Source: Rhodoferax sp. (GTDB taxonomy: Bacteria; Pseudomonadota; Gammaproteobacteria; Burkholderiales; Burkholderiaceae_C). Taken from it: a stretch of DNA of 64,000 nucleotides. A program made the position numbers and the translations under genes. The notes beneath the pieces are model-generated. The model ran no database searches. It was not told the origin of the DNA and was given only the letters and a program-made list of their open reading frames with translations. Shown here piece after piece: positions 1 through 64,000 of the stretch (its first letter is position 1; each line of letters begins with the position of its first letter). The stretch spans positions 1-64,000 of the forward strand of contig JAUSNJ010000182.1 of NCBI GenBank assembly GCA_030645355.1. Direction: 5' to 3'.

Positions 1-1
1 T

Positions 2-640
2 GTCTTTCGCGCAAGTTGGCCCGGGTCGCCAAAGGGCGGCGGACTCGAGTTCGCACTGCAAATATTTGCGGGGCTATTGGTTTTTAACTTGTTCGCTGAA
101 ATTGCAACCAAAGCCCCAATTCTCATCGTAGAGCAACCTAATCTGGTCAAGAAAGTAATTTTCCCAGTCGAGCTTTTGACCTGGGTTTCGGTGTTGGCGG
201 GCGTTTTCCACTTGCTGATCAGTGTGGGAACGTTATTGCTCGTACTGATGATTTTTCGCGGCGGGGTGCCGGTAACTGCAATAGCGCTGCCACTGGTTTT
301 GCTGCCGTTTTTACCATTCTTGTTGGGGTTGGGTTGGTTTCTATCTGCGATGGGCGTTTACGTGCGCGATGTCGGACCCATGATGACCATGGTGGTCGGG
401 TTGACAATGTTCATGTCCCCTGTTTTTTACGCAGTAGCCGCTTTGGACGTAGGGTGGCAGTTCTGGATGAATCTGAATCCGCTGACTCTGATCATCGAAC
501 AGGTACGTGCCGTTTTGTTACTGGGGCAGTGGCCGGATTGGCGGGCACTTGGTTTGTATTGCATATTGGCTGGGGCGTTCGCCGCAGGAGGCGCAACATT
601 TTTTCAGCTTACGCGCAAAGGCTTTTCAGATGTCCTCTAG
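2..640 (+). CDS. wzm: ABC-2 type polysaccharide exporter permease (Wzm-like), 5' end outside window
   Basis: This is the membrane subunit of an ABC exporter that moves a finished, lipid-linked O-antigen or capsule chain across the inner membrane. The frame is open from base 2, so the start codon lies upstream; a TTG at 77 is only an internal codon. The visible part of about 212 residues has five or so hydrophobic segments typical of ABC-2 permeases. The SAMGVYVRDVG motif is characteristic, and the segment after it (MFMSPVFYAV, then NLNPLTLIIEQVR) is the usual end of Wzm/TagG-type permeases. Its stop overlaps the start of the ATPase gene by 11 bases, so the two are translationally coupled. Family assignment is firm; the polymer carried cannot be read from the sequence. 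Confidence 0.9.
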   Translation, partial: VFRASWPGSPKGGGLEFALQIFAGLLVFNLFAEIATKAPILIVEQPNLVKKVIFPVELLTWVSVLAGVFHLLISVGTLLLVLMIFRGGVPVTAIALPLVLLPFLPFLLGLGWFLSAMGVYVRDVGPMMTMVVGLTMFMSPVFYAVAALDVGWQFWMNLNPLTLIIEQVRAVLLLGQWPDWRALGLYCILAGAFAAGGATFFQLTRKGFSDVL

Positions 641-1883
641 CCTTGCAATCCAAGCACAGCATCTGGGCAAAGCGTTTCAGCTTTACGACCAGCCGATTGA
701 TCGACTCAAGCAAATGCTGATGCGTGGAAGAAAGCGGTACTACAAAGAGTTTGCCGCACTGCATGATGTCAGTTTCGAATTGCGCAAAGGCGAAGTGTTG
801 GGCTTGGTGGGTCGCAATGGTGCAGGCAAGTCAACTCTTCTGCAATTGATTTGTGGCACCCTGACGCCATCGGGAGGTCAAGTGAGCGTGCATGGGCGCG
901 TGGCCGCATTGCTCGAATTGGGCGCCGGGTTCAATCCGGACTTCACCGGTCAGGAAAATATTTACCTCAATGCTTCCATTCTGGGCCTTAGCAAAGCTGA
1001 AATCGACGCGCGTTACGATGCCATCGTTGAGTTTTCGGGTATCGCTGACTTCATCAATCAGCCGGTCAAGACCTATTCGAGCGGAATGTATGTCCGCCTT
1101 GCATTTTCCATTGCAACCAGTGTGGATCCCGACATCCTGGTGATCGACGAAGCGTTGTCCGTGGGTGATGGTGCCTTCGCACGCAAATCATTCGATCGCA
1201 TCATGCGGCTAAAGGAAAAAGGCGCAACTATCCTCTTTTGTTCACACTCGGTGTACCAAATAGAGGCTTTGTGTACCCGTGCTTTGTGGCTTGACAAGGG
1301 GGTGGTGCAGTTGTTGGGAGATCCGGCCACCGTGGTTGCTGGGTACCAAGCATTTCTTGACCGTGATGCAGTGTCCCAAAGCACAGACCAAGAGACGGCC
1401 ACCGTTGTTTCTCCCACCGGACATGCCCGCATATTGGGCGTTCAGACCCAGAGCGACGCAACGGTCGGGAAGATCCTGTATTTGCAAAGTCTGAAACAGA
1501 CGCTGGCCGTGACCGTCGGATTCGCTTCCGACACTGCACTGCCACCACCTGTCGTTGCGGTCACTATTCATGCACCAGACGGGCGAACAATAGCCAGCAG
1601 CAGCACACAGGCGGACCATTTAGAGCTTATGCGCGACGCCACAGGTCGCGGCACGGCCACTTTAGAATTTCCGAAAATCCCTTTGCTAAAAGGCGAGTAT
1701 TACGTTGGAGCGTATTTGTTGAGCGAGAACGGCATTCACGTGTATGACGCCGCTGCAAATGTCGCGACTCTGCATTTCAGTCAGGAGAGTTTGGAGCAAG
1801 GAGTGGTCTCATTGCCCCACCAGTGGAGCAGTGTCGGGGGAGCGGTTTCGCCCGCGGAGCGTCTGGGCCAAGACGCACGCTGA
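630..1883 (+). CDS. wzt: ABC transporter ATP-binding protein for polysaccharide export (Wzt-like) with C-terminal glycan-binding domain
   Basis: The 417-residue ATPase partner of the preceding permease. Walker A (GRNGAGKST) lies near residues 61-69, the signature YSSGM around 150, and Walker B (ILVIDEALSVGD) near 170. After about residue 240 there is a further domain of some 170 residues rich in beta strands. That is the Wzt C-terminal arrangement which, in characterised O-antigen exporters, recognises the modified non-reducing end of the chain. I chose ATG 630 rather than the longer open frame (from 507), because it overlaps the permease stop by only 11 bases and begins at the conserved ABC N-terminus. 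The extra domain implies that export is gated on a terminal modification, possibly made by a methyltransferase in this block. Confidence 0.92.
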   Translation: MSSSLAIQAQHLGKAFQLYDQPIDRLKQMLMRGRKRYYKEFAALHDVSFELRKGEVLGLVGRNGAGKSTLLQLICGTLTPSGGQVSVHGRVAALLELGAGFNPDFTGQENIYLNASILGLSKAEIDARYDAIVEFSGIADFINQPVKTYSSGMYVRLAFSIATSVDPDILVIDEALSVGDGAFARKSFDRIMRLKEKGATILFCSHSVYQIEALCTRALWLDKGVVQLLGDPATVVAGYQAFLDRDAVSQSTDQETATVVSPTGHARILGVQTQSDATVGKILYLQSLKQTLAVTVGFASDTALPPPVVAVTIHAPDGRTIASSSTQADHLELMRDATGRGTATLEFPKIPLLKGEYYVGAYLLSENGIHVYDAAANVATLHFSQESLEQGVVSLPHQWSSVGGAVSPAERLGQDAR

Positions 1884-1923
1884 TGCCACCACGGAAACGT
1901 GCACCGGCTATGCCACTAAGTCC

Positions 1924-3108
1924 ATGCCCGTGATTACCCCCAACATTTTGATGGTCACCCGGGAAATGTCTGGTGATCGTCGATATGGGTTGGGACGCAG
2001 TCTGATGCCGGTAGTTGACACTTTGGGCGGCCTTGGCTGGCGCGTGCGGTATCTGTGCCAGGAAGACCTTCCTGCGTCTGCGAAACCCAATCGTCAACGA
2101 TGGCTAAACAGTCTCAATCGATTGCCTTGGATCAGAACGAAGGTGCACCTACAGCACCTTGTGGCTGCGTTGACAGAGCGATTGCAAATGGGCTGGTACG
2201 CCGCGGAAATCGCGCGCAAAGAAGGGTTTGCAACTGTACATTTACACGATCCATGGTTGGGGTTGGGGTTTTGGTTTGGTGCCAGGGTGCTGCGATTGAG
2301 CGGTATTCGATGGGGTATTACAGAACACGGTTTTGGCTGCTATAGCCGGGCAACCCACGAAGATGGACTTACACAAGGGCCGCTTGTCCAGAGATGGTTG
2401 CGTCGTCTGGAAGCTGCCACGCTGGGCGCCGCAAATTGGGTCGTAGCGCCGACGCAATTGGCAGTGGACCAATTGGCTCGCGATCTCGCTTTGCCGTTCA
2501 ATCCTGCGCACTGGCATGTAGTTCCACACGCGGTACCCTACGTGGTCCCGATGGATCAGGCACTTGCACGTACCCAAGTGGGTTGGGATTTGAATGGGTT
2601 CCACGTAATCGGTGTTGGACGCTTGGTGCCACTGAAACGGTTCGACATATTGGTGGGAGCTTGTGCCAGCCTGGCAGCTCGGTACCCCAGCTTGCATTTG
2701 CATTTGCTGGGCGATGGTGATCGCTCCAATTTTCAGCAGCAGGCGGATGCGGCCGGCTTTGGGGATCGCCTGCACTTTGCCTTGGTTGAAGATGTCCAGC
2801 CTTATCTTGCGGCCGCGGATGTCTATGCGAGTACGTCCGTCACCGAGTCGTTTGGATTGGCAAATTTTGAGGCAATGGCCGCGGGGTTGTCATGCATCTG
2901 CACAGCTGTCGGCGGCGTGCCGGAAGTTATGGGGAGTGGTGCTTGGTTAATCCCGGTCAATCAGGATGTATTGGCAAATGCCATTGAAGCGTTGATTTGC
3001 AGTCCGGAGCAGCGACAGACACTATCGGCGCGTGCGCGCGTTCAGGCGCAGCTTGCCCCCAACTTGGTATCGGTCACGGAACAATATGTTCAGCTATATC
3101 GTCAATAA
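1924..3108 (+). CDS. Glycosyltransferase family 4 (GT-B fold)
   Basis: A cytoplasmic retaining glycosyltransferase of 394 residues that adds a sugar from a nucleotide donor to the growing surface polysaccharide. The C-terminal half has the GT4 donor-site signature: ESFGLANFE at about residues 308-316 (EX7E), followed by a GGVPEV loop. GVGRLVPLKRFD near residue 225 is the usual strand and loop opening the second Rossmann domain. I place the start at ATG 1924, because the open frame further upstream is low-complexity and overlaps wzt. It lies 40 bases after wzt and overlaps the next gene by 23 bases, so it belongs to the same transcription unit. Donor and linkage are unknown. Confidence 0.88.
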   Translation: MPVITPNILMVTREMSGDRRYGLGRSLMPVVDTLGGLGWRVRYLCQEDLPASAKPNRQRWLNSLNRLPWIRTKVHLQHLVAALTERLQMGWYAAEIARKEGFATVHLHDPWLGLGFWFGARVLRLSGIRWGITEHGFGCYSRATHEDGLTQGPLVQRWLRRLEAATLGAANWVVAPTQLAVDQLARDLALPFNPAHWHVVPHAVPYVVPMDQALARTQVGWDLNGFHVIGVGRLVPLKRFDILVGACASLAARYPSLHLHLLGDGDRSNFQQQADAAGFGDRLHFALVEDVQPYLAAADVYASTSVTESFGLANFEAMAAGLSCICTAVGGVPEVMGSGAWLIPVNQDVLANAIEALICSPEQRQTLSARARVQAQLAPNLVSVTEQYVQLYRQ

Positions 3109-3853
3109 GCGGGTTCGGCAGGCGTTGAGTGTGCTCGAGCAATGCCCGTTGCCACAGCCACTCGATCTGACTTTGGCGCGAAAGGTTCTGGTTTTCTCCC
3201 CACACCCCGATGACGAGACTCTTGGTTGCGGTGGCACCTTGGCACGTTTGGCGCGATTGTGTCCGGTCAAGGTCGTGTTGGTCACCGATGGCAGTGGAGC
3301 GGGCGGATTGCCAGCAGGGGCGGGGGCTGTGCGGCAAGCTGAGTTCGTGAAGGCACTGGCGGTGCTGGGGATAAACGACAGCATTCAACTCAGCCAGCCT
3401 GATGGATCCTTTGAGGGCAGTTCGGCGTTAGCTGACGTGGTCAGGAAGTTGCTGGACGACTATCAGCCGGACTGGATTTTCCTGCCGTCACCATTGGACT
3501 ATCACCGCGACCACGTGCGTATCGCGGCCTTCTTGGAGCCGCTGTGCCGTGGTGCTACCAGTGTCGAGCAATTGTTGTTTTATGAAATTTGGGCGCCAGT
3601 TCCGGCAACACACGTTGTGGATATCACGGATCACGCAAGTCTCAAGCAAGCAGCATTGGCTGAGCATGCTACAGCAATGGCTTGCGGTGACTATCAGCGT
3701 GCCGTCGACGGACTCAATCGCTACCGGGGTCTCTATTTGGGGCAGAACCGTTTGGCCGAGGCGTTCTGGGTAGAGCCGGCCAGCAGGGACGTACTGTTTC
3801 GGGTGGTGCAGAGTTTTGCCTTGAAGTTGCTGTCGTTTGTCGGGCGCCCGTGA
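3086..3853 (+). CDS. PIG-L family deacetylase
   Basis: A zinc-dependent N-deacetylase of the GlcNAc-PI/LmbE (PIG-L) superfamily, 255 residues. The metal-binding motif HPDDE is at residues 40-44, preceded by VLVFSPHP and followed by TLGCGGT. The second metal-ligand region, YHRDHVRI, is near residue 140. In polysaccharide clusters such enzymes remove acetyl groups from amino sugars on lipid-linked or nucleotide-linked intermediates. ATG 3086 overlaps the glycosyltransferase gene by 23 bases; a longer frame from 3032 would overlap more and adds no conserved sequence. The substrate is inferred only from context. Confidence 0.87.
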   Translation: MFSYIVNKRVRQALSVLEQCPLPQPLDLTLARKVLVFSPHPDDETLGCGGTLARLARLCPVKVVLVTDGSGAGGLPAGAGAVRQAEFVKALAVLGINDSIQLSQPDGSFEGSSALADVVRKLLDDYQPDWIFLPSPLDYHRDHVRIAAFLEPLCRGATSVEQLLFYEIWAPVPATHVVDITDHASLKQAALAEHATAMACGDYQRAVDGLNRYRGLYLGQNRLAEAFWVEPASRDVLFRVVQSFALKLLSFVGRP

Positions 3854-3956
3854 CAGACGGGTCGGCACGGACCTGGCAGGGCTACGCACCCCTATTCCAT
3901 AATTCGCCTGGCGGTTTCCTTGAAACTGCTCCATTCAACTGCCGAGAAAACAAGTC

Positions 3957-4523
3957 ATGCCCTTCAGTCAGAGTTCCCAGATTAGTGCCATCGTCCAGTT
4001 CGGCGAGGAGTTGAAGCCAGCTTCCATCTTGGATGTCGGAGTCGGCATGGGGCAATATGGCTTCCTGTTTCGGACTAATCTTGAAAACGTGGGGCTGTTC
4101 GATATTGATGGTGCAAATGCGACGTGGCGTCCCAAGGAACGCTGGGGTGTGAAAATCGACGGCATCGAAGGGTGCAAGGACTACATCACGCCTGTTCATG
4201 AATTTGCCTACAACACGGTGACGATTGGCGATGCGTTGGAGTGCCTTGCCAAGATCCCGGATCGGTCTTATGAGTTGGTGATTGCTATCGATATCCTGGA
4301 GCACTTCTGGAAGGAAGATGGATGGCGCCTATTGAGCGAGCTGGCAAGAGTTTGTTCGCGTGCAGCATTGGTCAGCACGCCGAAGGTTTTCCATGCACAG
4401 GAGTTTGAAGCCAACCCGCTGGAAACGCATCGTTCGGTGTGGTCGGCAGAGGATTTGGCGGAGGCTGGGTACGGCGAAATTTTGGAAAATGGTGATAGCT
4501 GGGTGGCGACTCTCACGCGGTAG
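3957..4523 (+). CDS. SAM-dependent methyltransferase-like protein
   Basis: A short 188-residue protein with a class I methyltransferase core. Motif I (ILDVGVGMGQYGF) is near residue 23, an acidic post-I position (LFDIDG) near 50, and motif IV-like VIAIDILEHFW near residue 105. The C-terminal strands are abbreviated compared with full methyltransferases of about 230 residues. It sits 103 bases after the deacetylase gene on the same strand and ends 19 bases before the stop of the convergent GT2 gene. It could modify a sugar of the exported polymer, including the chain terminus that Wzt-type exporters read, but the acceptor is unknown. Confidence 0.78.
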   Translation: MPFSQSSQISAIVQFGEELKPASILDVGVGMGQYGFLFRTNLENVGLFDIDGANATWRPKERWGVKIDGIEGCKDYITPVHEFAYNTVTIGDALECLAKIPDRSYELVIAIDILEHFWKEDGWRLLSELARVCSRAALVSTPKVFHAQEFEANPLETHRSVWSAEDLAEAGYGEILENGDSWVATLTR

Positions 4524-4542
4524 TGCTTGAAACCTGCGTCTT

Positions 4543-5535
4543 TCAGCCGCAGCGCGTAAAGGGATTCCAGCTCAACTGGTGAAGAATGTTCCAAACGCTG
4601 ACCTTTCGGTTGGCCTGAATTGATGCGCGTTTTCTCCAGAAGAGTGGGATGCCCACAATGGCGTCTCGTTTGGCGCGCATGGCCACTGCACCCTGTCCGC
4701 GCAATACGAGCCAAACCAACGTTGCGAGGTTGAGTAGGACATGCAATGGCAAGAGGGTCCAGAACAGGACGCCGGGCATATTCTTCACGAATACCCAGAC
4801 GAGATTGCGATGACCGTGGTAAATCTGAAAATCACTGTGCTTCCCGACAAAGGCGGAACCCAGGTGCCTGATATGTGCGGTGGGAACATACATGGCACGA
4901 TACCCTGCAAGGCGCAGTCGAAAACCAAGATCAACATCCTCCACGTAGAGAAAGAAATCTTCATCCAGGGGGCCAATCTCCCGCAGCGCCGAAGTGCGAT
5001 ACAGCGCGGCGGCTGCACAGGGCGCAAATATTTCCTTCTCCTGGTCATGGATTGGAGAATCGGGGCAACCATGCGCGCTGCGCCACGGCAGCCCGCTGAC
5101 GTGGTAGATGTCTCCCACTCCATCAAGCTGCTGCTGGTCAGAGTCACTGAACATGCGCGACCCAAAAGCGGCATATTCAGGGTGATGCATTCCGCTCGCG
5201 ACGAGGTTCTTCAGCCAGTCCTCAGTGGGAAATGCGTCAGGATTCAACAATGCAACCCAGGGGCCAAGCATGCACTCCTGCATCGCATGGTTCACTCCCC
5301 CTGCAAAGCCTAAATTCCTATCCAACTGAAGCACGATCACTTTGGGGTAATCCTTGCGAATCGACGTCACCGAGTCGTCGACGCTGTTGTTGTCCACAAC
5401 GACAGTCACAAAGTCCTGAAAGCATTGCCTTTCCAACGCAGCCAAGCACTGGCAGATCATCTCACCGCCGTTGTAGTTGACGATAACAACTGTCACCAAG
5501 GGGGGGGTAACAAGTGATGTTTCTTGGGTGGTCAT
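4543..5535 (-). CDS. Glycosyltransferase family 2 (rhamnosyltransferase-like)
   Basis: A 330-residue inverting GT2 enzyme. The nucleotide-binding strand VTVVIVNYNGG is at residues 14-24 and VVVDNNS near residue 48. The catalytic and metal region follows (NPDAFP), then the DVDLGFRLRLAGY segment typical of WbbL/RfbF-like rhamnosyltransferases. The last 60 residues hold a hydrophobic stretch that may peripherally anchor the protein. Its start overlaps the stop of the upstream methyltransferase gene (ATGA, 4 bases), so the three minus-strand genes from 9629 to 4543 look like one operon. Rhamnose as donor is only an analogy. Confidence 0.88.
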   Translation of the reverse strand: MTTQETSLVTPPLVTVVIVNYNGGEMICQCLAALERQCFQDFVTVVVDNNSVDDSVTSIRKDYPKVIVLQLDRNLGFAGGVNHAMQECMLGPWVALLNPDAFPTEDWLKNLVASGMHHPEYAAFGSRMFSDSDQQQLDGVGDIYHVSGLPWRSAHGCPDSPIHDQEKEIFAPCAAAALYRTSALREIGPLDEDFFLYVEDVDLGFRLRLAGYRAMYVPTAHIRHLGSAFVGKHSDFQIYHGHRNLVWVFVKNMPGVLFWTLLPLHVLLNLATLVWLVLRGQGAVAMRAKRDAIVGIPLFWRKRASIQANRKVSVWNILHQLSWNPFTRCG

Positions 5536-6668
5536 TGAAATGGCCTGACCATATGGAATCGATACCCCGCAGCCATTTCTGTGATTGACTCTGGGGGCAG
5601 GTCGATCAAATTCTTGTTCTGTGTCAGGTGCTTATAGAAGGTGTCCACGCTCATATTCTTGAGTCTTGCCGCCTCAGAAGGAGATACAGTTTCAAAAATC
5701 CTTCTGAACATCCACTCCAGTGTGAACTCTGGTCGCTGGTGGGCCTCTGCTGCTACATATTCGAGATCCAGGCCTGCCCTGCCCGCCACCTGCTTCAGGC
5801 CGAACGGCGTAAAGTTGAAGTAGTGGTGCGGGAGTAGGTGAAGGGGTTGTAAGAACGGCGCGTCGCCAAGAATTTTTCCTCCCGGCTTGAGCAGGCGATG
5901 GCCTTCTTGGAGCATCGCGATCGGGTCCGGCACGTGTTCTAAAACGCTATCCAGAATGATCACATCGAATGTTTCGCCATCGAATGGAAGGTGGGCTTCG
6001 CCGGGCACCGTAATAAGGGTCGCAGTGGGGGTCAAATAGATATCCTGTGTGACCAAGTTGTCAAACACCCTGTCGCGGATGCCGCAGCCGATGTCGAGCG
6101 CAATGACTCCGGGCTGGTGGAGTGCTTCCAGTGCGTCGGGGTGGTAATTGCCTATCCGCGTATTGTCAAAGGGCAAAGGGGCCTCTGTCGCACAAATCAC
6201 GCCATTGCCTAGGCCGGGAGAGTGGCCGGCCTTTTCGCTGCCGGCTTTCGATGGAGGTTCGCGAAACAGACTTTGCGTCAAAGCTACGGCCTTGGGTGTG
6301 GCAAAGGGCAGAGGCATTAGATTGTTTGATGGCAGGCCGACTCTCAGGGTGGCTATCGCGGCACCTTTGTGCAAGAGGGTCGCTGTCACGGACCGTGTTG
6401 TTTCGCCGGTTTGAAAGATCACATGTAGTGTGAACCCAAATGCAAGCGCAGATCCCACACCGAGAGCTTTGCATACGTCCGGACGATCCGTGAACAAGCA
6501 GTTGGCTTGGCCAACGGTTGTCTCTACCTCAATGGCATCTCTCTCCAGGTCCGCAATCCATCCCTCCACGCAAACCCAGTTTGAAGCGCGCAGTTGTGCC
6601 CGATCAATGTGCAGTCTGACTTGTAAGGCCGACTGGATCTCAATTTTTTCCCTGGTAATTTCAATCAT
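5532..6668 (-). CDS. Class I SAM-dependent methyltransferase with N-terminal accessory domain
   Basis: A 378-residue protein in two parts. Residues 1-120 form a beta-rich domain (VEGWIADLERDAIEVE, later FGFTLHV) resembling accessory domains attached to surface-glycan enzymes. Residues 180-330 form a methyltransferase-11-type core with motif I ALDIGCGIRDRVF, then FDVIILDSVLEHVPDP and LLKPGGKIL. The long C-terminus (HYFNFTPFGL onwards) is common to methyltransferases in O-antigen clusters. The gene lies 21 bases after the large glycosyltransferase gene and overlaps the following GT2 gene by 4 bases. Methylation of a sugar in the glycan is the most likely role. Confidence 0.82.
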   Translation of the reverse strand: MIEITREKIEIQSALQVRLHIDRAQLRASNWVCVEGWIADLERDAIEVETTVGQANCLFTDRPDVCKALGVGSALAFGFTLHVIFQTGETTRSVTATLLHKGAAIATLRVGLPSNNLMPLPFATPKAVALTQSLFREPPSKAGSEKAGHSPGLGNGVICATEAPLPFDNTRIGNYHPDALEALHQPGVIALDIGCGIRDRVFDNLVTQDIYLTPTATLITVPGEAHLPFDGETFDVIILDSVLEHVPDPIAMLQEGHRLLKPGGKILGDAPFLQPLHLLPHHYFNFTPFGLKQVAGRAGLDLEYVAAEAHQRPEFTLEWMFRRIFETVSPSEAARLKNMSVDTFYKHLTQNKNLIDLPPESITEMAAGYRFHMVRPFQ

Positions 6669-6689
6669 CAGGACAGTTCGAGAATGCTT

Positions 6690-9629
6690 TCATTGAACAA
6701 CTACTTGGGCACCCGCAGGGTCGCGTTGCCAGATTCTGTTGGCGATATCCAGGTTGAAGACAACCGGCTGCTTCACTTCCCATTGCGTGCTTTGAATTGT
6801 CAAGTTTGGGTTGTAATAGGGGTCGCACTGATCAAGCGCTTTGCGCCACTTCTTGACGAAGTAAACAGAATCTTCCGGATGCGGATCTACGCGGCTTTTG
6901 CCCCGGGTGTAAGACTCGTGGTGAACCAGAACCGCGCGAGCGCAATACACAATGCGGTAACCCGCTTCGCGGGTCTTCAGGCACAAATCCACATCGCCAA
7001 AACCCACAGACAGGTTCTCTTCATACCCTCCGACTTTCTCGAAAACATCCCGACGCATCAAGGCGCAAGCCGCGGTGACGGCAGACATCTCGTGGTTGGC
7101 GATCAACGTTCCGTGGTAGCCCGGATGCAAACTGCCGTCTGGTCGGACATCATCCATGAACTTCCCATAGTGCTCGGCAACTCCGTACATGCCTACACAA
7201 ACGCCCGCGTGTTGGATCATTTTGCGGTCTGGGTACAGCAGCTTTGCGCCAACAATGCCAACATCCGGCATTTGACCCAATTCCATCATTCTTTCCAGCC
7301 AATCCGCATCCATCGCTTCGATATCGTTATTGCAGAACAGGTAGTGTGAAAATTGGCCTCGCATGTGGGCAATCGCCCAATTGTTAATGGCGGAAAAGTT
7401 AAAGACACCCTCATACCGCAGCACCTGATGGTGCGACTTCAACTGTTCAAAATAGGCCACCGATGCCGGGTCGTCCGATGCGTGGTCAACAACGATAATC
7501 TCGTAGGGAACCCGCTTGACGGTTCGGACAATACTCTCCACACACTGGCGAACCAGTTCACCGTGATTCTTGGTGGGAATGATGATTGCAACCCTCTGTC
7601 CGGCTTGAAGCGCGTACCGTACGTCAAAATAGTTGAATTGCAAACCGTTGTGTACTTCTCCCGATTCACCGCAGCGCGCAAGATGGCGGCCTAACACCTC
7701 GCGCGAGGTGTCCATGACTGTTTTCTTGCGCAAATGGCCTGAGGACAACTTGCGCTGACGCCATAGGTAGAGGATTTCCGGGATGTGAACAATCTTTCGC
7801 GCGTTTTCAGCCACGCGCAAAACCAGGTCGTAGTCTTGAGAAATGGACAGGGTCGTGTCCAACCCGCCAATTTTTCTGAGCAACTCTGTTCTGAATGCAA
7901 CCAGATGCACAATATAGGGACACGCCCGCAGGTATTCCAATGAAAACGCAGGCCGGTGGGTGTGGTTGATTACCTCTTCACCGTCCTCCGAGAGGGTGGC
8001 CTCATCCGAGTAGATCATGTCTGGATCGGAATTCTGAATAGCCTCAGCGACTCTGAACAACGCTTGTGGTTCCAAGACATCGTCGTGGTCGAGGAGAACA
8101 ACGAACGAGCCTCTTGCCATCGCCAGCGCATGGTTGGTCGCCGCAGCCACGCCGGCATTTTTCTCCAGAACCAACAATCGCACACGGGGGTTGTTCGCAG
8201 CTGTTTCCTCCAGAATACGGCGAACGTGCAAAAGTGGGGATGCGTCATCCACTACGCACAGCTCCCAGTTTGGGTATAGCTGGTCCGCAACGGATTCAAG
8301 CGTGCGACGCAATACGTTCTCTGGTGTGTTGAATGTTGGCATTAACACCGAAATCAATGGCGGGTTTGCCATGCCCTGGATATGGGTCTGAATTTGGACT
8401 GCTACCTCGGGCGAAAAGGATTTCTTGTATTGATTGATCCATACGTCGTTGTAAGTCACTTCGTAGGGGAGTTGTTTCAGAATAGCTTTGACACTGTCCG
8501 TCCCGCCTTTTTGCCATGCGTATTTCAAACGCAATGCTGTTGCAGGTATTTTCCCCGGGTCTTGCGCCAGCGGGCTCAGGTAAAACATCACGCGCCGTGC
8601 CCGCAAGGCCAAGGCGGTTGCCGCAGCCCTGACACTGCGCAGAGGCGCAGTCAATCGCCAGCTGGTCGATGCAAAAATGGTCTGGATCAATGTGCCAAGC
8701 TCATGCAGCTGGGCCTCTCGTTCTGCTATTTTTTGCTGCAGTTCAATATTCTGCTTTTCCAATTCCGCCGAAGCCATCTCCAGCTCTGCAAATCGAAGAT
8801 TGCTTTCCAAGAGGTTCTGATCCAGACTGGAACACAGCCGTACCGAAGTTTCCAGCTTTGCTTCCAATTTCGTAATTTTTGGGTCTTCAATATGTGAGGC
8901 AAATGTCAGGAGTCTATTGATTTCGGTACCCGTCCAAACATGCCGCCATTTGTCAAAAATCCTGTCGCGCGCTGTCTGCACTGCATCTTCTCCCACAGAT
9001 GGTCCAGCACCAGAACCTCCATTGCTCCGGTAACCGGCGCTCACGCGATCGACATGCAAAAATGGGCCAAGGCGGGCCGCTTGCAGCCAAAAATCCCAAT
9101 CCTCGTAGATGGTCAGGGACTCATCGAATCTGCAGCCGCATTGCGCAAGATCTTTCTGAAACAGAACGGCGTGAATGGGAATGAAGTTCCCATGGAGCAG
9201 CTTGATGGGATCGAATGCTTCATTGATGATGGAAAATTCGGCGGATTCACGCGCCGCGGTGAACCTGACGCCGGCATAGGCGACGCGCGTACCCTTGTGT
9301 TCTTCCAACGCACCAACCAGTCTTTCAATGTGATCAGGGTCGAGCCAATCATCGTCATCCAGGAACAATGCGTATTTGCCCCGTGCGCTGTCCAGCCCCA
9401 GATTGGCGGCGCTGCTGCGGTGTAGCGGTGAATCCGAACGCACCGTGCGCAAAGGGAACTCCCCACAGCGTTCGCCGTACCGGCGATGGCCATCTCCGAG
9501 CGCATTGACAAGAACGACTTCTATGTTCGTGTATGTCTGGCTGGCTATGGAATTCAGCGCTTCTTGCAGCGTGCTTCGATCCATGCTGCGCGTAATAACG
9601 CTGACCAGACTCGTTGGGGTGTTGTCCAA
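6690..9629 (-). CDS. Large protein with three GT2 glycosyltransferase domains and a central coiled coil
   Basis: A 979-residue protein. Residues 1-230 form one GT2 domain (SVITRSMDR, then FLDDDDWLDPDH). Residues about 255-305 are a Leu/Glu/Gln-rich coiled coil. Residues about 420-640 form a second GT2 domain (ISVLMPTFNTP, then LLDHDDVLEP), and residues about 660-920 a third (VAIIIPTKNHGE, NNDIEAM, and DVDLCLKTREAGY). Multi-domain GT2 proteins of this kind build several linkages of a repeat unit, or measure chain length through the coiled coil, in ABC-exported O-antigens. It is the first gene of the minus-strand operon. Its start is 142 bases from gspE, which diverges from it. Confidence 0.87.
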   Translation of the reverse strand: MDNTPTSLVSVITRSMDRSTLQEALNSIASQTYTNIEVVLVNALGDGHRRYGERCGEFPLRTVRSDSPLHRSSAANLGLDSARGKYALFLDDDDWLDPDHIERLVGALEEHKGTRVAYAGVRFTAARESAEFSIINEAFDPIKLLHGNFIPIHAVLFQKDLAQCGCRFDESLTIYEDWDFWLQAARLGPFLHVDRVSAGYRSNGGSGAGPSVGEDAVQTARDRIFDKWRHVWTGTEINRLLTFASHIEDPKITKLEAKLETSVRLCSSLDQNLLESNLRFAELEMASAELEKQNIELQQKIAEREAQLHELGTLIQTIFASTSWRLTAPLRSVRAAATALALRARRVMFYLSPLAQDPGKIPATALRLKYAWQKGGTDSVKAILKQLPYEVTYNDVWINQYKKSFSPEVAVQIQTHIQGMANPPLISVLMPTFNTPENVLRRTLESVADQLYPNWELCVVDDASPLLHVRRILEETAANNPRVRLLVLEKNAGVAAATNHALAMARGSFVVLLDHDDVLEPQALFRVAEAIQNSDPDMIYSDEATLSEDGEEVINHTHRPAFSLEYLRACPYIVHLVAFRTELLRKIGGLDTTLSISQDYDLVLRVAENARKIVHIPEILYLWRQRKLSSGHLRKKTVMDTSREVLGRHLARCGESGEVHNGLQFNYFDVRYALQAGQRVAIIIPTKNHGELVRQCVESIVRTVKRVPYEIIVVDHASDDPASVAYFEQLKSHHQVLRYEGVFNFSAINNWAIAHMRGQFSHYLFCNNDIEAMDADWLERMMELGQMPDVGIVGAKLLYPDRKMIQHAGVCVGMYGVAEHYGKFMDDVRPDGSLHPGYHGTLIANHEMSAVTAACALMRRDVFEKVGGYEENLSVGFGDVDLCLKTREAGYRIVYCARAVLVHHESYTRGKSRVDPHPEDSVYFVKKWRKALDQCDPYYNPNLTIQSTQWEVKQPVVFNLDIANRIWQRDPAGAQVVVQ

Positions 9630-9771
9630 AATATTCCTTACCGTAAAACCCGAAAATCCGCGGCAGCGCTAAGGGCGAGAGTGTAGCGGCAGACCCTTGG
9701 GCGGCAGTTGTCGACCCGGCCTATGCTAGTATTCCCCCTATTTTTCCTTACGGAAAGCCATAGAGTTGAGC

Positions 9772-11454
9772 ATGCGTCTGGGAGAAATTTTAATTGAGCG
9801 CGGAAAGCTCGATATCGCCAACCTTGAGCGTGCATTGCGCGTGCAGGAGACCGACAAACGGGAACGTATCGGGGCCGTATTGACGCGCACCGGCATGACC
9901 GCCGAGCGCGACGTCATCGAAGCGCTGTCCAGTCAGCTGAATCTACCAATTGTTGCGGCGTCCGAATATCCAGAACTCTCTGTTCTCGAAGAGCGAATCG
10001 CTGTGCGGTTCATCAGGGAATCCAGATCGCTGCCGTTGCATGAAGACGACGGCCAATTGGTACTGGCGATGGTTGACCCGCTGGATGACTATGTCCTCAA
10101 CGCCTATCAGTTGGTGACACAACGCCAAATCGTTGTGCGCCTGGCAGTTCCGTCTGAAATGGATGCCGCTTTTGAACGCTTGTATGGCTCGGGCAAAACG
10201 TCCATGGATCAGATCGTCGGAGAAGCGCAGACGCGCGACGATGACAGTGACAGCGAAGATTTGCAGCAGCTCAAGGAACTGGCCTCGGAGGCGCCCATCA
10301 TCCGCCTGGTCAGTCTCATCATCAGCCATGCACTGGAAGCGCGGGCATCTGACATCCATATCGAGCCGTTCGAGAACCGATTGATCGTGCGCTACCGCGT
10401 AGACGGCGTCATGCACGAGGTGGAGTCTCCACCGCGCAGGTTTTCAGCGGCGGTGATTTCACGCATCAAGATCATGGCCAGCCTCGACATTGCCGAGCGA
10501 CGCCTTCCTCAAGACGGACGCATCAAGCTACGCATCCAGGGCAAAGAGATTGATTTGCGCGTATCCACTGTGCCCATCATGCATGGTGAAAGTGTCGTCA
10601 TGCGGATTCTGGACAAGAGCGGCACGGCGCTCGACTTCGCCACATTGGGTTTTGATCCGGCGGTCCTGAAGCGCTTCGAGCAGGTGCTGATGCAGCCACA
10701 CGGCATCGTGCTGGTCACCGGTCCTACAGGGTCCGGCAAAACCACCACGCTGTATACCGCACTGGACAAAATCAACAATCCTGACATCAAGATTCTTACG
10801 GTAGAAGACCCGGTGGAATACCAGATGGAGGGCATCAACCAGATTCAGGTCAAGCCCCAAATCGGGCTCACCTTTGCGAATGCGCTGCGATCCATCGTGC
10901 GCCAGGACCCCGACGTCATCATGATCGGTGAGATCCGTGATCTGGAAACCGCGCAAATCGCCGTCCAGTCTGCTCTGACCGGGCACATGGTGCTCTCTAC
11001 ATTGCACACCAATGATGCGGCCAGCACCATCAACCGTTTACTTGACATGGGTGTGGACGACTATTTGCTCACCTCCACGGTCAACGGCATCCTGGCGCAG
11101 CGCCTGGTGCGCACGTTGTGCACCCACTGCCGCGAGGCACACCCCGCACTGCCCGAGGTGGTTGAAGAAATGCAGCTCCAGCGGTACACCAACGCCCATC
11201 CGGTCATGTTGTACCGTGCCGTGGGGTGTGCCGAATGTGGCAATACTGGTTACTCGGGGCGCGTGAGCATAGTCGAGTTGTTGGTGATGTCGGACACCAT
11301 TCGCAGCATGGTCATGCGCCATGTCACATCAGGCGAGGTCCGCCAGCAAGCCATTTCAGACGGCATGCAGACCATGTATGAAAACGGCCTCTCCAAGGCG
11401 GTGGCGGGCATCACCACCATTGAAGAAGTCCTGCGCGTCACGCGCGAGGAGTAG
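9772..11454 (+). CDS. gspE: Type II secretion ATPase GspE
   Basis: The cytoplasmic hexameric ATPase that powers pseudopilus assembly in type II secretion, 560 residues. Walker A (GPTGSGKTTT) starts near residue 317, the Asp box and Walker B run around VIMIGEIRD at 380, and LSTLHTNDA follows. A four-cysteine zinc module is present: CTHC near 450 and CAEC near 486. The N-terminal domain (MRLGEILIERGKLD) matches the GspE/PilB N1 domain. I chose ATG 9772; a TTG two codons earlier (9766) would also be in frame. It opens an eleven-gene operon with overlapping or nearly touching genes. No prepilin peptidase gene is present, so that function must be elsewhere. Confidence 0.96.
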   Translation: MRLGEILIERGKLDIANLERALRVQETDKRERIGAVLTRTGMTAERDVIEALSSQLNLPIVAASEYPELSVLEERIAVRFIRESRSLPLHEDDGQLVLAMVDPLDDYVLNAYQLVTQRQIVVRLAVPSEMDAAFERLYGSGKTSMDQIVGEAQTRDDDSDSEDLQQLKELASEAPIIRLVSLIISHALEARASDIHIEPFENRLIVRYRVDGVMHEVESPPRRFSAAVISRIKIMASLDIAERRLPQDGRIKLRIQGKEIDLRVSTVPIMHGESVVMRILDKSGTALDFATLGFDPAVLKRFEQVLMQPHGIVLVTGPTGSGKTTTLYTALDKINNPDIKILTVEDPVEYQMEGINQIQVKPQIGLTFANALRSIVRQDPDVIMIGEIRDLETAQIAVQSALTGHMVLSTLHTNDAASTINRLLDMGVDDYLLTSTVNGILAQRLVRTLCTHCREAHPALPEVVEEMQLQRYTNAHPVMLYRAVGCAECGNTGYSGRVSIVELLVMSDTIRSMVMRHVTSGEVRQQAISDGMQTMYENGLSKAVAGITTIEEVLRVTREE

Positions 11455-11456
11455 CC

Positions 11457-12674
11457 TTGCCCCTGTATCGCTACAAGGCGGTCACGCCTACCGGAGAAAT
11501 GCAGGAAGGCGACCTGGAAGGCCCTGCGCAGGCCGCCGTAGTCGACCGTCTCCAGAGCATGGGCCTGATTGCGATATTGGTCGAAGAGACCTCAACCCGG
11601 GTTGCGACCAGGGCCGGGCTGGGCGCGTTTGGCAAGAGCGGCGTCTCGCAGGAAGACGTTGCCGTGTTTACCCAAGAGATTGCCACGCTGCTCAAGGCCG
11701 GTTTGCCGCTGGACCGCTGCCTGGAGATTCTGATCGGCTTGTCTGCCAATGAGCCCGTGCGCCAGCTCATGACACAGATGCGCGAAGAGGTCCGTGGCGG
11801 TGCGGCTTTGTCAAAGGCAATGGAAGTGCACCCGCAAGTTTTCAACCGTTTCTACCTCAACATGATCCGTGCGGGTGAAGCGGGTGGGGCGCTCGAAGTC
11901 GTATTGCAGCGCCTGAATGAGTTCATGGAGCGTTCTCGGGATCTGCGCGACACCGTCAAGTCGGCACTCATCTACCCTGCCATTTTGGTGGGAGTCGCCG
12001 TGCTGTCGGTCGTTGTCTTGTTGATGTGGGTGGTTCCCCAGTTCTCTCAAATGTTTGAAGAGTCTGGCAAGGCCCTGCCTTTACCTACCCAGATTGTTAT
12101 CGCTGCGGGCGACTTCTTCCGCAACTATTGGTGGGCCATGGCTGCCGCCATTTTCGGGCTGTATGCCTGGTTTACCCGGCAGATGCAGGAGCCGGCCAGT
12201 CGTTACCGTTGGGACAAACGCTTGCTTGGCCTGCCCCTGGTAGGTGACCTGGTGGGTAAATTGGAGGTTGCACGGTTTTCTCGCACACTGGGCACGCTGC
12301 TCGGCAATGGTGTGACCCTGCTCACGGCGCTATCCATCGTCAAGGAAACCCTGAACAACACTGTCATGTCCGAAGGTTTGAGTGCGGTCGCCACCCAGCT
12401 CAAGGAAGGTAAAGGCCTGGGTAAACCTCTTATGGAGACCGGGCTATTTCCCAAGCTGGCGGTACACTTGGTGCAAGTTGGCGAAGAAACCGGCAAGTTG
12501 CAGGAGATGTTGATTCGTGTCGCCGACATATATGACCGCGAAGTCCACACCACCGTTAAGCGCATGCTGTCGCTGATGGAGCCCGTCCTTATTTTGGGGC
12601 TGGGCCTGGTGATTGGCGGCATCATCATGTCTATCCTGGTGGCGATCTTGAGTGTCAACGACTTGGCACTGTAA
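11457..12674 (+). CDS. gspF: Type II secretion inner-membrane platform protein GspF
   Basis: A 405-residue polytopic inner-membrane protein that couples the GspE ATPase to pseudopilin assembly. The opening MPLYRYKAVTPTGEMQEG is the family N-terminus, which supports the TTG start at 11457, two bases after the gspE stop; no ATG is available near it. Two GspF cytoplasmic repeats (about 70-190 and 270-390) each precede hydrophobic segments. TM helices are visible near residues 170-195, 222-242 and 375-400. The length is normal for the family. Confidence 0.95.
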   Translation: MPLYRYKAVTPTGEMQEGDLEGPAQAAVVDRLQSMGLIAILVEETSTRVATRAGLGAFGKSGVSQEDVAVFTQEIATLLKAGLPLDRCLEILIGLSANEPVRQLMTQMREEVRGGAALSKAMEVHPQVFNRFYLNMIRAGEAGGALEVVLQRLNEFMERSRDLRDTVKSALIYPAILVGVAVLSVVVLLMWVVPQFSQMFEESGKALPLPTQIVIAAGDFFRNYWWAMAAAIFGLYAWFTRQMQEPASRYRWDKRLLGLPLVGDLVGKLEVARFSRTLGTLLGNGVTLLTALSIVKETLNNTVMSEGLSAVATQLKEGKGLGKPLMETGLFPKLAVHLVQVGEETGKLQEMLIRVADIYDREVHTTVKRMLSLMEPVLILGLGLVIGGIIMSILVAILSVNDLAL

Positions 12675-12709
12675 TTTCGCCCGGCATATTGATTTTGGAG
12701 AAAAAACAG

Positions 12710-13153
12710 ATGAAGAGTAAGCAATCAGGCCGGCGCCCTCGGGGTTTTACCCTGATCGAACTGCTGGTGGTTCTGGTCATTTTGGGTCTGCTGGCAAGCG
12801 TCGCAGGTCCCAAGGTCATTGGTTATTTGGGTGGTGCCAAGTCGGACACCGCCCGACTGCAGACCGAAGAATTCGGAGCCAGTCTCGACTTGTTCAAGCT
12901 GGAGACGGGGCGCTACCCCACAACACAAGAAGGTTTGCAAGCCCTGGTGCAAGCGCCTCCAGGGCTGGCCGGCTGGAATGGCCCGTACCTCAAGAAAAGA
13001 ACGGTTCCCAAAGACCCTTGGGGCAACGATTACCGCTATGTTTCCCCCGGCCAGCACGGCAGCTACGACATCAGTTCTCTGGGTGCCGACAACAAAGAAG
13101 GTGGCGACGGCGAGAACAAGGATATCAACGGTTGGGAAGACAGCAAAAAATAA
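12710..13153 (+). CDS. gspG: Type II secretion major pseudopilin GspG
   Basis: The main subunit of the pseudopilus, 147 residues. The prepilin peptidase site is visible: a basic leader (MKSKQSGRRPRG) followed by FTLIELLVVLVILGLLAS, with the conserved Glu at +5 and a hydrophobic N-terminal helix. The C-terminal domain has GRYPTTQEGLQALV and DPWGNDYRY, which are GspG signatures including the calcium-loop region. ATG 12710 is preceded by a good Shine-Dalgarno (TTGGAGAAAAAACAG), so the longer in-frame opening at 12689 is unlikely. It lies 35 bases after gspF. Confidence 0.96.
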   Translation: MKSKQSGRRPRGFTLIELLVVLVILGLLASVAGPKVIGYLGGAKSDTARLQTEEFGASLDLFKLETGRYPTTQEGLQALVQAPPGLAGWNGPYLKKRTVPKDPWGNDYRYVSPGQHGSYDISSLGADNKEGGDGENKDINGWEDSKK

Positions 13154-13596
13154 GCCCGGCCAGACAGGCTGGGTTTACTCTCATCGAATTGCTGGTGGTG
13201 CTGGTCATCATGGCGATGGCCTACACCCTGGCATCTCCGATGATCTCCTCTGGGGTTTCCGGTACCGAGCTCAAGGCCTCGGCACGACAGTTGGCCGCCG
13301 GTTTGCGCAGGGCGCGCAGTGAAGCAGTTGCCAGCAGGCATGAGACCGTCATGACCGTGGATGTTGACGGCCGTCAATTCCAGCTCAGCGGTGACCCGCG
13401 TGTCTACCGATTGCCCAAGAGTGTTGCGGTCCAGCTCTTTACGGCCCAATCCGAGCTGGTCAATGGCAGCGCAGGTGCGATTCGCTTCTTTCCCGATGGA
13501 GGCTCCACCGGCGGGAGAATCACCGTCACCTCGCTTCAGCGCAAATACGATGTGGACATCAACTGGTTGACCGGCCAGGTTGCCATCCTCGATTGA
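13132..13596 (+). CDS. gspH: Type II secretion minor pseudopilin GspH
   Basis: A minor pseudopilin with a type IV pilin-like N-terminus: a leader ending QAG, then FTLIELLVVLVIMAMAYTL, and a GspH-type body (FFPDGGSTGGRI near the end). There is no ATG in frame upstream of the cleavage site. The best candidate is TTG 13132, inside the last 22 bases of gspG, giving a 14-residue leader (MGRQQKISPARQAG). An ATA at 13150 is the only closer alternative. The start is therefore uncertain while the gene itself is not. About 154 residues, normal for the family. Confidence 0.88.
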   Translation: MGRQQKISPARQAGFTLIELLVVLVIMAMAYTLASPMISSGVSGTELKASARQLAAGLRRARSEAVASRHETVMTVDVDGRQFQLSGDPRVYRLPKSVAVQLFTAQSELVNGSAGAIRFFPDGGSTGGRITVTSLQRKYDVDINWLTGQVAILD

Positions 13597-13598
13597 CC

Positions 13599-13988
13599 AT
13601 GCGCAAGAACTGCGAGGGCATGACCCTGATCGAAGTGCTGGTGGCATTTATCGTGCTGTCGGTAACGATGGCGGTCATCATGCAGATTTTTTCTGGTGGC
13701 ATGCGCAATGCCCGGCTGGCCGAAAGCTATAGTCGCGCTGTCTTTCTGGCCGAATCCAAAATGGCGGCTGTGGGTTTGGAGCGTCCTCTCATGCCGGGTG
13801 AAGACAGTGGGCAAGTGGGTGGCGAAATGCAGTGGCGCGTATCGATCACGCCAGCCGAAGACGATGCATCCACCAATGCGCAGTTGATGCCCATACGTCT
13901 CTATCAGGTTCGGGTTAGGGCTAGTTGGGGCGACGATGGCCGTGAACGCCAGGTCGAACTCACCTCGCTGCGTCTGGGGCCCCGGTAA
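13599..13988 (+). CDS. gspI: Type II secretion minor pseudopilin GspI
   Basis: A minor pseudopilin of 129 residues. The leader MRKNCEG is followed by MTLIEVLVAFIVLSVTMA, with Glu at +5 and the usual hydrophobic helix. GspI, GspJ and GspK form the tip complex that primes pseudopilus assembly. ATG 13599 follows the gspH stop by 2 bases; a TTG at 13593 is a less likely start. The gene ends in TAATG, which is shared with the gspJ start. Confidence 0.92.
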   Translation: MRKNCEGMTLIEVLVAFIVLSVTMAVIMQIFSGGMRNARLAESYSRAVFLAESKMAAVGLERPLMPGEDSGQVGGEMQWRVSITPAEDDASTNAQLMPIRLYQVRVRASWGDDGRERQVELTSLRLGPR

Positions 13989-14644
13989 TGCGTGGCCAAC
14001 GCCGCCCCGAGCACCTGATCCAAAAGGGTTTTACCCTGCTGGAGTTGCTCATATCCATCACCCTCTTGGGCATGATTCTGGTACTGTTGTTTGGTGGCTT
14101 GCGGCTGGGCGTGCGCAGCTGGGACGCGGTGCAGCAACAGGTCGACAACCTGAACACTGTGCGGTCGGTCGAGAGCTTTTTGCGTCGCGAAATGACGCTT
14201 GCCCAACCGTATCGCTGGAAGACCGGCACGGGGCAGCGCCTGGCGTTTCAGGGAGAGCGCAGCAAGGTCAATTTCGTCGCCCAGCTACCAGCGCGCATCG
14301 GTGGTGGCGGGCTGTATGCCATCGCGCTGGAAATCGAGCACAACGGGAATGGCAAGCGTCTGGTCTGGCGGCATTTGCCACTCAATCCTCTAGTGCAAGA
14401 CTTTACTGCCGTGTCCCAGGCTCCAGAAATCATCCTGGCCGGGGCTGAGCTGAGTGCCGTCGACGATATCTGGCTGTCCTACTTTGGTCGAGCAACTGAC
14501 AATGCAGCGCCGGTCTGGATGGACCGGTGGGAGTCAGACACGCGTCTGCCCATGCTGATCAGAATTCAGGTCCGGTTCGCCAACGGTTCGGATTGGCCGG
14601 ATTTTGTGGTTGCGCCTTTGCTGGCGTCGGAGGGTGCGCGATGA
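13988..14644 (+). CDS. gspJ: Type II secretion minor pseudopilin GspJ
   Basis: A minor pseudopilin of 218 residues. The prepilin site is QKG followed by FTLLELLISITLLGMILVLL. The body is larger than in GspH and GspI and has PMLIRIQVRFANG near the C-terminus, a GspJ feature. The start shares one base with the gspI stop and the stop overlaps the gspK start by 4 bases (ATGA), so translation of the minor pseudopilins is coupled and their stoichiometry is probably set that way. Confidence 0.92.
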   Translation: MRGQRRPEHLIQKGFTLLELLISITLLGMILVLLFGGLRLGVRSWDAVQQQVDNLNTVRSVESFLRREMTLAQPYRWKTGTGQRLAFQGERSKVNFVAQLPARIGGGGLYAIALEIEHNGNGKRLVWRHLPLNPLVQDFTAVSQAPEIILAGAELSAVDDIWLSYFGRATDNAAPVWMDRWESDTRLPMLIRIQVRFANGSDWPDFVVAPLLASEGAR

Positions 14645-15543
14645 AGCGGCACCAGAGCGGTGTTGCACTGGTGCTGGTGTTGTGGGTCATTACCCTGCTG
14701 TCCGTCATCGCCGGCAACTTCGCCTTCAGCATGCGCGGTGAGGCAAAAATTGCCCGCAACCTGATTTCCACGGCCCAAGCCCAGGCGCTGGCCGACGCTG
14801 GCGTACAAAAAGCCTGGTTTGAGCTATCGAAGCCGCCGACCGACTTGCAGCGCTGGCAAGCCAATGGCGTTCCACATAGATTCACCATGGGCGATGCCGT
14901 TTTGACTGTAAATGTACAGGATGAGACTGGTAAAATCGACCTTAACACGGCATCTGACGCGTTGCTCCAGGGGCTGTTCAAGTCCGTTGGACTGAGTGAA
15001 GAGGCCAGCGTCGCCCTGGTGGACGCAGTCGTGGATTGGCGCGACGCTGACAGGCTGAGACGACTCCACGGCGCGGAGGAAGGCGATTACCGGTCGGCCG
15101 GAAAGAGTTACATCCCCACCAATAGCCCCTTTGAAACCATCGACGAGTTGCAGCGGGTTTTGGGCATGTCTGCGGACTTGTACCGTAAACTCGCCCCGGC
15201 GCTGACGGTCCACTCCAAACAGGCCGGTGTGACTACAGCGGTGGCTCCGCGGGCGGTCTTGCTGGCCATTCCGGGTGTCAATCCGGCCATGGTGGAGCAA
15301 TACTTGGCGCAGCGTCAGAGCCTGCTTGCCGCGGGCCAGAGAGCGTTGCCTTTTGCCGGAGCGGGTTCCTTTGGGGTTGGCGCTACGGGGCTGTCGACCT
15401 ATACAGCACGTTGCGAAGTGAAAATGACCGACGGAACGGTGTTCGTCCGCCAAGCGGTCGCCCGACTGGCGCAGGATCCCAAGCGCCCAATGACGGTGCT
15501 GGCGTGGGGTGAAGGGGAATCCGAACAATTGACGGAAAATTGA
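14641..15543 (+). CDS. gspK: Type II secretion minor pseudopilin GspK
   Basis: The large minor pseudopilin that caps the tip of the pseudopilus, 300 residues. The N-terminus MKRHQSGVALVLVLWVIT lacks the +5 Glu, as is usual for GspK, and is followed by a hydrophobic helix. The central region has DETGKIDLNTA and ALVDAVVDWRDADRLRR, the helix-hairpin-helix-like insert of the family. ATG 14641 overlaps gspJ by 4 bases; the longer open frame from 14527 lies inside gspJ and was not used. The stop shares one base with gspL (TGATG). Confidence 0.93.
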   Translation: MKRHQSGVALVLVLWVITLLSVIAGNFAFSMRGEAKIARNLISTAQAQALADAGVQKAWFELSKPPTDLQRWQANGVPHRFTMGDAVLTVNVQDETGKIDLNTASDALLQGLFKSVGLSEEASVALVDAVVDWRDADRLRRLHGAEEGDYRSAGKSYIPTNSPFETIDELQRVLGMSADLYRKLAPALTVHSKQAGVTTAVAPRAVLLAIPGVNPAMVEQYLAQRQSLLAAGQRALPFAGAGSFGVGATGLSTYTARCEVKMTDGTVFVRQAVARLAQDPKRPMTVLAWGEGESEQLTEN

Positions 15544-16661
15544 TGAACACATCGACGGAAAACTTCAAAGAAACGCTGGCCAGGCTGAAGCAACAACTGG
15601 TTGCCAGCCGTTTCCTGCGCTGGTGGCTTGGCGAGTTGGCCAGCATGGCTCCTGCATGGGTGCGGCCCACCAGCGCCGATGCCAAGAGCTTTATTTTGGT
15701 TCCGTTAGAGCAAGCAACTGCCCAGTACACCCGTCCAGACAGTGCTGACCAACGGGAGCTGGCGCTCACAATGCCGTCGAGTCGGGTCATGCGCAAGACC
15801 CTGACCCTGCCCCTGGCCACTGAAGAGAATCTTCGCCAGGTGCTGGAATTCCAGATGGAGCAGCACACCCCCTTTCCCGCAGCCAAGGTTTATTTTGGCT
15901 ACTGGGTGACGGGCCGGAATTTTGAACTCGGACAACTCTCGGTCGAGTTCGTCGCGACCCCGCGTGAGGGGGTCGATGCCGCCATCAAGGCTTTGAGTGG
16001 CTTGGCCCTCCCGGTGCGGGCGGTGTTTGCAGCCGACATGCTGGCTGCGGGCAACCTGGTCAATCTCTTGCCAGCCGGGCTTGGCAAGGCCCCGTCCGCT
16101 TTGCGCCACGGTGCCAATCCGTGGCTGGCTGCGCTGGTTGCGTTGTTGGCACTCACTGCCGTTGCCATGCCATTGGTCATCAAGCGCGAGGCGGTCGTGC
16201 AATTGTTGCCGTGGGTGGAAAAAGGCAAAAAAGCCGCTGAAACGGTGGACACCTTGCGGCGTGAGCTGGTGGCCCGCGTCGACAAGCACAACTACCTGCT
16301 GGAAAAACGCCAGTCAGCCCCAACCGTCATCCAGGCACTGGAAGAGCTGACCCGCGTGCTGCCAGACGACACCTGGGTGCAGACCCTCGACATCAAGGGC
16401 AAAGAGCTGCAAATCCAAGGCGAAACGGCATCCTCGGTCCGGCTCATTGGCCTGTTTGAGCAATCCAGCATGTTTCGCGAGGCCAGCTTTCGCTCGCCAT
16501 TGACCAAAGGCCAGTCCAGCGGGACCGAGCGCTACCAGTTGGCTCTGCAGATTCGGCCCATCGCCGCTGTTGCCCCGGTTGCCACCCCCGCTGCCAGTGC
16601 CGCAGTTGCGACGCCCGCGTCGGCCCCCGTGCCCGCTGCTTCGGCGGAGAAAAAGCCATGA
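15543..16661 (+). CDS. gspL: Type II secretion inner-membrane protein GspL
   Basis: A bitopic inner-membrane protein (372 residues) that links the GspE ATPase to GspM. The cytoplasmic part (about 1-195) has PilM/GspL-like stretches (LEFQMEQHTPFPAAKVYF). A TM helix follows near residue 200 (WLAALVALLALTAVAMP), then a PilN-type periplasmic domain (LEELTRVLPDDTWVQ near 265, with ELQIQGETAS). The last 35 residues are Ala/Pro/Val-rich and probably disordered. It is bounded by one-base and four-base overlaps with gspK and gspM. Confidence 0.88.
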   Translation: MNTSTENFKETLARLKQQLVASRFLRWWLGELASMAPAWVRPTSADAKSFILVPLEQATAQYTRPDSADQRELALTMPSSRVMRKTLTLPLATEENLRQVLEFQMEQHTPFPAAKVYFGYWVTGRNFELGQLSVEFVATPREGVDAAIKALSGLALPVRAVFAADMLAAGNLVNLLPAGLGKAPSALRHGANPWLAALVALLALTAVAMPLVIKREAVVQLLPWVEKGKKAAETVDTLRRELVARVDKHNYLLEKRQSAPTVIQALEELTRVLPDDTWVQTLDIKGKELQIQGETASSVRLIGLFEQSSMFREASFRSPLTKGQSSGTERYQLALQIRPIAAVAPVATPAASAAVATPASAPVPAASAEKKP

Positions 16662-17233
16662 CCAACCTGACCCCCACGCAAAGCAAAGCGGCAGCGCTGG
16701 CCCTGTTGGTGCTTGCCATCGCGCTCGCAATCAGTGCCATTGCCCTGCCTTTGTGGCTGCTCAACCAACGCTACGACGTGGCAGTTGACGATGCCTCTAC
16801 CCGGCTGGAGCGCTATTCCCGCATTGTTGGCATGCGAGATGGCCTGCAGAAAAAGGCTGCCGAGGTAGTCGCTCTGGAGGCCAATCACCATTTCCTCAAA
16901 AGCGCAAGCCCGGCGCTGGCCGCTGCCGAATTGCAGGAGCAGGCCACCATCATCCTTGACCAGAATGGCGGCAAACTCAACAGCATCCAGATCCTGCCGC
17001 ATAAAGACGAAGGCGCGTACCGGCAGGTTTCGGTCAACCTGCAACTGACAGCACCCTTGAGTGCGGTCAAGGCCATGTTGTACGCACTGGAGTCGGCGCG
17101 TCCCTACCTGTTTATCGACAACTTCACTATTCGGGCCCCGTTCAATCCTGCGGCGCGCAATGACTCTGCCAACGAGCCGGATTTGATCGTTCAGTTCGAC
17201 TTGACGGGTTATGCCTTGAAAGGCGCGCCATGA
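16658..17233 (+). CDS. gspM: Type II secretion protein GspM (b subtype)
   Basis: A 191-residue bitopic protein with one N-terminal TM helix (residues about 12-33) followed by a coiled coil. The periplasmic ferredoxin-like domain has HFLKSASPALAAAELQEQ and a QVSVNLQLTA strand. That pattern matches the GspM/PilO-like subtype found in Burkholderiales operons rather than the short enterobacterial GspM. It should pair with GspL in the assembly platform. The start overlaps gspL by 4 bases and the stop overlaps the next gene by 4. Confidence 0.85.
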   Translation: MTNLTPTQSKAAALALLVLAIALAISAIALPLWLLNQRYDVAVDDASTRLERYSRIVGMRDGLQKKAAEVVALEANHHFLKSASPALAAAELQEQATIILDQNGGKLNSIQILPHKDEGAYRQVSVNLQLTAPLSAVKAMLYALESARPYLFIDNFTIRAPFNPAARNDSANEPDLIVQFDLTGYALKGAP

Positions 17234-17982
17234 AGGACACCGTGAAAGTCGCAATGCCAAAGGAAAAGGCTCTTGCCATTGTGCTGGCGCTGTCCGCACT
17301 GGTGCTCGCTGGTGTGCTGTTTTGGGAGTGGAACCAAGGCCTGGAGTTGCAGCGGCGACTGACCAAGCTGCGCACCATCCCGGTCACGCCGGTACCGGAG
17401 CAAAAAATACTGCCCGAGTTCAGTTTGCCCGAGGCCGAAGCCGGTTTTCCTGAGTTGCTGTCGCGCAACCTCTTCGCTGGCAACCGCCGCTCGGTGGCGT
17501 CCGCCGGCAAGGGCGGCAAGGGCGCGATGAAAAAAGGCCAATTTGTGCTGGTAGGGGTGTTAATTACCCCAAAGCAACGCTCGGCGCTGTTGCGCGACGT
17601 GCAGACCAACAAGACTGAAACCGTCGCGTTGGTTGGTGTCGTGCGCGGAATCACCTTGGGCGAAGTAGAGCCCACGCGCGTCGTGCTGCGCCAGGGGGCA
17701 GAAAGCGAAGAACTAATACTCAACGTTCAGGCCGGACCCAAGTTGCCAACGCCAGCGCAAGGTCAACCAGGTGTGCCGCCTGCACCACCGGTTGCCGCAG
17801 TGCCGCAGCCGGCAATGCCTGCGCAACCCGCTCCTGCTGCTTCAGCGGCGTCGGCACCCGCACGACCCGCCTCCGGCCCACGGCCGCCAGCGCCGGACGG
17901 AACCACTTCTGCCCGACCGGCAGATAGTGTTTCCGCCCCCAAGCCCTCGTCAAATATGCCTCCACCGCTACCAAAAAAATAG
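17230..17982 (+). CDS. GspC/GspN-like inner-membrane component of type II secretion (HR-type domain)
   Basis: A 250-residue bitopic protein. An N-terminal TM helix lies at about residues 14-32. A periplasmic domain at about 95-160 (QFVLVGVLITPKQRSALL, VALVGVVRGI, LGEVEPTRVVL) resembles the homology-region domain by which GspC contacts the secretin. The remaining 90 residues are a Pro/Ala-rich tail. There is no PDZ domain. This gene is often called gspN in Burkholderiales; functionally it probably replaces GspC, which is otherwise missing from the operon. It overlaps gspM by 4 bases and lies 21 bases before the secretin gene. Confidence 0.75.
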   Translation: MKDTVKVAMPKEKALAIVLALSALVLAGVLFWEWNQGLELQRRLTKLRTIPVTPVPEQKILPEFSLPEAEAGFPELLSRNLFAGNRRSVASAGKGGKGAMKKGQFVLVGVLITPKQRSALLRDVQTNKTETVALVGVVRGITLGEVEPTRVVLRQGAESEELILNVQAGPKLPTPAQGQPGVPPAPPVAAVPQPAMPAQPAPAASAASAPARPASGPRPPAPDGTTSARPADSVSAPKPSSNMPPPLPKK

Positions 17983-18003
17983 CATACCAGTTAAGGAACG
18001 CAA

Positions 18004-20268
18004 ATGAACAAACCCGCAAACCATCGCCTGGCAATGGCCCTGGCCCTGATTTACTGCTTGCCAGTTGCCCTTGTGGGCTGTGCCACGCAACCCGCAGCGC
18101 AAACGGCTGCAGCCGCACCAATTGCACCGATGCCCATGACGCCCGTCCAAGCCAAGGCGAATGGTGATGCAACGCCGGGCGCAACGGTCGCCAACCCAAA
18201 GCAGACGGAGGCCGATAGCGCCACCAAAATAATTCCTGGCACGGGCGTCTTCGTCAAGCCAGCCAGCATTGCCGCCCCACCTGCTGGCCCGCAAGACATC
18301 GTGCTGAATTTTGAGGGTGCCGACCTTCGCGAAGTGGTGCGCGTTGTCATGGGCGACATGCTGGGCGAGAACTACACCATCGACCCCAGGGTCAATGGCA
18401 CGGTCACCATCCACACCAGCCAGGCCATCAACCGCGCGGCGGTCACCCCCATTCTGGAAACCGTCCTGCGCATGAATGGCGCAGCCATGGTCAAGGAAAA
18501 CGGCTCGTACAAGATTGGCCCGCTCAACAGCGCGATGCGCGGCACCACCACGCCACAGATGGGCGCTTTGCAGTCCGGCTACAGCGTGCAGATCGTGCAG
18601 CTGCAATACATAGCCGCCCGCGAGATGTCCAAAATCCTGGAGCCGCTCTTGCCCGAAGGCAGTATTCTGCGGGTCGACGAGACGCGCAACCTGCTGATGC
18701 TGGCCGGCGCCGAAAGCGAAATGCGCCACGCGCTGGAGACCGTGGGCGTGTTTGACCTGGACTGGCTGGCCGGCATGTCGGTGGGCCTGTTCACCCTGAA
18801 AAGTGTTGATGTCAAAAGCATACTGCCCGAGCTGGAACTGCTGTTTGGCGACAAGTCCAAAAGCCCGTTCGCTGGCATGCTGCGCATCATCCCTATTGAA
18901 CGCATGAACGCCGTGTTTGTGGTCAGCCCAAGGCCACAGTACCTGGAACAAGCCAAGGTGTGGGTGGAGCGACTGGACCGCAACGGTGGCAAGAGCGGCA
19001 CGCGCCTGCACGTCTACCCCATGCAGAACGGCAGTGCCGAAAAAGTTGCGGTGCTTCTGAGCCAAGTCCTTGGTGGCAAATCTGCTTCAACGACTGCGGC
19101 TGCCACGGTGGCGCCCGGTCTAACTGGCGCCACAGTACAGTCATCCGGCGCTAGCCCAACCACCGGCGCGTTGGGTAGCACAGCCGGGGTGGTCGGCACT
19201 GGGGCAACGTTACCAAACGCAGCCTCTGCCGCAGCGCCAAGCGTTGTGGCCTCCGGCACCGGTGAAGCACTGGGTTTGGGAGCAGGCAGCAGCATCAAGA
19301 TCATTGCAGACCGCGACAACAACGCGCTGCTGATCATGGCCAATGGCGCCGAGTATGAAAAGATAGAAGAGGCTATCAAGAAGCTGGATGTTGTGCCGCG
19401 GCAGGTGCTGGTCGAAGTCACTATTGCAGAGGTTCAACTATCGGGCGCCCTGACCTACGGTTTGGAGTGGTTCTTCAACAACGGAAACAATCTCTCTGGC
19501 AGACTCGTCAACGCTTATGGCACGGCGGGCACCAGTGCGTTGTCAACCCTGGAACCTTCTGCGACCTTCGGAGCACCGTTGCCCTTCACGGCTGTGTGGA
19601 AGACCACTGGAGGCAATATTTCCGCCGTGCTCAGCGCATTGGCCAAAAATACCAAGGTCAATGTGTTGTCGTCGCCGCACGTCATGGTTACGGACAATCA
19701 AGTGGCCAAAATCAACGTGGGTCAGAGCGTCCCGATCGAAGGGCAAAGCACGGTGGTTGGCACGAATATTCTCCGCTCTGTGAGCTATGTGGACACTGGC
19801 GTCGTGCTATCGGTGCGGCCACACATCAATGCGGGTGGTTTGGTTACGCTGGAAGTCAGCCAGGAAGTGAGTGATGTGCAACCCGGAGCCAATGCCAACG
19901 GTCTGAACTCTCCCACTATCAACAAGCGCTCTGCGCAAACTATCGTTGCCGTGCAGTCGGGCGACACCATGGTGCTGGCGGGACTCATCAAAGACAACAA
20001 GACCGCAGGTTCGCAGGGCCTGCCACTGCTGTCAGAGATACCTGTGGTGGGTGCCCTGTTTGGCGCGAAATCTGACACAACCGAGCGAAGCGAGCTCATC
20101 ATCACCATCACCCCACGTGTGGTGAATGACAACCAGCAGGCCCGTGATGTGACGGCCGAATTCCGCAAAAAACTCACCGGCATGCGCAAGCTAAACGGCG
20201 ATGGGATTGGCACACTCAAGAGCGAAGAAGCGACTGCGGCGCAGGCCGAAGGCGCGAAAGGCAACTAA
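18004..20268 (+). CDS. gspD: Type II secretion secretin GspD
   Basis: The outer-membrane channel of the secretion system, 754 residues. The N-terminus is a lipoprotein signal ending VALVGC, so it may be self-targeting. An N0 domain (IVLNFEGADLREVVRVVMG) begins near residue 99, then N1 to N3 repeats. A Gly/Ser/Ala/Thr-rich insert at about 355-430 within N3 is a common secretin feature. The C-terminal secretin domain has VPIEGQSTVV, YVDTGVVLSVRPHIN and GDTMVLAGLI. It is the last gene of the operon, 21 bases after the GspC/N-like gene, and is followed by a 280-base regulatory gap. Confidence 0.95.
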   Translation: MNKPANHRLAMALALIYCLPVALVGCATQPAAQTAAAAPIAPMPMTPVQAKANGDATPGATVANPKQTEADSATKIIPGTGVFVKPASIAAPPAGPQDIVLNFEGADLREVVRVVMGDMLGENYTIDPRVNGTVTIHTSQAINRAAVTPILETVLRMNGAAMVKENGSYKIGPLNSAMRGTTTPQMGALQSGYSVQIVQLQYIAAREMSKILEPLLPEGSILRVDETRNLLMLAGAESEMRHALETVGVFDLDWLAGMSVGLFTLKSVDVKSILPELELLFGDKSKSPFAGMLRIIPIERMNAVFVVSPRPQYLEQAKVWVERLDRNGGKSGTRLHVYPMQNGSAEKVAVLLSQVLGGKSASTTAAATVAPGLTGATVQSSGASPTTGALGSTAGVVGTGATLPNAASAAAPSVVASGTGEALGLGAGSSIKIIADRDNNALLIMANGAEYEKIEEAIKKLDVVPRQVLVEVTIAEVQLSGALTYGLEWFFNNGNNLSGRLVNAYGTAGTSALSTLEPSATFGAPLPFTAVWKTTGGNISAVLSALAKNTKVNVLSSPHVMVTDNQVAKINVGQSVPIEGQSTVVGTNILRSVSYVDTGVVLSVRPHINAGGLVTLEVSQEVSDVQPGANANGLNSPTINKRSAQTIVAVQSGDTMVLAGLIKDNKTAGSQGLPLLSEIPVVGALFGAKSDTTERSELIITITPRVVNDNQQARDVTAEFRKKLTGMRKLNGDGIGTLKSEEATAAQAEGAKGN

Positions 20269-20337
20269 AATTCGCGATTTGGTGTTGCATTTAGGGAACA
20301 CAGGCGCAAAAAGCCTCTGAAAACGCTTGGAATCTCT

Positions 20338-20366
20338 TTGACCTGCCTAGTGAACTTTTGTACATT
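20338..20366 (+). promoter_or_regulatory. Sigma-70-type promoter P1 upstream of the secreted 306-residue protein
   Basis: TTGACC (20338-20343), a 17-base spacer, then TACATT (20361-20366). This is close to the vegetative consensus, with ideal spacing. The following TGG is shared with the second copy 80 bases downstream. It lies about 180 bases before the start codon. Confidence 0.65.
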
Positions 20367-20417
20367 GGCAGCATGCGTCAGGGAACTGGCCATCCGGCAG
20401 AGTAACTAAAAGTTTTT

Positions 20418-20446
20418 TTGACCGGTTTAGTCAATCCATGTACAAT
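20418..20446 (+). promoter_or_regulatory. Sigma-70-type promoter P2 upstream of the secreted 306-residue protein
   Basis: TTGACC (20418-20423), a 17-base spacer, then TACAAT (20441-20446), one of the strongest-looking promoters in the window. It lies exactly 80 bases after P1 and shares the pattern TAGT-N-AA and TGTACA-N-TGG with it. A related TAGTG...GTACACTGG block at 20456-20478 lacks a -35. The similarity extends beyond the promoter hexamers, so these may also be operator repeats. They would give a leader of roughly 95-100 bases. Confidence 0.7.
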
Positions 20447-20548
20447 GGATTTCGTTAGTGCAAAAGGTAGTACACTGGGCGCGGTAATTTATATTGCCAT
20501 CTCGGATGTATGAATTATTTTATTTTGGCCAAAATAGGAAACGTAAAC

Positions 20549-21469
20549 ATGAAAAAAACTTTTCAAAAGACTCTGATCGCTGCTGCCGCTGGCGTAGCTC
20601 TGATGTCTGCTGTCGGAACCGCTAGCGCTAACTCGCTGTTGTTCCCGTACTTCACTACAGCTACTGGCGCACAGAGCGTTTTGAGCCTGTACACACCCGT
20701 TGCTAACGCCACCACCGGCGTGCACTATGTGTACAACTACGGCACCGCTTGCACCCACTTCGATGCATACGGCAAGTTGACCGCAAACGACATCTTGACC
20801 CACTCCATCGCTTCTACAACAGCTGGTGGCTTCGGTAAGGCTGTTTCTGGCGATACATCCACTCCCGTGTACTTCCCCCTGTCTGGCCAAACCGGTTTCC
20901 TGGTTGTGACCACACGTGACACAGCAAGCAACACTGCCGCTACAGCTCTGCAAGGCGCTATGGCTATCGTTGACCCAAGCTCTGGCTTGGTGGTTTCCTA
21001 CACTGGTATCGACAATGCGTTGGACACAACCAACGTTGCTAACGAAGGTAACTTCGCTGCTATCACCAACACTAGCTTCGCTTTGGCTTCCTTGCCAACT
21101 TCGCTGGTGACCACTTCTTGGTACGGTGTTGTGGTCGGTGACATGAGCACCGCTATCGGCTTGGGCGCTAACTGGGCTGGTGTTTACACTGCTTCCAGCA
21201 ATGGCAACGTGTACAACAACGACGAAGTCGCTTACTCCGGCACTAAGTCCAAGGCCATCACTTGCGCTGGCGCGATCACCGCTGCTGATTTGATGACGGA
21301 CGCTCAAATTGCTTCCGTGACTGCTACTGGTAGCCTGATCAAGGTAACTGGTGCTGGTTCCGCTACCGGCACGGGCGCTGTTATGATGAAGATGCAGTCG
21401 GTCCAAGCCGCTGTTGGCGCTCCTTTCGCTGGTAAGCAGTTCCTGCACCGCGAAATCGCGACCAACTAA
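20549..21469 (+). CDS. Secreted protein of unknown function, probably highly expressed
   Basis: A 306-residue protein with a clear Sec signal peptide (MKKTFQKTLIAAAAGVALMS, cleavage probably after ...TASA at residue 26). The mature part is rich in Ala, Gly, Ser, Thr and Val, has two Cys (GTACTHFD and ITCAGA) that could form a disulfide, and begins NSLLFPYFTTATGAQSV. I do not recognise the family. Codon use differs from the neighbours: Ala is mostly GCT and Gly mostly GGC/GGT, the bias of highly expressed genes. ATG 20549 is preferred to the upstream in-frame start at 20510, since it begins the signal peptide. It follows gspD, has its own tandem promoters and ends at a strong terminator. A secretion-system substrate or surface-layer-like protein is possible, by inference. 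Confidence 0.8.
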   Translation: MKKTFQKTLIAAAAGVALMSAVGTASANSLLFPYFTTATGAQSVLSLYTPVANATTGVHYVYNYGTACTHFDAYGKLTANDILTHSIASTTAGGFGKAVSGDTSTPVYFPLSGQTGFLVVTTRDTASNTAATALQGAMAIVDPSSGLVVSYTGIDNALDTTNVANEGNFAAITNTSFALASLPTSLVTTSWYGVVVGDMSTAIGLGANWAGVYTASSNGNVYNNDEVAYSGTKSKAITCAGAITAADLMTDAQIASVTATGSLIKVTGAGSATGTGAVMMKMQSVQAAVGAPFAGKQFLHREIATN

Positions 21470-21485
21470 TAGTTGTTTCGCAGAA

Positions 21486-21519
21486 TTTGCACCTGGCCGT
21501 TTCGGTGGCCAAGTGCAAA
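21486..21519 (+). other. Hairpin in the 3' untranslated region of the secreted-protein gene
   Basis: TTTGCAC (21486-21492) pairs with GTGCAAA (21513-21519), and TGGCC (21494-21498) pairs with GGCCA (21507-21511). The long imperfect stem stands 17 bases after the stop codon and just before the terminator. It may protect the transcript from 3' exonucleases, consistent with an abundant mRNA. Confidence 0.5.
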
Positions 21520-21523
21520 ATGG

Positions 21524-21548
21524 AAAGCCCCGCTTGCGGGGCTTTTTT
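21524..21548 (+). terminator. Rho-independent terminator
   Basis: AAAGCCCCGC, a short TT loop, then GCGGGGCTTTTTT: a GC-rich perfect stem followed by a six-T run. It ends the transcript of the secreted-protein gene 55 bases after its stop and separates it from the lipoprotein gene that starts at 21600. Confidence 0.92.
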
Positions 21549-21599
21549 ATTGAACTTTCGCAGACACAATCAGTCTGACGTTATTTTCGAGAAAAGACG

Positions 21600-23384
21600 A
21601 TGAGCAAGTATTTGGCTGGCTGGGGAATCGTGTTAATGCTGTTGAGTGGGTGTGCCGGATCCGGTCCCTCAAGTCCCTCGCAATCGGCGGACGGCTCGCT
21701 CGTACAGATCACCGATATGCGTTCGGGGACAGAGCCAACCAAGGCTGCGCTTGCACAAGTGGGGGACGACATGGCGGTCGTGTATGCCACGAAAGATGGT
21801 CGTGTTGCTTTGCAGTTGCGGGGTAAACGCCAGTTGCTTGACGAGACGGCACGTGTCAAGAAGGGTGGCAGCTACTTTCAGTTGCATGCCGATGGCAAAC
21901 ACCTCCAGGCTCTGTGGTGGTCCCACGAAGATGGCAAGAATATATATTCCACCACATCAACCGATGGAGGTGAGAGCTTTGGTCCCGTCGCGATGGCGAA
22001 CGACGACCATGGTGTATTGCCTCCCTTTACCTTGGTGAAGGGTAGTAGTGGGGTGGCCGGCTTGGCGTACCATGATGAGCGCCTTCCCAACTACCAAGTC
22101 TATTTCAATCGTTCGACGGATGCGGGCCGTACGTGGCCTGGTCCGGATCAACGTCAGGATGTGGTGCCACCAAGTGGCCGCTCCAGCCTGGCGTTCGAAC
22201 CCCAGCTGGTCAAGACAAGCACGCAATGGCTATTGGCTTGGACTGACAGTGTTCCCAACCCAAAAGGGGGGCAAACATTTCGCCTGCTGCTAAGAACCAG
22301 CACAGATGAAGGCATAACATGGTCCGAACCCAAAGAGGTTACCTCCGCTCCCCATCAAATTTCCAGTCTGACCATGAAGGCCGTTGGAAATCGAGCCGTT
22401 ATCGCAGCGGATGAATTGAACACCGGCGTCATTGCATTGGTTACGCAAGATGGTGGCGCGAACTGGCAGCGTATTGGCGAGGTTGCAGTCGGTAGCTCTG
22501 GGGTTATCAACAGTGGTATTCGTCTCACGTTGTCCACCCAAGGGGAACGTGCACATTTGGTTTGGACCGAAGAACGTGGCGAAGCCAAGCCAACCATCCA
22601 GGTTGCCAGTGTGGACATCGTTGCTGGTCGTTGGCTGGGTAACGCACAGCGGCTGGATACCAAGCAAATTGCCAACACCCGCTCCACGCTGCCCACGGTA
22701 CTTGCCACGCGCGCGGGTCCGGTCGTTGCGGCTTGGCTGGACTACCGTAACATACGGCCCAACATCTATCTGGCCGTTTCCTACGACCAGGGTGTCAGTT
22801 GGTCTAACCCACAAACAATTTCCACACCAGGGATGGAGTCGTTGGGTTGGCCGCAATTGGTCGCGTGGGGCGAAGGTGCAGCGATTGCGTACGAACGGTA
22901 TCCAACCGACAAAATCATGGAAGGTACGTTAACAGTGCAAACGCTCACGCTTGGTGACAATTCGAGCAAACTTATGGCGGCATACGCGAAAGAAACTGGA
23001 CCAGATCTGGCAGAGCGCCAAAGAAAGCTGGAGCAACGTGTGCAAGGCTTGTGGAAGGCTCGTGTTGCAGGTGACTATGAAGCGGCCTACCGCTACTTTG
23101 ACTTTGCATACCAAGCTGCTACACCGCTCAAGGCATATCTTGACAATTCAGGTGTGATCACCTACCTGAGTTACGAACAACTCAAACTCACCATGGCGGG
23201 TAACGAGGCTAGCGTTGATATGAAGGTTCGATACGAGGTCAAGCCAATTGTCCTTCCTCAAACCGGGAAACCTATCTCGGTAGCACCATTTGATGCCGAT
23301 GTACCGACAAAATGGGTATGGGTAGGCAATGACTGGTATTTCGTTTATGCCCCGCAGTTCGACCAGCCTCTGCTCCGCTATTGA
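21600..23384 (+). CDS. Lipoprotein with sialidase-type Asp-box (BNR) repeats and an NTF2-like C-terminal domain
   Basis: A 594-residue predicted lipoprotein: the signal peptide ends in the lipobox LLSGC at residue 18. Five Asp-boxes (S-x-D-x-G-x-x-W/F) are visible: STDGGESF, STDAGRTW, STDEGITW, TQDGGANW and SYDQGVSW, spaced as in six-bladed beta-propellers of the sialidase superfamily. Catalytic sialidase residues could not be confirmed, so a glycan-binding or photosynthesis-stability-factor-like role is equally possible. Residues about 470-594 (VQGLWKARVAGDYEAAYRYF and beyond) look like an NTF2/SnoaL-type alpha+beta domain. The start has an upstream GAGAAAAG. It is monocistronic, between a terminator and a convergent gene. 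Confidence 0.82.
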   Translation: MSKYLAGWGIVLMLLSGCAGSGPSSPSQSADGSLVQITDMRSGTEPTKAALAQVGDDMAVVYATKDGRVALQLRGKRQLLDETARVKKGGSYFQLHADGKHLQALWWSHEDGKNIYSTTSTDGGESFGPVAMANDDHGVLPPFTLVKGSSGVAGLAYHDERLPNYQVYFNRSTDAGRTWPGPDQRQDVVPPSGRSSLAFEPQLVKTSTQWLLAWTDSVPNPKGGQTFRLLLRTSTDEGITWSEPKEVTSAPHQISSLTMKAVGNRAVIAADELNTGVIALVTQDGGANWQRIGEVAVGSSGVINSGIRLTLSTQGERAHLVWTEERGEAKPTIQVASVDIVAGRWLGNAQRLDTKQIANTRSTLPTVLATRAGPVVAAWLDYRNIRPNIYLAVSYDQGVSWSNPQTISTPGMESLGWPQLVAWGEGAAIAYERYPTDKIMEGTLTVQTLTLGDNSSKLMAAYAKETGPDLAERQRKLEQRVQGLWKARVAGDYEAAYRYFDFAYQAATPLKAYLDNSGVITYLSYEQLKLTMAGNEASVDMKVRYEVKPIVLPQTGKPISVAPFDADVPTKWVWVGNDWYFVYAPQFDQPLLRY

Positions 23385-23397
23385 ATGAGGGGACGAA

Positions 23398-23429
23398 GTA
23401 GCAGCGGGCCCGGATGTGGCCGCTGCTAC
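23398..23429. terminator. Palindromic hairpin between convergent genes
   Basis: GTAGCAGCGG (23398-23407) pairs with CCGCTGCTAC (23420-23429). The perfect 10-base stem sits in the 58-base gap between two convergent stops. There is no T run on either side, so it may act as a bidirectional stabiliser or weak terminator rather than a classical one. Confidence 0.45.
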
Positions 23430-23442
23430 TCGCTGTCGAACC

Positions 23443-25650
23443 CTAGATTTTCTGGGTCCAGAACTGGTACATGCCCGCAAATGTGTCGGGGTACTCCGTT
23501 TCGAACGCGTGCCAATTGTCAAGGTTCGTTCCAGATTTGTCGTCTGGGTATCTATCGTGGTATTGCTTGGAAACTGCGTCATCAACTGAAAAGCCAATGA
23601 GTTGCAGGCCAAGCAGACTCAAAGCGTCCGCTAGTTCAGGAATGGTGTAGCGCCGCTCCTGCACATGAAACAAGAGATCGCGGCACTCGCTTAGGCCAAA
23701 GAAGTCCCTGAAAGTTGTGACGTTCCCAAATACATCTGAACTGCCTGCGCTGAGGATATCCTGTCGGCATCGCCGGATACTGTCCGCGGTAGGGGTGTAA
23801 CCCTTTTCCTGAATATAGCGGCGGGTGGTGACGACACTTCGGCGCCCCAGCTCACTATAAAAACCCAGCCTCATAAAACCACGCGGGCGCAGAATGCCAA
23901 CCAAACCCTTCCACGCGGTAAACGGATCAGCCATGTGGTGCAGTACGCCGACCGACTCAATCACGTCAAACGTGCGGCCCAAACTGGGAAGCTTCAGGAT
24001 GTCTGCATGCCCATATTGAATATTGGTGAGGCCCAGTTCCTTGGTCTTTCGCCGGGCGTAGCACAGACTGGAGACGCTGAGGTCAATTGCCAAAACTTCC
24101 ACACCTTGATACAACTGAGCGGCTTCGATGGACTGTTGGCCCGTACCGCAACCGGCAATCAAAATTTCCGTCGTTCCAACATGGTTTTCCTTCGAAATGG
24201 GCGAATACGGAAAACACTGCTTTAGATAGATATCGATAGGCGTAGGCTGAATGGCCGATGCGGTCTTCAACCAGCGGGGATAGGGGTTTTCCTCGTATTG
24301 CTCCTGAACGGCTTGCGAAGTGCAGTCATCAATTGGAGTGAGTCGAACCACACTAGGCCGAAGTGCTCGCTCAGTGGCAGGTTCAACAATCTGAAGGGTA
24401 ATCAAATCCTGAATCGGCTGCTCCCACTCCATCTTTATGAGAGAGTACGCATCCACAAGGGAGTTCAGGGGACGGTAGGCACCCAGCGCCGCCACTAAGT
24501 AGCCAGACAAGGGTACCGAAGCACCCAAGCGACGCAAAAGCTCGGCTTCCACCGCAGCCACTTTTTGCAGTTCCCCCGCCGAAGTGGCAAAAACATATTC
24601 GTTGATGAAACACTGCTTGGCAATGGCACAGAGCAGCAAGGTCATCGCGTGCTTGTGGACATCAGCGGTCGAATCGTCATTACGCAGTCGGCCTTGCGCA
24701 TCGAATGCTGCATCCAGAAGTATTCCCCGCGCCTGCGTAAAAAAGCGCTCATTCTCCATGCCTTTGATTTGCATACACTCCAACACCGCCAACAGGAGCG
24801 GCTCGGACATTAGGGCCAGAAGTCCTTGCTCATCAAACAGCTCGCCCAGACTTAGAGGTGCCAGTCCACCGTGCTCCGCACGAACGAAGCAAGCATTGAT
24901 TTCTGAATTGAGGCGAATAACCTGTATTGCTGGCGCGAAAAGCTCCGCTGGGCGTGTCCAGGCTTCGCGAATCGCTCGCAACAGGAAGCCACGAAACATC
25001 TCATTTGCACCCGTGACGATGACCTTCTTTGCGCATCGCGAGAACCCCACCTTGGCCTCCGGTGTTTCGAGAATACACAGCGCCTTCATGTAAAGGATCA
25101 ACGCTTGTTCCGGCAGCACAGCCTTCTCAAGACCATATGCCTGCCCTCTGAGAGCGACTTCCTGCCCGCTGATCGCCGCAGCGTGGCGTGGAACGATACT
25201 GGTAACGGCACTGAAATCAGAAAAGGCTTCATCGAATCTATTGAGCTTCGACTTAGCAATCCCCCGGCTGTAATACGCGTCCGCGAAACGAGGATTTAGC
25301 TTCAACGCGTGGTCGTAGGCCGCGATGGCACTGTCAAAATTCTGCTGCGCAGCCAACGCATTTCCGTAATTGCACTGCAAAGCGAAATCGTCCGGAGCCA
25401 GCCGAACAGCGCCGGCCAATGTCTTCACGGCACCCGGTGCATCGCCAATCTGCAACGCAATCATCCCCAACAGGTGAAGCGCGTGTATGAATTTCGGTTG
25501 GACGGAGAGGATGCGCTCACACAGGGTTTTGGCCTGCTGCAATTGTCCGGCCTGATGCAGTTGAGCGGCTTGCTGAAACTGGAAGAGGAGATGATTCGGC
25601 TGCACGGGCAGTGCTGGCGCAAAAATGTTTGGCTTGCTTTTGGATTTCAT
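23443..25650 (-). CDS. TPR protein with C-terminal SAM-dependent methyltransferase domain
   Basis: A protein of about 735 residues. Residues 20-190 hold four to five TPR units (ALHLLGMIALQIGDAPGAVK, FADAYYSRGIAKSKLNRFDE). A middle region of some 280 residues is helical with no recognised motif. The C-terminal methyltransferase has motif I ILIAGCGTGQQSIEAA, VLAIDLSVSSL, and FDVIESVGVLHHMADPFTAW. TPR-methyltransferase fusions occur beside protein-glycosylation and surface-glycan genes. The start is uncertain: ATG 25650 is given, but a GTG at 25698 would add 16 residues and neither has a strong Shine-Dalgarno. It is the last gene of a minus-strand set of three (29356 to 23443). Confidence 0.82.
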   Translation of the reverse strand: MKSKSKPNIFAPALPVQPNHLLFQFQQAAQLHQAGQLQQAKTLCERILSVQPKFIHALHLLGMIALQIGDAPGAVKTLAGAVRLAPDDFALQCNYGNALAAQQNFDSAIAAYDHALKLNPRFADAYYSRGIAKSKLNRFDEAFSDFSAVTSIVPRHAAAISGQEVALRGQAYGLEKAVLPEQALILYMKALCILETPEAKVGFSRCAKKVIVTGANEMFRGFLLRAIREAWTRPAELFAPAIQVIRLNSEINACFVRAEHGGLAPLSLGELFDEQGLLALMSEPLLLAVLECMQIKGMENERFFTQARGILLDAAFDAQGRLRNDDSTADVHKHAMTLLLCAIAKQCFINEYVFATSAGELQKVAAVEAELLRRLGASVPLSGYLVAALGAYRPLNSLVDAYSLIKMEWEQPIQDLITLQIVEPATERALRPSVVRLTPIDDCTSQAVQEQYEENPYPRWLKTASAIQPTPIDIYLKQCFPYSPISKENHVGTTEILIAGCGTGQQSIEAAQLYQGVEVLAIDLSVSSLCYARRKTKELGLTNIQYGHADILKLPSLGRTFDVIESVGVLHHMADPFTAWKGLVGILRPRGFMRLGFYSELGRRSVVTTRRYIQEKGYTPTADSIRRCRQDILSAGSSDVFGNVTTFRDFFGLSECRDLLFHVQERRYTIPELADALSLLGLQLIGFSVDDAVSKQYHDRYPDDKSGTNLDNWHAFETEYPDTFAGMYQFWTQKI

Positions 25651-25725
25651 GGATTGCGTCCGGTCTTGAGAGGCGGTATTGGATGAGAACCCCTGCACAG
25701 TAAGGCAAGAGCTGACAGTGTGATT

Positions 25726-27921
25726 TCAGGGGTTATCGACCTCAAAGGCTGAGGGTCTCAACCCTTCGCAATGGCGTTGCCACATAGTACGAAGCGCGTC
25801 GTGCAGGGCATTGGCGACGCGACGGTGCTGGGTAACCGCAGCCTGGGGGAAACGCTGACGCAGCGTAGCGCGAAGATTGGCCAACGCATTTGCGTGATTG
25901 GCCCAACGTACGGCAATCTCCTGGTACTCGTTTGCGTTGCGTGCGATGAACTCGGACAGCCCAAGGTGCCCCAACGCGGTGTTGCCCACACGTGTCGGAG
26001 GCGTATCGCCAGCGAGGGTAACGGTCGGTACGCCCATCCACAAGCCGTGGTAATTCGTTGTTCCACCCGAATAAGGAAAGGTATCCAGGCAAAGATCGAC
26101 GTCGTGGTACAGAGACAAGAACTCACTACCTGGCAGGAATGGAGCGAATCGAAGGCGTGAGGGATCAATCCCTTTGTCTTGGAACCATTGCTTCAATGTG
26201 TTCTGGGCGTCTTCTCCTGAAATTGCACCTATCAGCATTTGCGAGCCCGGCACGCGCAACATGATCGAAGCCCATACACCGATCAGATGCGGCGACAGCT
26301 TTGAGAAGTTGTTAAAACTGCCAAAGGTGAAGTGCCCGCTCGTTACACAAGGCAAAGCGTTGACGGCGGGAGATGGTTCGAATGGCAGGAACTGCGCCAC
26401 CGCCGGTATGTGTACCAGCTTTTCAACGAACATCGCATCAAACTCGCCCAGTGGCAGCCACTTCTTGTCGGCAAGGTAATAGTCGATGGCGGTCAGGCCG
26501 GTAGTCCAAGGGTAGCCAAGCCAGCTCACCTGTATCGGCGCGGGCTTTAGCGCCAACGCTCCCAGTCGGTGATGTTCAGTGTGCCCAGACAAATCAATAA
26601 GCACGTCCACCTTGTCGTCGATGACTTTCTGGGCAAACTGCAAATCGCTGAGCCGAGATACGGACCGCCACACACTAAACAACTGCTGAATACGCAGCGC
26701 CGAATGGTCGACGCCTTGCGGGTTGGTGTAGTAACCGATGACCGTTAAATCGGAGTGTTGGACAAGATGCGCCAATATGGGTTCAAAACAGCGTCCGGCA
26801 ATGTGCCCATTCATGTCCCCCGAGACAAAACCAATCCGCAAGGGCCGACTGGCCGCACCGACGCCGGGGCAAGCCCACGTAGTGGGTGTTACAGATGACT
26901 CAACGGCTCGTCCATAAGCACAATGCTCCTGATAAGCCTGTTGCGCGGGGTACGCACAGGTTTGCGAAATCGTAAACAAGATCACACTGTGGAGTTGCAG
27001 ATTGCGAGGGTTCAGCGCCAAGGCTTTCTTGAGATGCGCCAACCCCACGTCACGGTTCCCTAAAGCAAGCTCAACCCGTCCGATGTGACGGAGTACCGAT
27101 GGATCTTCAGGGAGCAGTTCCAATGCGCGGCTCAAGGATTGCTTGGCTTCACTGAACTGTTTTAGCTCGTACAGCGCCTCACCCAGATTTGCGTGTGCAC
27201 CCGGAAGAGAAGGGAAGTCCACAGTGGCTTGACGCAGCACCCTCACGGCATCGTCGAATCGACCCATGGCAATGTAGGTGGCTCCCAGGTTGATATGTGC
27301 CTGAGGCGTCTGTGGGGACAGGCGGGCCGCCGTTTTCAATAAAGTCGCAGATTCTGATAGCTGGCCTTTGTCCTTCAGCAGCGTTCCCAGTTCAATCAAC
27401 GCGTGGGGAAAGTCCGGAGCGATCGTGAGCGCTTGCCGAAGCATGGATTCCGCCTGCTCCAGGCGACCAGTTTCGCGTAAAAGAACAGCGAGGTTGAAAG
27501 AGGCTTGATAAAAATCCGGCTGCAGATCAACCGCAGTCCGATAGTGGCTCTCGGCTTCTTCAAGTTGGCCCAAGTCTTTGTAGACGTTGCCAAGGTTGTT
27601 GTGCAGTGGCGCATATGAAGGGGCAAGCTCAAGCGCGCGTAGGTACGTGTCGCGTGCAGACTGAAACTGCTCCGCCTGAAAGAGGGCATCGCCATAGGAC
27701 ATCAGCGCGCTGGGGTCGCCCGGTAGCAGCTCAGTTGCGCGAGACAGCGCCGACAAGGCATCCTTGCCCTGTCCCGCCAGCGCAGCACCCAGGATGCTCC
27801 AAGCCAAGCCCACATCGGGGTGTATATCAACCAAAGCTTTTGCTCTGGACTCCAATTCGGGAAAGGCACCCTTGAAATAGAGTTCCTCGAGCTCGGCGAC
27901 CAGTCGTTCGTCGATAACCAC
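25726..27921 (-). CDS. TPR protein with GT41 (O-GlcNAc transferase/SPINDLY-type) glycosyltransferase domain
   Basis: About 731 residues. Eight to ten TPR units fill the first 340 residues (APLHNNLGNVYKDLGQLEEA, PHALIELGTLLKDKGQLSES). The rest is a GT41 catalytic region: RIGFVSGDMNGH, VDVLIDLSGHTEHHRLG, PIQVSWLGYPWTTGLTAIDY, FGSFNNFSKLSPHL, and the donor-binding segment LDTFPYSGGTTNYHGLWMG. Relatives attach a single sugar to Ser or Thr of cytoplasmic proteins, for example flagellins and adhesins. GTG 27921 is preferred, with GAAGGGG just upstream; the frame is open to an ATG at 28014, but that start would overlap the upstream gene by 83 bases. Together with the repeat protein upstream it suggests a protein O-glycosylation island. 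Confidence 0.87.
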   Translation of the reverse strand: MVIDERLVAELEELYFKGAFPELESRAKALVDIHPDVGLAWSILGAALAGQGKDALSALSRATELLPGDPSALMSYGDALFQAEQFQSARDTYLRALELAPSYAPLHNNLGNVYKDLGQLEEAESHYRTAVDLQPDFYQASFNLAVLLRETGRLEQAESMLRQALTIAPDFPHALIELGTLLKDKGQLSESATLLKTAARLSPQTPQAHINLGATYIAMGRFDDAVRVLRQATVDFPSLPGAHANLGEALYELKQFSEAKQSLSRALELLPEDPSVLRHIGRVELALGNRDVGLAHLKKALALNPRNLQLHSVILFTISQTCAYPAQQAYQEHCAYGRAVESSVTPTTWACPGVGAASRPLRIGFVSGDMNGHIAGRCFEPILAHLVQHSDLTVIGYYTNPQGVDHSALRIQQLFSVWRSVSRLSDLQFAQKVIDDKVDVLIDLSGHTEHHRLGALALKPAPIQVSWLGYPWTTGLTAIDYYLADKKWLPLGEFDAMFVEKLVHIPAVAQFLPFEPSPAVNALPCVTSGHFTFGSFNNFSKLSPHLIGVWASIMLRVPGSQMLIGAISGEDAQNTLKQWFQDKGIDPSRLRFAPFLPGSEFLSLYHDVDLCLDTFPYSGGTTNYHGLWMGVPTVTLAGDTPPTRVGNTALGHLGLSEFIARNANEYQEIAVRWANHANALANLRATLRQRFPQAAVTQHRRVANALHDALRTMWQRHCEGLRPSAFEVDNP

Positions 27922-27931
27922 TACCACCCCT

Positions 27932-29356
27932 TCAAGTCTTGGAAAGGCGTAGTGGGTCTGACGCTTGGGTGTGACAAAGTGCTTCGACCTGGTCGTAAAG
28001 GGTTCGAAGCGCATCGCCCCATTCGCCTTCCCTGGTTTGCCGAATCACCCTTACGCTCGGATACCAAGGGCTGTCGGTGCGGTCCAGGAGCCAACGCCAA
28101 TCTGGCAATTTCGATACAAGCACCCAGGTGTCAATGCCCATTGCTCCGCAAAGATGGGCAACGCTGGTGTCCACGCTGATCACCAAATCCAGTTGACTGC
28201 ACAGCGCGGCAGTGTCAGCGAAGTCATTCAGAGCGGGGCTTAAGTCGGTAATGTCTGGCCTGCTTGCCAGTGCCGCACGGTCTGATTTGCGAACATCCTT
28301 TTGCAGGCTGACATATTGAGGGCCTGCGGGTAGGGCCTCTAAGAGCAATTGCAAAGGAATACTGCGATTGCTGTCGTTGTAGTGGTCTGTATTGCCGCTC
28401 CACGTCAGCCCTATACGCAATCCTTGCTTCGGCTTCAGGCGTTCAGCCCAGGCGGTTTGCAGGGAAGGCGGGCAGTGGAGGTAGGCGGGGAAGCAGGGAA
28501 TAGTATCCAGGGTCGTGTGTGTCGCCAGCGGGAGGCTGGATAGCGGACAGTGGAAATCAAAGTCAGGTGGTTGATCGCCACGCTGAACAATTTGTTCGAC
28601 GCCGTCTAAAGTACCGAACAGTCGGGTAAGTGAAGGCGCTGTCTCCAGTATCACCCGTGCACCCCTTGCAGCCAGGACTGGAATGTATCGTGCGAACTGG
28701 ATGGAGTCCCCGAGTCCCTGCTCATCATAAACATAAAGCGTCTTGCCTGCGATGGGCTGCTCCCCAAGCCAGAGCGGTTGCTTAAAAGCACGGCTTTGCA
28801 GTTGGTGTGCCCTAACTTTCCACCGAGATTCGTAAAATTTCCACCCCTCTGCGTACTGCCCAGTAAGCAGCAGCAGGCAGGCCAAGTTCCATTGCGCAGC
28901 GTCGAATTCCTTGTTGGCAAGGAGGGCCAGCTCGTAGGCATTCATGGCCTTATCGAACTCATTCAGCCGCTCAAGCGCTACGCCCCGCCCCAGATGGGCA
29001 TGCGCGTAATCAGGCTTCAGGGAGAGCGCAACATCATAGTCTTGCAGCGCTTCTTTGAATTGGCGTTGACGTATCCGTACATTGCCGAGGTTCAGAAACG
29101 TCGACGGATTGCGTGGGTTCAAGCGGGCGGACTGTTCCAGCAATTGCGCGGCCTGTTCATAGCTGCCCCGTTGTTCTTCGATTACTCCCAAGAACCGTAG
29201 CGCATCCGCGTTGTCGGGCTGATCCTGCAGAATCCCCTGGTAAAGATCACGGGCGGCCACAAGCTTGCCCTGCTGCTGAAGACCTAAGGCAGTCTGTAAC
29301 CTTTCGGCCACCGGTGGCTTATTGATTGTGTAACCGAAACTGCGTTGCTGGAACAT
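27932..29356 (-). CDS. TPR protein with GT9-like glycosyltransferase domain
   Basis: A 474-residue protein. The first 190 residues are TPR units (ADALRFLGVIEEQRGSYEQ, AHAHLGRGVALERLNEFDKA). The rest resembles the heptosyltransferase (GT9) fold used by many bacterial TPR proteins: KTLYVYDEQGLGDSIQFARY, RIGLTWSGNTDHYNDSNRS, ISVDTSVAHLCGAMG and LLPDWRWL-like text (KLPDWRWLLDRTDSPWYPS). It is a paralogue of the plus-strand protein at 30713-32635, sharing these motifs in the same order. The ATG at 29356 follows a gap of 185 bases from the neighbouring gene. Transfer of a sugar to a protein or surface glycan is inferred; no substrate can be named. Confidence 0.83.
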   Translation of the reverse strand: MFQQRSFGYTINKPPVAERLQTALGLQQQGKLVAARDLYQGILQDQPDNADALRFLGVIEEQRGSYEQAAQLLEQSARLNPRNPSTFLNLGNVRIRQRQFKEALQDYDVALSLKPDYAHAHLGRGVALERLNEFDKAMNAYELALLANKEFDAAQWNLACLLLLTGQYAEGWKFYESRWKVRAHQLQSRAFKQPLWLGEQPIAGKTLYVYDEQGLGDSIQFARYIPVLAARGARVILETAPSLTRLFGTLDGVEQIVQRGDQPPDFDFHCPLSSLPLATHTTLDTIPCFPAYLHCPPSLQTAWAERLKPKQGLRIGLTWSGNTDHYNDSNRSIPLQLLLEALPAGPQYVSLQKDVRKSDRAALASRPDITDLSPALNDFADTAALCSQLDLVISVDTSVAHLCGAMGIDTWVLVSKLPDWRWLLDRTDSPWYPSVRVIRQTREGEWGDALRTLYDQVEALCHTQASDPLRLSKT

Positions 29357-29541
29357 AAATATGGCGCTAATTCAGAGAGCTAAGTGCCTTGCAAGGCGAA
29401 AGCAGGGAATTATCGCAGTTCGGGCTGAACCAGCGCTATTTCAGCGCGACCATCCGCGTGATGAACGAAGCACAACGGAGTTCGGGAACTCAAACGAGGA
29501 GGAGCTCTTGGTAAGCTCAACTATGCCGTGGTGTTGACGGT

Positions 29542-30510
29542 CTAAGCACGGGCTGTTCTTAGAACCCATGTGCTGCCATTTCCGTCCGCATTGTCGACGG
29601 AAACATGGCCACCACCGGCGACTATATGGCCATACTGATCGAGGCTGTAGCCGTCGTCTCCCCGGTAGAGGGCAAAATCCATTTGCCCGTATGTCTTGCT
29701 TGCGCTCTCCGGCTTAGTAACTCCGATGCCCACCATCATGTTGTTCACAGCAGCAACACCGATGCCAAGGTCCGCAGCCTTCTGGAAGATCTGACTCTGG
29801 GTGGGATTGCTCGCAAAGAATGTCTGAATTTCGCTCTTCGTTATCGCCCGCCCCAGCGTGGGCGAAAAGTAGGATGTCCATCCGCCATGTTTTCCGCCAC
29901 CAATATCGGTTCCCAGCCGATTGGCAGCATCTACAAACATGGTCTCAAGCACAGGAGCGCTGATCTGTTTCATGTTCATGCCGATGCCGGTCGCCTGAAA
30001 TTGAACCATTTGTGCAGCATTGAGCCCAAGCGCCTTAACCTTTGCCGTGACCTGGGCGTCGCTCGGATTGGTTGCGTAAAAGGCCTTGATGGTTTCAGCA
30101 CTCGGCATCACTTTGTCAGCAGGAGACGTAGTGCTCTGGATCGTGGACTTGGCGGAGAGCGCGCCACTTGCATCCCATGCGTAACCGTTATGAGGATCAG
30201 ATACAAAACTCTCTATCTGTGTTTTGAGTGAAGCCGTGTCCACATCACCATATTTCCCAACCGCCATTGCGCGCGCAATTTGGTCTTCGCTCAGGCCCAG
30301 GCTTGCCGCCTTGGCCGCAATTTGCTGAGGATCTGGCTTGCTTGCAAAAAAATTCTTGACTTCGTCGTCCGTGTAATTAGTGCCATTGCCAACATTCGCC
30401 AACGTTGCGGCGAATGATGCACCAGAAGATGTTGAAGAAGCTCTCTCTCGAGAACTCTGGTTCGAAACCATCGTGGAGCTTGCGGCACTGAGGCGGTTGA
30501 TTTCAGACAT
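29542..30510 (-). CDS. Unrecognised protein with three internal repeats and a Ser/Thr-rich N-terminus
   Basis: A 322-residue protein with no family I recognise and no Sec signal. Residues 1-45 are Ser/Thr-rich (RLSAASSTMVSNQSSRERAS, then STSSGASFAATLANV), like unstructured export regions of flagellar or type III secreted proteins. Three repeats of about 40 residues follow the pattern [VI]xxF[FY]A[ST]xPxxxQ[IV]xxKxxxLG: VKNFFASKPDPQQIAAKAAS, IKAFYATNPSDAQVTAKVKA and IQTFFASNPTQSQIFQKAAD. The C-terminus (RGDDGYSLDQYGHIVAGGGH) is Gly/Asp-rich. ATG 30510 has an AGGA upstream; a start at 30585 is open but has no support. It lies inside a TPR glycosyltransferase island and could be a glycosylated, non-Sec-secreted product (inference). 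Confidence 0.7.
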   Translation of the reverse strand: MSEINRLSAASSTMVSNQSSRERASSTSSGASFAATLANVGNGTNYTDDEVKNFFASKPDPQQIAAKAASLGLSEDQIARAMAVGKYGDVDTASLKTQIESFVSDPHNGYAWDASGALSAKSTIQSTTSPADKVMPSAETIKAFYATNPSDAQVTAKVKALGLNAAQMVQFQATGIGMNMKQISAPVLETMFVDAANRLGTDIGGGKHGGWTSYFSPTLGRAITKSEIQTFFASNPTQSQIFQKAADLGIGVAAVNNMMVGIGVTKPESASKTYGQMDFALYRGDDGYSLDQYGHIVAGGGHVSVDNADGNGSTWVLRTARA

Positions 30511-30712
30511 GATGCATCCTATGGTTGTGGCTGTGATGCCAACTTGCAGAACGGGGCGCGTTCCTGTCAATAAATGACGTTCCATTTTCCGATCTGCGAG
30601 GGGAAATCAATCCGTGGAGAAGCCCGCGAATTCCCATTCATTTCTTTCGAAATAGAAGTCCCCCACCTAAAATCTGCTGGCCCGATCCTGCCAGCGCTTA
30701 GCAACTTATACG

Positions 30713-32635
30713 ATGACCCCCCCTATTCAGTACGGCGCACGCCAAACGCCAGATCAATTGGAAGCCCAGATTCAAGCGACCTTCAACGAAGCGCTCAGGC
30801 AACACCAACGGGGCCAATTCAAGCAAGCGCAAGCCCTTTATGAAGCCATATTGAGGGCGCAACCGCGGCACTATCAGTCACTGTATTCTTTGGGAATGTT
30901 GCACGCACAGTCGGGTAGTTTTCAAAGTGCGGCCGACTTGATTGGAAAGGCGATTGAAATACTTCCTGGCAACCCGGAGTTTCATTTTTATCTTGGCAAT
31001 TGCTTGCAACAACTGCATAAACTGGAGGCTGCTGTTGAGGCCTATGACAAGGCCATCGGTCTCAGTCCAGAGTTTTCTCAGGCGCACTCCAACCGTGGAT
31101 TTGCGCTGCAGACACTGGGACGTCTGGATGCCGCGGTAGCCAGTTACCACAAGGCCCTTGCAATCACCGACACCGATGCGCTGGTGCACTGCAACTTGGG
31201 TGCGGCTTTGATCGGGCTCCAGCAGTTCGACGCAGCGCTTGCAGGTTGCGATAAGGCCATTGCCCTCAAGCCAGACTACGCGGAGGCGCACACCAACCGG
31301 GGCGCGGCGCTGTATGGGCTACAGCGGTTTGAAGCCGCCGTAGCCAGTTATGACCGTGCCATTGCCATCAACCCCGCCTATGCGAAGGCGCACACCAACC
31401 GGGGCGTAGCGGTGCAAGAGCTTGGGCAACTGCAGGCTGCACTGGCCAGCCACGACCGGGCAATTGCAATCAATCCAGACTACGCCGATGCCCACTCCAA
31501 CCGTGGCATCACCCTGCATGCGTTGCGACGGCTGGAGGATGCCGTTGCAAGCTACGACAAAGCCATTGCAATCCAACCAGTGTTTGTGGCTGCGTATTAC
31601 AACCGCGGTCTTGCGCTCCACGAACTCCGGCGGCCGAATGCTGCGCTTGCGAGTTTCGATCAGGCGACGGCAATTGATCCGGAGAGCGCACAAGCGCATT
31701 TCAACAAGTCGTTGACTTTGTTGCTCGAAGGGGATTTTCAGCAGGGTTGGCCGTTGTACGAATGGCGCTGGAAAACCGAAAAGAGCAAACCCCGGATGCG
31801 CAATTTCGGGCAGGCCCTTTGGTTGGGGGATGCCCCACTGGTCGGTAAAACCATACTGCTGCACAGCGAACAAGGCTTTGGCGACACCATTCAATTTTGT
31901 CGCTACGCCACACGGGTGGCCGCCTTGGGAGCCAGGGTCATCATTGAGGTTCCAGAGCCGCTGCTCGGTGTGTTGGGCGGGCTGGATGGAAACATGGAGT
32001 TGGTGGCAAAGGGCAAGCCTTTGCCAACATTTGACTTTCACTGCCCGCTGCTGTCATTGCCGCTGGCGTTCAAGACGGATGCCACATCGATTCCGGCCAG
32101 CCAGTCCTATTTGCGCAGTGACAGCGCCAAGATGGCCGAGTGGGGCCAAAGACTTGGCGCAAAAACAAAGCCGCGAGTGGGCCTCGTCTGGAGTGGCAAT
32201 GCGGATCACGTCAATGATCACAATCGCAGTGTTGCACTCTCCGCGCTCGTGGCTCAGCTACCCGACACACTGGAGTATGTCAGCCTGCAAAAGGAGGTGC
32301 GTGATTCGGACAGGCCGGCACTGAAATCAAATGGCCAAATTCGCCACTTTGGGGATGCGCTCAAGGATTTCGGCGATACCGCGGCACTCTGCGAATGGAT
32401 GGACCTTGTCATCAGCGTTGACACCAGCGTGGCGCATCTGGGCGGCGCGCTGGGCAGGCCCACCTGGGTGTTGTTGCCGTATGTGCCAGATTGGCGCTGG
32501 CTGCTGGACCGTGATGACAGCCCCTGGTATCCGTCGGTCAGCTTGTACCGGCAAAGCGACAATCGCGAGTGGGGCAATGTGTTGGAGGCCGTGAAGGCGG
32601 ATTTGGTCAATCGCTACAATAAAGATAGCGAGTAA
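30713..32635 (+). CDS. TPR protein with GT9-like glycosyltransferase domain (paralogue of the 27932-29356 gene)
   Basis: A 640-residue protein. Ten or so TPR units fill residues 15-340. They are close copies of one another (ANPAYAKAHTNRGVAVQELG-like, PDYADAHSNRGITLHALRRL), so the DNA from about 31050 to 31700 is a visible 102-base-period repeat. The C-terminal 300 residues match the paralogue: KTILLHSEQGFGDTIQFCRY, RVGLVWSGNADHVNDHNRS, ISVDTSVAHLGGALG and PDWRWLLDRDDSPWYPS. The repeats suggest recent expansion by duplication. The C-terminal codons (RYNKDSE and stop) are formed by a copy of the dispersed repeat of about 50 bases at 32611-32667. It diverges from the repeat-protein gene. Confidence 0.86.
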   Translation: MTPPIQYGARQTPDQLEAQIQATFNEALRQHQRGQFKQAQALYEAILRAQPRHYQSLYSLGMLHAQSGSFQSAADLIGKAIEILPGNPEFHFYLGNCLQQLHKLEAAVEAYDKAIGLSPEFSQAHSNRGFALQTLGRLDAAVASYHKALAITDTDALVHCNLGAALIGLQQFDAALAGCDKAIALKPDYAEAHTNRGAALYGLQRFEAAVASYDRAIAINPAYAKAHTNRGVAVQELGQLQAALASHDRAIAINPDYADAHSNRGITLHALRRLEDAVASYDKAIAIQPVFVAAYYNRGLALHELRRPNAALASFDQATAIDPESAQAHFNKSLTLLLEGDFQQGWPLYEWRWKTEKSKPRMRNFGQALWLGDAPLVGKTILLHSEQGFGDTIQFCRYATRVAALGARVIIEVPEPLLGVLGGLDGNMELVAKGKPLPTFDFHCPLLSLPLAFKTDATSIPASQSYLRSDSAKMAEWGQRLGAKTKPRVGLVWSGNADHVNDHNRSVALSALVAQLPDTLEYVSLQKEVRDSDRPALKSNGQIRHFGDALKDFGDTAALCEWMDLVISVDTSVAHLGGALGRPTWVLLPYVPDWRWLLDRDDSPWYPSVSLYRQSDNREWGNVLEAVKADLVNRYNKDSE

Positions 32636-32667
32636 GCTATATTTCACGAGGGCTAGGGTCGGTTTTC
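32611..32667 (+). repeat. Dispersed repeat of about 50 bp, copy E, spanning the stop codon of the TPR gene
   Basis: CGCTAC...AAAGATAGC...ATTTCACGAGGGCTAG. It aligns with four other copies (47306-47357, 50464-50518, 57921-57970, 59876-59936) through a TGCTAnn-type left block, an ATAGC core and an ACGAGGGCTA right block. It supplies the last seven codons and the stop of the TPR protein, whose coding end was evidently rewritten by the insertion. Confidence 0.65.
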
Positions 32668-32770
32668 GTTAGTAATGAGTTCTGATCTACGTGAGTTTCC
32701 TGCCCACCTCGGGAGGCCTGGTCCCGGAGTGCACACACACTAAAATAGCGCATTTTTGGGCAGGAATCAG

Positions 32771-34240
32771 ATGACACACGGTATGCCCAAGGCTCCGACA
32801 TCCAACGCGCCAACGCTGAACGCCGCATGGGTGAGCCAACTGCCAGTGGCGCCCGCCCACGTGCTGCTCCTAGGGATTCAACGCGACGCCCACGCCGCAC
32901 AACTGGAGGCGCTGGGTTACCAGGTCAATGCCCAGTCCCTCAATGCGTCCCAAGCGTTGGCGCAGTTCCCGACTCCCACACGCCAGCCTATTGGCCAGGT
33001 CAGTCTGAGCTTGCCAGGCTCAGAAGCTGCCAGCTTTGCCGCAGCTCTGGTGTTGGACTTTTCGCCCCAGATCCACCCGCTGGCGCTGTGGGACCAACTG
33101 GCCCATTGGCTGGCAGAGGACGCAGTGGTCATTCTGGTGGGGCAGGGGGCAGCCGGCACACCGCCTCGCATGCCGAAGTGGCTGGACTATGTAGTGGCCA
33201 TCGGTGCCCGCTGCGGCTTTACCGAGCAGGCGTTGCCAGAGGGCGCCGGAGCCTCCGGCACTGACGGTTTTGTCCGAGTGTTTCGCAAGGCGGCGGCCCC
33301 GCGCTGGCAGGTTCGCCACGTGCGGACTACCGACTTTGACGAGATCGCCACCCTGTTCCAGGAGGTGTTTGGCCACCCCATCAGCCGCGAGCTGTGGACC
33401 TGGAAATACGCCAACGGCCATGGCAATGGGGTGGTGGCAGCACGGCATGGTGCCCTGATTGCCCACTATGGCGGCATGTACCGCGATGTGATGCTGTGCG
33501 GCAAGCCCGACTGGGTGTTCCAGATCTGCGACGTCATGGTGCACCCCAAAGAACGCGGGGTCATGACGCGCCAGGGGCCGTTCTTGCTGACCGCCGCCAC
33601 CAGCGCCGAGATCTATGGTCCGCTGGGCTTTGGCTTCCCGAACGCGCGCGCCATGGAAGTTGCGGCCAAGATGGGGCTTTATTCCGAGGTGGGCCAAATG
33701 TCCGAGGTGCGCTGGGAGCCGTCTGAGCCCCGGTTCCGGCTGCGTACCCGCTTGCAGCCCGTGGTGCACGGCAGCGCTGCCAGCCAGGCGCTGGTCGAGT
33801 CCTCGTGGGCGGCCATGGCCAAAGATTTGCAGAGTGACGTGGTGGGTGTGCGCGACTGGGCGTTCGTCGAGCACCGCTACTTCAGCCACCCGCACAACCA
33901 GTATGAGGTACTGGCCGTCATATCGCGCTTCACCGGCAAGCCGCTGGGGGTGATGGTGCTGCGCCGTTTGGAGGCCATGTGCGAGCTGGTGGATGTGATC
34001 ACACCCCTGGCCAACCTGCCTTTACTGATCGATCAGGCGCGTCGCCTGACGGGGCTGTGGAAGCTGCCCTACCTGTACTGCTGGATTACCAGGAACCACC
34101 TCCCGCGCTTCGTGGCAACCGAAGGCCAGGAGGTGGCGTTGAACGTGAGTATCCCTACCAGTTGCTGGACTGATGATCCGCGTGCCGACATCTTCAAGGA
34201 CCGCTGGTGGCTGATGTCCGGCGACACCGATTTCCGTTAG
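32771..34240 (+). CDS. GNAT-like N-acyltransferase with an N-terminal unrecognised domain
   Basis: A 489-residue protein. Residues 1-165 (ARVLLLGIQ-like: AHVLLLGIQRDAHAAQLEAL, DAVVILVGQGA) look like a degenerate methyltransferase-type Rossmann domain without a clear motif I. Residues 180-480 have the GNAT layout: VRHVRTTDFDEIATLFQEVF, ELWTWKYANGHGNG, LIAHYGGMYRDVML, MVHPKERGVMTRQGPFLLT and YGPLGFGFPN. Such proteins in polysaccharide clusters acylate amino sugars. ATG 32771 is chosen, 15 bases inside the open frame. It begins the second plus-strand polysaccharide cluster, 135 bases after the TPR gene. The substrate is unknown. Confidence 0.72.
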   Translation: MTHGMPKAPTSNAPTLNAAWVSQLPVAPAHVLLLGIQRDAHAAQLEALGYQVNAQSLNASQALAQFPTPTRQPIGQVSLSLPGSEAASFAAALVLDFSPQIHPLALWDQLAHWLAEDAVVILVGQGAAGTPPRMPKWLDYVVAIGARCGFTEQALPEGAGASGTDGFVRVFRKAAAPRWQVRHVRTTDFDEIATLFQEVFGHPISRELWTWKYANGHGNGVVAARHGALIAHYGGMYRDVMLCGKPDWVFQICDVMVHPKERGVMTRQGPFLLTAATSAEIYGPLGFGFPNARAMEVAAKMGLYSEVGQMSEVRWEPSEPRFRLRTRLQPVVHGSAASQALVESSWAAMAKDLQSDVVGVRDWAFVEHRYFSHPHNQYEVLAVISRFTGKPLGVMVLRRLEAMCELVDVITPLANLPLLIDQARRLTGLWKLPYLYCWITRNHLPRFVATEGQEVALNVSIPTSCWTDDPRADIFKDRWWLMSGDTDFR

Positions 34241-34264
34241 ACGCCCGCCTCCTAAAATATCTCC

Positions 34265-35521
34265 ATGTCGCTCAAACGCAACGCCTTGTGGAACCTGGCA
34301 GGCACCGCCATTCCCATGGTAGCGGGGCTGGCTCTGATACCTTTTACCCTGAACCGCTTGGGCAGTGAGGCGTTTGGAGTGTTGACGCTGGTTTGGGGCC
34401 TGATCGGCTACTTCAGCGTGTTTGACTTGGGTGTCGGTCGGGCGCTGACCGTGCAACTCAGCCAGCTGGGCGCCAACGGGCGGGTGGCCGATGCCGGGCC
34501 ACTGTTGCGCTCGGGTATGTTGCTCACCCTGGGCGCTGGCGTGCTGGGCATGGCCCTCATCTGGTTGCTGGCACCGGGCCTGGCCAACCAGTGGCTCAAA
34601 ATTAGCCCCGCGTTGCAGGACGATGCACGACTGGCCTTTTTGATTGCCGCCGTGGGCGTGTTGCCGACCACGCTGGCCAGTGGGTTGCGGGGCGCGCTGG
34701 AGGGGCTGGACCGGTTTGCGGCGTCCAACCTGAGCCGCATCGTGCTGGGGGTCTGGATGTTTGCCTTGCCTGCCTGGTCGGTTTATTTTCATGGCCCCAG
34801 TCTTGAGACGATTGCGCTGTACCTGGTGCTGGGCCGCTGCCTGGTGGTGATCGGTATGACGCTGCAGTTAAGCGGGACCTTGTTTGCAGGCGGTGCGGGC
34901 TTTGCCAAGCGCCACTTCCAGTCGCTGTGGAATTACGGCCTGTGGGTTACTGTGACCGGAATCGTAGGTCCCCTGATGGTCTATGGCGACCGGTTCTTTG
35001 TCAGCGCCGCCGTAGGGGCAGACCAGTTGCCGCTGTACGCCATCCCGCAAGACATCCTGCTGCGCCTGCTTTTGATTCCCATGGCCTTGACTGGTGCATT
35101 GCTGCCCCGGCTGGCTGGCATGGGGGTTGCCGATACGGCCCAGGCGTACCGGCAGACCTACCGACGGGTGGGCCTTGCCATGCTGGTCATCTGTGTACTG
35201 TCCGCTGCTTTGGCCTACCCGGCGCTGTTGCTGTGGATCTCGCAGGACTTTGCCCGCTCTGCGCTGCCGGTGGTGCTGGTCTTGTGCGTGGGCGTCTGGG
35301 TCAACTCCATGGCGTCGGTGCCTTACACGTTGTTGCATGCCAAAGGCAATCCGCGGCTGACTGCGTTGTTCCATCTGGCCGAGCTGGTGCTGTATGTGCT
35401 GGCCCTTTGGCTTCTGTCTGCGCAGTTTGGGCTGGTGGGTGCGGCGCTGGCGTGGCTGGCCCGCGTGTTGCTGGACTGGGTGCTGTTGCACCTGGCCGTG
35501 CGGAGGCTGTATGGCATCTGA
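34265..35521 (+). CDS. Polysaccharide flippase (Wzx/MurJ-type, oligosaccharide flippase family)
   Basis: A 418-residue integral membrane protein with about 12 hydrophobic segments, starting LKRNALWNLAGTAIPMVAGL, the usual opening of O-antigen flippases. GLIGYFSVFDLGVGRALTVQL is the characteristic third-helix segment. It would flip an undecaprenyl-linked repeat unit to the periplasm. No Wzy polymerase is evident nearby, so polymerisation genes may lie elsewhere, or the product may be a single unit used in glycosylation. It starts 24 bases after the GNAT-like gene and overlaps the next gene by 11 bases. Confidence 0.87.
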   Translation: MSLKRNALWNLAGTAIPMVAGLALIPFTLNRLGSEAFGVLTLVWGLIGYFSVFDLGVGRALTVQLSQLGANGRVADAGPLLRSGMLLTLGAGVLGMALIWLLAPGLANQWLKISPALQDDARLAFLIAAVGVLPTTLASGLRGALEGLDRFAASNLSRIVLGVWMFALPAWSVYFHGPSLETIALYLVLGRCLVVIGMTLQLSGTLFAGGAGFAKRHFQSLWNYGLWVTVTGIVGPLMVYGDRFFVSAAVGADQLPLYAIPQDILLRLLLIPMALTGALLPRLAGMGVADTAQAYRQTYRRVGLAMLVICVLSAALAYPALLLWISQDFARSALPVVLVLCVGVWVNSMASVPYTLLHAKGNPRLTALFHLAELVLYVLALWLLSAQFGLVGAALAWLARVLLDWVLLHLAVRRLYGI

Positions 35522-36524
35522 AGCCTGGCCCGCGGACGCGCTGGAGGAAGTGCCACAGTGCCCCTACTGCGGTGGTACAGACCGCACACTGGCCCTTGGG
35601 GGGGTGCAGGATTGGGCCTTTGGCTGCGCACCGGGCCTGTGGAGCTACTGGAGCTGCAGCCAGTGCCATGCGCTGGTCTTGCACCCACGCCCGACGAAGG
35701 CGTCGATCGGCCAGGCCTATACCCGCTACTACACCCATGGGGGCGATCAACGGGTCAGTCCTCTGGGCCGGCTCAAGCAGCGCATGCGCAACGAGCACTG
35801 GTCGCAGATGTTCGATACCTCGATCACGCCCCGGCTGGGTCTGCCACGCGGCTTGGGATGGTGCGTCACCTGGCTCAAGCCATGGATTGCCGAGCCCTTT
35901 GGCCTGCGACAGTGGGCGCAGCTACCCAAGGGCCTGTTGATTGATGTGGGGTGTGGCAATGGCGACAAGCTGAAGTTGGCAGGCCACTTGGGCTGGCAGG
36001 CTCGGGGAATTGAACTGGATGCTTCGGCTGTGCAGGCGGCCCAGGCGCAAGGCTTGCAGGTCGAGCAGGGGGGTTACGAGCTGCTGGCCCGCTACCAGGG
36101 GCAGGCGGACTGCCTGGTGTGTTCCCATGTGCTGGAGCATGTGCACCAGCCGCTACACCTGTTGGCCCTGTTGCTCGCGGCACTCAAGCCCGGTGGGGTG
36201 CTGTTGCTCAGCGCACCCAATGCGTCCAGCCACTTGCGGCGCCACTATGGCGAGAACTGGCGCGGTCTGGAAGCTCCCCGGCACTTGGCCATTCCTGATG
36301 CGACCTGGCTCAGGGACTGGATACAGGGGCAGGGCTTTGCGTGCACTCAGGTTCCGTCGCATCCACTGGAAACCGCCATCGAATCGGAGCGCATGCGCCG
36401 CCGGGCGCTGACCACAGAGCCTGCCGATGTGCAGGCGGCAAAGGCAGTGTTGCATAGCATGGCACCAGCCACCCTGGCCGAGCAGGATGTGGTGCAACTG
36501 GTATGCCAGCGGGCCAAACCGTGA
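35511..36524 (+). CDS. Class I SAM-dependent methyltransferase with N-terminal CxxC zinc-finger-like module
   Basis: A 337-residue protein. The N-terminus has two CxxC pairs (CPYC near residue 17 and CSQC near 49) that could bind zinc. The methyltransferase core follows: LLIDVGCGNGDKLKLAGHL near 142, ARGIELDASAV, and CLVCSHVLEHVHQPLHLLAL near 205, then KPGGVLLLSAPN. This architecture is common in methyltransferases of O-antigen loci. ATG 35511 overlaps the flippase stop; the longer open frame from 35394 lies inside that gene. The stop shares one base with the acyltransferase start. Confidence 0.83.
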   Translation: MASEAWPADALEEVPQCPYCGGTDRTLALGGVQDWAFGCAPGLWSYWSCSQCHALVLHPRPTKASIGQAYTRYYTHGGDQRVSPLGRLKQRMRNEHWSQMFDTSITPRLGLPRGLGWCVTWLKPWIAEPFGLRQWAQLPKGLLIDVGCGNGDKLKLAGHLGWQARGIELDASAVQAAQAQGLQVEQGGYELLARYQGQADCLVCSHVLEHVHQPLHLLALLLAALKPGGVLLLSAPNASSHLRRHYGENWRGLEAPRHLAIPDATWLRDWIQGQGFACTQVPSHPLETAIESERMRRRALTTEPADVQAAKAVLHSMAPATLAEQDVVQLVCQRAKP

Positions 36525-37540
36525 TGAACAAGAATTCTCTGGACCTATTGCGCCTTGTGGCCGCTGCCATGGTGCTGTACAGCCACCAGTACGCACTGCT
36601 GGGGTTGGCCGAGCCCTCTTTCCTGGGCTGGAATACGTTCGGCGGCGCAGGGGTAACGATCTTTTTCTTTTTGAGTGGATACCTGGTCTGGTCCAGCTGG
36701 GACCGCGATCCCCATTTCTGGCGCTTCTTTCAACGCCGCTCGCTGCGCATTTTTCCGGCACTGTGGGTGGTGGTTCTGCTGTCGGTGTTTGTTTTGGGGC
36801 CCGTGGTGTCGGTGCTGTCGTTGCGGGACTATTTTGCGTCTCCCATGACCTGGAGTTATCTGGGCACAGCGGTGCTGGTGCCGGCCAGGATATTGCCGGG
36901 GTTGTTCACAGCCAACCATTTCCCGCTGGTGGTCAACGGGTCCCTGTGGACGCTGCCGGTAGAGTTCATGTGCTACTGCACGATTGCAGGTGCGGGGCTG
37001 GTGATGCTGGCCTTGAAGCTGAAGCAGGACGTGTTGCTGGGCGTCGCGCTGGTGGGTGTGGTGCTGGTTGCCAGCTACGGGCCTCCGGTCATCGGCAGCT
37101 TTTACACGCCCCATCTGGAGATGGTTGCAGTGTTCTGGTGGGGCGCTTTTTACGGGTTCTGCCTGAAGACCAGGCCTAAGCGCGTGGGGCTTGCTCTTGT
37201 GCTCGCGGCCCTGGCGTTCATCGGGTTCGCCCTATTAGGCCCCAGGGGGCTTGAGCGCGCGGCCATGTTGTTGCTCGCGGCTCTGCTGGTCCACCTGGCG
37301 CGCAACGTCGCTGCGGGTGCACGGATGACGGACCCGCTGGGGGATCTGTCCTATGGTGTGTACATCTTTGCTTTTCCCGTGCAACAGCTGGGTGCGCACT
37401 ATGGGCGTGGGTTGGGGTGGAGCTTCAATACATACCTCTGCGTCTCCCTGCTGGCCACGTTGGGCCTGGCCTATGCGTCGTGGCATGGGGTTGAGAAACG
37501 GGCGCTGTGGTTTAAACCTGCCTCCAGGAGCATTGCATGA
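36524..37540 (+). CDS. Acyltransferase family 3 (OafA/NodX-like) membrane protein
   Basis: A 338-residue membrane protein with about ten hydrophobic segments. It opens NKNSLDLLRLVAAAMVLYSH, with the conserved His of AT3 enzymes at about residue 20. RRSLRIFPALWVVV near 77 gives the conserved Arg pair, and SLWTLPVEFMCY near 147 the typical central motif. These enzymes transfer acetyl or other acyl groups to sugars of O-antigen or capsule at the inner membrane. ATG 36524 shares one base with the upstream stop, and the stop overlaps the next GT2 gene by 4 bases. Confidence 0.9.
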   Translation: MNKNSLDLLRLVAAAMVLYSHQYALLGLAEPSFLGWNTFGGAGVTIFFFLSGYLVWSSWDRDPHFWRFFQRRSLRIFPALWVVVLLSVFVLGPVVSVLSLRDYFASPMTWSYLGTAVLVPARILPGLFTANHFPLVVNGSLWTLPVEFMCYCTIAGAGLVMLALKLKQDVLLGVALVGVVLVASYGPPVIGSFYTPHLEMVAVFWWGAFYGFCLKTRPKRVGLALVLAALAFIGFALLGPRGLERAAMLLLAALLVHLARNVAAGARMTDPLGDLSYGVYIFAFPVQQLGAHYGRGLGWSFNTYLCVSLLATLGLAYASWHGVEKRALWFKPASRSIA

Positions 37541-38364
37541 AGCGCGTGGCCATCGTGGTTCTGAACTGGAACGGTTGGCAGGACACCATTGACTGTGTCG
37601 CGTCCCTAGAGGCACTGACCTATGGCAACTTCGAGATTCTGGTCGTCGACAACGGCTCTACCGATGATTCGGTTGCAGAGATAAGCAGCGCGTTTCCCGA
37701 AGTGACGCTGCTTCAGAGCGGCGCCAATCTGGGGTTTGGCGGTGGCTGCAACGTGGGCATTCGCCACGCGTTGGCACACGGCGCCGACTATGTCTGGCTG
37801 ATCAACAGCGATGCGACGGTTGACCCCGCAGCTTTGACTGCGCTGGTGCGCGTTGCGGATAGCAACCCCGCGCTCGGCTCGGTGGGCTCGGTTCTGTATG
37901 AAGCCGACCAACCGGGCCAGGTTCAACTGTGGGGCGGTGGGCGGGTCAACCTGTGGCTGGGGCGGTCCAACCACTGCGTGGTGCCCGGGCCCATCAGCTT
38001 CATCTCGGGTGCGTCACTGCTGTTGCGGCGTACTGCGCTGGAACAGGTGGGGCTGTTCGATGAAGCCCTTTTCTTCATGTACTGGGAAGACACCGACCTG
38101 GGCTTTCGTCTGGCACAGGCCGGCTGGCAATTGGCCGTGGCGGAAGATTCAAAGGTCTGGCACAAGCAGTCGGCCAGCCTGGGGTTGGGTAACCCTCAGC
38201 TCGACGAATACGCGACCCGTTCCTGTGTGCGTTTTCTGCGGTGCCATGCGCCGGTGCCAGCTGTGTCCATCGCCTTGATGCTGGTCCGCATGGTCATCAA
38301 GCGGATCGTGATCGGCCGGCCGGACCGTCTGATGGCCGTGTTGCGGGGCTATCGTTGCGCATGA
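37537..38364 (+). CDS. Glycosyltransferase family 2
   Basis: A 275-residue GT2 enzyme. VAIVVLNWNGWQDTIDCV opens the fold, ILVVDNGSTDDSV is the donor-binding strand near residue 30, VWLINSDATVDP is the DxD-like metal site near 88, and WEDTDLGFRLAQAGW near 184 is the acceptor-side motif of rhamnosyltransferase-like members. It overlaps its neighbours by 4 bases on each side, in a run of three consecutive GT2 genes. Donor sugar unknown. Confidence 0.9.
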   Translation: MKRVAIVVLNWNGWQDTIDCVASLEALTYGNFEILVVDNGSTDDSVAEISSAFPEVTLLQSGANLGFGGGCNVGIRHALAHGADYVWLINSDATVDPAALTALVRVADSNPALGSVGSVLYEADQPGQVQLWGGGRVNLWLGRSNHCVVPGPISFISGASLLLRRTALEQVGLFDEALFFMYWEDTDLGFRLAQAGWQLAVAEDSKVWHKQSASLGLGNPQLDEYATRSCVRFLRCHAPVPAVSIALMLVRMVIKRIVIGRPDRLMAVLRGYRCA

Positions 38365-39173
38365 CCATGACGACCGCGCCTGTTTCCGTGGTGGTGCCGT
38401 GCTACCGCTGTGTCGTCACGCTGGAGCGGGCCGTGTTGTCCGTGGTGCGGCAGACGCAACGGCCGCTGGAACTGATTCTGGTGGACGATGCCAGTGGGGA
38501 CGGCACGCTGGATCTGTTGCACAAACTCCAGACGCGCTACGGGGATTGGGTCCGTGTGGTGGCGTTGCCTGCCAATGCGGGGGCAGCATCGGCGCGCAAT
38601 GCCGGCTGGAATGTGGCGACGCAACCCTACATTGCCTTTCTGGACGCCGACGACGCCTGGCACCCCCGCAAGATCGAAATCCAGTGGGATTACATGCGGC
38701 GGCACCCCGACGTGGTGCTCAGTGGACACCTTTGCCGACAATTGCCACCCACCGCCACCGAGGCGCCGACCTGGCCCGTTGCGCTGGCTGCGGAGCAGGA
38801 GATCACCTGGGCTACGCTGTTGCTGCGGCACCAGTTTGTGACGCCATCGGTGATGCTTAAACGGGATATTGCGTTGCGCTTCAGCGAAGGCATGCGCCAT
38901 ATGGAAGACCACCGCCTGTGGCTTGAAATTGTGGGAGTACCGATGCGCATGGTTAAACTGCAGGCCGAGTTGGCGGCGGTCTACAAGCCGGTGTACGGTG
39001 CTTCGGGTCTGAGCGCCGATATGTGGGGCATGGAAAAGGCCGAGCTCGCCAATTACCGGTATTTTCAGAGTATCAAAAAAATATCCATCTTTCAAATGAT
39101 TCTGCTGCAGGGATATTCATTGGTGAAATATGTTCGCCGGATGTTGATTGTGTGCGTCCTCCACCGAAGTTGA
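38361..39173 (+). CDS. Glycosyltransferase family 2
   Basis: A 270-residue GT2 enzyme: VSVVVPCYRCVVTLERAVLS at the start, ELILVDDASGDGTLDLL near residue 35, and YIAFLDADDAWHPRKIEIQW near 88 with the catalytic DxD-type aspartates. MRHMEDHRLWLEI near 175 is the acceptor-side region. The last 25 residues are hydrophobic and basic. ATG 38361 overlaps the preceding stop by 4 bases (ATGA); the open frame from 38241 belongs to a shadow of the previous gene. Confidence 0.88.
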   Translation: MTMTTAPVSVVVPCYRCVVTLERAVLSVVRQTQRPLELILVDDASGDGTLDLLHKLQTRYGDWVRVVALPANAGAASARNAGWNVATQPYIAFLDADDAWHPRKIEIQWDYMRRHPDVVLSGHLCRQLPPTATEAPTWPVALAAEQEITWATLLLRHQFVTPSVMLKRDIALRFSEGMRHMEDHRLWLEIVGVPMRMVKLQAELAAVYKPVYGASGLSADMWGMEKAELANYRYFQSIKKISIFQMILLQGYSLVKYVRRMLIVCVLHRS

Positions 39174-39178
39174 GTTGA

Positions 39179-40105
39179 ATGCCCGAACCCGTCAATCCCA
39201 TTCCGTCTGTCGCCGTATGTCTGGCCGCCTTCAACGGTGTGCGCTATTTGCCGCAACAAATGGATTCCATTCTGGGCCAGGCAGGCGTTGTGGTTACGGT
39301 ATTTGTCAGTGTGGACTGTTCTTCGGATGGTACCGAGGACTGGTTTCGGCGCCTGCAGGAAACAGAATATCGTGTGGTGTTGCTGCCGTGTGGAGAGAAA
39401 TTTGGCGGTGCCGCACCGAATTTTTTTCGATTATTGCGCGAGGTTGATTTTTCTGATTTTGATTATGTTGCGTATGCCGACCAGGACGATATCTGGTTAC
39501 CCGAAAAATTGAAACGCGCAACCGCGCGGTTAATTGAAACGGACGCCGACGGATATTCAAGTGATGTCGTGGCGTTCTGGGAATCCGGGCGGTCCACCTA
39601 TATCAAGAAATCGTATCCCCAGCGGCAATGGGATTATCTTTTTGAGTCTGCCGGACCTGGTTGCACCTTTGTTTTTCGCCGCAACCTGGCGCTGGAGTTG
39701 CAGGCGGCGTTGCAGCAAAACCCGAAGGGAGCGCAGGACGTCGGCTTGCACGACTGGTTTACGTATGCTTTCGCGCGCGCGCGCAACCACCCCTGGATCA
39801 TCGACGACTATGCCAGCCTGATGTACCGGCAGCACGGTGACAATCAGGTGGGCGTGAATGCCGGGGTCTCAGCACTGGTGTGGCGGGCCCGCAAAGTTCT
39901 CAGTGGCTGGGGCTTGAACCAGGCCCGGCTGATTGCCCGATTCATCGGTGCCGACAATATTCCATTTGTGCGCCAATGGATGGGCGGCGGCAGGCTTGCA
40001 CTGCTGAGTCTGGCTTTTCAGGCGGGGAACTGCCGGCGCAAACCCATTGACAGGCTGTGGTTCGCGATGTCGTGTTTCGCGTTGGCCGTGATAGGCTGGA
40101 AATAG
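39179..40105 (+). CDS. Glycosyltransferase family 2
   Basis: A 308-residue GT2 enzyme. VAVCLAAFNGVRYLPQQMDS is the opening, VSVDCSSDGTEDW the donor strand near residue 42, and VAYADQDDIWLPEKL near 98 the metal-binding site. LHDWFTYAFARAR near 182 resembles the acceptor region of WcaA/rhamnosyltransferase-like enzymes. The DNA around 39400-39560 is locally AT-richer than the flanks, a hint of separate ancestry. It starts 5 bases after the previous stop. Confidence 0.88.
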   Translation: MPEPVNPIPSVAVCLAAFNGVRYLPQQMDSILGQAGVVVTVFVSVDCSSDGTEDWFRRLQETEYRVVLLPCGEKFGGAAPNFFRLLREVDFSDFDYVAYADQDDIWLPEKLKRATARLIETDADGYSSDVVAFWESGRSTYIKKSYPQRQWDYLFESAGPGCTFVFRRNLALELQAALQQNPKGAQDVGLHDWFTYAFARARNHPWIIDDYASLMYRQHGDNQVGVNAGVSALVWRARKVLSGWGLNQARLIARFIGADNIPFVRQWMGGGRLALLSLAFQAGNCRRKPIDRLWFAMSCFALAVIGWK

Positions 40106-40106
40106 T

Positions 40107-41069
40107 ATGACAAATATTCTGGCCGTAACTGGCGCCAATGGATTTGTGGGGCGCGCCCTATGTGCTGAGGCGGTCAAGCGCGGCATGGTGGTGCGTGGCA
40201 TCACCCGTTCACCCTGCATCTTGCCCCCGGGCGTGGAAAACGTGGTGGTGGGCAATGTGGACGGTGACACCCAGTGGGCACAGGCCTTGGCGGGTTGTGA
40301 TGTGGTGGTCCACCTGGCAGCCCGTGTACACATCATGCATGACAAGTCCCGCGACCCACTGGCTGAATTCCGGCGCGTCAACACCCAGGGCACGATTCGG
40401 TTGGCGCAATGCGCGGTGGAGGCGGGTGTGCGGCGCCTGGTCAATGTCAGCTCCATTGGGGTGAACGGGCCGAGCACCCGTGACAACCTTGAATTTACCG
40501 ATCAGGATGTGCCCGATCCGCACAACCCGTATTCCTTGTCCAAATGGGAGGCCGAGCAGGCGCTGCAACGCATTGCGCTCCAGGGCCAAATCGAGGTTGT
40601 AACCGTTCGCCCACCCCTGATCTATGGGCCAGGCGTGGGGGGCAACTTTTTACGATTGCTGGGCGCCGTGTACCGCGGCATTCCCTTGCCGTTGGGGATG
40701 ACCCGCAATTTCCGCGATTTGCTGTTCGTCGGAAACCTGGCTGATTTCTTGATTGTGTGCGCGTCGCACCCGGCGGCCCCTGGCAACACCTACCTGGTCA
40801 GTGATGGCACGCCGGTCTCGACGCACACGCTGTTGCGTGGCCTGGCGCGGGCGCTGGGCGTGAAGGCCCGGCTCTTTCCGGTGCCTCCGTTTCTCCTGCA
40901 AACCCTGGGCAACCTGACAGGGTATACGGCGGAATTTGAGCGTTTGCTCAGTTCGCTGCGGGTCGACAGTGGAAAAGTGTGCCGTGAACTGGGGTGGTAT
41001 CCGCCCTTTACACTGCGTGATGGCCTTCAGGCAACAGCCGACTGGTACCGGACGGAGCGGCGGCAATAG
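40107..41069 (+). CDS. NAD-dependent SDR epimerase/4-reductase of nucleotide sugars (WbpV/WreQ-like)
   Basis: A 320-residue extended short-chain dehydrogenase. The cofactor loop is VTGANGFVGRAL (residues 7-18), and the catalytic Tyr-Lys pair is in NPYSLSKWEAEQAL near 140. RPPLIYGPGVGGNF near 168 is the substrate-side segment. In clusters with a WbpM-type dehydratase and a small sugar-phosphate transferase, close relatives act as UDP-4-keto-6-deoxy-HexNAc reductases or C4 epimerases. I infer that role from the company it keeps here. It starts one base after the GT2 stop and lies 18 bases before the transferase. Confidence 0.82.
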   Translation: MTNILAVTGANGFVGRALCAEAVKRGMVVRGITRSPCILPPGVENVVVGNVDGDTQWAQALAGCDVVVHLAARVHIMHDKSRDPLAEFRRVNTQGTIRLAQCAVEAGVRRLVNVSSIGVNGPSTRDNLEFTDQDVPDPHNPYSLSKWEAEQALQRIALQGQIEVVTVRPPLIYGPGVGGNFLRLLGAVYRGIPLPLGMTRNFRDLLFVGNLADFLIVCASHPAAPGNTYLVSDGTPVSTHTLLRGLARALGVKARLFPVPPFLLQTLGNLTGYTAEFERLLSSLRVDSGKVCRELGWYPPFTLRDGLQATADWYRTERRQ

Positions 41070-41087
41070 CGCAACGGTATTTCCAAG

Positions 41088-41648
41088 ATGAAACGTTTGT
41101 TTGATGTGTTCCTGGCGGCTATCGCTGCGGTGATTCTGGTGGTGCCGTGCACGGTCGTTGCACTGTTGGTGAAAATCACGTCACCCGGACCTGTTTTATA
41201 TTGGTCAGACCGCGTCGGCCGCTACAACCATATTTTCAAAATGCCCAAGTTCCGCAGTATGCGCACGGGCACGCCGGCCGTGGCAACCCATTTGCTGGCC
41301 AATCCGGATAGTTATCTCACCCCCATTGGAAGTTTCTTGCGAAAAAGCAGTCTGGACGAGTTGCCGCAGTTGTGGAGCATTATCAAAGGGGATATGAGTT
41401 TTGTGGGGCCGCGCCCAGCACTCTATAACCAGCAGGATTTGATTGAATTGCGCACCCAGTGCGGCGCACATGCCGTGGTGCCGGGGTTGACCGGCTGGGC
41501 GCAAATCAATGGACGGGACGAGTTGCCCATACCGCAGAAGGTTGCGCTCGACAGCGAATATGTGCGCCGGCAGTCGCTGGCGTTTGATATCCAGATATTA
41601 TTTTTGACGGCCTGGAAGGTTATCATGCGCAGGGACGTAACCCATTAA
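41088..41648 (+). CDS. Initiating undecaprenyl-phosphate sugar-phosphate transferase (small PglC/WreU type)
   Basis: A 186-residue monotopic transferase that starts glycan synthesis by moving a sugar-1-phosphate onto undecaprenyl phosphate at the inner membrane. KRLFDVFLAAIAAVILVVPC is the re-entrant helix region, with Pro near residue 20. PGPVLYWSDRVGRYN, FKMPKFRSM, LRKSSLDELPQLWSIIKGDM and SFVGPRP are the bacterial sugar transferase signatures. Its short length, without the N-terminal membrane domain of WbaP, is the PglC-like form. With the neighbouring reductase and dehydratase it fits initiation with a 6-deoxy-HexNAc sugar such as QuiNAc (inference). Confidence 0.9.
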   Translation: MKRLFDVFLAAIAAVILVVPCTVVALLVKITSPGPVLYWSDRVGRYNHIFKMPKFRSMRTGTPAVATHLLANPDSYLTPIGSFLRKSSLDELPQLWSIIKGDMSFVGPRPALYNQQDLIELRTQCGAHAVVPGLTGWAQINGRDELPIPQKVALDSEYVRRQSLAFDIQILFLTAWKVIMRRDVTH

Positions 41649-41670
41649 TATCGCAATCAGGAGTGTAGAC

Positions 41671-42030
41671 ATGAATAACTTGGTAGATATTCAAAATCAG
41701 ATCCAGAAACTGCAAAAACAGGCTTCGGAAATCAAGAGCCGCGAGTTCGATAAAACGGTGCAGGATATTCGCGCCAAGATGGCGGCGTTTGGCATCACGG
41801 TAAGAGACTTGCAAGCTGCGGCTCCCGGTGGTCGCAAGGGCAGAGGCAAGACCAAAGTGGCGGTTCAGCCCAAGGCCACCAGCAGCAAGAAGAAGGCGGG
41901 TACCGTAGTTGCCGCCAAATTCCGGGGCCCCAATGGCGAGGTCTGGAGTGGCCGCGGGTTGACGCCACGCTGGTTGTCCGCGCTGGTGGCGCAGGGCAAA
42001 ACCAAAGAAGAATTTGCGATCACCAGCTGA
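41671..42030 (+). CDS. H-NS-like nucleoid-associated protein
   Basis: A 119-residue protein. The N-terminal half is a coiled-coil oligomerisation region (LVDIQNQIQKLQKQASEIKS). A Lys/Arg/Ala-rich linker follows at residues 52-75. The C-terminal DNA-binding domain (KFRGPNGEVWSGRGLTPRWL) is the H-NS/Bv3F form common in Burkholderiales. It probably silences AT-rich, horizontally acquired DNA. It sits between the sugar transferase and the dehydratase in the same direction, 22 bases after the former, with AGGAG before the ATG. Its place inside a glycan cluster suggests local silencing or phase control of surface polysaccharide genes. Confidence 0.88.
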   Translation: MNNLVDIQNQIQKLQKQASEIKSREFDKTVQDIRAKMAAFGITVRDLQAAAPGGRKGRGKTKVAVQPKATSSKKKAGTVVAAKFRGPNGEVWSGRGLTPRWLSALVAQGKTKEEFAITS

Positions 42031-42061
42031 CGACATGGCTGAATTGGGGTAATGGAGTTCC

Positions 42062-43963
42062 ATGCAGAACAGAGTATTGGGGTGGTCGCGGTCGACCAAA
42101 CGGATGGTCGTGGTGGCGCTGGACGTTGTTCTTGCGATGCTGTCCACATGGGCCGCGTTTTCCTTGCGCCTGGATACCTTGCACTGGCCGGTGGGCGCGC
42201 AATGGTGGGTGTATGGCCTGACGCCGCTAATGTTTGTTCCGGTGTTTATCCGCTTTGGCCTGTACCGGGCCATATTCCGCTACACCGGGCAAGCCGCGCT
42301 GATGGCGACCGCCAAGGCGACGGCCGTCTATGGCATGTTGTTGTTGACGCTGCTAACGGCGATGCAATGGAGTGGGCAATGGATTGGCGTGCCCCGCAGT
42401 CTGGGTATCTTGCAGCCTTTGATATTTTTTCTGATGGTGGGCGCCAGCCGCGCATTTGCCCGGTTTTGGCTGGCGGGCCTGAGCCCGCTGGATCGTCGTG
42501 ACCAGAGTCGATTCCTGATTTACGGAGCGGGTACCGCCGGTGTGCAGACTGCTTCCGCCATGGGGATAGGCGCGCAGTCGGTACTGATTGGTTTTGTCGA
42601 TGATGACCCGACCAAGGTGGGGCGTAGCGTCAACGGGGTTCCGGTCTTTGCGCCGTCCCGCGTGGCGGGGCTCGTGGTCGAGCAGGGGGTCACGGATCTG
42701 CTGCTGGCTTTGCCCAGCACATCACGCGCGCGCCGCAAGGAGATCATCGAGAGCCTGCGTTCTGTGCCGGTGCACATCCGCACCTTGCCCGATTGGGCCG
42801 ACCTGGCCAGCGGGCGCGTGACGGTGCAGGATTTCAAGGAACTGGAGATTGAAGACCTGCTGGGGCGCGATCCGGTACCTCCCAATACCGATTTGCTGGC
42901 GCGCAACCTGTCGGGCAAAGTGGTTTTGGTAACTGGTGCGGGTGGCAGCATTGGCAGTGAGCTGTGCCGCCAGATCGCTGCCGAGCGGCCGCGGCAGCTC
43001 CTGCTGTTCGACCACAGCGAATTCAACCTCTACACCATTCACCAGGAGCTGGAGGCGTCCTGCGCTTCTCTGGGGCTAGTCGTGGAGCTGGTGCCGCTGC
43101 TGGGCAGTGTGGCCAACGTGCAGTGGTTGCAGGAGGTATGCCAAAACTACCGCCCCCACACGGTTTACCACGCGGCGGCCTACAAACACGTTCCCATCGT
43201 GGAGGCCAACCCGGCCGTGGGCATCGAAAACAATGTATTTGGAACGCTGAACATGGCGCAGGCTGCGTTGGCCAGTGGGGTTGCCAGCTTTGTGCTGGTC
43301 TCCACCGACAAGGCCGTGCGGCCGACCAACATCATGGGGGCCAGCAAACGCATGGCGGAACTGGTGTTGCAGGCGCTGGCGGCGCATGACTCACCGCAAG
43401 GCGCCACGACCTGCTTCAGCATGGTCCGTTTTGGCAATGTGCTGGGGTCCAGCGGTAGCGTGGTGCCGCTGTTCCGACGCCAACTGGAGGCTGGTGGCCC
43501 CTTGACCGTGACCCACGCCGATGTCACCCGCTATTTCATGACCATCCCCGAGGCCGCGCAACTGGTGTTGCAGGCGGGTGCCATGGCCCGCGGGGGAGAA
43601 GTGTTTGTGCTGGACATGGGCGAGCCGGTCCGCATCGTCGATCTGGCCCGTCGGATGGTGGAGCTGTCCGGCATGACGGTGCGCGACGAAGCCACGCCCC
43701 ATGGAGACATCAGCATTGCCATCACCGGCTTGCGCCCGGGTGAAAAACTGTATGAAGAGCTGCTGATTGGCGACAACCCGACGCCAACCGCCCACCCGCG
43801 CATCATGAAGGCCCACGAGCACTACCTGGAGTGGCCTGCGCTTGACCAGCAATTGCAGGCCCTGCGCCAAGGTGTCCAGGCAGACGACCTGTCGGGCATC
43901 AAGGCGGTTTTGCGCACCTGTGTTCAGGGCTATGAGGGTGAGTCCGCTGCGTCAGACGCGTGA
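42062..43963 (+). CDS. WbpM-type membrane-bound nucleoside-diphosphate-sugar 4,6-dehydratase
   Basis: A 633-residue member of the large FlaA1/WbpM/CapD family. Four TM helices fill residues 15-130. A CoA-binding-like Rossmann domain follows (FLIYGAGTAGVQTASAM near 157), and the catalytic SDR domain starts at VVLVTGAGGSIGSELCRQIA near 284. The family's altered catalytic motif is present (STDKAVRPTNIMGASKR: Met where most SDRs have Tyr, then Lys). It makes UDP-4-keto-6-deoxy-HexNAc, the intermediate the nearby SDR enzyme would use. Its 3' end overlaps the convergent rsmI gene by 34 bases. Confidence 0.9.
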   Translation: MQNRVLGWSRSTKRMVVVALDVVLAMLSTWAAFSLRLDTLHWPVGAQWWVYGLTPLMFVPVFIRFGLYRAIFRYTGQAALMATAKATAVYGMLLLTLLTAMQWSGQWIGVPRSLGILQPLIFFLMVGASRAFARFWLAGLSPLDRRDQSRFLIYGAGTAGVQTASAMGIGAQSVLIGFVDDDPTKVGRSVNGVPVFAPSRVAGLVVEQGVTDLLLALPSTSRARRKEIIESLRSVPVHIRTLPDWADLASGRVTVQDFKELEIEDLLGRDPVPPNTDLLARNLSGKVVLVTGAGGSIGSELCRQIAAERPRQLLLFDHSEFNLYTIHQELEASCASLGLVVELVPLLGSVANVQWLQEVCQNYRPHTVYHAAAYKHVPIVEANPAVGIENNVFGTLNMAQAALASGVASFVLVSTDKAVRPTNIMGASKRMAELVLQALAAHDSPQGATTCFSMVRFGNVLGSSGSVVPLFRRQLEAGGPLTVTHADVTRYFMTIPEAAQLVLQAGAMARGGEVFVLDMGEPVRIVDLARRMVELSGMTVRDEATPHGDISIAITGLRPGEKLYEELLIGDNPTPTAHPRIMKAHEHYLEWPALDQQLQALRQGVQADDLSGIKAVLRTCVQGYEGESAASDA

Positions 43964-44874
43964 TCGGGGCCGCCAGATTTGAGGGCCAGGGCGGCCTGGT
44001 AGAGCCCATTGCGTGGCTCGCCGGTAATGTCGGCCGCCAACTTGACCGCGGTCTTCAACGGCAAATGCTCCAGCAGCAATTTCAGGACCCGGGTGTCCTG
44101 CGCCACTTCGGTGGTTGCTGGTATCGCGTGCAACACCAGGGCAAATTCACCCCGCAGACGGTTCGCATCCTGTGCCAGCCACGCGGGAAAATCCTGGGCG
44201 CTGACCGTGGCAATCTCTTCGAACTGTTTGGTCAGTTCACGGCCGATGGTCAGCGCTCGCGCACCCAGGGTGGCAAGTGCCAGGGCCAATGCCTCGATGC
44301 GGTGGGGAGCCTCCAGCAGCAGCACCGCACGCTCCTGCGTGGCCAGCGCCAGCACCGAGCGGTCCCGCTCTCCGGCTTTGGACGGCAGAAAGCCCACAAA
44401 CACAAACCCGCCGGGCTCGTCTTCGACCAGGCCGGCGACCGAGACCAGCGCGGCAATGCTGCTCGCGCCCGGCAGGGGTATGGCGCGCAGATTTTGCGCA
44501 CGCACGGCCGCCACCAGCCGCGCACCGGGGTCGCTGATGCCGGGCGTGCCGGCGTCGCTGACATAGGCCACGCGCTGGCCCTGGCGCAGAAGGTCCAGCA
44601 CGGTCTGGGCGGCCTGCGTTTCATTGTGCTGGTGCACGGCAATCAGTTGCCCGCCGGTTTTGTCGATACCGTAGGCGCGCAGCAGCGACTGGGTGTGGCG
44701 CGTGTCCTCGCAGGCAATGGCGTCGACCAGCCCCAGTACGTGCAGTGCTCGCAGGCTGATATCTGCCAGATTGCCAATCGGCGTGGCGACGACGTAGAGC
44801 GTTCCCTGCGGATAATGCTGTTCAGAAGCCGCCTCGGCGGAGGCGGCGCGGGCTGAGGTAAATAGAGCGCTCAC
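43930..44874 (-). CDS. rsmI: 16S rRNA 2'-O-ribose C1402 methyltransferase RsmI
   Basis: RsmI methylates the 2'-OH of C1402 in 16S rRNA, acting at the P site. The protein has about 314 residues, close to the usual 285-300. LYVVATPIGNLADISLRAL is the family opening, CEDTRHTQSLL follows, and YVSDAGTPGISDPGARLV is the SAM-binding signature. The GTG start at 44874 is preferred, with AAGGA seven bases upstream; a TTG at 44898 would add eight residues. The start codon is directly adjacent to the divergent yraN start at 44875. Confidence 0.94.
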   Translation of the reverse strand: MSALFTSARAASAEAASEQHYPQGTLYVVATPIGNLADISLRALHVLGLVDAIACEDTRHTQSLLRAYGIDKTGGQLIAVHQHNETQAAQTVLDLLRQGQRVAYVSDAGTPGISDPGARLVAAVRAQNLRAIPLPGASSIAALVSVAGLVEDEPGGFVFVGFLPSKAGERDRSVLALATQERAVLLLEAPHRIEALALALATLGARALTIGRELTKQFEEIATVSAQDFPAWLAQDANRLRGEFALVLHAIPATTEVAQDTRVLKLLLEHLPLKTAVKLAADITGEPRNGLYQAALALKSGGPDHASDAADSPS

Positions 44875-46525
<1,651 letters not shown>

Positions 46526-46567
46526 TATAGCCCAGCCTGCTGCGCCGCATTGCGGGCAGGTCAGCGA

Positions 46568-47494
46568 CTACTTCAGTCGTTTGATCAGGCTGGAGGTGTC
46601 CCAGCGGTTGCCGCCCATGTGCTGCACATCGGCGTAAAACTGGTCGACCAGGGCCGTGACCGGCAAGCGCGAACCGTTGCGTTTGGCTTCGTCCAGCACC
46701 AGCCCCAGGTCCTTGCGCATCCAGTCCACGGCAAAGCCGAAGTCGAACTTGTCGGCCACCATGGTTTTGCCCCGGTTGTCGAGTTGCCAGCTTTGCGCCG
46801 CGCCCTTGCCAATGACGTCGAGCACCTGGTTCATGTCCAGCCCAGCATTCTGACCAAAGGCGATGGCCTCGCTCAGACCTTGCACCAGTCCGGCTATACA
46901 GATCTGGTTGACCATCTTGGCCAGTTGGCCCGCGCCACTATCCCCCAAGAGCGTGAATGCGCGTGAGAAGGCCATGGCCACGGGCTTGGCGGCCTCGAAC
47001 GCCGCCGCGTCACCGCCACACATCACGGTCAGCATGCCGTTTTGCGCGCCCGCCTGACCGCCCGAAACCGGCGCATCGACAAAATGCAGCCCCTGGTGGC
47101 GGGCGAGGGCGTTGAGTTCACGCGCCACACTCGCCGACGCCGTAGTGTGATCGACAAAAATGGCTCCGGCCTTCATGCCGGCAAAGGCGCCGTCCGGGCC
47201 TATGGTCACACTGCGCAGGTCGTCGTCATTGCCGACGCAGCAGAACACGACGTCGGCGTCATGCACCGCAAGACGCGGCGTTTCAGCGCTGGTGTTGATG
47301 TCTTTCTGGCCACTAGCCCTCGTGAATTCTGTACACCATGCTATTGATTTGGTAGCAGATCGGTTGTAGACGGTGACCTGGTGTCCTGCCAGGGCGAGGT
47401 GCCCCGCCATGGGATAGCCCATGACGCCAAGGCCCAGAAAGGCGACCTTGGTGCTGGGGGATGCTTCGTATGTTTTGGGGTTGGTGCTGGCCAT
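46568..47494 (-). CDS. NAD(P)-dependent beta-hydroxyacid dehydrogenase (3-hydroxyisobutyrate dehydrogenase/tartronate semialdehyde reductase family)
   Basis: A 308-residue enzyme. VAFLGLGVMGYPMAGHLALA is the Rossmann fold with GxGxxG, FVDAPVSGGQAGAQNG near residue 140 is the substrate signature, and GDSGAGQLAKMVNQI near 185 carries the catalytic Lys. The family oxidises short beta-hydroxyacids. The segment CTEFTRASGQKDINTSA at about residues 55-70 is unlike homologues and is where a copy of the dispersed repeat of about 50 bases sits (47306-47357). The repeat has been absorbed in frame. The exact substrate cannot be told. Confidence 0.88.
   Translation of the reverse strand: MASTNPKTYEASPSTKVAFLGLGVMGYPMAGHLALAGHQVTVYNRSATKSIAWCTEFTRASGQKDINTSAETPRLAVHDADVVFCCVGNDDDLRSVTIGPDGAFAGMKAGAIFVDHTTASASVARELNALARHQGLHFVDAPVSGGQAGAQNGMLTVMCGGDAAAFEAAKPVAMAFSRAFTLLGDSGAGQLAKMVNQICIAGLVQGLSEAIAFGQNAGLDMNQVLDVIGKGAAQSWQLDNRGKTMVADKFDFGFAVDWMRKDLGLVLDEAKRNGSRLPVTALVDQFYADVQHMGGNRWDTSSLIKRLK
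47306..47357 (-). repeat. Dispersed repeat of about 50 bp, copy D, inside the hydroxyacid dehydrogenase gene
   Basis: On the minus strand it reads TGCTACCAAATCAATAGC, nine variable bases, then AATTCACGAGGGCTAGTGGCC. It matches copy B in putA (TGCTATTGAATCAATAGC ... ATTTCACGAGGGCTA) at most positions. The reading frame is kept, adding or replacing about 17 residues after the first Rossmann strand-helix unit. Confidence 0.7.
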
Positions 47495-47506
47495 AGTTCT
47501 AATCGG

Positions 47507-47548
47507 TTGGGGTCAGAGCACACGCTTAAGCGATTGGTCTGACCCCAA
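47507..47548. repeat. Perfect 11-base inverted repeat between pilU and the dehydrogenase gene
   Basis: TTGGGGTCAGA (47507-47517) and TCTGACCCCAA (47538-47548) are exact complements. They are separated by 20 bases that contain the palindrome GCTTAAGC. It lies 3' of pilU and upstream of the dehydrogenase start, so it could end pilU transcripts. It also resembles a REP-type unit; a similar GGGACAGA/TCTGTCCC pair stands upstream of pilT. Confidence 0.65.
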
Positions 47549-47552
47549 GGTC

Positions 47553-48689
47553 TCACATAATCGAAAAGTGTTCGGTACCGGCGCTCAGGTCGCTGGACTT
47601 GGCGCGCTGGCTGTTGAGCTTGATCTGCAGGCGCAGGTCGTTCAACGAGTCCGCGTTGCGCAGTGCATCCTCGAACGTGATCATGTTTTTCTCGTACATG
47701 TCAAACAGCGCCTGGTCAAAGGTCTGCATACCCAGGTTGCGGCTCTTCTTCATGATTTCCTTGATTTCGGAAACATCGCCCTTGAAAATCAGGTCGGAGA
47801 TCAGCGGGGAGTTCAGCATGATCTCGACGGCCGCCACGCGACCCTTGCCGTCCTGTTTGGGCAGCAGCCGTTGTGACACGAGCGCTTTGAGATTCAGTGA
47901 CAAGTCCATCAGCAACTGGGCGCGGCGCTCTTCGGGGAAGAAGTTGATGATGCGGTCCAGCGCCTGGTTGGCGCTGTTGGCGTGCAGCGTGGCCAGGCAC
48001 AGGTGGCCGGTCTCGGCAAAGGCCACGGCGTGTTCCATGGTCTCGCGGTCGCGGATCTCGCCCATCAGGATCACGTCCGGCGCCTGGCGCAGCGTGTTCT
48101 TCAGGGCCGCTTCCCAACTGTCGGTGTCCAGCCCCACTTCGCGTTGGGTCACCACGCAGTTCTTGTGCATGTGCACAAATTCGACCGGGTCTTCCACGGT
48201 GATGATGTGGCCGTAAGAGTTTTCGTTGCGCCAGTCCACCATGGCCGCCAGCGTGGTCGATTTGCCCGAACCCGTGGCGCCCACCAGGATGCACAAGCCG
48301 CGCTTGGACTGGGCGATTTCCTTCAGGACCTGGGGCACGCCCAGGCCGTCGATGGTTGGCAGGACCATGGGAATGGTCCGCAACACCATGCCCACCTTGC
48401 CCTGCTGGATGAAGGCATTGACCCGGAAGCGCCCGATCCCCGGTGGCGAAATGGCGAAATTGCTTTCCTTGGTGCGCTCAAAATCGGCCACCTGCTTGTC
48501 GTTCATGATGGAGCGCGCCAGCGACAGCGTGTGCACCGCATTGAGGGCCTGTGGCGACACCTTGGTCACCTTGCCGTCGACCTTGATCGCAGGTGGAAAG
48601 TCGCCCGTGATGAACAGGTCGCTGCCGTTGCGCCCCACCATCAGCTTGAGCAGGTCGTTGATGAATTTCGTGGCTTGATCGCGCTCCAT
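47553..48689 (-). CDS. pilU: Type IV pilus retraction ATPase PilU
   Basis: A 378-residue hexameric ATPase that works with PilT to retract type IV pili. MERDQATKFINDLLKLMVGR is the family start, which fixes the ATG at 48689; the longer open frame to 48824 runs through a repeat-rich leader. Walker A is GATGSGKST near residue 135, VILMGEIRDRETMEHAV is the Walker B/His region, and TLHANSANQALDRIINFFP follows. It lacks the AIRNLIRE motif of PilT and ends in a Ser/Lys-rich tail, both typical of PilU. pilT is 155 bases upstream on the same strand. Confidence 0.93.
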   Translation of the reverse strand: MERDQATKFINDLLKLMVGRNGSDLFITGDFPPAIKVDGKVTKVSPQALNAVHTLSLARSIMNDKQVADFERTKESNFAISPPGIGRFRVNAFIQQGKVGMVLRTIPMVLPTIDGLGVPQVLKEIAQSKRGLCILVGATGSGKSTTLAAMVDWRNENSYGHIITVEDPVEFVHMHKNCVVTQREVGLDTDSWEAALKNTLRQAPDVILMGEIRDRETMEHAVAFAETGHLCLATLHANSANQALDRIINFFPEERRAQLLMDLSLNLKALVSQRLLPKQDGKGRVAAVEIMLNSPLISDLIFKGDVSEIKEIMKKSRNLGMQTFDQALFDMYEKNMITFEDALRNADSLNDLRLQIKLNSQRAKSSDLSAGTEHFSIM

Positions 48690-48751
48690 GAGAGCTCCCT
48701 TCAAAAATAGTTTGAGGCAGAGGAACGAATGGTTCCCCCAAACCAGGAACA

Positions 48752-48839
48752 CCGCGGGACCGGCTTCGCCGGACCGCCGGTGTTGCCCCCTGCAAGGGGG
48801 AAAGCGGCTACACGCAGTGAGCAAGCCGGGGGGTGTGCC
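48752..48839. repeat. GC-rich palindromic repeat unit between pilT and pilU
   Basis: Two hairpins: GGACCGGCTTCGCCGGACC (about 48757-48775), and CCCCC-TGCAA-GGGGG at 48786-48800. These are followed by a segment (AAAGCGGCTACACGCAGTGA, then GCAAGCCGGGGGG) that I recall as a common intergenic element in Comamonadaceae. It occupies most of the 155-base gap and could attenuate or stabilise the pilT-pilU transcript. Confidence 0.5.
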
Positions 48840-48843
48840 ATAC

Positions 48844-49887
48844 CTACCCTGGAAAGTTCTCAGGGATTTTTGCCTTGGAGCGGGCCTCGGCAGCGCTGAT
48901 GACGTTGCGCTTGACCAGATCGGTCAGGTCCTGGTCCAGCGTCTTCATGCCCACGCTGTTGCCGGTCTGAATCGACGAATACATCTGCGCCACCTTGGCC
49001 TCGCGGATCAGGTTGCGGATGGCACTGGTGCCCAGCATGATCTCGTGGGCGGCAACGCGGCCCTGGCCGTCCTTGGTCTTGCACAGCGTCTGCGAGATCA
49101 CCGCCTGCAGCGACTCGGACAGCATGGCACGGACCATTTCCTTCTCGTCGGCCGGGAACACGTCAATGATCCGGTCAATCGTCTTGGCCGCGCTGGAGGT
49201 GTGCAGCGTGCCAAACACCAGGTGGCCGGTTTCGGCGGCCGTCATGGCCAGGCGGATGGTTTCCAGGTCGCGCATTTCACCGACCAGAATACAGTCCGGG
49301 TCTTCGCGCAGCGCCGAGCGCAGCGCAGCGGCAAACGACAGGGTGTGCGGGCCCACTTCACGCTGGTTGACCAGGCATTTCTTGGACTCGTGCACAAATT
49401 CGATCGGGTCTTCCACCGTCAGGATGTGGCCGAACTCGGTTTCGTTCAGGTAGTTGACCATGGCGGCCAACGTGGTGGATTTGCCGGAACCCGTGGGGCC
49501 GGTCACCAGCACCATGCCGCGTGGCTTCAATGCCAGGTCGCCAAAGATCTTGGGTGCGTTGAGCTGTTCCAGCGACAGGATCTTGCTGGGAATGGTCCGG
49601 AACACCGCACCGGCACCCCGGTTATGGTTAAAGGCGTTGACCCGAAAGCGCGCCAGGCCATCGATCTCGAACGAGAAGTCGATTTCCAGAAACTCTTCAA
49701 AGTGCTTGCGCTGGCCGTCGTTCATGATGTCGTACACCATGCCGTGGACCTGCTTGTGGTCCAGCGCTTCCACGTTGATACGGCGTACGTCGCCGTGGAC
49801 CCGGATCATCGGCGGCAATCCCGCGGAGAGGTGCAAATCGGAGGCTTTGTTCTTGACGCTGAAGGCCAGCAGTTGGGTAATGTCCAC
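48844..49887 (-). CDS. pilT: Type IV pilus retraction ATPase PilT
   Basis: The 347-residue retraction motor needed for twitching motility and DNA uptake. MDITQLLAFSVKNKASDLHL is the classic start. Walker A is GPTGSGKST near residue 130, the Asp box is VEDPIEFVH, Walker B is CILVGEMRDLETIRLA, and TLHTSSAAKTIDRIIDVFP follows. The C-terminal SAIRNLIREAK motif is specific to PilT and essential for retraction. It is the first of the pilT-pilU pair and diverges from the YggS-like gene, as in many proteobacteria. Confidence 0.96.
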   Translation of the reverse strand: MDITQLLAFSVKNKASDLHLSAGLPPMIRVHGDVRRINVEALDHKQVHGMVYDIMNDGQRKHFEEFLEIDFSFEIDGLARFRVNAFNHNRGAGAVFRTIPSKILSLEQLNAPKIFGDLALKPRGMVLVTGPTGSGKSTTLAAMVNYLNETEFGHILTVEDPIEFVHESKKCLVNQREVGPHTLSFAAALRSALREDPDCILVGEMRDLETIRLAMTAAETGHLVFGTLHTSSAAKTIDRIIDVFPADEKEMVRAMLSESLQAVISQTLCKTKDGQGRVAAHEIMLGTSAIRNLIREAKVAQMYSSIQTGNSVGMKTLDQDLTDLVKRNVISAAEARSKAKIPENFPG

Positions 49888-49908
49888 GAAGTTTCCCCTT
49901 GTCAGTTG

Positions 49909-49932
49909 GGGACAGAGCTGAAGGTCTGTCCC
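49909..49932. promoter_or_regulatory. Inverted repeat in the pilT/yggS divergent region
   Basis: GGGACAGA (49909-49916) and TCTGTCCC (49925-49932) are exact complements with an 8-base gap. They sit between the pilT start (49887) and the yggS start (49965). This could be an operator shared by both genes, or a fragment of the same repeat class as the 11-base inverted repeat at 47507-47548. Confidence 0.4.
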
Positions 49933-49964
49933 GCAAGTTCTTTGTTTGTTACGCTTGAGTGATT

Positions 49965-50681
49965 ATGACCATGATTGCCGACAATCTCCAATGGATTCAC
50001 GACCGAATCGCCCAGGCTTGTGGCAAAGCGGGCAGGTCCCCTGATTCTGTCGCCCTTCTGGCGGTTTCCAAAACCTTTGGCGCAGATGCTGTCGCCCAGG
50101 CCCATGCGGCAGGGCAAACCGCGTTTGGTGAAAACTACATCCAGGAAGCGGTGGAGAAAATCACGGCGCTCAAGCACCTGCCGCTGCAGTGGCACTGCAT
50201 AGGGCCGATCCAGAGCAACAAAACCCGCCTGGTGGCCGAACACTTTGACTGGGTGCATACCGTGGATCGCCTCAAGATCGCCCAGCGCCTCAGCGAACAG
50301 CGCCCGCCCCATCTGGCGCCACTGCAGGTGTGCATCCAGGTCAATGTGGATGGCGGGCCGACCAAGTCGGGTGTCGCGCCCGACCAGGCGCTGGCGTTGG
50401 CTCAGGCGGTCGCCACGCTGCCGCGCCTGTGTCTGCGCGGACTTATGTGCATCCCTGAGCCTGCTCCTGATTTTGTAGCTGCATGCGAAGTGTTTGCGAG
50501 GGCTAGAGCCCTATTTGACGAAATTAATCTGGCTGGAATGGGACTGGACACACTGTCCATGGGCATGAGCGCCGACCTGGAGGCGGCGGTTGCCAGCGGC
50601 TCCACGATGGTGCGGGTGGGTAGCGCCATCTTCGGCGCTCGGGCCTATCCTCCTACTTCTTCGGCAACGCCAGTGGCTTGA
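49965..50681 (+). CDS. YggS family pyridoxal-phosphate homeostasis protein
   Basis: A 238-residue cytoplasmic PLP-binding protein (PLPBP/YggS) that buffers PLP and affects amino-acid balance. LLAVSKTFGADAVAQAHAAG carries the PLP-binding Lys, FGENYIQEAVEKI and WHCIGPIQSNKTRLVA follow, and LDTLSMGMSADLEAAVASG plus VRVGSAIFGAR are the phosphate-binding signatures. The start could be ATG 49965, ATG 49971 or GTG 49959. A copy of the dispersed repeat (50464-50518) encodes PDFVAACEVFARARALFDEI in frame. The gene sits divergent from pilT, the usual yggS location. It overlaps the convergent DUF3617-type gene by 29 bases. Confidence 0.92.
   Translation: MTMIADNLQWIHDRIAQACGKAGRSPDSVALLAVSKTFGADAVAQAHAAGQTAFGENYIQEAVEKITALKHLPLQWHCIGPIQSNKTRLVAEHFDWVHTVDRLKIAQRLSEQRPPHLAPLQVCIQVNVDGGPTKSGVAPDQALALAQAVATLPRLCLRGLMCIPEPAPDFVAACEVFARARALFDEINLAGMGLDTLSMGMSADLEAAVASGSTMVRVGSAIFGARAYPPTSSATPVA
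50464..50518 (+). repeat. Dispersed repeat of about 50 bp, copy A, inside the yggS-like gene
   Basis: TCCTGATTTTGTAGCTGCATG and, after a short gap, TGCGAGGGCTAGAGCCCTATTT. The right block GAGGGCTA is shared with copies B, D and E. The reading frame is kept; the copy lies in the helix before the DTLSMGMS motif, a variable part of the family. Confidence 0.55.
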
Positions 50682-51219
50682 TAGTTCCGCAATTGGCGCC
50701 CAGCCAGCGGCCGGCGGTCTGCATTTCCATTTTTTCGGGCTTGCCACGCACGGTGCTGGTCGTCGCCATCTTCATGCTGTAGGCCTCCGGGCTGGTGAAC
50801 GTGACCTGGCCTTCCCCGCTGCTGGGCGGCTTGGCGCACACGAAGGAAAACTTCATGGTGTTGCCGACGCGCGGGCTATTGGTGTGGGTGCAGTCGCCCG
50901 GGTTGGCGCCCTGGCGTGCGGATACCTCGTTGCGGTCCACCATCTCCTGCGTCATGCAGATCTTGATGGTCATTCCGGCGCCGCCTCCGGCCCCCATCTG
51001 CACACCCTGCTTGGCCATCATGTCCTGCATCATCTTGCGTTGTTCGGGGGGCATGCTTTCCATCTGCTTTTGCGCCTGTGCCATGGCGCCCGCCATTTCA
51101 CCGGAGCCACCCTGCATCTGCGTTGCAATTTCCCACAGGCCAGGCTTGATGGCCTGTGCGCTGGCGCTTGCAGAGCCCGCCGCGAGCACCAGGGCTGTGA
51201 TTGCGATGGAGAGTTTCAT
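50653..51219 (-). CDS. DUF3617 domain-containing periplasmic protein
   Basis: A 188-residue exported protein of unknown function. A Sec signal peptide (MKLSIAITALVLAAGSASAS, cleavage after AQA near residue 23) is followed by KPGLWEIATQMQGG, the DUF3617 opening. Next comes a Met/Gln/Gly-rich stretch (residues 40-85), then ICMTQEM and DCTHTN with Cys residues likely to pair. The C-terminus has RWLGANCG. Homologues are widespread single-copy periplasmic proteins in proteobacteria. It lies 29 bases inside the end of the convergent yggS gene and diverges from the cyclase gene. Confidence 0.85.
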   Translation of the reverse strand: MKLSIAITALVLAAGSASASAQAIKPGLWEIATQMQGGSGEMAGAMAQAQKQMESMPPEQRKMMQDMMAKQGVQMGAGGGAGMTIKICMTQEMVDRNEVSARQGANPGDCTHTNSPRVGNTMKFSFVCAKPPSSGEGQVTFTSPEAYSMKMATTSTVRGKPEKMEMQTAGRWLGANCGTIKPLALPKK

Positions 51220-51306
51220 GCTTTTCCCTTAAATGAGCCATTTTGGCAAAAGTCACCCGGTTTGGGAATGGGCAGTCTGTATAGAATCACTGAGCACATT
51301 CGTCCT

Positions 51307-52239
51307 ATGGCACACATCGACCCCACCCCACCTGTTTCCGCAGACGCCGCCCGCCCCACGGCCACGCTGACGGTGTTGTTTGCCGATGTCGTGGGCAGCA
51401 CCCGGCTGTACGACGGCTTTGGCGACACCATCGCCAAACAGATGATCGACGAATGCCTGGCGGTCCTGAGCGGGGTGGTACAGCAGTATGGCGGGCGGGT
51501 CATCAAGACCATTGGTGACGAGATCATGTGCGTTTTGCCCAGCGCCGATAGTGGCTGCCTGGCGGCCACCGATATGCACCACAAGATCATGGCCCTGCCC
51601 ATGGTCTCCAAGGTCAAGCGCAGCGTGCGCATTGGTTTTCATTTCGGCCCGGTGATTGAAGAGAACAACGACGTCTTCGGCGATACCGTCAACATGGCGG
51701 CCCGCATGGCTGGCCTGGCCAAGGGCATGCAGATCATCACGACCGGCGCCACCGTGGCCTGCATGTCACCGATGCTGCAACTTTCCACCCGCAGCATCGC
51801 CGCGTTGTCGGTCAAGGGCAAGGGCGACGAGGTCAATGTCAGCGAGGTCATCTGGCAAGGTGGTGAAGAGTTGACGATGTCCACTGCATCCATCAGCGCC
51901 ATCGCCACCAAGGCGGTCACACTGGAGCTGGTTCACCAGGGGCGCGCCTGGACCCTGGGCCATGCCTATGCGTCCGTGGTCCTGGGCCGCGACGCGCAGT
52001 GCGACGTGGTCATCGCTGACCGCAGTGCCTCGCGCCAGCATGCGCGTATTGAATGCCGACGCGACAAATTCTTTCTGGTCGATCAGAGCACCAATGGAAC
52101 CTTTGTGGCCTTTGCCCATGAAGCCGAAGTGGAGTTGCGCCGCGAAGAGATCATGCTGCGCGGTACCGGCCGCATCGCGTTTGGCCACACCGTGGACTTG
52201 GCCGGCGCCGAGTTCGTGGCGTTCAGCGTGCGCGAATAA
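51307..52239 (+). CDS. Class III nucleotidyl cyclase with C-terminal FHA domain
   Basis: A 310-residue soluble protein. Residues 15-180 form a class III adenylate/guanylate cyclase: LFADVVGSTRLYDGFGD and IKTIGDEIMCVLP carry the two metal aspartates, and FGDTVNMAARMAGLAKG carries the transition-state Asn and Arg, so it should be active. Residues about 205-305 are an FHA domain (VVLGRDAQCDVVIADRSAS with R, S and N positions, then SRQHARIE and DQSTNGTFV), which binds phosphothreonine. I chose ATG 51307; ATG 51268 adds 13 residues. The neighbouring convergent gene encodes a Ser/Thr kinase, so the FHA domain probably reads its phosphorylation. Confidence 0.88.
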   Translation: MAHIDPTPPVSADAARPTATLTVLFADVVGSTRLYDGFGDTIAKQMIDECLAVLSGVVQQYGGRVIKTIGDEIMCVLPSADSGCLAATDMHHKIMALPMVSKVKRSVRIGFHFGPVIEENNDVFGDTVNMAARMAGLAKGMQIITTGATVACMSPMLQLSTRSIAALSVKGKGDEVNVSEVIWQGGEELTMSTASISAIATKAVTLELVHQGRAWTLGHAYASVVLGRDAQCDVVIADRSASRQHARIECRRDKFFLVDQSTNGTFVAFAHEAEVELRREEIMLRGTGRIAFGHTVDLAGAEFVAFSVRE

Positions 52240-52258
52240 GGCGGCGCAGCGGCTGGCT

Positions 52259-54661
52259 TCAGGTCGTCTTGGCCAGCAACTTGCCGCGTGCACCCGGTGC
52301 ACTTTGCAGGCCGGCCGGTGGCAGGGCGTCGAGCTTGCCGCGCACCGCCATGTCGGCGCAGGCTGCCGCAAAACTCACATTGACATCCGCACCGCTGGAC
52401 CCCGCCAGCGCAAAGCACGCCTGACCGAGTTTGGTGTTGAGCGGCTTGAGCACACCCTCATTGATCAGGTCACTGGCATTGCCGTCGGCCAGTTGCAGCT
52501 GGTACTTGCCGGAGTCGTTGGCCGCCTGGGCGTCTAGCACCTGGCGAAAGCCCCGCAGCTCACGCAGCAGCAGTTTGGCGCTTTGCGCATCGGGCAAACC
52601 CGCCACATTCAGATTGATCTTCTGGGCGCTGAAGTTGAAGTGTTCGAGAAAGAAGTTCCGGGAGAACTCGTCGCCGACCAGTTTGCCGATTTCGGCCAGG
52701 GCCAGGTCTTCGGAGGCCCAGCTCTTGCCGGTGGGGTTGACGGTGTTGAGGTAGACCTCTTCGCCGCTGGCCTTGTCGATGGCCTTCACGGTCCAGGAAG
52801 TGAGCGCGGTCTTGGTGATGGTCAGGCCCGATGCGGGCAACCGGGCGGACAGGACCTTGACCTTGACCTCGCCCTCGATCTGAAAGTCGGATGGCTGAAC
52901 CTTGGCGCCGGCCTTGACATCACCATCGGCGGACCAGACCCTAAAACCAAAGGACTTGATGCGTTCCTTGACCACGTTCTCGGCCACCATGGAGCGCTCG
53001 GCCGGCAGCGCTTGCGTGGTGTCGGCGTTGCGAATCGCCATCTGGATGGACACCTTGGGGTCGCCGTTGTTGCGGATGAATTCGATGCGTTCGTCCTTGG
53101 ACAGCTGGTTCAGCGACTTCTGCACATCGCGTACCTTGACCACGGCGCGGGTTTCGGTTTCCAGCAGGCCGTCCTTGCCGGTGGCGGCTGCGCCCTCCTG
53201 GATCACGGTCTTGATGAAGGCGCCGGGCTGTGACAACAGCTTGCGGTCCAGCACCGCATAGTTCTTGTTCAGCGAGTCTTTTTCGACGTACAGCGCCACG
53301 GCCTTTTCGACCAACTGGCGCATGGCATCGGCACGGGATTCGGTTTGCGCGGCGTTGGCGTCGCCCTTGAAGCGGGCATCCTTGGGGTCCACCAGGCCCA
53401 GGGCGCTGATGACCATGGTGCCGGGCTCCAGCGCGGGATCAGTGGATGTTGCGGCGACCGGCGCAGCCGGGGCTACGGGTGTTGGAGCCGCGCTACTGGC
53501 CGCGACAGAAGTCGTTGCCTGAGTCAACGCCGCGCTATTGTCTTGGGTACCCCGGGAGAAGTAGTAGCTGCCCGCGCCCAGAATGGCGACGCCGGTCAGC
53601 ACAACAGCCACCAGTGCGCCATTGGATTTGTGCTGGGCATCACCGACGGGCGTGGCGGTGGCGGCACGGGCGGGTGCAGCCGCAGCGGTAGGCGCAATAG
53701 GGGCTGCCTTGGGTGCAACCGGTGCTATCGGCGGCTTGCTGAGTTCGGTGCGATCCGCGTCCACGGCCGCAGCAGCGCCCATGGCTGGCGCCGCACCCAG
53801 AGTCGTTTTGATGGCCTGCGCGAATTCGTCAGCGCTCTGGTAGCGTTCGTCCGGATTTTTTGCCATGGCTTTTTTGACCACCGCATCAAATGCCGCGGGC
53901 AGCGCCACGTTCAGCAGCGAGGGCGCCAGCGGCTCCTCGTGCAGCACCTTGTACATGATGGTCGTGGAATTGCCGGTAAACGGCTTCTCGCCGGTCAGGA
54001 ACTGGTACAGGATGACGCCGCAGGAAAAAATGTCGCTGCGCCCGTCCACGGGCTGCCCCATGAACTGCTCGGGTGACATGTAGGCGGGTGTGCCCATGAC
54101 GGTGCCGACCTGGGTCAGCTCGGATTTCTCGACCCGCGCAATGCCAAAGTCTGCGACCTTGACCTTGCCATCGGCCAGCACAATCAGATTGGCGGGCTTG
54201 ATGTCGCGGTGGACGACACCGTTGGCGTGCGCATGGCCCAGCGCATCCAGCACCTCAACCATCAGGCGCTCCACGTCCTTGATCGCAAAGCGCTCGTTGG
54301 CCTCGAAAAAATCACGCAGTTCGCGGCCCTTGACAAATTCCATGGCGATATAGGCCACGCGCTGGCGAGCCTGGGCATCAGCGCCTGCCACCATGGTGTG
54401 GTCTTCGTCGGCAATCTCTTCACCGTAGTCATAGACCGCCACGATGCCGGGGTGGTTCAGCCGGCCTGCGGCCTGCGCCTCGCGCTTGAAGCGTGCCAGC
54501 ACCTGGGCGGCCTCTTCGCCCTTGAGCTGCGCCGGCAAGATGGTCTTGATGGCCACCGTGCGCTCGATGGCTGGATCGAATCCCTCGTACACCACGCCCA
54601 TGGCGCCTTTGCCGAGTTCACGGCGGATCAGGTATTTACCGAGTCGGGTGAAGGTCGTCAT
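52259..54661 (-). CDS. Transmembrane Ser/Thr protein kinase with periplasmic FlgT/LPP20-like domain
   Basis: An 800-residue kinase. Residues 10-275 are a complete Hanks-type domain: GKGAMGVVYEG glycine loop, AIK lysine, HRDIKPANL catalytic loop, DFGIAR, GTPAYMSPEQ. An Ala/Pro linker follows, then one TM helix near 352-372 (VAVVLTGVAILGAGSYYFS). The periplasmic part has ADAMRQLVEKAVALYVEKDS and LLSQPGAFIKTV, which resemble the FlgT/LPP20 family, then further beta-rich domains to the end. Most bacterial kinases use PASTA or other sensors, so this is unusual. The stop is 20 bases from the cyclase-FHA stop (convergent), and a CsgG-like gene precedes it by 17 bases. Confidence 0.88.
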   Translation of the reverse strand: MTTFTRLGKYLIRRELGKGAMGVVYEGFDPAIERTVAIKTILPAQLKGEEAAQVLARFKREAQAAGRLNHPGIVAVYDYGEEIADEDHTMVAGADAQARQRVAYIAMEFVKGRELRDFFEANERFAIKDVERLMVEVLDALGHAHANGVVHRDIKPANLIVLADGKVKVADFGIARVEKSELTQVGTVMGTPAYMSPEQFMGQPVDGRSDIFSCGVILYQFLTGEKPFTGNSTTIMYKVLHEEPLAPSLLNVALPAAFDAVVKKAMAKNPDERYQSADEFAQAIKTTLGAAPAMGAAAAVDADRTELSKPPIAPVAPKAAPIAPTAAAAPARAATATPVGDAQHKSNGALVAVVLTGVAILGAGSYYFSRGTQDNSAALTQATTSVAASSAAPTPVAPAAPVAATSTDPALEPGTMVISALGLVDPKDARFKGDANAAQTESRADAMRQLVEKAVALYVEKDSLNKNYAVLDRKLLSQPGAFIKTVIQEGAAATGKDGLLETETRAVVKVRDVQKSLNQLSKDERIEFIRNNGDPKVSIQMAIRNADTTQALPAERSMVAENVVKERIKSFGFRVWSADGDVKAGAKVQPSDFQIEGEVKVKVLSARLPASGLTITKTALTSWTVKAIDKASGEEVYLNTVNPTGKSWASEDLALAEIGKLVGDEFSRNFFLEHFNFSAQKINLNVAGLPDAQSAKLLLRELRGFRQVLDAQAANDSGKYQLQLADGNASDLINEGVLKPLNTKLGQACFALAGSSGADVNVSFAAACADMAVRGKLDALPPAGLQSAPGARGKLLAKTT

Positions 54662-54678
54662 GGGGCGGGGGGTCCGGC

Positions 54679-55500
54679 TTATTTGTATTTGGAATCAATG
54701 TCCCAGACCAGCGTCTGCACCAGGCGCTGCACCATGGTGTCCAGGCCCACGCCACCCTTGGCGGAATCGGATACACCCATGACGCTGGTGGAGGTGGCGC
54801 CGACTTCCATTTTCAAATCCTTGTAGCCTTGGGCCACCTGTTCGGTGGTGTTGGCGTCCATGATCTTGTAGCGCATGCCGATCAGCCAGACGCCGGTGGA
54901 GTCACCGGTCTGCACGGAACCCGCCACCGTGCTGGCGGCCGAACCGGCCATGCTGCCGCCACCAAAGATGGACAACAGCCCACCGACGGCGCGGCCGTCA
55001 AAGCCCTTCTTGTTCTCGGCAATCTGCTCGGCCTTGAGGATGTCGAACTTCAGAATCCACTTGGTGGTCTTGAGCTTGCCCATCTGCATGGTCTTGCGCG
55101 CGGCGTTCGGGTCACCCAGGTTGTAGGCCAGCGAGATTTCATTCACCAGAGGCCCCAGGTTGGTCCGCTCCAGCACCGGGAAGTTGGCATTGGACAGTTC
55201 CAGCTCGGCAAAATCGGCAATATTGTTGGGTAAAAAGCGCTGCGTGAAGTTGGCGTTGTTGCTCTTGATCTCGCCGGGGATGACGATCAGCGCCGGGCCG
55301 CGTTTGTTCTTGTTGGTGTACTCCACCTCTTTGTAGGCCGCCGCATCGGCCGCCGCATTGGCCTTGTCCGATGTGGAGCTGCCGGCGGTGGGTGACGGGT
55401 TGCCAAAGCTGGGTTGGGCCTGAACAGTGCTGCCCACGGCGGCCAGCACCAGCAATGTGGATGCCGTAATACCTTTAAACATGTTGAATCCTTGGCTCAT
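54679..55500 (-). CDS. CsgG/HfaB-like periplasmic protein
   Basis: A 273-residue exported protein. A Sec signal peptide covers about the first 28 residues (TASTLLVLAAVGSTVQA). There is no lipobox Cys, unlike CsgG. Residues 65-260 follow the CsgG pattern: ALIVIPGEIKSNN, FPVLERTNLGPLVNEISLAY, WILKFDILKAEQI, GVWLIGMRYKIMDANTTEQV, and a C-terminal LVQRL-like VQRLVQTLVWDID. CsgG forms outer-membrane peptide channels; without a lipid anchor this may be a soluble relative. ATG 55500 (GGGAG upstream) is used, with ATG 55482 as an alternative. It lies between the kinase gene and another exported protein in one operon. Confidence 0.78.
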   Translation of the reverse strand: MSQGFNMFKGITASTLLVLAAVGSTVQAQPSFGNPSPTAGSSTSDKANAAADAAAYKEVEYTNKNKRGPALIVIPGEIKSNNANFTQRFLPNNIADFAELELSNANFPVLERTNLGPLVNEISLAYNLGDPNAARKTMQMGKLKTTKWILKFDILKAEQIAENKKGFDGRAVGGLLSIFGGGSMAGSAASTVAGSVQTGDSTGVWLIGMRYKIMDANTTEQVAQGYKDLKMEVGATSTSVMGVSDSAKGGVGLDTMVQRLVQTLVWDIDSKYK

Positions 55501-55521
55501 TGTCTCGCTCCCATTAAAAAT

Positions 55522-56169
55522 TTACGAACCGCCGACGCGGCAATAGTCACTGTACAACTGCGCGACCACTTCGTCTGCCTTTTCGTTGATCAGGGTCAGG
55601 GCCATGCCGGAGGTATCGACCCCTGCATAGCTGGCATTTTCCGCGCTGGTTTGTGACAGGATCTTGCCATGGGCATCGGTCAGCGTGAAGGCCATGCGAA
55701 TGGACACCTGGTTGACGCGCACGATGGTGTTGTACCCCGTCTGGCTGGAGATGAGCCCGCGCAGGATGTATTGGGCCGCGAGCCGCTTGGATGCGCCCAG
55801 CGCAGCATCGGGGTCGTTCTTGAAATAGGCGTCGATCTCGGCCTGCGCGACCTGGGCCGTGATTTGTGCCTGGGTCGTGGTCTTGAGCCCCAGGCGCTGC
55901 AGGCGCGCGTTGAGTGCATCGAAGTGGCCGGTATAGCGGGATTGCGCAGTCTGCAGGTAGCCATCGCGGCTCTCGCCGATCAGCACCATGATCTTCTGGT
56001 TCTTGATCTTGGCCCGGCAGGGGCTGGCCAGCAGCGCCTGCACTTTGGCCTGCTGTTCGGCCTCTTGCGCCTTCTCCGCGTTGTCTTCGTTGGAGAACTT
56101 GAAACCCTGGGCCAGCGCCCCGCCGGACAAGGCTGCTGCGGCGAGCAAGACGATCAGGGCGTGACGCAT
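55522..56169 (-). CDS. Exported protein of unknown function in the kinase operon
   Basis: A 215-residue exported protein with a Sec signal peptide (MRHALIVLLAAAALSGGALA, cleavage near 20). A Glu/Gln/Ala-rich helix follows (FSNEDNAEKAQEAEQQAKVQ). The body has KIMVLIGESRDGYLQ, LNARLQRLGLKTTTQAQI, AAQYILRGLISSQTGYN, VSIRMAFTLTDAHGKIL and EVVAQLYSDYC, a fold resembling the FlgT-middle/CsgG-type alpha+beta domains, but I cannot assign it. It is the first gene of the kinase operon, 21 bases before the CsgG-like gene, and probably works in the same periplasmic complex. Confidence 0.75.
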   Translation of the reverse strand: MRHALIVLLAAAALSGGALAQGFKFSNEDNAEKAQEAEQQAKVQALLASPCRAKIKNQKIMVLIGESRDGYLQTAQSRYTGHFDALNARLQRLGLKTTTQAQITAQVAQAEIDAYFKNDPDAALGASKRLAAQYILRGLISSQTGYNTIVRVNQVSIRMAFTLTDAHGKILSQTSAENASYAGVDTSGMALTLINEKADEVVAQLYSDYCRVGGS

Positions 56170-56297
56170 AAGGTTGGAATCCCGACGTGGAACAAATCGT
56201 TAATGGGGCGCGAAGGATGCAACGCGGCATGCCCTGCGATGGCTGACCGGTTGCGTCTTCGTCGGCATTATAGGCACCGGTTTTTTCGAATGGGGTC

Positions 56298-56765
56298 CTA
56301 TCGCAGCGGCAGTTGCGTGGTGTTTTTTACCTCTTCCATGACCGGGTAGGTGCGGGTCTCGCGCACGCCCGGCAACTGCCACAGCACGGTGCCGGCAAAG
56401 TCGCGGTAGGCGGCCATGTCGGCCATGCGGGTCTTGAGCAGGTAGTCAAAGCCACCGGCCACCATATGGCACTCCATGATCTCGCCGCGCACCTGCACTG
56501 CAGCCTTGAACGCCTCGAACACATTGGGCGTAGTGCGGTCCAGCAGCACCTCGACAAACACCATCATGCCGGCGCCCAGCTTGAGGGGGTTGAGCCGCGC
56601 CTCGTAACCGAGGATGTAGCCATCCTTGGTGAGGCGCTGCACCCGTGCCAGCACGGCGGTCGGTGACAAGGTGACGGCCTCGGCCAGCTTGAGGTTGGAG
56701 ATGCGGCCGTCTGCTTGCAGGCAGGTGAGGATTTTGAGGTCTATGCGGTCTAGTTCGGATTCCAT
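56298..56765 (-). CDS. Lrp/AsnC family transcriptional regulator (probable proline-responsive regulator of putA)
   Basis: A 155-residue regulator. The N-terminal HTH covers residues 4-50 (LDRIDLKILTCLQADGRISN, LKLAEAVTLSPTAVLARVQR), and a RAM effector-binding domain follows at about 65-150 (MMVFVEVLLDR, ECHMVAGGFDYLLKTRMADM). It diverges from putA, the position of PutR-type Lrp proteins that activate putA with proline; the role is inferred from this. The ATG at 56765 is preceded by a homopurine run on its strand; the longer frame from 56819 would begin inside the foldback element. Confidence 0.9.
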   Translation of the reverse strand: MESELDRIDLKILTCLQADGRISNLKLAEAVTLSPTAVLARVQRLTKDGYILGYEARLNPLKLGAGMMVFVEVLLDRTTPNVFEAFKAAVQVRGEIMECHMVAGGFDYLLKTRMADMAAYRDFAGTVLWQLPGVRETRTYPVMEEVKNTTQLPLR

Positions 56766-56797
56766 CTTTTCTCTTCTCTTTTCTTTTCTTTTCTTCA
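56766..56797 (-). promoter_or_regulatory. Homopurine tract immediately before the Lrp-type regulator start
   Basis: On the coding strand the 30 or so bases before the ATG consist only of A and G, in repeats of AAAAG. It supplies several overlapping Shine-Dalgarno-like sequences. Such tracts can slip during replication, so expression of the regulator could be variable (inference). Confidence 0.45.
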
Positions 56798-56800
56798 TTC

Positions 56801-57198
56801 GTTGCTTTTGTGTCCCCACTCTCCCCCAACCCCGCTCGCCCCGCCGGGCGAGAGGGGAGCTTTAACAGCCGATTTGGTGTCAGCGCGCCGGCTACGGAAT
56901 TACTGGCGAGGCGTTGCCACCGTGTCTGTTCACCACGGCTTCTCGGGTAGCGGTCGTAGAGGCTTCGTGGCGCACTTGCCGGGAGCTGGCTGGCAGGCGC
57001 AGCCGCCAGCTTTGGCCATGCACGGACAGAGCCGTTTACTACGACCGTAACTTCAGAAACCCGTGCAATCCACAACGTACCGCAACCTTCCCCCAGTAAT
57101 TCCGTAGCCGGCGCGACAAAGTCAAATCGGCTGTTGAGCTCCCCTTTCGCCCGGCGGGGCGAGAGGGGTTGGGGGAGAGTGGGGGTACACAAGTAACT
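56801..57198. mobile_element. Foldback/MITE-like element of about 400 bp between the Lrp-type regulator and putA
   Basis: The left arm (56801 to about 56960) and right arm (about 57038 to 57198) are inverted copies. Shared blocks include CCCCACTCTCCCCCAACCCC, the GCCCCGCCGGGCGA/GGGGAGCT region, CAACAGCCGATTTG-type sequence, CGCGCCGGCTACGGAATTAC and CGGTCGTAG. The centre holds GCTGGC...GCCAGC at 56985-57010, so almost the whole sequence can fold into one long hairpin. It encodes no convincing protein. It fills most of the 524-base gap between the divergent genes. No clear target-site duplication was seen. Confidence 0.75.
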
Positions 57199-57217
57199 AT
57201 AAACAAACAAAATTTTA

Positions 57218-57230
57218 GTGAGAAATTCAC
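57218..57230. promoter_or_regulatory. Small palindrome upstream of putA
   Basis: GTGA-GAAAT-TCAC (57218-57230), in an AT-rich stretch about 60 bases before the putA start and outside the foldback. It is a candidate binding site for the adjacent Lrp-type regulator, on position alone. Confidence 0.35.
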
Positions 57231-57289
57231 CATAAATTCAAAGACTATAGCGACTTACTCGGCTACTACATTCCACCGGAGACCCCACC

Positions 57290-60200
57290 ATGCCCGTCGC
57301 CCAACGCCTGCCCTTCCCCTACCGCCCCGAGGCCGAGGTCGTGGCCCGCCACCTGCAAAGCGTCAGCCAGGCACTGGACTGGGCGGCCGCGGCGCGCGCC
57401 GCCACGCCCTGGGTGCAGGCCGTGCGCGACAACCCGCCGCCGTTCTGGGCGATGGAGAGCCTGCTCAAGGAATACCCGATCTCCAGCGCGGAGGGCCTGG
57501 CCCTGATGCGCCTGGCCGAAGCCCTGCTGCGTGTGCCCGATGCCGAGACCGCCATCGCGCTGACCGCCGACCAACTCGGCCGTGCCGACTTTGATGGCAG
57601 CGGCGACAAGGTTCTGTCGCGCCTGTCGAGCACCGCAATCTCAATGTCCAAGTATTTCCTGCCGGACCCCCAGACCGGCAATGGCCCACAGAACGAACCC
57701 GGCCTGATGGCCAAGCTCGGCGCCAGGACCGTGGTGGCCGCCACGCTGCGCGCCGTGCAGTTGCTGGGCCGCCAGTTCGTGCTGGGTCAGACCATGAAAG
57801 AGGCGCAGCACGAGGCCGATGCCGCCCGTAAGAAGACATCGCTGCGCTACTCCTATGACATGCTGGGCGAGGGCGCCCGCACCGAAGCAGACGCGCAGCG
57901 CTATCTGAAGAGCTACACAAGTGCTATTGAATCAATAGCTTCGCAAGTCGATTTCACGAGGGCTATCGAGCAGAACGACGGTATATCGATCAAGCTCAGC
58001 GCGCTGCACCCGCGCTTTGAGGATGCGCACAGTGCGCGCATCCTGGCCGAGCTGGTGCCGCGCGTCTGGAGCCTGTGCCAGCACGCGGCCAAGGCCAACA
58101 TCAACCTGACCATCGACGCCGAAGAGGTGGAGCGCCAGGAATTGACGCTGGAGGTGCTGGAGGCACTGGTGGCCAAGGTGGCGGCCGAGTGCCCGCAGTG
58201 GCGCGGCTTTGGCATGGCCATGCAGACCTACCAGACGCGCTCACTCGAACTCATCGAGAGCGTCACCGCGCTGGCGCGCCGCTACCAGGTGCGACTGATG
58301 TGCCGCCTGGTCAAGGGCGCGTATTGGGATGCCGAGATCAAGCGCGCCCAGGAGCTGGGCCTGCCGCACTATCCGGTGTTCACGCACAAGCACCACACCG
58401 ACGTGTCCTATCTGTCCTGTGCCCGTGCGCTGCTGGATGTGCCGGACGCCATCTACCCCCAGTTCGCCACGCACAACGCCGCCACCATCGCTGCCATCCT
58501 GCAAATGGCCGCGCGCACCGGTGCGCCGTTTGAGCTGCAGCGCCTGCACGGCATGGGCGAGGGCGTGTACCGCGAGGTGTTGAAGAACCCGCTGGTGTCC
58601 TGCCGCGTCTACGCCCCCGTGGGCGCCCACCGCGACCTGCTGGCCTACCTGGTGCGCCGCCTACTGGAGAACGGCGCCAACTCCTCCTTTGTGCACCAGA
58701 TGGCCGACCCCACGGTGGATATGCAGGACCTGCTGACCTCCCCGCTGCGCCTGGAGCCACATTCCAGCCTACCGCTGCCGCCCGACCTGTTTGGCACGCA
58801 CCCCGGCGCGCGCAAAAACAGCACGGGCCTGGACCTGACCGTGCCCGCACACCGCTCCCCGCTGCTGGCCGCGCTGGCCACGACACCGGTACCCGTGGTG
58901 CCCGAGTTCGATCCGCGCCGCACCGCCGACGTGTTTGCCACCTGCGCCGCCGCCCAAAAGGGCTGGAGTCGCACACCGGTGGCCGAGCGCGCCGCCATCC
59001 TGCGCCGCGCCGCCGACACCATGCTGGAGCAGACGCCCATGTTCTGTGCCATGCTGGTCAAAGAAGCGCACAAGACCTGGGGCGACGCGGTGAGCGAGGT
59101 GCGCGAGGCCGTCGACTTTTTGCGCTACTACGCCGATGAGGCCCAGCGCATCATGCAACCCCTGCCGCAACCGCAGATCCATCACCTGCCGCCCGCGCTG
59201 GCCGGCCACAGCTTTGGCGTGACCGGCGAGTCCAACACGCTGTCGCTGACCGCGCGTGGCGTCTGGGACTGCATCAGCCCGTGGAATTTCCCGCTGGCCA
59301 TCTTTGTCGGTCAAGTCGCCGCGGCCCTTGCCACCGGCAACACCGTGCTGGCCAAGCCGGCCGAGCAGACACCCGGCGTGGCCCTGGTGGCGGTGCAACT
59401 GCTGCACGCCGCCGGTGTGCCCGTCGACGCATTGCAGCTGGCGCACGGCGCCGGCGAAACCGTGGGCGCGGCGCTGGTCGCACAACCCGGCGTGGCTGGT
59501 GTGGTGTTCACCGGCTCCACCCAGGTTGCCAAGATCATCAACCGCGCACTGGCTGCCAAGGACGGCGCCATCGTCCCGCTGATCGCCGAGACCGGTGGCA
59601 TCAACGCCATGCTGGTGGACAGCAGCGCGCTGCCCGAGCAGGTGGTCGACGCCGTGGTGCAAAGCGCCTTCCGCTCGGCCGGCCAGCGCTGCTCCGCGCT
59701 GCGCCTGCTGTGCGTGCACGAGGCTATCGCCGATGGCGTCATCGAGATGCTGCAAGGCGCCGCGAAGGAACTGGTGGTGGGCGACACCGCCGACATCGCC
59801 ACCGATGTGGGGCCCGTCATTGACGCCGAAGCCTTCGAGGGCATCTACCGCCACATCCAGCGCCTCAAGGTCGAGTCAAAAGTGCTGATAGCCCCCGTTG
59901 AATCTACGTCGATAGCTAGCAAAACAGTAGCAAACTTGATCGCCCCGCACGCCTTCGAGGTAGCCCACATCGCCGACGTCAAGGCCGAAATTTTTGGCCC
60001 GGTGCTGCAGGTGGTGCGCTGGGGCGGCGAGCCGGCCGACGTCATTGCCCAGGTCAACGCACTGGGCTACGGCCTCACGCTGGGCATCCAGACCCGCATC
60101 GACAGCCGCGCCCAGGCCCTGGCCCACGCCGCGCACATCGGCAATGTCTACATCAACCGCAACATGATCGGCGCCGTGGTCGGCGTGCAGCCCTTCGGTG

Positions 60201-60334
60201 GTGAGGGTCTGAGCGGCACCGGCCCCAAGGCCGGCGGTCCACACTACTTGTACCGCTTCTGCGCCGAGCAGACCATCACCGTGAACACCACGGCGGCGGG
60301 GGGGAATGCGGCGCTGCTGGCGTCGATGCATTGA
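57290..60334 (+). CDS. putA: Bifunctional proline dehydrogenase/L-glutamate gamma-semialdehyde dehydrogenase PutA
   Basis: PutA oxidises proline to glutamate in two steps using FAD then NAD. Length is 1014 residues. The N-terminus has no ribbon-helix-helix DNA-binding domain, so it is not self-regulating. ProDH covers about 75-480: KYFLPDP, SYDMLGEGART, ISIKLSALHPRFE, AHSARILAELVPRV, GFGMAMQTYQTRS, RLMCRLVKGAYWDAEIKRAQ. ALDH covers about 540-1005: WNFPLAIFVGQVAAALATGN, LIAETGGINAMLVDSSA (Glu near 766) and RSAGQRCSALRLL (Cys near 802). GGAG precedes the ATG. Two dispersed repeats sit in frame, at about residues 210-227 and 862-882, in variable segments. Confidence 0.95.
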   Translation: MPVAQRLPFPYRPEAEVVARHLQSVSQALDWAAAARAATPWVQAVRDNPPPFWAMESLLKEYPISSAEGLALMRLAEALLRVPDAETAIALTADQLGRADFDGSGDKVLSRLSSTAISMSKYFLPDPQTGNGPQNEPGLMAKLGARTVVAATLRAVQLLGRQFVLGQTMKEAQHEADAARKKTSLRYSYDMLGEGARTEADAQRYLKSYTSAIESIASQVDFTRAIEQNDGISIKLSALHPRFEDAHSARILAELVPRVWSLCQHAAKANINLTIDAEEVERQELTLEVLEALVAKVAAECPQWRGFGMAMQTYQTRSLELIESVTALARRYQVRLMCRLVKGAYWDAEIKRAQELGLPHYPVFTHKHHTDVSYLSCARALLDVPDAIYPQFATHNAATIAAILQMAARTGAPFELQRLHGMGEGVYREVLKNPLVSCRVYAPVGAHRDLLAYLVRRLLENGANSSFVHQMADPTVDMQDLLTSPLRLEPHSSLPLPPDLFGTHPGARKNSTGLDLTVPAHRSPLLAALATTPVPVVPEFDPRRTADVFATCAAAQKGWSRTPVAERAAILRRAADTMLEQTPMFCAMLVKEAHKTWGDAVSEVREAVDFLRYYADEAQRIMQPLPQPQIHHLPPALAGHSFGVTGESNTLSLTARGVWDCISPWNFPLAIFVGQVAAALATGNTVLAKPAEQTPGVALVAVQLLHAAGVPVDALQLAHGAGETVGAALVAQPGVAGVVFTGSTQVAKIINRALAAKDGAIVPLIAETGGINAMLVDSSALPEQVVDAVVQSAFRSAGQRCSALRLLCVHEAIADGVIEMLQGAAKELVVGDTADIATDVGPVIDAEAFEGIYRHIQRLKVESKVLIAPVESTSIASKTVANLIAPHAFEVAHIADVKAEIFGPVLQVVRWGGEPADVIAQVNALGYGLTLGIQTRIDSRAQALAHAAHIGNVYINRNMIGAVVGVQPFGGEGLSGTGPKAGGPHYLYRFCAEQTITVNTTAAGGNAALLASMH
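57921..57970 (+). repeat. Dispersed repeat of about 50 bp, copy B, inside putA (proline dehydrogenase part)
   Basis: GTGCTATTGAATCAATAGCT, nine variable bases, then ATTTCACGAGGGCTATCGAG. It encodes SAIESIASQVDFTRAIEQ, in a loop just before the conserved ISIKLSALHPRF segment. In PutA proteins this loop is variable, which fits a tolerated insertion. Confidence 0.7.
59876..59936 (-). repeat. Dispersed repeat of about 50 bp, copy C, inside putA (aldehyde dehydrogenase part)
   Basis: On the minus strand it reads TTTGCTACTGTTTTGCTAGC, then ATTCAACGGGGGCTATCAGC after a gap, aligning with the other copies but in the opposite orientation to copy B. It encodes SKVLIAPVESTSIASKTVAN in frame. It is the second copy in the same gene. 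Confidence 0.6.
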
Positions 60335-60555
60335 CTTTTGGTTGTAGGAAGAAAGCGCTGTTTGGTAATGTGGACTTCACCCGCTGCCATAGACATATTT
60401 CAGCTTCCAGCTCCAAGATTCTCGAATCCCAGCGGGCAATGACAACGCTCACTGGCGCACAGATTGGCGGGGGAAAGCGTAATTGCTGAGGTGTGACGCC
60501 GCCTGCTGCCGCCCACGCAGGGGTTGCTCATCGGCCGACACAATCGGAATTGGAA

Positions 60556-61518
60556 TTAGGCGCGACGGGTATGCTCAAGCCGCTGCGCCACCAGGCGCAC
60601 CAGGGCGCGTGCGTTGGCACCTGCGGTGTGTACGGGCAAGGTCAGTGCCTGAACGCAGTCGCCTTCAGCAATGGGCAGGTGCCAGTCGGGCAGCATGTTG
60701 TGCAAACGTCCCGCCGCAACGTCCTCCTGCACGCAAAAGTCGGGTGCCAACACAACCCCTTGGCCATGCCGCGCCAGCGCTACCAGGGCTTCGAGGCTGT
60801 CGGCGCTGATGTGGGGCTGCAGCTCCACGGTTTCACGGGCATCGCCGCTGCGGCTATGCCACTGCAGCAGCCAGCTTTGCGCGCCGCCCTCCAGCATGAG
60901 CAAAGGCCATTGTTGCAACGCCTGCGGACTCTTCAGGGGCGACGCCGTGCTGCCATACGCACCAATGCGATAGCGCAGCACGGGCTGAGCCACGCAGTCC
61001 TCAGGGGGCTTTCGGGTAATGCGAAAGGCCACATCCACCCCCTCGCGAACCAGGTCCACCCGCCGCTCGGTGAACATCAACTCCATGGCCACACCCGGGT
61101 GCGTGCGACCAAACTCGGCCAGCAAAGGCAACAACACGCTGTAGCCAAAGGCGCGCATGCTGGTGATGCGCAGCCGCCCCTGCAGAGCATCGCCTTCCTT
61201 TCGCAAGGCCATGCGTGCCGCGTCCGCGGCTTCGTGCACGACCTGGGCCCGCGCAGCCAGCGCGCGCCCGGCCTCGGTCAACCCCAGCGAGCGGGTGGTG
61301 CGTGCCAGTAGCGTCTGGCCGACTAGCTGCTCCATGGCGGCTACGCGGCGACTGACGGCCGCACGCGTCAGCCCCAACTGGCGCGCTGCGCGTGAAAAGC
61401 TCCCTGCCGCGACCACACGGGCAAACAACTCCAGCGCGTTGGCATCCAACGTTGAGGTCTCGCGTTGGCGGTGCAATCGGGTTGCCGACAAGGCAGGCGC
61501 GTCTTTTGGTGAGTTCAT
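60556..61518 (-). CDS. LysR family transcriptional regulator
   Basis: A 320-residue LysR-type regulator. The winged HTH is at about residues 25-85 (LELFARVVAAGSFSRAARQL, TRAAVSRRVAAMEQLVG, LLARTTRSLGLTEAG). The effector domain follows from about 110 (LQGRLRITSMRAFGYSVLLP, VDVAFRITRKPPEDCVA). The HTH pattern is of the CrgA/AaeR-like group. It is divergent from the hydrolase gene, with a symmetric site between them (61537-61559), so it very likely controls that gene and itself. It converges on putA with a 221-base gap in which I saw no gene. Confidence 0.92.
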   Translation of the reverse strand: MNSPKDAPALSATRLHRQRETSTLDANALELFARVVAAGSFSRAARQLGLTRAAVSRRVAAMEQLVGQTLLARTTRSLGLTEAGRALAARAQVVHEAADAARMALRKEGDALQGRLRITSMRAFGYSVLLPLLAEFGRTHPGVAMELMFTERRVDLVREGVDVAFRITRKPPEDCVAQPVLRYRIGAYGSTASPLKSPQALQQWPLLMLEGGAQSWLLQWHSRSGDARETVELQPHISADSLEALVALARHGQGVVLAPDFCVQEDVAAGRLHNMLPDWHLPIAEGDCVQALTLPVHTAGANARALVRLVAQRLEHTRRA

Positions 61519-61536
61519 GTAAACAGTGTGACTCGG

Positions 61537-61559
61537 AAATTGGATCTATTCAACAATTT
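61537..61559. promoter_or_regulatory. LysR-type operator (T-N11-A palindrome)
   Basis: AAATTG (61537-61542), 11 bases, CAATTT (61554-61559), an exact inverted repeat with the T-N11-A spacing typical of LysR-type sites. It lies in the 89-base gap between the divergent regulator (start 61518) and the hydrolase (start 61608). Confidence 0.7.
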
Positions 61560-61607
61560 GGTACAAATCTACCATGCAGCTTCATGAACCACCTGTTTGG
61601 AGACGCT

Positions 61608-62645
61608 ATGTCCATTGCCTTGTCCGCCGCCGCTGCCCCTACCACCTATGTGAGGACTACGTTGGAATCCCCCGACCAAGCACACCTGCACGCCCATCTG
61701 CCATTCCAGGACGAACCCGACCCGCAGGCCGCGGAGGTCGGCATGGGCGCGGTGCAATTTGCGGCCACAGATGGTCACCCTCTGCACGGGCACTGGTTTG
61801 TGCCGCAGCACCGTCCCGCCCACGCGGTGGCGGTCATGGCGCCGGCCACCGGTGTTCCGCAGCGCTACTACCACGCCTTTGCCCGCTGGCTGGCCGCCCG
61901 TGGCTATGCCGTGTTGTGCTTTGACTACTGTGGAATGGGAAAGCGCATCAGCGCCAGTGGGCGCACCGGCATGCGTGAGTGGGTGCGCCACGACCTCTCG
62001 GGGGCGCTGGCCTGTGCGAAGGCGCGTAGCACCCAAAGCGACCAGCACTTGCCCGTGCTGTGGGTCGGGCACTCCTTGGGAGGCAATGGATTGCCGCTGG
62101 TACAGGGGCTTGAGCACATCAACGCGGTCATTACCCTGGGGTCGCAGTTCGGGTACTGGAAACTGTGGCCGCGCGGATGGCACCGCCAGGTGACCCGCGT
62201 GTTCTTTGGGCGCTGGGTCCCGCTATGTGTGCGCCTGACCGGCAAGCTGCCGGGCTGGGCGCTGGGCGGTGGCGAGGCGCTGCCCGGGGCCGCGGCCATG
62301 GACTGGTCTCGCTGGGGCATGTCGCCAGGATACTTTCGCGATGACCCGGCTTGCGCCGGTTGGTACCAGCCCGACCAGTTTCAGGGTCACATGCAGCTGT
62401 GGAGCATTGACGACGACAAAACTTTTGGTCCTGTGGATGCGGTGGACGCATTGGCAGCGTGCTTTGGTCAGAGTGCGGGTCAGGTCGAACGCTTGCACCT
62501 GCATCCTCGCGCGGTAGGGCGGAAAACGGTAGGGCATTTTGGTGTTTTCCAGCGCGTGGCGGAAGCGAAAATTTGGCCGCTGGTGTTAAAACACATCGAG
62601 GCCAAGGTGCCACGCTTGCGCCCGGCGGTAGGCGCTGCTTCCTAG
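61608..62645 (+). CDS. Alpha/beta hydrolase (serine aminopeptidase/lysophospholipase-like)
   Basis: A 345-residue alpha/beta hydrolase. VQFAATDGHPLHGHWFVP opens the fold, AVMAPATGVPQRYYHAFARW and AVLCFDYCGMGKR form the oxyanion side, and VGHSLGGNGLPLV near residue 150 is the G-x-S-x-G nucleophile elbow. The acid (about SIDDDKTFGP) and His (VGHFGVF near 310) follow. The GGAGA before ATG 61608 decides the start; ATG 61584 is eight codons upstream. Located beside a divergent LysR gene, it is probably inducible. The natural ester substrate is unknown. Confidence 0.87.
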   Translation: MSIALSAAAAPTTYVRTTLESPDQAHLHAHLPFQDEPDPQAAEVGMGAVQFAATDGHPLHGHWFVPQHRPAHAVAVMAPATGVPQRYYHAFARWLAARGYAVLCFDYCGMGKRISASGRTGMREWVRHDLSGALACAKARSTQSDQHLPVLWVGHSLGGNGLPLVQGLEHINAVITLGSQFGYWKLWPRGWHRQVTRVFFGRWVPLCVRLTGKLPGWALGGGEALPGAAAMDWSRWGMSPGYFRDDPACAGWYQPDQFQGHMQLWSIDDDKTFGPVDAVDALAACFGQSAGQVERLHLHPRAVGRKTVGHFGVFQRVAEAKIWPLVLKHIEAKVPRLRPAVGAAS

Positions 62646-62912
62646 CCACTTGGTGCGGGTTGCACGCCCAATCGAGCCTGGCTGGATTTTGCGTGCCCTT
62701 ACCCACCTGCGCCTCACTGTCACACCATAACGGCGGGTCACCGCTCCCACTTCAGCGCTTTCTGATCTTCCGAGTAATAAATCCTTTGTCTTTGCTTAAC
62801 TTGCACCACTCCTTCTGCTTACGCAGTTTCTAGTGTGTTGCATCGACCGGCTGAATCCGCCCCCCCCTTCCCAGTTGCTGCCTAAAGCCACTTTGCGGCA
62901 GAAGCCAGCACA

Positions 62913-64000
62913 TTAAGCCCCCAGCAACTGCTGCACCCGCCCCCGCAGCGTCTCCGGCTGCACATCCTGCGGTGCGCTGGCCACGCCCACATTCAGCCCC
63001 ACGCTGCTGAATAGGCCGCGGCGGAACGGTCGCACCATGGCGCCGCCTTGTTCCACGCGGCTGAAGAACGAGCCCCACAGATTGGTCAGCGCCATCGGCA
63101 CCACCTGCACGGTCGTGCCTTGCTGCGTGGTGCGCTCCAAAATCTTCATGATGCCGCCCTTGAACTCTTGCAACGTGCCGTCGCGGGTGATGCCGCCTTC
63201 GGGGAAGATGCACAGCAGGTCGCCCTCGGCCAGCACCTTGGCCGCCGCGTCAAAGGCGGCTTCATAGGCGGCGGGGTCTTGGGCACGCGGCGCAATCGGA
63301 ATGGCCTTGGCCAGTTTGAACAGCCATCCCAGCACCGGCACCTTGAAGATTTGATGGTCCATGATAAAACGGATAGGCCGGGGGCTGGCCGCCATCAGCA
63401 ACACGGCGTCGATGAAGCTCACGTGGTTGCACACCAGAATGGCCGCGCCCGTGGTGGGGATGTGCTCATCGCCGTTCACCTTGAAGCGGTAGATGAAGTG
63501 CGACAGCACCCAGGCCACAAAGCGCAGCAGGTACTCCGGCACCAGCATGAAGATGTAGAACGCCACCACCGCATTGGCCAGGCCGGTGAACAAGAAGATT
63601 TGCGGAATGGTGAAGCCGGACTTGAGCAGCGCACCGGCAATGACCGAACTGCCGATCATGAACAGCGCGTTCAGGATGTTGTTGGCGGCGATGATGCGGG
63701 CGCGGTGCGTGGCCTGGCTGCGCAACTGGATCAGTGCATACATGGGCACGCTGTACAGGCCGGCGAAGAGGCTCAAGAGCGCCAGATCGGCCATCACGCG
63801 CCAGTGCGCCGGTTGCACCATAAAGGCGCTCAGGCCCATGACCTCGGACGCGGGCAGGCCGCTGGACGCAAAGTACAGGTCCACGGCAAACACGCTCATG
63901 CCAATGGCGCCCAGCGGCACCAGGCCGATTTCCACATGGCGGCGGCTCATGACTTCGCACAACAGCGAGCCGGTGCCGATGCCGATGGAGAACACCACCA
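62913..64000 (-). CDS. MFS transporter fused to 1-acyl-glycerol-3-phosphate acyltransferase-like domain (LplT-Aas type), start outside window
   Basis: The C-terminal 360 residues of a large membrane protein. The first 170 visible residues are MFS helices (LLSLFAGLYSVPMYALIQLR, RIIAANNILNALFMIGSSVI). The rest is a PlsC-type acyltransferase: ILVCNHVSFIDAVLL (H-x4-D), FPEGGITRDGTL, VVPMALTNLWGS. This pairing recycles lysophospholipids: flip inward, then reacylate. The gene continues past base 64000, so the start and the first MFS half are missing. An acyl-CoA ligase domain would normally follow in Aas proteins, but the stop at 62913 shows there is none here. A 267-base gap separates it from the hydrolase stop; nothing was seen there. 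Confidence 0.88.
   Translation of the reverse strand, partial: VVFSIGIGTGSLLCEVMSRRHVEIGLVPLGAIGMSVFAVDLYFASSGLPASEVMGLSAFMVQPAHWRVMADLALLSLFAGLYSVPMYALIQLRSQATHRARIIAANNILNALFMIGSSVIAGALLKSGFTIPQIFLFTGLANAVVAFYIFMLVPEYLLRFVAWVLSHFIYRFKVNGDEHIPTTGAAILVCNHVSFIDAVLLMAASPRPIRFIMDHQIFKVPVLGWLFKLAKAIPIAPRAQDPAAYEAAFDAAAKVLAEGDLLCIFPEGGITRDGTLQEFKGGIMKILERTTQQGTTVQVVPMALTNLWGSFFSRVEQGGAMVRPFRRGLFSSVGLNVGVASAPQDVQPETLRGRVQQLLGA

Follow-up and report, generated by a model that had tools for sequence, protein, structure and literature searches.

To our knowledge, neither the signal nor the output is known for many of the membrane-bound Ser/Thr kinases found in Gram-negative bacteria, and the locus described here, on the 64,000-nucleotide stretch of a Rhodoferax sp. 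contig that was analysed (the window), raises the question of whether both can be read from the genes around such a kinase. Its gene set suggests both ends of a kinase pathway, namely partners in the periplasm whose relatives can be recognised, and a cyclase that would read phosphothreonine. We lean towards the view that genes C, B and A, together with the convergent gene D, form a single conserved transmembrane signalling module, in which the state of the envelope would be passed to kinase A and from there to the FHA-cyclase D.

From the layout of the locus, it is clear that three open frames follow one another on the minus strand, C (55522..56169, 215 aa), B (54679..55500, 273 aa) and A (52259..54661, 800 aa), with gaps of 21 bp (C-B) and 17 bp (B-A). 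Gene D (51307..52239, plus strand, 310 aa) is convergent with A across a gap of 19 bp. A promoter scan of the region found none (0.9 expected), and the seven terminator-like sites, versus 4.6 expected, are uninformative.

The kinase part of A (residues 1-300; 53762..54661, minus strand) holds a complete kinase domain (Pfam Pkinase, PF00069, residues 12-275, E 2.7e-49) with the catalytic motifs VAIK at 36, HRDIKPAN at 151 and DFG at 171, and A is by this domain and its VAxK, HRD and DFG motifs a Hanks-type Ser/Thr kinase. Among relatives with frames of at least 750 aa, VAxK and HRDxKPxN are each retained in 56/56 and DFG in 55/56. A single membrane helix is predicted at about residues 348-368 (53558..53620, minus strand; hydropathy peak 346-368), which would leave the kinase inside and a C-terminal ectodomain of 396 aa (residues 405-800; 52262..53449, minus strand) on the other side. 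The kinase domain is of the PknB type (NCBIfam); the NCBIfam PASTA-kinase model NF033483, whose cut-off is 450 bits, gave a score of 328.6 and covered residues 8-369 only, and Pfam found no PASTA domain in A, which lies outside the PASTA-kinase family. A PHROGs search gave mainly generic kinase matches. PADLOC likened A to PD-T4-6 kinases and D to PycC; a defence role is unsupported, since these matches have no cut-offs and would suit many kinases and cyclases.

The ectodomain, in which Cys749 and Cys768 are invariant, probably begins with a FlgT_N-like part, followed by two further parts. Single-sequence Pfam searches gave no FlgT_N (PF16548) match in A or in the 46 aligned ectodomains (alignment A1, the window and 45 of 56 relatives, redundancy-filtered at 85%); the remote likeness is supported by profiles, as hhalign of A1 against the FlgT_N family set (5 of 6 loci) gave 52% (E 1.4e-4). 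The ectodomain profile also retrieved five exported proteins, with FlgT_N matches at 2.1e-6 in two, at 1.2e-3 and 0.35 in two others and none in the last. The match between A1 and a further alignment, A5 (98%, E 3.9e-14), is partly circular, because A1 had itself retrieved five of the six A5 rows, L138 alone stemming from the FlgT_N search. The preliminary description of this DNA had proposed a three-gene operon with a complete Ser/Thr kinase, whose periplasmic region is unlike PASTA sensors and in parts resembles the FlgT/LPP20 family. The operon, the kinase and the departure from PASTA sensors are confirmed by the above data, and the FlgT half of the likeness is supported by profiles, for the first part of the ectodomain; the LPP20 half is not supported, since hhalign against the LPP20 (PF02169) set (14 of 19, with two short ones kept apart) gave at most 2%. 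LPP20 is also absent from the 20 Pfam families matched by any of the 46 ectodomains, and in two remote relatives it reached E 0.05 and 0.6. Those 20 families form no coherent picture, each occurring in at most 6/46 (best ToxA_N, 1.3e-4, in 3), and in the PDB profile search the ectodomain hit nothing but pieces of fimbrial proteins (E 0.003 and 0.065; single domains 25-50) and of catalase, judged to be chance.

The products of B and C are both predicted to be secreted, each with a signal peptide as judged by eye and no lipobox in the window's copy. When the two sequences were searched directly against Pfam, NCBIfam and the PDB, nothing came out above cut-off, and alignments were needed (A2 for B, the window and 53 of 91; A3 for C, the window and 55 of 56 chosen from 74, excluding the shorter piece L056; 85% redundancy filter). 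B of the window did not match CsgG (PF03783) up to E 5, while 37 of 54 B relatives did so at E ≤1 (best 2.4e-5); the profile-profile comparison (CsgG set 10 of 15) gave 92% (E 5.6e-7), supporting B as a probable remote relative of CsgG, and a PDB profile search with B had no match. For C, the LpoB profile (PF13036) reached 17.2 bits, below its cut-off of 22.3, in the window's protein and matched 44 of 56 relatives at E ≤1 (best 8.3e-5); here the profile-profile comparison (LpoB set 11 of 14) gave 84% (E 7.8e-6), which argues for a remote kinship with LpoB, which activates a peptidoglycan synthase. C carries an invariant cysteine pair, C51 and C210, and its PDB profile search reached 5t10 (E 0.17) and 5t11 (E 0.37), both listed as uncharacterized, which we take to be PelC. 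PMC12141448 names neither 5t10 nor 5t11.

A second B copy elsewhere in the window's genome (L052) has a lipobox-like site, and so has the second copy in 8/8 loci with two B genes. The lipobox pattern also matched B rows L075, L094 and L122 and C rows L062, L072 and L075; these six were set aside by eye, the Cys lying within the signal stretch. The CsgG-like protein lacking a lipobox of the preliminary description is supported, and its other exported protein is likewise predicted to be exported and is remotely LpoB-like; the similar fold claimed for the pair is not borne out by direct comparison of C with B (hhalign about 1%), although the families that the two distantly resemble are of a similar kind. 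That reading is partly supported overall and incomplete, having missed this presumably lipidated second B copy and the conserved FHA-cyclase gene D.

D joins a class III adenylate cyclase to an FHA domain (PF00498, E 1.5e-14) at its C-terminus. Its alignment A4 comprises the window and 30 of 32 chosen from 44 (85% redundancy filter), leaving out L063, a match without FHA whose A has no ectodomain, and a second, 27% cyclase of L101. As expected of a class III enzyme (PF00211), D27, K67, D71, D126, N129 and R133 are invariant in all 31 rows; we take D27 and D71 to be the metal aspartates, K67 and D126 to be adenine-selecting, and N129 and R133 to serve the transition state. The linker between cyclase and FHA domain carries a (D/E)-L-T motif in 31/31 rows, and its Thr190 (51874..51876, plus strand) is a candidate phosphosite by position only. 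This threonine is not specific to A-associated proteins, since 16 of 18 D-like proteins encoded away from A also align a threonine there. The FHA motifs GR, SxxH and NG are likewise invariant (31/31), in agreement with the rule for phosphothreonine-binding FHA domains in the available part of PMC1262709.

C-B-A and D are a conserved neighbour set in many betaproteobacteria. Across the same 300 genomes of the host's order, the A ectodomain occurs in 15 and B and C in 17 each; all 15, from 7 families and 10 genera, fall within the 17 and carry both B and C. The three-gene order, whose conservation the preliminary description had left to be checked, is kept in 59/61 named loci, with ectodomain identities among relatives going down to about 47%. 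Within the host's genus, the system was found in 6/49 genomes, among them one with a fragmentary copy and one whose copy is interrupted by stops. In 15/15 A-bearing genomes of the 300, D is no more than 1.4 kb away from A; it is convergent beside A at 43 of the 61 named loci, within 280 bp at 39 of these. At 12/61 it is absent despite at least 1.5 kb of room, so that D is not the output everywhere. These 12 genomes, some of them incomplete bins, include four with a D of 50-56% elsewhere; the other 8/12 are without a close D, six having only a 31-34% FHA-cyclase and two none (E 1e-30). D-like proteins occur in 65/300 genomes, 50 of these without A, and among 20 fetched loci of D-like genes not beside A, an A-type kinase lies within 2 kb in six; in five of these at most 250 bp separate the two genes, or the called frames overlap. 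Over 40 loci, the pairwise distances of the five parts (kinase part, ectodomain, B, C, D) are correlated (r 0.81-0.92; 0/500 permutations reached any of the ten r values) and over a 28-locus subset defined by a narrower motif that leaves out 12/40 (r 0.83-0.94), correlations that compare the system's own parts and can stem from common descent alone.

Apart from the four genes themselves, no neighbour cluster exceeds 16/77 loci, and the FHA-cyclase is the sole widely conserved neighbour. The neighbour clusters examined contain no exported substrate, outer-membrane partner or cell-wall gene, and their scanned representatives, drawn from the commoner clusters, include no flagellar family and no secretion or T6SS gene. 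Outside the system, B adjoins a CHASE2-adenylate cyclase (L122) or a kinase that carries a cyclic-nucleotide-binding domain (L132). In sister loci without A, a C-like domain is fused to a secreted caspase domain and followed by B, and Caenimonas sp. SL110 (L094) has C-B with no A within 10 kb. C-B-A is retained and D missing in a group of records from Ramlibacter, Caenimonas and Comamonadaceae; Caenimonas koreensis (L084), for instance, has C-B-A and no close D, while the complete set occurs in Methyloversatilis universalis EHg5 (L111).

The gene content, the co-conservation, the intact kinase, the signature residues of cyclase and FHA domain and the export and membrane signals can be read from the sequence, and on them we build the following inferred mechanism. 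Soluble periplasmic B and C would register the state of the envelope, through whatever signal or ligand they may receive, and would act by binding on the FlgT-like ectodomain of A. The kinase would then phosphorylate cytoplasmic threonines on A itself and most likely also on D, its likeliest output; the FHA domain of D would bind a phosphothreonine of A or, in cis, the phosphorylated invariant threonine of D's own linker, and this binding would switch cAMP synthesis by the cyclase domain.

The same genes could be read differently. B and C, whose distant relatives serve in assembly and export, may form an envelope assembly or export device, along the lines of CsgG, PelC and LpoB, with A as a quality-control kinase reporting to several substrates and D as one frequent client or a co-inherited neighbour. 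The lipobox-like second B copies (8/8 two-B loci and the window's genome), the caspase-fused loci without A, L094 with no A within 10 kb, and the absence of D from the Ramlibacter group would all suit such a device; however, the neighbour clusters examined offer it no exported substrate or outer-membrane partner, the operon's own B has no lipobox, and D stays near A in all 15 A-bearing genomes among the 300 of the order. We consider this reading rather unlikely. We regard as improbable a cell-wall or glycan sensor, made of the ectodomain, B and C and comparable to PASTA kinases, with cell-wall enzymes as output and no role for a cyclic nucleotide: C is indeed nearest to LpoB and the kinase domain is of the PknB type, but A has no PASTA domain, no cell-wall gene was seen in the examined clusters, and the single widely conserved neighbour is an FHA-cyclase. 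That unrelated genes were clustered by chance in one lineage would agree with the patchy occurrence (15/300 in the order, 6/49 in the genus), yet it is contradicted by the C-B-A order in 59/61 loci, by the spread over 7 families and by ectodomain identities as low as about 47%, and a lack of D-A adjacency outside close relatives was not seen; we give this explanation almost no credence.

Taken together, the envelope-to-cyclase module remains our preferred reading and, if true, would be a bacterial receptor kinase with direct control of cAMP; our literature search found no described system of this kind and no bacterial receptor kinase directly controlling cAMP. More tentatively, the CsgG-like and LpoB-like pair may be a reusable sensing module with differing outputs, the present one belonging to an undescribed envelope-to-cAMP family in which a kinase gates an FHA-cyclase via a linker phosphothreonine. 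The sister loci, which connect the same periplasmic proteins with secreted caspase-like proteases, would then be variants in which the LpoB-like part carries the protease and the cyclic-nucleotide-binding kinase may be present or absent.

Among known systems, the TagQRST-PpkA-Fha1 pathway of T6SS is similar in outline: in the available part of PMC5532429, the outer-membrane and periplasmic proteins TagQ and TagR act on the kinase PpkA, which phosphorylates an FHA protein, and the pathway reacts to envelope perturbation. The same succession of envelope proteins, kinase and FHA protein is proposed here from the genes alone; in contrast to that pathway, D carries its FHA domain on an adenylate cyclase, the kinase has a FlgT-like ectodomain, B and C resemble CsgG and LpoB, respectively, and no secretion gene is found among the neighbour clusters examined. 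Bdellovibrio DgcB, an FHA-gated diguanylate cyclase activated by a phosphopeptide from its own N-terminal region (as far as the available part of PMC6733907 describes it), also unites FHA and nucleotide cyclase in one protein; whereas DgcB has a GGDEF domain and makes cyclic-di-GMP, D is a class III adenylate cyclase with its FHA domain at the C-terminus, and is encoded beside a membrane kinase. The PknB/Stk1 kinases of the PASTA type (NF033483) have the same layout as A, in which the kinase domain is followed by a single membrane helix and then by a C-terminal domain outside, but A lacks PASTA domains and falls under the family cut-off. The remaining likenesses are remote ones between profiles, of B to CsgG (PF03783), of C to LpoB (PF13036) and of the ectodomain start to FlgT_N (PF16548). 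CsgG is an oligomeric outer-membrane lipoprotein (PMC3173608, available part), whereas B and C of the window, lacking a lipobox, are presumably not lipidated; and unlike FlgT itself, the FlgT-like part is here fused to a kinase.

The four genes lie close together in the window. On the minus strand, C (55522-56169, 215 aa), an LpoB-like protein, is followed after 21 bp by the CsgG-like B (54679-55500, 273 aa) and, after a further 17 bp, by A (52259-54661, 800 aa); D (51307-52239, plus strand, 310 aa) converges on A, leaving 19 bp between them. The kinase encoded by A is of Ser/Thr type and complete: its Pkinase match has E 2.7e-49, the motifs VAIK, HRDIKPAN and DFG stand at 36, 151 and 171, and a membrane helix is placed near 348-368. 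Its ectodomain, roughly 396 aa long, fits no model of Pfam or NCBIfam. D joins an N-terminal class III cyclase part (PF00211, E 8.2e-19) to a C-terminal FHA domain (PF00498, E 1.5e-14). Also in the window, an Lrp-type regulator and a putA-like gene flank nested inverted repeats at 56801-57197, one pair having 61-nt arms with 90% complementarity and the next 54-nt arms with 80%; they may represent either a miniature mobile element or a large hairpin.

The likeness of B to CsgG, proposed in the preliminary description, is supported as a remote one by profile-profile comparison (92%, E 5.6e-7), though the window's own B alone has no CsgG match in Pfam. CsgG is matched (E ≤1) by 37 of 54 B rows (best 2.4e-5) and LpoB (E ≤1) by 44 of 56 C rows (best 8.3e-5); the window's own C falls below the LpoB cut-off, and the C profile matches LpoB (84%, E 7.8e-6). 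The proposal that C has a fold similar to that of B was not supported, as B versus C stayed below 10%, like the remaining profile pairs tested, including B or C versus the ectodomain. The suggested FlgT likeness of the ectodomain received some support for its first third against FlgT_N proteins (52%, E 1.4e-4) and was weaker for the whole (26%). The ectodomain profile also recovers five exported proteins in three genomes (G462, G590 and G517), with FlgT_N scores of 2.1e-6 in two, 1.2e-3 in one, 0.35 in one and no match in one. Together with a protein from locus L138, which came independently via FlgT_N, they match the ectodomain over 281 columns (98%, E 3.9e-14), a partly circular result in that five of the six rows had been picked by the same ectodomain profile. 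Given this match, the entire ectodomain, beyond its start, is probably like free-standing FlgT_N-type exported proteins. Genome G498 has a free-standing relative of the ectodomain itself, 485 aa long, with no A-type kinase within the surrounding 12 kb; this secreted protein (L257:9728-11936) lies next to a convergent gene whose start looks LpoB/TolB-like by eye. Invariant cysteines at 749 and 768 of the ectodomain and at 51 and 210 of C suggest disulfides.

The order was sampled evenly with 300 genomes. The A ectodomain turned up in 15 of them, from 7 families and 10 genera, and B and C in 17 each; every genome with A also carries B and C. The two extra genomes, G020 and G187, have no A; they carry B, and a C-like domain sits at the end of a longer protein. 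Of the 15, 13 have A and B on a shared contig. G052 and G137 have them on separate contigs, the kinase half adjoining B at a contig end, and in G097 the gene order is altered. Searching named genomes with B of the window, using patterns from a single sequence that are biased toward close relatives, gave 108 relatives, mostly in metagenome bins. The best 80 were kept; the named and unnamed sets overlap and are not independent. The ectodomain is present at 61 of these 80 loci and the order C-B-A at 59 of the 61, the exceptions being L080 (a rearranged contig, also that of G097) and L110 (where the contig begins at B). The co-conservation of the three genes, named earlier as a check, is supported in both sets. 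The other 19 loci comprise 10 truncated by breaks inside the kinase part, one shortened A (L063) and eight with B and no A (L071, L094, L095, L097, L107, L122, L125 and L132); at L125 the contig stops past a second B, and L132 has a different kinase. By record title, the carriers include Rhodoferax, Ramlibacter, Caenimonas, Azospira, Methyloversatilis, Sulfuritalea, Rhodocyclaceae and others. At L063:6425-8301, the shortened A (no ectodomain match) faces a D hit without an FHA match, as if the intervening stretch had been lost.

When the open frames up to 6 kb from B were clustered for 77 loci, A was represented at 68, B at 77, C at 65 and D at 43, a small number of different kinases and cyclases (as at L132 and L122) being included in the A and D clusters. 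The next-largest cluster reaches 16 of 77, and representatives of the smaller ones are either everyday genes, among them sigma-54, HPr kinase, RecA, RecX, MTHFR, transporters and dehydrogenases, or unmatched frames. A convergent D lies within 4.5 kb of A at 43 of the 61 A loci (from the best 80 of 108), and within 280 bp at 39 of these 43; it was not found at 12 loci that offer 1.5 kb or more of sequence for it, and at 6 the contig ends too early to judge. Four of these 12 genomes (L091, L098, L103 and L131) have a 50-56% D relative elsewhere, six only a 31-34% relative and two none at E 1e-30. Ramlibacter accounts for four of the eight genomes that lack a close D, Caenimonas for one and Comamonadaceae records for two; the last is a metagenome bin under the possibly wrong title Bordetella parapertussis. 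Every one of the 15 genomes with A in the order sample has D no more than 1.4 kb from A. The A-D link is strong, yet not obligatory, and D is not restricted to the system, since D-like proteins (E ≤1e-30) occur in 65 of the 300 genomes.

At D-like genes away from A, an A-type kinase lies within 2 kb at 6 of 20 fetched loci, and in 5 of the 6 the called genes overlap or are no more than 250 bp apart; Pfam confirms 4, and L226 has a weaker kinase match adjoining the D-like gene (E 8.8e-8). Kinases and FHA-cyclases are paired repeatedly, and A-B-C-D is the version in which the ectodomain is large and two secreted proteins join in. One of these pairs belongs to the window's own genome, which so contains a second, divergent kinase (637 aa)/FHA-adenylate cyclase pair with a 135 bp gap (L232, G000:C55:1000-14500, at 4782-7717).

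Six cyclase residues, D27, D71, K67, D126, N129 and R133, do not vary across the 31 D proteins aligned; we take D27 and D71 to bind metal, K67 and D126 adenine, and N129 and R133 the transition state. Equally invariant are G227 R228, S242, H245 and N263 G264, corresponding to the GR, SxxH and NG of the FHA motif rule in PMC1262709. The interdomain stretch is variable save for an acidic-Leu-Thr motif in all 31 rows, and by its position alone the Thr is a candidate phosphosite. A Thr also aligns there in 16 of 18 D-like proteins not beside A (L231 has Ser, L232 an insertion), making it a property of the wider FHA-cyclase family.

B and C also occur in other settings. Eight loci carry two B genes, the second with a lipobox-like site in every case. 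The second B of the window's genome, on another contig (L052:8949-9815, G000:C9), is 80% identical and has such a site; neither A nor C was found next to it. A lipidated copy is not general, because only G000 and G020 have two B matches among the 300 genomes. Where present, it could tether soluble proteins at the membrane, by analogy with TagQ, which retains TagR at a membrane (PMC5532429). Four loci (L095:7334-11695, L132:7486-12172, L038:7804-11060 and L048:6888-9274) encode a larger secreted protein that has the C-like part at its end, and B genes follow. A caspase domain was found in both proteins tested (L095, E 2.9e-34; L132, E 1.9e-34), and those of L038 and L048 read similarly. L095 has another caspase-domain gene immediately upstream, and L132 has two B genes downstream, then a kinase that includes a cyclic-nucleotide-binding domain (E 2.1e-16). 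At L122:9983-12664, a CHASE2-adenylate cyclase directly follows B, with no match for A, C or FHA at the locus. At a few loci, the C-B pair, or B alone, is tied to kinases and cyclic nucleotides independently of A.

The A-B-C-D system is accessory and losable. The ectodomain occurs in 6 of 49 genomes of the window's genus, as a fragment in G647 and interrupted by stops in G664, and is absent from all eight genomes of the family's other genera in the order sample. Five of 249 phylum genomes match its profile: the window's own, G498 (close, no kinase) and three with distant proteins. In the one-contig G664, the ectodomain copy (G664:C1:2553933-2555102) has several stops, and the A gene is decaying there.

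An envelope-to-cytoplasm relay is the best-supported reading of A-B-C-D. At the level of sequence, it is backed by the parts themselves, by export or membrane signals, by active-site and binding motifs that remain intact, and by co-inheritance over a long time. Every link between the four proteins is one of gene order and co-occurrence, many loci being metagenome bins. Pairwise distance correlations among the parts are 0.81-0.92 at 40 loci, values that common descent alone could raise. B and C would lie outside, A would span the membrane and D would act inside; contact among the proteins, phosphorylation, an FHA switch and cAMP are the steps that we infer. Going by titles and the opening lines of abstracts, no paper on the combination appeared among the matches listed from open-licence literature, which is weak evidence, and the kinase-architecture survey PMC1262709 does not mention CsgG, curli or LPP20. 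The nearest working model for the relay is the T6SS pathway TagQRST-PpkA-Fha1 (PMC5532429), although its composition differs from that of A-B-C-D, and the nearest enzyme switch to the FHA-cyclase D is the FHA-gated DgcB (PMC6733907).
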